A DNA stretch of 11,951 nucleotides, taken from Kiritimatiellales bacterium (lineage in GTDB: Bacteria; Verrucomicrobiota; Kiritimatiellia; Kiritimatiellales; Tichowtungiaceae). Both the position numbers and the translations under genes were made by a program. Under the pieces are notes generated by a model. The model saw nothing but the letters and a program-made list of their open reading frames with translations. It did not search any database and was not told the DNA's origin. Location of the stretch: assembly GCA_028692515.1 (NCBI GenBank), contig JAQUXG010000026.1:1-11951 (forward strand). The letters run 5' to 3'. Positions within the stretch are counted from its first letter, which is position 1, and every line of letters begins with the position of its first letter. This document shows positions 1 through 11,951 of this stretch, in pieces.

Positions 1-1
1 G

Positions 2-619
2 CTCAATGCAATGTCGGGGCCGCATCAGTTGGCGGTCAAGCTGCTGTACGGTTGCGGTCTGCGGATCTCAGAGTGCCTGCGTTTGCGGGTTCAGGATGTG
101 GACTTCGAGATGAAGTCGGTGACGGTGCGCAGCGGCAAGGGAGATAAGGATCGGGTGACGACGTTTCCGCCGAGTTTGCGCGAACCGCTGGAGACGCATT
201 TGAAAAAGGTAAAGGTGCTGCACGAAAAGGATCTGGCGGACGGGTTCGGTGCGGTTTATCTGCCCCATGCGTTGGAGAGAAAATATCCAAATGCCGCCAC
301 GGACTGGCGCTGGCAGTATGTTTTTCCAGCTCAAAGCCGATCCGTTGATCCGCGCGCAGGGGTCACCCGGCGACATCATGTTGATCCAAGCCCGGTGAAT
401 CAGGCAATCGCTAACGCGGTGCGGATTGCGGGGATTCAGAAGCGGGTGAGTGCGCATACCTTGCGCCATTCGTTTGCAACACACCTGTTGCAACGCGGAA
501 CCGATATCCGCACCATTCAAGCCTTACTGGGGCACAATGATGTGCAAACGACGATGATCTACACGCATGTGCTGCAACAGGGCGGAAACGGCGTGGTGAG
601 CCCGCTGGAGGATCTTTAA
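2..619 (+). CDS. intI: Integron integrase IntI, C-terminal part (5' end outside window)
   Basis: Tyrosine recombinase of the integron integrase type, which recombines attI and attC sites. The frame is open to the left edge, so the N-terminal domain lies outside the window. Numbering from the first Met in the window (base 11), the full catalytic set is present: R18 (GCGLRISE), K43, H149 and R152 ([12 protein letters not shown]), H175 (LLGHND) and the nucleophile Y184 (TMIYTHVL). The stretch at residues 87-106, ALERKYP...WRWQYVFPA, is the extra segment that separates IntI from XerC/D, and RAGVTRRHH follows as in IntI1. The C-terminus ends in the usual SPLEDL. No attI, attC or cassette is seen downstream, but attI normally lies at the 5' side of intI, which is outside the window. 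The visible part looks intact; whether the whole gene is intact cannot be judged. Confidence 0.9.
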
Positions 620-637
620 TTTTTTGAGGAAAGAGTG

Positions 638-730
638 ATGGGCCGCAAGGATGTGAAGACGACCGGGATCTATACGCATATGATGAACAAAGACCTCAAC
701 GCCGTTCAAAGCCCGCTCGATAGGCTCTAA
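638..730 (+). pseudogene. Relic of a second integrase C-terminus (30 codons)
   Basis: A 30-codon stretch from ATG 638 to TAA 728-730. It contains DVKTTGIYTHMMN and ends NAVQSPLDRL. From its second residue it aligns without gaps to the last 29 residues of the upstream integrase, with 15 identities including the IYTH box with the nucleophilic tyrosine and the terminal SPL. It lies in the same reading frame as the upstream gene, after its TAA and six sense codons. Its divergence, for example GRKD where the intact gene has GHND, suggests the tail of a different integrase rather than a fresh duplication. It is too short to be a recombinase. A GAGGA sits 7 bases before the ATG, so translation cannot be excluded, but a remnant is the simplest reading. 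Confidence 0.75.
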
Positions 731-731
731 C

Positions 732-750
732 TTTTCCAGTGTCTGGAAAA
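732..750. repeat. Palindromic repeat copy 1 (variant) / hairpin
   Basis: TTTTCCAGTGTCTGGAAAA, a perfect 8-bp stem with a 3-base loop. It shares the framework TTTTCCA-N5-TGGAAAA with the palindrome at 765-779 and differs only in the central five bases. It lies just after the integrase relic stop codon. Confidence 0.7.
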
Positions 751-754
751 CGAA

Positions 755-790
755 AAGGCCGGTTTTCCAAACATTGGAAAAACCGGCCTT
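755..790. terminator. Strong hairpin, shared or bidirectional terminator
   Basis: Left arm AAGGCCGG-TTTT-CCAA (755-770), loop ACA, right arm TTGG-AAAAA-CCGGCCTT (774-790). This gives 16 paired bases with one bulged A. Read on the minus strand, the stem is followed by TTCGTTTT, a usable U-tract, so it should end the leftward GH88-cupin-oxidoreductase operon 20 bases after its last stop codon. On the plus strand the following T-run is weaker, but the hairpin could still separate the integrase region from the operon. The tip of the hairpin is the dispersed palindrome at 765-779. Confidence 0.75.
765..779. repeat. Palindromic repeat copy 2 (TTCCAAACATTGGAA)
   Basis: Exact reference copy of the dispersed palindrome, forming the upper stem and loop of the terminator at 755-790. 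Other copies are at 732-750 (variant), 3699-3713 (exact), 4759-4771 (13-base exact core) and 11860-11874 (one mismatch). Confidence 0.85.
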
Positions 791-810
791 CGTTTGTGCG
801 TCAGGTGCGC

Positions 811-1989
811 TTATCCCAGTTTCGGGACATCGACCCACTTGCGTTCTTTCCAGCTCTGCATGCCGAGTTCGGCGAGCTGCACGCCTTTGGCGCCTTCCAT
901 GAGAGAGAATTTCCACTCCGTGCCGAGCACGACGTGTTTGATGAACATTTCCCACTGAATCTTGAAGGCGTTGTCGTAAACGATGTTGTTCGGAACATCT
1001 TCCCAGCCGCCGAGGAAATCGATGGTCTGCGGGACGTCCGGATTCCAGACCGGTTTCGGCGTGTTGGCCGCGCTCTGGGTTTTGACTTCGCGCAATCCGG
1101 CAACAGCGGAACCTTTAGTGCCGTCGACGTGGACGGTGAGCAGGTCGTCGCGGCGTACGCGGGTGCACCAGGAGCTGTTGAACTGAACCATGGTGCCGTC
1201 TTCGAGCAGGAACATGGCGTAGGCGGAGTCGTCGGCGGTACACTTGAAGGGCTTGCCGTCTTCGGCGCGGCGCTCGGGCAGGTCGATGCTGCCGTAGGCG
1301 ACGAGGCTTTTGACGGGGCCGAAGACGTTGTCGATGACATAACGCCAGTGACAGAACATATCGATCATCATGCCGCCGCCGTCTTCGGCGCGGTAGTTCC
1401 AGCTCGGGCGCTGGGCGGGCTGATCTTCATCCATGCCGGTGAAGACCCAGTAGCCGAAGTCGCCTTTGACGGAGAGAATCTTGCCGAAGAAGCCGAGTTC
1501 TTTGAGCATTTTCAGTTTACGGAAGCCGGGAAGCCAGAGCTTGTCCTGCACGACACCGTTTTTGAGTCCGGCATCATCGACGAGCCTGGCGAGGCGGACG
1601 GCTTCTTTGCTTTCGACGGCAGTCGGTTTTTCGCAGTAGATGGCTTTGCCTGCTTTGACCGCCTGTTCGATGAATCCTGCGCGTTGCAGCGTTCCGGAGG
1701 CGTCGAAGAAAATTTCATAGTCGCCGTATTTTCCATCGAGCGCGCCTTGCACGTCGGTGGTGTATTTATAGGCTTCGCCGCGGGCTTCGTTGCCGTATTT
1801 TTCGGCCAGTTCTTTGAGGGCGTGTTCGCGCCGTCCGGTCAGGATCGGGTCGGGCATAATGATGAGGTCGTTGCCGACTTTGATGCCGCCTTGTTTGATG
1901 ATTGCGGTGATGGAGCGCGCGAGATGCTGGTTGGTGCCCATGCGTCCCGTCACGCCGTTCATGATGATTCCGATTCTCTTGATTTCCAT
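811..1989 (-). CDS. Gfo/Idh/MocA-family NAD(P)-dependent oxidoreductase
   Basis: Predicted cytosolic sugar or cyclitol dehydrogenase of 392 residues. The N-terminal Rossmann fold has the nucleotide loop NGVTGRMG (11-18). The family signature YCEKPTA places E120-K121-P122 at the expected site. In the C-terminal domain GGGMMIDMFCHW (204-215) gives the usual D210 and H214 active-site pair. I chose ATG 1989 because AAAAGGA lies 7 bases upstream; a start 10 codons earlier is open but has no such site. It is the last gene of the leftward operon, 45 bases after the cupin. The family acts on many substrates, such as glucose, inositol, uronates and amino-sugars, so the substrate is unknown. The context suggests a uronic acid derivative. 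Length is normal for the family. Confidence 0.88.
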   Translation of the reverse strand: MEIKRIGIIMNGVTGRMGTNQHLARSITAIIKQGGIKVGNDLIIMPDPILTGRREHALKELAEKYGNEARGEAYKYTTDVQGALDGKYGDYEIFFDASGTLQRAGFIEQAVKAGKAIYCEKPTAVESKEAVRLARLVDDAGLKNGVVQDKLWLPGFRKLKMLKELGFFGKILSVKGDFGYWVFTGMDEDQPAQRPSWNYRAEDGGGMMIDMFCHWRYVIDNVFGPVKSLVAYGSIDLPERRAEDGKPFKCTADDSAYAMFLLEDGTMVQFNSSWCTRVRRDDLLTVHVDGTKGSAVAGLREVKTQSAANTPKPVWNPDVPQTIDFLGGWEDVPNNIVYDNAFKIQWEMFIKHVVLGTEWKFSLMEGAKGVQLAELGMQSWKERKWVDVPKLG

Positions 1990-2034
1990 ATTGATTCCTT
2001 TTTTTGCGGGCACGCACAAGGCATGCCCTTACTT

Positions 2035-2499
2035 TTAGATGATGACGGGTCCGCCTTCCGGCATGTCAATGCATTGCGGTTGTGCGCCTGCGGGCAGGGC
2101 GGGAACATCGACGCCGGCTTTCGGCAGCGTTCCGGCCAGTTCTTCGCGCCAGTGGGCGACATCGCCTGCCGGGCCGTAGCAATAGATAAAGTGCGCCGGC
2201 TCATCGCCGATGTTGGTCATCTGGTGAAAGACGCCCGGCGGAATCTGAACGATCTGTCCGGCGGTCATTTCGCGGCGTTCGTCGCCGAGACACATTTCGG
2301 TTTTCCCGGAGACGACAAAGTAGACCTCTTCCGAATCCTGATTGTGCCACGGAACCTGTCCGCCATTCGGGTCAAGGGTGACGTAGCCCATGCAGAAGTT
2401 TTCGCACTGCACCGGCGAAGCGCCGCCGACGAGATTCTGCGTCAACCGACGTGCGGGGTAAGTGCGGCCTTTGATTTCTTTCAGATCTCCAATGATCAT
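2035..2499 (-). CDS. Single-domain cupin, possible KdgF-like uronate-processing protein
   Basis: Protein of 154 residues with one cupin barrel. Motif 1 is PWHNQDSEEVYFVVSG, with likely metal ligands H52, Q54 (where many cupins have His) and E58. Motif 2 is IPPGVFHQMTN, with H92. The start at ATG 2499 has a good AAAGGAG 7 bases upstream. It is the middle gene of the operon, between GH88 and the Gfo/Idh enzyme. Cupins called KdgF open the ring of 4,5-unsaturated uronates released by such hydrolases, so that role fits. KdgF proteins are, however, usually near 110 residues, and this one has an extra C-terminal tail of about 40 residues ending GGPVII. It could also be a sugar isomerase or a binding cupin. 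The fold is sure, the reaction is inference. Confidence 0.82.
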   Translation of the reverse strand: MIIGDLKEIKGRTYPARRLTQNLVGGASPVQCENFCMGYVTLDPNGGQVPWHNQDSEEVYFVVSGKTEMCLGDERREMTAGQIVQIPPGVFHQMTNIGDEPAHFIYCYGPAGDVAHWREELAGTLPKAGVDVPALPAGAQPQCIDMPEGGPVII

Positions 2500-2521
2500 A
2501 TCTTTCTCCTTTCAGTCGAGT

Positions 2522-2569
2522 TGAAGGTCTTAAGGTCGCGGGTCTAAAGCCGGGGATCTTGGACCTTCA
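2522..2569 (-). other. Intercistronic inverted repeat between GH88 and cupin genes
   Basis: TGAAGGTC (2522-2529) and GACCTTCA (2562-2569) form a perfect 8-bp inverted repeat with a 32-base loop. It sits in the 83-base gap between the GH88 stop and the cupin start. The loop carries further AGGTC/GGGTC units at 2533-2537 and 2539-2543. It could be an mRNA stability or processing element. No U-tract follows on the transcribed strand, so it is not a good terminator. Confidence 0.35.
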
Positions 2570-2582
2570 GGCTTTTGACTTT

Positions 2583-3938
2583 TTATATAAAAAATTTGAG
2601 GTACGGCTGTTTGGTTGCGATGCGCTGAACGTAGAGGGCGGCTTCGCGGACGTGGTAGTCGCCCCACATGCTCGATTCGCCGCAGGGAATTTTGCGGCCC
2701 TTGGGGATGTAGTCCCAGCCGTTGGGCTGATGATAGACCGAGTGCAGCAGCAGACCCTGATGTTTCGGGGAGGTGCTGAGATAGCCTTCGCCGAGCAGGG
2801 TTTGCATGACGGTCAGTCCGGCCTGCATATATTTTTTACTCTTCAGATAATGGCCGAGGCGCATCAGGCCTTGCGCGGCGATTGCGGCGGCGGAGGAGTC
2901 GACGGGCTCGTAGCCGTTGAACGGATCGGCCGGTTTGCTCAGATAATCTTCGCCGAGTTTCCAGAGATTCGGTGCGCCGGTATCCCAGTAAGGGATGCCA
3001 TCGGCGGCACTGTTCGCAATGTAGAAATCGCAGGTGGCTTTGGCGGCTTTCAACAGAAGGCCTTCGACCGCTTCGCGTCCGCCGAGCGGTTTAAGCTGAG
3101 CGTCACTGACGGTTTTCAGAAATTCCAGCTGTTCGGTTGCGCCGAGCATGATCCAGGCGAGGCCGCGCGTCCAGGTGGTGAACGGTGAAAAGCCCTGCTG
3201 GGAATTCGGGCAGCGGAAGCGTCCGTCGTTCGTGTTGAAAATACTTTCGTGGGCGGTGCGTCCGCGCACGTCATAGGCGTCGCGACCTTCGCCGTAGAAG
3301 ACGGCGTATTTTGCGGTGGTTTGCGCATGCTGAATCAGTCGCGTGAGCAGGCTGACCTTTTCATCATTTTCGCCCATCAAGGATTGGCCGAGCTGATGCG
3401 CTGCGGCGAGCGAGCGCAGCGAGCGGATGGTGTCGGCGAACAGCGAGTGCGGGCCGTTAAAGGAATAGATGTAGCCGCCGCCATCGGGCAGGGCGGTCCA
3501 GCGGCGTGCCTGAACGGCGCCGGAGGCTTTGAGCGCGATTTCGTAAAAGTTGCGCTCCCATTCATTTTCAGGAATGCGGCCTTCGTTCATCAGGCGCAGC
3601 AGATTGCCGTAGGTGCTGATGTTGTTGAAGCCGTGGTCGTGAACACCGAAGTGGGTTACGTGCGGAGCCATGTTGGAGACGGTGTTCTTCCGCCCGGCTT
3701 CCAAACATTGGAAATCATCGGTGGCGTCGAACTGAAGAATCTCCGCGCCGTACTGAAAGCCCTGCGTCCATTCCGTCCAGCCGCGCGCGGTATATTTGCC
3801 TTTCACCGTGAATACCGGCGAGCCTTTCGCGACGTCGTAGTTCCGGTTCAGGTCATCGATCTTTTGTCCGGAAACAGCCCAGAAATTCTGAATGGAGTTT
3901 AGAAGATCCGCTGGCTTGATTGTACGGCTGATAATCAT
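2583..3938 (-). CDS. GH88-family unsaturated glucuronyl/uronyl hydrolase
   Basis: Enzyme of 451 residues that cleaves the terminal 4,5-unsaturated uronic acid from oligosaccharides made by polysaccharide lyases, by hydrating the double bond. Family marks in order: HFGVHDHGF, with D101 matching the first catalytic Asp; SLFADTIRSLRS, with D169 as likely second Asp; then TWTRGLAWIMLG, YWDTGAPN, PVDSSAAAIAAQGLM, and the C-terminal HQPNGWDYIP and SSMWGDYHVREAAL. The start at ATG 3938 is preceded by AAGGGG, 5 bases away; an upstream ATG adding 13 residues lacks one. No signal peptide is evident, so it likely acts in the cytosol after uptake. It heads the leftward operon. One palindromic repeat is read in frame as FQCLE (residues 76-80). 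GH105 is a related alternative, but the HDHGF and DSSAAAIAA context fits GH88 better. Confidence 0.9.
   Translation of the reverse strand: MIISRTIKPADLLNSIQNFWAVSGQKIDDLNRNYDVAKGSPVFTVKGKYTARGWTEWTQGFQYGAEILQFDATDDFQCLEAGRKNTVSNMAPHVTHFGVHDHGFNNISTYGNLLRLMNEGRIPENEWERNFYEIALKASGAVQARRWTALPDGGGYIYSFNGPHSLFADTIRSLRSLAAAHQLGQSLMGENDEKVSLLTRLIQHAQTTAKYAVFYGEGRDAYDVRGRTAHESIFNTNDGRFRCPNSQQGFSPFTTWTRGLAWIMLGATEQLEFLKTVSDAQLKPLGGREAVEGLLLKAAKATCDFYIANSAADGIPYWDTGAPNLWKLGEDYLSKPADPFNGYEPVDSSAAAIAAQGLMRLGHYLKSKKYMQAGLTVMQTLLGEGYLSTSPKHQGLLLHSVYHQPNGWDYIPKGRKIPCGESSMWGDYHVREAALYVQRIATKQPYLKFFI
3699..3713. repeat. Palindromic repeat copy 3, inside GH88 gene
   Basis: Exact TTCCAAACATTGGAA within the GH88 coding sequence. 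The gene is on the minus strand, so it is read TTC CAA TGT TTG GAA, giving F-Q-C-L-E at residues 76-80, about 20 residues before the catalytic HDHGF motif. Confidence 0.85.
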
Positions 3939-4064
3939 GGGTTCCCCTTGTAATTTTTTGGCATAGTGCAGGAACAAAAGTTCTATATCAATAAATTATT
4001 GCTGAAAATATATTGCCAAAGAACTATATGCGGCGATATCGTACGATCTTTAAAGGAGAGCTCA
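3939..4064. promoter_or_regulatory. Divergent promoter region between GH88 operon and HTH-cupin regulator
   Basis: AT-rich 126-base gap between divergent genes, so it must hold both promoters. Seen: a perfect 10-bp palindrome ATCGTACGAT (4038-4047) just before the regulator's ribosome site; two near-identical 12-mers AAAGTTCTATAT (3977-3988) and AAAGAACTATAT (4018-4029), 41 bases apart (about four helix turns); and a possible plus-strand promoter TTGCCA (4013-4018), 18-base spacer, TATCGT (4037-4042), whose -10 overlaps the palindrome. An autoregulated operator for the HTH-cupin protein is a reasonable inference. The promoter boxes are weak matches. Confidence 0.5.
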
Positions 4065-4613
4065 GTGACCGGAAACTTCGGAGAGAATACGGAAATGTAC
4101 AACTTTTCCGTTTTGCGCGACCTGCGCAAACGGGACGGGTTGACGATTGCGGACCTTTCGACGCGAACCGGCATTTCGCCAGCGGTGATTTCCAAGCTGG
4201 AACGCAATCAGGCGGTGGCCAATCTCGGCACGCTGTTCCGGCTGGCGCGCGCCTTCGGCATTACGGCGGCGGAACTGCTTACGCTGATTGAGTCCCGTAC
4301 GGCGCAGTGCAAAACGGAGACCAGCCGGATTGCGGAGGATTTTCATTTCCGTGAGATCGAGTTTGCCAACTCCAACTGCTATTACGCAGAAGCGATCAAA
4401 GGAGCAAAGCGCTCTAATCCGGATGCGCATCGCGACGATTATGAAACCTGCTGGGTGCTCGAAGGATCACTCAAAGTGGTGCTTCCATATGAAACGCACA
4501 TTTTGAAGGCGGGCGATTGTCTGCAGTTCGACGCGCTCTTCGAGCATACCTACGAAGTGCTCGAAGACTGCCGGATCATCATTCAGCACATTCATAAACA
4601 GAAACGGTTTTAA
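4065..4613 (+). CDS. XRE-type HTH regulator with C-terminal cupin sensor domain
   Basis: Transcription factor of 182 residues. The N-terminal Cro/CI-type helix-turn-helix (about 16-72) shows TIADLSTRTGISPAVISKLE followed by NLGTLFRLARAFGI. A linker leads to a cupin domain (about 115-178) with H122 and E127 before CWVLEGSLKVVLP, then KAGDCLQFDALFEHTYEV with H161. Proteins of this layout sense a small molecule through the cupin. I chose GTG 4065 because AAAGGAG lies 6 bases upstream; ATG 4095 is possible but has a poor site. The open frame further left to 3966 runs through the promoter region and is not used. It faces the GH88 operon and leads an SDR gene 15 bases downstream, so it probably controls both from the shared gap. 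The ligand is unknown; a uronate derivative is a guess. Confidence 0.87.
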   Translation: MTGNFGENTEMYNFSVLRDLRKRDGLTIADLSTRTGISPAVISKLERNQAVANLGTLFRLARAFGITAAELLTLIESRTAQCKTETSRIAEDFHFREIEFANSNCYYAEAIKGAKRSNPDAHRDDYETCWVLEGSLKVVLPYETHILKAGDCLQFDALFEHTYEVLEDCRIIIQHIHKQKRF

Positions 4614-4628
4614 GCGGAGGATATACAG

Positions 4629-5402
4629 ATGAAAAAAGTGGCATTGGTAACCGGCGGCGGGCGCGGAATCGGCCTGGGAATCTGCGAGAAACTGGCGGCA
4701 GACGGATTTAATCTGGTGCTGAGCGGACGTAGCGATGCATCCAAAGTCGCGGACTCCATCCAAACATTGGAAAAACTCGGAGCGGAAGTCCTCTACTGCT
4801 CCGGCGATGTTTCTTCTGCTGACGACCGTGCGGCGATGCTCGCGGCGATTAAAGAAAAATTCGGCCGGCTCGACGTCCTCGTTAATAACGCCGGCGTCGG
4901 TGCCAAAGTGCGGGGCGATCTGCTTGACGCAGCGCAGGAAAATTTCGAATGGATTTTGAAGATCAACCTGCTTGGCCCGTTCGCACTGACTCAGGCGGTT
5001 TCCAAATGGATGATCAAGCAGAAGCAGGCCGACAGCGCGTTCGGCGGCTGCATCATCAATATCGGGTCAATCTCTGCGACCGTCGTTTCGCCGAGTCGCG
5101 GCGACTACTGCATTTCCAAGGCGGCCGTCGGCATGATGACTTCTCTGTTCGCCGCGCGCCTCGGTGAGCACGCGATTCCGGTTTATGAAATCCGTCCCGG
5201 CATCATCAAAACCGATATGACCGCCGGCGTGACCGATAAATACGACAACCTGATCAGCAACACCGAACTGCTGGTTGAAAAACGCTGGGGCTTCCCGGAA
5301 GACATCGGCAGGCTGGCCGCCGCCATGGCGCGCGGCGATATACCGTATGCCACCGGGCAGGCCATCTATGTCGACGGCGGTTTAACCCTGACGCGTTTGT
5401 AA
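4629..5402 (+). CDS. Short-chain dehydrogenase/reductase (FabG/KduD-like SDR)
   Basis: Classical SDR of 257 residues. The cofactor loop is TGGGRGIG (8-15), followed by NNAG (86-89), N113, and the catalytic S147, Y160, K164 in GSIS...DYCISKAA. The C-terminus has the usual YATGQAIYVDGG. GCGGAGG lies 8 bases before the ATG. The gene follows the HTH-cupin regulator by 15 bases and is surely co-transcribed. Automatic annotation would probably call it 3-oxoacyl-ACP reductase. In this context, a reductase of a deoxy-keto-uronate (the step before KDG, as done by KduD or DEH reductases) is more likely, but that is inference. One palindromic repeat is read in frame as IQTLE (44-48), in the region after the second beta strand that often varies in SDRs. 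Confidence 0.9.
   Translation: MKKVALVTGGGRGIGLGICEKLAADGFNLVLSGRSDASKVADSIQTLEKLGAEVLYCSGDVSSADDRAAMLAAIKEKFGRLDVLVNNAGVGAKVRGDLLDAAQENFEWILKINLLGPFALTQAVSKWMIKQKQADSAFGGCIINIGSISATVVSPSRGDYCISKAAVGMMTSLFAARLGEHAIPVYEIRPGIIKTDMTAGVTDKYDNLISNTELLVEKRWGFPEDIGRLAAAMARGDIPYATGQAIYVDGGLTLTRL
4759..4771. repeat. Palindromic repeat copy 4, inside SDR gene
   Basis: TCCAAACATTGGA, an exact 13-base core of the dispersed palindrome. The outer pair is lost on the left, where ATCC replaces TTCC. Read ATC CAA ACA TTG GAA, giving I-Q-T-L-E. Confidence 0.8.
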
Positions 5403-5449
5403 AGGCGCTTGGAATTTTTCTGCGCGGATCGGCGTTGAGGTTTGACGAC

Positions 5450-5467
5450 CCGCTGTTGCGGTTTTTT
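5450..5467 (+). terminator. Weak candidate terminator after SDR gene
   Basis: CCGC-TGTT-GCGG followed by six T residues, 47 bases after the SDR stop codon. The stem is only 4 bp, so efficiency is doubtful, but the position between two transcription units is right. Confidence 0.45.
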
Positions 5468-5494
5468 CTCTTTATATATTTTATTTTCTGCCGC

Positions 5495-5545
5495 TGAAAC
5501 TTATGGGTTGCATTTTTATATCATATGATAAATAAGGTGGTTTCA
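5495..5545 (+). promoter_or_regulatory. Operator candidates upstream of GH130 gene
   Basis: TATCATATGATA (5519-5530) is a perfect 12-bp palindrome 38 bases before the GH130 start. It lies inside a wider inverted pair, TGAAAC (5495-5500) and GTTTCA (5540-5545), which is not centred on it. The surrounding gap (5403-5568) is AT-rich. The palindrome is a plausible binding site for the LacI-type regulator of the same cluster. No clear -35/-10 pair was recognised. Confidence 0.4.
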
Positions 5546-5568
5546 CTTTAACGGAGGGGATTTGTCTT

Positions 5569-6570
5569 ATGAGTAAAATTGTGGGCGGAGTGTCTTTGGC
5601 GAAGATTCCCTGGCAGGAGCGACCAGCGGATTCAAGTGCGATCCTGTGGCGTTATGATGCCAACCCGATTATCGGCTGGAACCCGATTCCGGATGGCGCG
5701 CGGGCGTTTAACAGTGCGGTTGTTCCTTTCGGCGGCGGGTTTGTCGGCGTGTTCCGAATCGATCATCACAATGACATGCCGCAATTGCATTTCGGAACCA
5801 GTGAAAACGCGATTGATTGGAATATCCAGAACGATGCCATTCGTTTTGTGAGCGAATCCGGCGAGCCGATGCCGCGCTCCGCGTACTATTACGACCCGCG
5901 CGTCGTGAAAATTGAAGACACCTATTATGTGACGTGGTGCAATGAGTTTATCGGGACGATGTCGCCGACGATCGGAATTGCCAAAACGACAGATTTCAAA
6001 AGCTTCGTTCAGTTGGAAAATGCGTTCCTTCCGTTTAATCGCAACGGGGTGCTGTTCCCGCGGAAAATCGGCGGCGAATTTGTGATGCTGAACCGCCCGA
6101 GCGATAATGGCCACACTCCGTTTGGTGATGTCTATCTGAGTCGCAGTCCGGACATGACGTTTTGGGGAAAGCACCGTTTGGTGATGAAGGCCGGGCAGGG
6201 CGGCTGGTGGGAAGCTACCAAGATCGGTCCCGGCCCGGTGCCGATTGAAACAGATGAAGGATGGCTGGTGATCTATCATGCCGTGATCAATAACTGCAAC
6301 GGGTTCGTTTACAGTTTCGGTTCGGTCATTCTGGATCTGGATGATCCCTCGAAGGTGCTGGCACGTTCCAGCCGCTATTTGTTGTCCCCGGAAAAACCGT
6401 ATGAGACGACCGGCTTTGTGCCCAACGTCGCCTTCCCGTGCGCGACGCTCTGTGACGCGGATACCGGACGGCTGGCCGTTTACTACGGCGCGGCGGATAC
6501 CTATACGGCATTGGCCTTCGGTAATGTCTACGAAATTATGGAGTGGACGCGAGCCAACAGCAGTATCTGA
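5569..6570 (+). CDS. GH130 family beta-mannoside phosphorylase
   Basis: Cytosolic enzyme of 333 residues with the five-bladed propeller pattern of GH130, which splits beta-mannosides with phosphate to give mannose-1-phosphate. Motifs: NPIIGWNP (32-39), FNSAVV with S49, FRID (62-65), YYYDPRV with D109 as probable acid, FNRNGVLFP with R158-N159, WWEATKIG with K218, GWLVIYHAV with H237, and YYGAADT (305-311). The S/R/N/K/H set matches, from memory, the phosphate-binding residues of characterised phosphorylases, which argues against a plain hydrolase. K and H are 19 residues apart, as in those enzymes. GGAGGGG lies 9 bases upstream of the ATG. The next gene is a sugar symporter, so the pair probably imports and phosphorolyses a disaccharide. 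Exact acceptor sugar unknown. Confidence 0.87.
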   Translation: MSKIVGGVSLAKIPWQERPADSSAILWRYDANPIIGWNPIPDGARAFNSAVVPFGGGFVGVFRIDHHNDMPQLHFGTSENAIDWNIQNDAIRFVSESGEPMPRSAYYYDPRVVKIEDTYYVTWCNEFIGTMSPTIGIAKTTDFKSFVQLENAFLPFNRNGVLFPRKIGGEFVMLNRPSDNGHTPFGDVYLSRSPDMTFWGKHRLVMKAGQGGWWEATKIGPGPVPIETDEGWLVIYHAVINNCNGFVYSFGSVILDLDDPSKVLARSSRYLLSPEKPYETTGFVPNVAFPCATLCDADTGRLAVYYGAADTYTALAFGNVYEIMEWTRANSSI

Positions 6571-6648
6571 TTTTAACGATGAATTCTCAGTATACTCCTT
6601 GCCGCCGGTGTTTTTTGCGGAGGGAAAACGAGAGGATAAGGCGTAAGC

Positions 6649-8085
6649 ATGACACATAAAAAATACACGGTTCCTTTTTATCGAAAACTTTCGTGGGGAA
6701 TGGGCGGGTTCGGTGAAAATCTGGCCAACAATGCGGTGCTCTACTTCGCATTCCCGATCTACCAGATTGCGCTTGGAGTCCCCCCGATCTGGATTACGGC
6801 GGGCATGCTGATTTCCCGCATTCTGGATGCATTCACCGATCCGCTCATGGGAAACATTACCGATAACACCCATTCGCGCTGGGGGAGACGACGCCCGTGG
6901 ATTCTGATCGGCGCGGTGATGATGTCCATTTTCTTTGCGTTGATGTGGATGATGCCGGCGGAAGCGTCCAAAGAGGTGCTGGGAACATATCTGGGCATCA
7001 TGTGCGTGTTGTTTTACGTCGGGTTTACCATTTTCGTCATTCCGTTTTCGGCTCTTGGGATCGAGATGGTCGAGGATTATGACGAACGCACGCGGTTGCA
7101 GATCTTTCGTATGGTGCCCGCGTATCTCGGCGGGTTTGTGATGTCGTTTTTCTACAAATGGGCTCTGAATCCGCACTTTAAACATCCCACACTGCCGACG
7201 GAAGTGAACGGCGCACGAACGGTTGGAATCGGCGCGGCGATCGTGATTTTGATCTGCTGTGTTTTGCCCGCCTTGTTCACCAAGGAACGCTTTGCCGAGA
7301 AAACCAGAACCCAGGAGCGTATCAAAATCGGCACGGCGATTAAGCTGACCCTGACGGATAAGCCATATCTGATGGTGGTCTCCACTGCGTTTATGGTTTT
7401 TATCGCATTGTTTTTTGTGATGCCGCTGATGACCTACATCGGCATATTTTATATTTTTTCGAATATGTCTTCGCTCGAAGAGGCAAAACGTGCGGCGGGT
7501 GATATCGGTCCGATCACTGCCGGGTTCTGCATTGTGTTTCAGATTATTGCGACGTTCCTGATCGGCGTTTGGGCCCGGCGTGTGGACAAGAAAACGTTGC
7601 TGATCGGCGGTCTGGCCATTGCGGCGGTGGGGTATCTTTCTTCCTGGTTTTTCTTCACCCCCGCCCATCCTTATTGGCAGATCATTCCGATGGTGGTCAT
7701 TCAGGTGGGGCTGGCGGCCTGCTGGGTGGTGAACGGATCGTTTGTGGCCGATATCTGCGACTTTGATGAACTCAAAACCGGACAGCGCCGGGAGGGCATG
7801 TACAGCGCGGTGTTCGGGTTCATTTATAAATGTGCCATCGGAATTGTGGCGCTGTTAAGCGGTCTGTTCCTGACCGCCGCCGGAATCAAGGGCGGTGTTC
7901 TGGAGCATCTCGACAGCCTTTCCTCCGGATTGCTTATGGTTTTGCGTTTGGCGTATGCGCTCTTTCCGGCGGTCTGTCTGCTGATCGGGATTCTGATCAT
8001 GAGAAAGTATCCCTTAACCAAAAAGAAGGTCGAAGAGATTCAGCAGCAGTTGAAAGATCGCCGCGGAGATGTTGTGTCGACATAA
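6649..8085 (+). CDS. GPH-family (MelB-like) sugar:cation symporter
   Basis: Inner-membrane transporter of 478 residues, normal for the glycoside-pentoside-hexuronide:cation symporter family. The diagnostic loop after the second helix is present: D60-AFTDPLMGNITDN, then RWGRRRPW (77-84), including the Asp residues used for cation coupling. Hydrophobic segments recur through the chain, consistent with 12 helices, for example near 85-98, 110-130, 240-265, 285-305 and 325-350. The C-terminus is charged and cytosolic. The ribosome site is weak (AAGG about 9 bases before ATG). It lies 78 bases after the GH130 gene. A TATACT at 6591-6596 resembles a -10 box but has no good -35 partner, so co-transcription with GH130 is likely. 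Substrate is likely the GH130 disaccharide or a hexuronide. Confidence 0.9.
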   Translation: MTHKKYTVPFYRKLSWGMGGFGENLANNAVLYFAFPIYQIALGVPPIWITAGMLISRILDAFTDPLMGNITDNTHSRWGRRRPWILIGAVMMSIFFALMWMMPAEASKEVLGTYLGIMCVLFYVGFTIFVIPFSALGIEMVEDYDERTRLQIFRMVPAYLGGFVMSFFYKWALNPHFKHPTLPTEVNGARTVGIGAAIVILICCVLPALFTKERFAEKTRTQERIKIGTAIKLTLTDKPYLMVVSTAFMVFIALFFVMPLMTYIGIFYIFSNMSSLEEAKRAAGDIGPITAGFCIVFQIIATFLIGVWARRVDKKTLLIGGLAIAAVGYLSSWFFFTPAHPYWQIIPMVVIQVGLAACWVVNGSFVADICDFDELKTGQRREGMYSAVFGFIYKCAIGIVALLSGLFLTAAGIKGGVLEHLDSLSSGLLMVLRLAYALFPAVCLLIGILIMRKYPLTKKKVEEIQQQLKDRRGDVVST

Positions 8086-8120
8086 GAAAGCCGTTGATGC
8101 AGAGGCGATAAAAAGCGACC

Positions 8121-9146
8121 ATGCCGCAGATGGAGCCGACAAGAAAAGATCCGAGTCAAAATGCGATTGCCAAGCGGGCGGGGGTTGCCCGGACGACGGT
8201 TTCTCTCGTGCTGCGCGGCGGAGAGGGGTTGCGGCCAGAAACCGTGCGGCGCGTACAAAAGGCGGCCGAGGAGCTTGGCTACCGACCCAATATGCTGGTG
8301 CAGGGGATTCGTACCGGTAAGTCCCGTATGGTCGGGGTGATGATTCCGCCGTATGACTCGCATTGGTCGCAAATACTCTACGGCATTCATGATGAGCTTT
8401 CGGAAAACGACTATGCTCCACTACTTCTCTGGTCGGCACATCGTGACGAAGAGATGGATGAAGCCCGCGAATTAAAGCAGGTTCACCGGTTACTGGATCA
8501 TCGCATTGATGGAGTCATTCTCTGGCCGTATTTCGCGCAAATGTATGCCGGGCATATCCAGGAATTTTCTTCGCGAAACCTGCCGGTGGTCACCATCGAC
8601 TGCCGTATCGACTGCGGGATCAAAGCGAATGCGGTATTGAGCGATGACCGGGCCGGCGCGCAGGCCGTTGCGCAGTATCTGGTTCGACGGGGACATAAAA
8701 AAATCATCCATTTCTGTGGTCCTGATTCTGAAGAATGGGCACGAATGCGGCGGGAAAGCTTTTCTGCGGAAGTCGACTGCCTGACCGTTGAGGTTCCTCT
8801 TAAGCCGCCGCGCATCCGGATGATCCGCGAGGCGCTGGAGGCCAATCCGGAAATCACGGCCGTCTTTGCATCAACGGATCATATTGCTGAAGATGTCTAC
8901 CAAGTCGCCGCAGAAATGAAGCTGCGGATTCCGGAAGATCTCTCGGTGGCGGGATACAGTGATCTGGAGTTCGCGCGGTACCTGTCGCCGCCGCTCACGA
9001 CAGTTCATACACATCCTTATGCGATGGGGCGTCGCGCCGCCGCGATACTTCTCGGGCGAATGATCGATGTTGAAACCCCGTCGTCGGGAGAGGTTGAAAG
9101 TCAGCCCGTTGAGCTCATTGAGCGTCAGTCCACTCGCCGTCTGTGA
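8121..9146 (+). CDS. LacI-family transcriptional regulator
   Basis: Regulator of 341 residues. The N-terminal LacI helix-turn-helix is AIAKRAGVARTTVSLVLRG (15-33), followed by LRPETVRRVQKAAEELGYRPN and a hinge region (55-68). The rest is a periplasmic-binding-protein-like sensor: MVGVMIPPYDSHW, DGVILWPY, PVVTIDCRID, HKKIIHFCGP, TAVFASTDHIAEDV and the C-terminal PEDLSVAGYSDLEFARYLSPPLTTVHT, all at family positions. The start is uncertain: ATG 8121 and ATG 8130 are both possible and neither has a strong ribosome site. It lies 35 bases after the symporter gene, so it is probably in the same transcript and controls the GH130/symporter genes. Length is typical. Confidence 0.9.
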   Translation: MPQMEPTRKDPSQNAIAKRAGVARTTVSLVLRGGEGLRPETVRRVQKAAEELGYRPNMLVQGIRTGKSRMVGVMIPPYDSHWSQILYGIHDELSENDYAPLLLWSAHRDEEMDEARELKQVHRLLDHRIDGVILWPYFAQMYAGHIQEFSSRNLPVVTIDCRIDCGIKANAVLSDDRAGAQAVAQYLVRRGHKKIIHFCGPDSEEWARMRRESFSAEVDCLTVEVPLKPPRIRMIREALEANPEITAVFASTDHIAEDVYQVAAEMKLRIPEDLSVAGYSDLEFARYLSPPLTTVHTHPYAMGRRAAAILLGRMIDVETPSSGEVESQPVELIERQSTRRL

Positions 9147-9160
9147 GTGGCAAAGGAATC

Positions 9161-9170
9161 AACCGCGGTT
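9161..9170. promoter_or_regulatory. Candidate LacI-type operator AACCGCGGTT
   Basis: A perfect 10-bp palindrome with a CG-rich centre, 14 bases after the LacI-type gene and 73 before the XylR-like gene. LacI-family operators commonly have this symmetry. No second copy was found in the window, so this is weak. Confidence 0.3.
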
Positions 9171-9242
9171 TGGTTAAGCCCCATTTATCGTGCGTATTTC
9201 ACCGCATTCATATAGCGTATTGCGAAAACGGAGCGCAGAGAG

Positions 9243-10358
9243 ATGGCGAAGCAGATTGCACTTTTACTGGATTACAACGACAACTACGCCAAGACGGTGG
9301 CCGATGGCGTGGCGAAGTATTCTATGCAGAACAGCTGGCGGTTTATTACGCACCGCGGCGTTCCGTCCGTCACGTTCGAACAGCTCCAGACGCAACCGGC
9401 CGACGGTGTGATCGGTTATCTATCTCCCAACGTGGTGCAGTGGCTGGATGAACGCAAAATTCCCGCAGTCAATGTGAAGACGGATTTTCCGTCGCTGCCC
9501 GCCTGCTCTGTGCTGACGGACAATCTCGAAATCGGACGGCGCGCCGCCGACTATCTGGCCGGAAAAGGATTCCGGCGCTTTGCTTATACGACCGGGCCGA
9601 TCGAAGGCATCTGCGGCGAGCTGAAATTTGAAGGGTTCCGCGACCGGTTGGCCGCGCTGGGCTTTGAGTGCCTGCGAAAAAAGGTCCGTGAAATTCCGGA
9701 CGGCTTCCGCGAGGACAGCCGGCAGTCGCTGGCCGTTCTGGCGGTCGAGGATTTTGTCGGCCGTATGGTGATTGAAACCTGCGAAGACAACGGCTTGCGG
9801 GTCCCCGAGGATGTCGCGGTGCTCGGCGTGAATAACAGTCCGTTTGTCTGTTCGATGGTGCGCCCGCAAATGTCGAGTATCGAACTCGGCGCCGAGCGGA
9901 TCGGTTATTGCGCGGCTCAGCTGCTCGATCAGCTGATGAAAGGTGTAAAGCCGCCGAAAGAGCCGATCGTGATGGCTCCCGAAGAAATCGTGGAACGGCA
10001 TTCCACCGAGCTGATCGAGATGGAAGACCGCCTGATTCCTGATGCACTGCGATTTATCAAAGGAAACATTCACAAGCCGATTCAGGTGGAAGAGGTCGCT
10101 CGCGCGGTTTTTTGCGGACGGCGCACGCTGGAAAAACGCTTTCGGGAGGCGTTAGGCCGCTCGCCGCACGAAGAAATCCGCCGCGCCCGCATTCGCCGCG
10201 CCTGCGAGCTGCTGCGCGAAACCGATACGATCATCGAGGTGCTGGCCGGACTGTGCGGCTATACGACCCGCGACCGCTTTAATGTCGCCTTTCGGAAAGA
10301 AAAGGGAATGACCCCGTCGCAATACCGCCAGCAATACCGCTTCGCAAAACGCTCGTAA
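9243..10358 (+). CDS. XylR-type regulator: LacI-like sensor fused to AraC DNA-binding domain
   Basis: Regulator of 371 residues with the layout of E. coli XylR. The sensor (about 3-255) has IALLLDYNDNYAKTVADGV, ADGVIGYL, VPEDVAVLGVNNSPFVCSM and MSSIELGAERIGYCAAQLL. The AraC domain (about 263-368) has two helix-turn-helices, IQVEEVARAVFCGRRTLEKRF and TIIEVLAGLCGYTTRDRFNVAFRK, then GMTPSQYR. In the sensor, the stretch between FREDS (155-159) and LAVLAVED (163-170) is about 11 residues shorter than in XylR and lacks the W-L-x-x-LP-x-P helix end, perhaps a small in-frame deletion. ATG 9243 has only AGAGAG nearby. It precedes the KDG kinase and aldolase, so those genes, rather than xylose genes, are probable targets. 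The ligand is unknown. Confidence 0.88.
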   Translation: MAKQIALLLDYNDNYAKTVADGVAKYSMQNSWRFITHRGVPSVTFEQLQTQPADGVIGYLSPNVVQWLDERKIPAVNVKTDFPSLPACSVLTDNLEIGRRAADYLAGKGFRRFAYTTGPIEGICGELKFEGFRDRLAALGFECLRKKVREIPDGFREDSRQSLAVLAVEDFVGRMVIETCEDNGLRVPEDVAVLGVNNSPFVCSMVRPQMSSIELGAERIGYCAAQLLDQLMKGVKPPKEPIVMAPEEIVERHSTELIEMEDRLIPDALRFIKGNIHKPIQVEEVARAVFCGRRTLEKRFREALGRSPHEEIRRARIRRACELLRETDTIIEVLAGLCGYTTRDRFNVAFRKEKGMTPSQYRQQYRFAKRS

Positions 10359-10380
10359 CTTATCGCAAAATGCGCGTAGC
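10342..10380 (+). promoter_or_regulatory. 18-bp direct repeat with 21-bp period, likely AraC/XylR-type operator
   Basis: TCGCAAAACGCTCGTAAC (10342-10359) and TCGCAAAATGCGCGTAGC (10363-10380) match at 15 of 18 positions and start exactly 21 bases apart, two helix turns. AraC-family proteins with two helix-turn-helices bind such tandem half-sites upstream of the promoter they activate. The first copy overlaps the last codons of the XylR-like gene, and the second ends 48 bases before the kinase ATG. A weak -10-like TACTCT lies at 10400-10405, which would place the second copy over the -35 region. Confidence 0.6.
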
Positions 10381-10388
10381 GATTTTTT
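10362..10388 (+). terminator. Weak candidate terminator after XylR-like gene
   Basis: ATCGC (10362-10366) pairs with GCGAT (10379-10383), followed by a run of T to 10388. The stem is short with a 12-base loop. It overlaps the direct repeat at 10342-10380, so the pairing may be a by-product of the operator sequence. Confidence 0.3.
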
Positions 10389-10428
10389 CTGAACAGGCGT
10401 ACTCTTCGGGCATTTATAGGAGGTCGTG

Positions 10429-11529
10429 ATGAGTTCTTTTGCAGTAAAACCGGCGGCGGAATGCCGCTACGATATTCTTTCTCTCGGCGAAGTCATGCTT
10501 CGTCTCGATCCCGGCGAAGGGCGTATCCGCACTTCGCGGCAGTTTCAGGCTTGGGAAGGCGGCGGCGAATATAACGTGGCGCGCGGACTGCGCCGATGCT
10601 TTGGACAGCGCGCCGCCGTGGTGACTGCTTTTGCAAAAAACGAAGTCGGTTTGCTGATGGAAGACTTCATCCTGCAGGGCGGCGTGGATACCTCGCTCAT
10701 CAAATGGGCGGACTATGACGGCATCGGTCGTACGGTTCGTAACGGACTTAACTTCACCGAGCGAGGCTTCGGCATTCGCGGCGCAGTCGGTTGTTCCGAT
10801 CGCGGCAATACTGCCGCCTCGCAGCTCAAAGTCGGCGACATCGACTGGGAGTATATTTTTGGAACACTTGGCGTGCGCTGGCTGCACACCGGCGGAATTT
10901 TTGCCGCGCTCAGCGAAACCACCGGCCCGCTGGTGATCGAAGCCGCCAAGACCGCCAAAAAATACGGCACGATGGTTTCCTACGACCTCAACTACCGTCC
11001 GTCGCTCTGGAAGGGTTTTGGCGGACTGAAGAAATGTCAGGAAATCAACCGCGAGATCGCCAAATATGTCGACGTGATGATTGGCAACGAAGAGGACTTC
11101 ACCGCCTGTCTCGGCTTCGAAATCGAAGGCGCGGATGAAAACCTGACGGAACTTGAAATCGAGTCGTTCCAGAAGATGATCGCCAAAGCAGTCAAAGAAT
11201 TCCCGAACTTCAAAGCGACCGCCACCACAATGCGCGGCGTGAAATCGGCTACCGTTAACGACTGGGGCGCGATGGCCTGGTGCAACGGAAAATTCTACAC
11301 CTCCACGCATCGTCCGAATCTTGAAATCATGGACCGCGTCGGCGGCGGCGACAGCTTTGCCTCCGGCTTCATCTACGGTCTGATGGAACTCGGCGACCCG
11401 CAGTTGGCGGTCGAATACGGCGCGGCGCACGGCGCACTCGCCATGACTACGCCGGGTGACACCACGATGGCCTCTCTGTCTGAAGTAAAAAAACTGGTCG
11501 GCGGCGGCGGAGCTCGCGTAGACCGGTAA
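10429..11529 (+). CDS. kdgK: PfkB-family kinase, probable 2-keto-3-deoxygluconate kinase
   Basis: Sugar kinase of 366 residues, predicted to phosphorylate 2-keto-3-deoxygluconate to KDPG. The start region ILSLGEVMLRLDPGEGRI and the first PfkB motif GGGEYNVARGL (44-54) are typical. DLNYRPSLW (186-194) and GNEEDF (219-224) are characteristic of KDG kinases. The second PfkB motif is DRVGGGDSFASGF (302-314), with D308 as catalytic base. ATG 10429 has AGGAGG five bases upstream; the adjoining GTG 10426 is too close to it. It is about 50 residues longer than many KdgK proteins, with extra sequence near 112-145 and 230-250. KDPG aldolase follows by 42 bases, which strongly supports the substrate. 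The direct repeat upstream suggests control by the XylR-like neighbour. Confidence 0.88.
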   Translation: MSSFAVKPAAECRYDILSLGEVMLRLDPGEGRIRTSRQFQAWEGGGEYNVARGLRRCFGQRAAVVTAFAKNEVGLLMEDFILQGGVDTSLIKWADYDGIGRTVRNGLNFTERGFGIRGAVGCSDRGNTAASQLKVGDIDWEYIFGTLGVRWLHTGGIFAALSETTGPLVIEAAKTAKKYGTMVSYDLNYRPSLWKGFGGLKKCQEINREIAKYVDVMIGNEEDFTACLGFEIEGADENLTELEIESFQKMIAKAVKEFPNFKATATTMRGVKSATVNDWGAMAWCNGKFYTSTHRPNLEIMDRVGGGDSFASGFIYGLMELGDPQLAVEYGAAHGALAMTTPGDTTMASLSEVKKLVGGGGARVDR

Positions 11530-11530
11530 G

Positions 11531-11549
11531 GGAAGGCTTCATGTCTTCC
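11531..11549 (+). other. Small intercistronic hairpin between kinase and aldolase genes
   Basis: GGAAG (11531-11535) pairs with CTTCC (11545-11549) around a 9-base loop, followed by a run of A residues. It starts right after the kinase stop codon and 23 bases before the aldolase ATG. It is not a terminator on this strand. Confidence 0.25.
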
Positions 11550-11571
11550 AAAAAAAATAAGGAAACGAATT

Positions 11572-11951
11572 ATGCTGAACGAACTGCTGAAACGTCCGGT
11601 GATTCCGGTCATCGTAATCGATAATGCCAACGACGCCGAGCCGCTGGCCGAAGCGTTGCTCAAGGGCGGCATGGATGTGATCGAAGTCACCTGCCGCACC
11701 GCCGCCGCGCCCGAAGCGCTGGCGCGCATCAAAAAGTCATTTCCTGAAATGATGGTTGGCGCGGGTACCGTTGTAACGCTCAATCAGGCCAAAATGTGCA
11801 TCGATACCGGCGTCAGCTTCGGTCTGGCTCCGGGACTCAATCCCGACATAGTGCAATTTTTCCAAACATCGGAAACGCTGTTTATTCCCGGCGTGATGAC
11901 GCCGTCGGAAATTGAGCAGGGGCTGTCGCTCGGATGCAAAATGCTCAAGTT
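11572..11951 (+). CDS. eda: KDPG/KHG aldolase (3' end outside window)
   Basis: First 126 codons of 2-keto-3-deoxy-6-phosphogluconate aldolase, which splits KDPG to pyruvate and glyceraldehyde-3-phosphate. Active-site residues are in place: E38 and R42 in DVIEVTCRT, T66 in VGAGTV, P87 in GLAPGLN, and K126, the last full codon, as the Schiff-base lysine. Each is offset by exactly 7 from E. coli Eda (E45, R49, T73, P94, K133), so there is no gain or loss across this stretch. AAGGAAA sits 7 bases before the ATG. It follows the KDG kinase and completes the Entner-Doudoroff-like end of uronate breakdown. A palindromic repeat variant is read in frame as FQTSE (97-101), replacing residues without changing length. 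Confidence 0.93.
   Translation, partial: MLNELLKRPVIPVIVIDNANDAEPLAEALLKGGMDVIEVTCRTAAAPEALARIKKSFPEMMVGAGTVVTLNQAKMCIDTGVSFGLAPGLNPDIVQFFQTSETLFIPGVMTPSEIEQGLSLGCKMLK
11860..11874. repeat. Palindromic repeat copy 5, inside KDPG aldolase gene (one mismatch)
   Basis: TTCCAAACATCGGAA, one base different from the exact copies (T to C). Read TTC CAA ACA TCG GAA, giving F-Q-T-S-E, in the surface stretch between PGL and FIPG of the aldolase. Confidence 0.75.

Follow-up and report, generated by a model that had tools for sequence, protein, structure and literature searches.

Why does one short palindrome, TTCCA-N5-TGGAA, appear both in a terminator-like hairpin and in frame inside three genes of a single 11,951-nt stretch of DNA (the window, meaning the whole stretch that was analysed)? 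The roles of dispersed palindromes such as HIP1 are still argued from correlations, and the original prediction for this locus offered, among its options, a spreading insertion element like that of Rickettsia and a protein-binding motif. All five copies that it described were re-found at their positions, and the word occurs 3 times in the window where 200 dinucleotide shuffles average 0.01. The features of the window are as follows (strand given where the feature has one):

732..750: site TTTTCCAGTGTCTGGAAAA with perfect arms, which opens a phased pair
763..781: site TTTTCCAAACATTGGAAAA, the other member of the pair, at a distance of 31 bp, or about 3 helical turns
754..791, minus strand: terminator-like hairpin at the 3' end of gene 811-2019 (-), AAGGCCGG...CCGGCCTT, whose tip holds the second palindrome
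3699..3713: perfect site in the gene 2583-3977 (-), codon phase 0, reading F-Q-C-L-E
4758..4772: one-mismatch copy ATCCAAACATTGGAA in the SDR gene 4629-5402, codon phase 0
11860..11874: one-mismatch copy TTCCAAACATCGGAA in the KDPG/KHG aldolase gene from 11572, codon phase 0

The first site contains the variant copy TTCCAGTGTCTGGAA (734-748), 31 bp ahead of position 765, where the exact 15-mer copy 765-779 begins. RNA folding is strong for either strand of the region 726-800 (z -6.2 and -5.0), and a simple scan for terminator-like sites found 1 (754-791 on the minus strand) vs. 0.6 in shuffles. The protein encoded by 2583-3977 (-), formerly called GH88, had no match in Pfam (E 0.001); its orthologue in genome G081 aligns without gaps and reads TGCCAACCATTTGAA (F-K-W-L-A) at the 3699..3713 site. 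The change in the 11860..11874 copy is of the commonest kind among one-mismatch forms, and this copy is the same in G145 and differs in G081, G148 and G152.

Distribution across the class

The 1.81 Mb genome of the window holds 754 copies of the word and 0 of its reversed but not complemented form, in keeping with the earlier claim of a frequency far above chance. A 96-kb sample of this genome contains 52 copies, where palindromes built from shuffled half-sites average 0.07. Coding copies in the same sample number 22, whereas 20 synonymous-codon shuffles that preserve the protein average 2.45 and never exceed 5, and three further genome samples yielded 87 vs. 9.80, 44 vs. 3.40 and 16 vs. 2.05 (20 synonymous-codon shuffles each). 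Abundance relative to a codon-preserving background is, therefore, far above expectation, the opposite of a near-chance count, and in these four genome samples the word has the HIP1-type trait of a high-copy palindrome in coding DNA.

The enrichment is genome-wide and restricted to the class of the window, taken as Kiritimatiellia. Motif-rich genomes, with 39-3,209 copies each, make up 47 of the 116 genomes of the class (the cut of 39 copies was chosen after the counts were known, at the gap between 27 and 39), the other 69 have 27 copies or fewer, and the count is at most 22 in every one of 98 genomes from the phylum's other classes. Density reaches about 0.5 copies per kb, and the closed genome G081 carries 951 copies. 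Seven genomes carrying 4-61 copies of the main motif (G124, G139, G050, G087, G007, G053 and G110, 15-60 kb each) were screened for other palindromes, and only words of 5-8 copies emerged. An excess of the reversed word in G061 is mostly one sequence, AAGGTCAGCGACCTT, at the places listed, and is thus not an analogue. This word was not found among the matches listed in a search of the literature covering open-licence papers.

Form, conservation and phasing of the sites

Base counts limit the conservation to about 19 bp, except where neighbouring sites occur. The consensus, TTTTCCAR-N-S-N-YTGGAAAA, is probably a dispersed binding site in double-stranded DNA. Of 350 sites, 93% have C or G as the centre base. 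Among 250 one-mismatch copies, the deviation is at the fifth arm base in 100 (A>G in 73 of these) and at the second C in 17, a pattern that resembles a tolerant protein contact. The inner core CCAN5TGG occurs 286 times without a TT or AA flank, 129 times with one flank and 350 times with both; it is not enriched alone, since the 286 flankless cases compare with about 318 expected by chance in all. As to codon phase, the earlier statement that it is always the same is true of the three coding copies in the window and fails across nine sampled genomes, where 190 coding sites are divided 85/66/39 between phases 0, 1 and 2. No clear preference for position within genes was seen for 142 sites, nor, by eye, any ori/ter pattern in site counts vs. 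GC skew along 22 stretches of G081.

Inside genes, the arms are conserved as DNA beyond what the protein needs. For pairs whose flanks are at least 0.6 identical, identity to orthologues is 0.902 in the arms, 0.737 in the flanks and 0.682 in the N5, and 48 of 95 orthologous places are perfect sites again, where 6.3 are expected. At amino-acid-identical codons, to which the third-position tests were confined, the synonymous third position matches in 247 of 282 codons (alignments spanning 300 bp or more) vs. 163.6 expected from the same codons elsewhere, i.e., the opposite of shared residues with unrelated codons in distant orthologues. The site-by-genome p-values are nominal because the pairs are related, so that the bootstrap over 21 sites (third-position identity 0.81-0.95) is the safer figure. 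The queries L090 and L086 were picked from the stretches of G081 because they hold the largest numbers of coding sites. Orthologues differ at the sites by substitution, without insertion, as anticipated in the claim that residues were replaced rather than added: with the same flank threshold, alignment through the site is gapless in 87 of the 95 site-orthologue pairs. Gaps occur in 8 of 95 pairs, and in 4.4% of 1650 control 15-mers, about half the site rate; those listed span 1-4 bases, with one of 32.

Between neighbouring sites, the nearest distances are 22, 31/32, 41/42 and 52/53 bp, corresponding to one face of B-DNA (R=0.847, n=137, for a period of 10.5 bp), and the phasing persists when the 30-33 bp peak is left out (R=0.692, n=44, p=7e-10). 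All site pairs give R=0.825 (n=189; best period 10.4-10.5 among those tried), but these pairs are not independent of one another, and the nearest-neighbour test is the one given above. Few close neighbours, hardly any of them phased, are found in G035, and phasing is thus dispensable in places. Helical phasing strongly hints at a protein reading the word as DNA and, combined with retention of the word at synonymous sites in orthologous genes, it renders the question of its role testable.

Alternative readings

A DNA-uptake or HIP1-like word is a live rival. In the uptake version, which has an outside chance of being correct, competent cells would prefer the word and recombination would keep it perfect by molecular drive. 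In 5 of 7 genomes, perfect copies are more numerous than those with one mismatch (G000 52:10, G012 49:22, G065 49:21, G032 12:9 and G035 54:46, vs. G081 115:115 and G029 8:19), a surplus which, according to PMC1626085, is common to the uptake sequences USS and DUS and unlike regulator sites. The word shares with DUS/USS of Neisseriaceae and Pasteurellaceae its hundreds to thousands of copies and its occurrence in housekeeping genes, as well as perfect copies that often outnumber near ones, but it is mirror-symmetric, phased and present in phage arrays. Some of the longest arrays are phage-borne, and G118 has 418 copies and no ComEC hit. Uptake sequences are not known to have mirror symmetry or to form helically phased arrays. 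The ComEC family itself, found in 114 of 116 class genomes, says little either way, being equally common in motif-poor genomes.

A HIP1-like palindrome, arising and persisting through DNA methylation together with biased mismatch repair, appears improbable. Although CCANNNNNTGG inside the word belongs to a known kind of restriction-methylation target (PflMI), this methylase-type core is not enriched without its flanks, and methylation predicts neither the 10.5-bp phasing nor the C/G centre; the Kiritimatiellia word is also bipartite, with a free N5, and forms phased arrays. The resemblance to HIP1 and the alternate HIPs, as described in PMC4390886, is that of a very-high-copy exact palindrome, patchy among relatives (rare in some), linked to methyltransferases in cyanobacteria and unsettled in its role.

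Slightly less probable again is the proposal that the sites are operators of the usually single-copy Lrp/AsnC protein of the class. At least one family member is present in 47 of 47 motif-rich genomes, and all 18 genomes lacking the family have 15 copies or fewer, an association that is not independent evidence because the absences are concentrated in a few families. Lrp has 15-bp odd-centred sites with three-turn spacing, and a dimer-type site of this form with helical phasing is indeed what is observed for the palindrome, as would hold for other global regulators. However, the copies are far more numerous and stricter than such operators, 51 genomes that are not motif-rich have the protein, and its recognition helix varies among motif-rich genomes with no residue tracking the motif (46 of 50 compared loci encode the same kind of protein, the other four a different or partial one). 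The class protein looks AlaR/YugG-like and is a weak candidate for the binder.

An RNA hairpin or transcription terminator element is very unlikely. The 765-779 copy is nested in the terminator-like hairpin and sites are densest between convergent genes (1.78 per kb), but divergent gaps also hold them (1.10 per kb), and 191 of 350 perfect sites lie in called genes (0.18 per kb; simple dicodon caller made for this analysis), with just 2 of 49 genic in G012. The inner N bases pair in only 31%, helical phasing is a property of DNA, and sense-strand A>G changes that keep or break a wobble pair are equally common (25:28). This symmetry in coding sense orientation led us to reject the hairpin as a general function; a sign of an RNA-level role in genes is absent. 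A spreading mobile element of the REP/REPIN or Rickettsia type is hardly credible and, for the genic copies, is rejected by the orthologue alignments: high copy number, in-site gaps at about twice the control frequency and some longer intergenic repeats holding the palindrome (L021 17209-17255 matches many contigs of its own genome) speak for it, but 87 of 95 pairs are gapless with mostly very short gaps among those listed, array spacers appear unrelated by eye, conservation ends at about 19 bp apart from neighbouring sites, the sites are not extragenic like REP/REPIN, and, although Rickettsia palindromic elements also lie inside genes (in frame, as within the window), the Kiritimatiellia site is 15-19 bp long, uninserted and found in all three codon phases.

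A proposed binding protein and phage arrays

Of the options originally raised, a protein-binding motif is the best reading here. Many dispersed copies, conserved as DNA and often on one helix face, make the palindrome look like a binding site, and a dimeric, cooperatively binding nucleoid-type or global Kiritimatiellia protein probably binds it. A single host protein would recognize the palindrome, with dimers two, three, four or more turns apart touching on one DNA face; single genic sites and intergenic arrays would act in chromosome structure or in broad control of transcription, and some phages may use the same protein via arrays ahead of packaging and structural genes. Chromosome architecture may, in this way, constrain housekeeping protein sequence (FQxLE) in this class, which is known chiefly through metagenomes.

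Four protein families were compared with the motif. AbrB-type regulators have TGGNA sites; AbrB was rejected as the binder on account of the absence of the AbrB/MazE-fold PF04014 (E 0.001) from several motif-rich genomes, namely G081, G065, G127, G130, G047 and G159. A Noc/KorB-type ParB paralogue was rejected as well, given a single ParB in each of six motif-rich genomes (G000, G032, G081, G035, G012 and G065); up to 4 copies occur in other motif-rich genomes (G166) and up to 5 in motif-poor ones (G107). Among the 25 largest clusters of 601 proteins encoded next to arrays of at least 3 sites, none was regulator-like by eye. The surplus of perfect copies, the phasing in G035, the phage L439 (below), the low counts in 69 of 116 genomes and the negative results for PF04014, ParB and Lrp as the binder were counted against the protein reading.

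More tentatively, many Kiritimatiellia might possess a sequence-specific chromatin code, in which a candidate nucleoid protein reads a 19-bp palindrome that recurs about once every 2-4 kb where it is most abundant, sites in housekeeping genes are fixed by DNA selection, three-turn filaments form between genes, and temperate-phage arrays before packaging genes are read alike. A terminase lies beside arrays of at least 3 sites in three loci, and a prophage-like stretch and two viral contigs have 8-11 phased sites ahead of terminase. The related phage L439 lacks an array and has a single perfect site. Alignment of three phage arrays shows that the TTCC...GGA blocks are kept and the spacers have diverged.

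Abundance and anatomy of the word

All five copies of the palindrome that the original prediction placed in the window were found at the positions it gave, and its claim of an excess over chance is borne out, with three occurrences of the strict word TTCCA-N5-TGGAA (N5 being the free centre between the arms) in the window vs. 0.01 in shuffles. Extending the count to the entire genome (1,814,136 bases, 288 contigs) yielded 754 copies vs. 0 for the word reversed without complementing. A phylum survey of 145 genomes (47 from the window's class, Kiritimatiellia, and 98 from other classes) gave no more than 22 copies in any of the 98 other-class genomes. Within the class, 47 of 116 genomes contain 39 copies or more (motif-rich) and 69 contain 27 or fewer (motif-poor), the highest counts being 3,209 (G203, 6.7 Mb), 2,237 (G222), 1,808 (G012) and 1,146 (G035). 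This distribution is patchy even within one genus, which includes G222, G035 and G127 (167 copies) vs. G050 and G087 (20 copies each).

Symmetrised base counts, combined with N5 counts over 350 perfect sites (1.18 Mb from nine genomes), define a consensus TTTTCCAR-N-S-N-YTGGAAAA with C or G as the centre base in 93% of these sites. Little common sequence is observed past ~19 bp, yet the word sits within some longer intergenic repeats. The fifth arm base deviates in 100 of 250 one-mismatch copies (A>G in 73 of those 100). Despite the 30 possible one-mismatch forms, five of seven genomes hold more perfect than one-mismatch copies; PMC1626085 gives such a predominance of perfect copies as a trait of uptake sequences, as contrasted with regulator sites. 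Together with a nearly universal ComEC, this makes an uptake-type or repair-driven word a serious rival to a protein-binding site.

Placement and conservation inside genes

Our own gene calls place 191 of the 350 perfect sites inside genes (0.18 per kb), compared with 29 in gaps between convergent genes (1.78 per kb), 32 in divergent gaps (1.10 per kb), 82 in tandem gaps (1.08 per kb) and 16 at stretch ends. Genomes differ substantially in this respect (2 of 49 sites in genes in G012 vs. 44 of 54 in G035). Codon phases 0, 1 and 2 of in-gene sites are represented as 85:66:39, the commonest, phase 0, encoding FQxLE and the rarest, phase 2, requiring Trp; no clear positional preference along the gene was found for in-gene sites. 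Site-bearing genes include pheT and guaA (by Pfam) as well as carA, clpX, rnc and prmC (by sequence recognition only).

A comparison of 20 coding sites with up to 13 genus relatives (95 site-by-genome pairs) revealed an identity to orthologues of 0.902 in arms, 0.737 in flanks and 0.682 in N5, and a perfect site recurs at the orthologous place in 48 of the 95 pairs vs. 6.3 expected. Among codons for the same residue, third positions are identical in 223/258 cases in arms vs. 1124/1984 in flanks (Fisher p=1.5e-22, nominal). Because arm third positions are identical more often than expected under codon-by-codon matching over whole alignments (247/282 vs. 163.6; 0.81–0.95 by bootstrap over 21 sites), the DNA word itself is conserved, beyond the residues it encodes. 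In the same codon-matched comparison the figures for the rare codon CCA are 18/30 in sites vs. 15/143 elsewhere. One site (12403 of stretch L021) lies within a stretch that shows good conservation throughout the genus, which partly explains why it is kept.

In non-perfect orthologues, residue identity is somewhat lower at the site than in flanks (175/252 vs. 1011/1337), as if protein residues were shifted by gain or loss of the word. To the comparison of coding sites the window contributes site 3699, with one usable, non-perfect orthologue, its other coding copies being one-mismatch forms outside that set. The window gene at 2583-3977 (minus strand), originally called GH88, returned no match at E 0.001 in a Pfam search; it encodes F-Q-C-L-E at the site vs. 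F-K-W-L-A in G081, a closed genome of the same class. Of the 95 pairs, 8 have a gap within the site, roughly double the rate in control 15-mers (4.4% of 1650). Since the listed in-site gaps are 1–4 bases long, plus one of 32, insertion as a unit does not account for the genic copies, in agreement with the earlier view that residues were replaced, not added.

Helical phasing and phage arrays

Neighbouring sites are usually 22, 31/32, 41/42, 52/53 or 62/63 bp apart. For nearest neighbours 16 to 130 bp apart, with at least one perfect site per pair, phasing at 10.5 bp is strong (R=0.847, n=137) and is retained with 30–33 bp pairs left out (R=0.692, n=44, p=7e-10) or with distinct distances counted once apiece (R=0.583, n=24, p=3e-4). 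The best of nine periods tried (9.5 to 11.5 bp) is 10.4–10.5 bp, the B-DNA helical repeat, and spacers within an array are mutually dissimilar by eye. A neighbour within 70 bp is present for 28/30 sites in G012, 26/52 in the window's genome, 45/115 in G081 and 1/14 in G035, where close pairs are few and most are out of phase. Some sites and arrays have a contig start or an N gap only tens of bases away (contigs G165 C91, C108, C112, C267 and C324; stretches L027 at ~760 and L024 at ~8340), as if arrays were hard to assemble or variable among strains.

When named genomes were scanned for triplets of phased sites, at least 117 stretches were returned; the 80 matches listed divide by title into 32 Kiritimatiellae or a name variant, 20 Lentisphaerae, 10 Verrucomicrobia, 4 Spartobacteria, 1 PVC group and 13 merely "uncultured bacterium".

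The longest arrays, allowing up to one mismatch and with some loci overlapping, comprise nine sites (L266), eight (L206, L149 and L083) and seven (L267 and four other loci). At least three of them lie next to a terminase gene, namely L083 (a prophage-like stretch of G081) and the viral contigs L267 and L266, with looser site counts of 8 (2 perfect), 9 (6 perfect) and 11 (4 perfect), respectively. In L267 and L083 the array is followed by a small ORF of no assigned function and the large terminase; a PHROGs scan of L267 matched terminase, portal and head protease. A three-way alignment of the L083, L267 and L266 arrays retains TTCC...GGA blocks while spacers drift. A terminase scan recovered three contigs, those of L267 and L266 and a further relative, L439, which lacks an array and has a single perfect site, so that three of four related phages carry an array. 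Phased pairs in viral contigs were found in 12 stretches of 11 contigs, all but L266 and L267 being clusters of 2–4 sites that may represent host flanks. Conserved GTTTCA / TGAAAC repeats (GTTTCAGAATGTTTCA; TTGAAACGGTTTGAAACA in L267) lie beside the arrays of L083 (G081 ~700-708 kb), L267 and L266; they are reminiscent of parS-like half-sites or a phage operator.

Candidate binders and other repeats

The probable reader of the word is a dimeric protein that would recognise double-stranded DNA and contact its neighbours along one helix face, as indicated by the phasing, the strict two-fold arms around a free centre, the conservation at DNA level and the lack of RNA asymmetry. The sites are so many and so widely spread that a regulon seems less likely than a nucleoid-type or global role. 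We prefer such a putative cytoplasmic binder over an uptake-type or repair-driven word on account of the phased neighbours and the phage arrays. An AbrB/MazE binder was rejected, since several motif-rich genomes, among them the closed G081, lack it, as was a ParB paralogue (six motif-rich genomes have just one ParB, and extra copies occur in some other genomes regardless of motif richness). Each of the 47 motif-rich genomes has at least one Lrp, which is missing from 18 motif-poor genomes; the Lrp recognition helix showed no tracking of the motif across genomes. Dispersed high-copy palindromes and phased binding arrays are known kinds of elements. Among the open-licence papers listed in literature searches, none deals with this word. 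What appears new is the combination, together with the lineage, the conservation at DNA level within genes and the arrays in phages.

Recombinase features lie at the start of the window:
2-619, tyrosine recombinase (Pfam Phage_integrase), integron-integrase-like by eye
636-730, apparent tail of a second recombinase copy, after the first

Positions 636-686 match G151:C171 at 90%. Other symmetric words were also observed. G061, from another class of the phylum, contains 55 copies of AAGGT-N5-ACCTT, mostly a single sequence AAGGTCAGCGACCTT in the listed places (e.g., C1:53945-53959), with many copies near contig starts; this is a different repeat. Sampled stretches of G081 (L042, L043, L080-L099) contain ~29 CCACG-N6-CGTGG, a second repeated palindrome or a CRISPR-like repeat, and GC-rich symmetric words in similar numbers. 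Finally, an apparent palindrome interrupted by a small GC hairpin, TTTTCCAATG-gcgcattttgcgcc-acaag-TGTTTGGAA, occupies L021 17290-17327, of which 17292-17327 matches G032:C62 at 92%.
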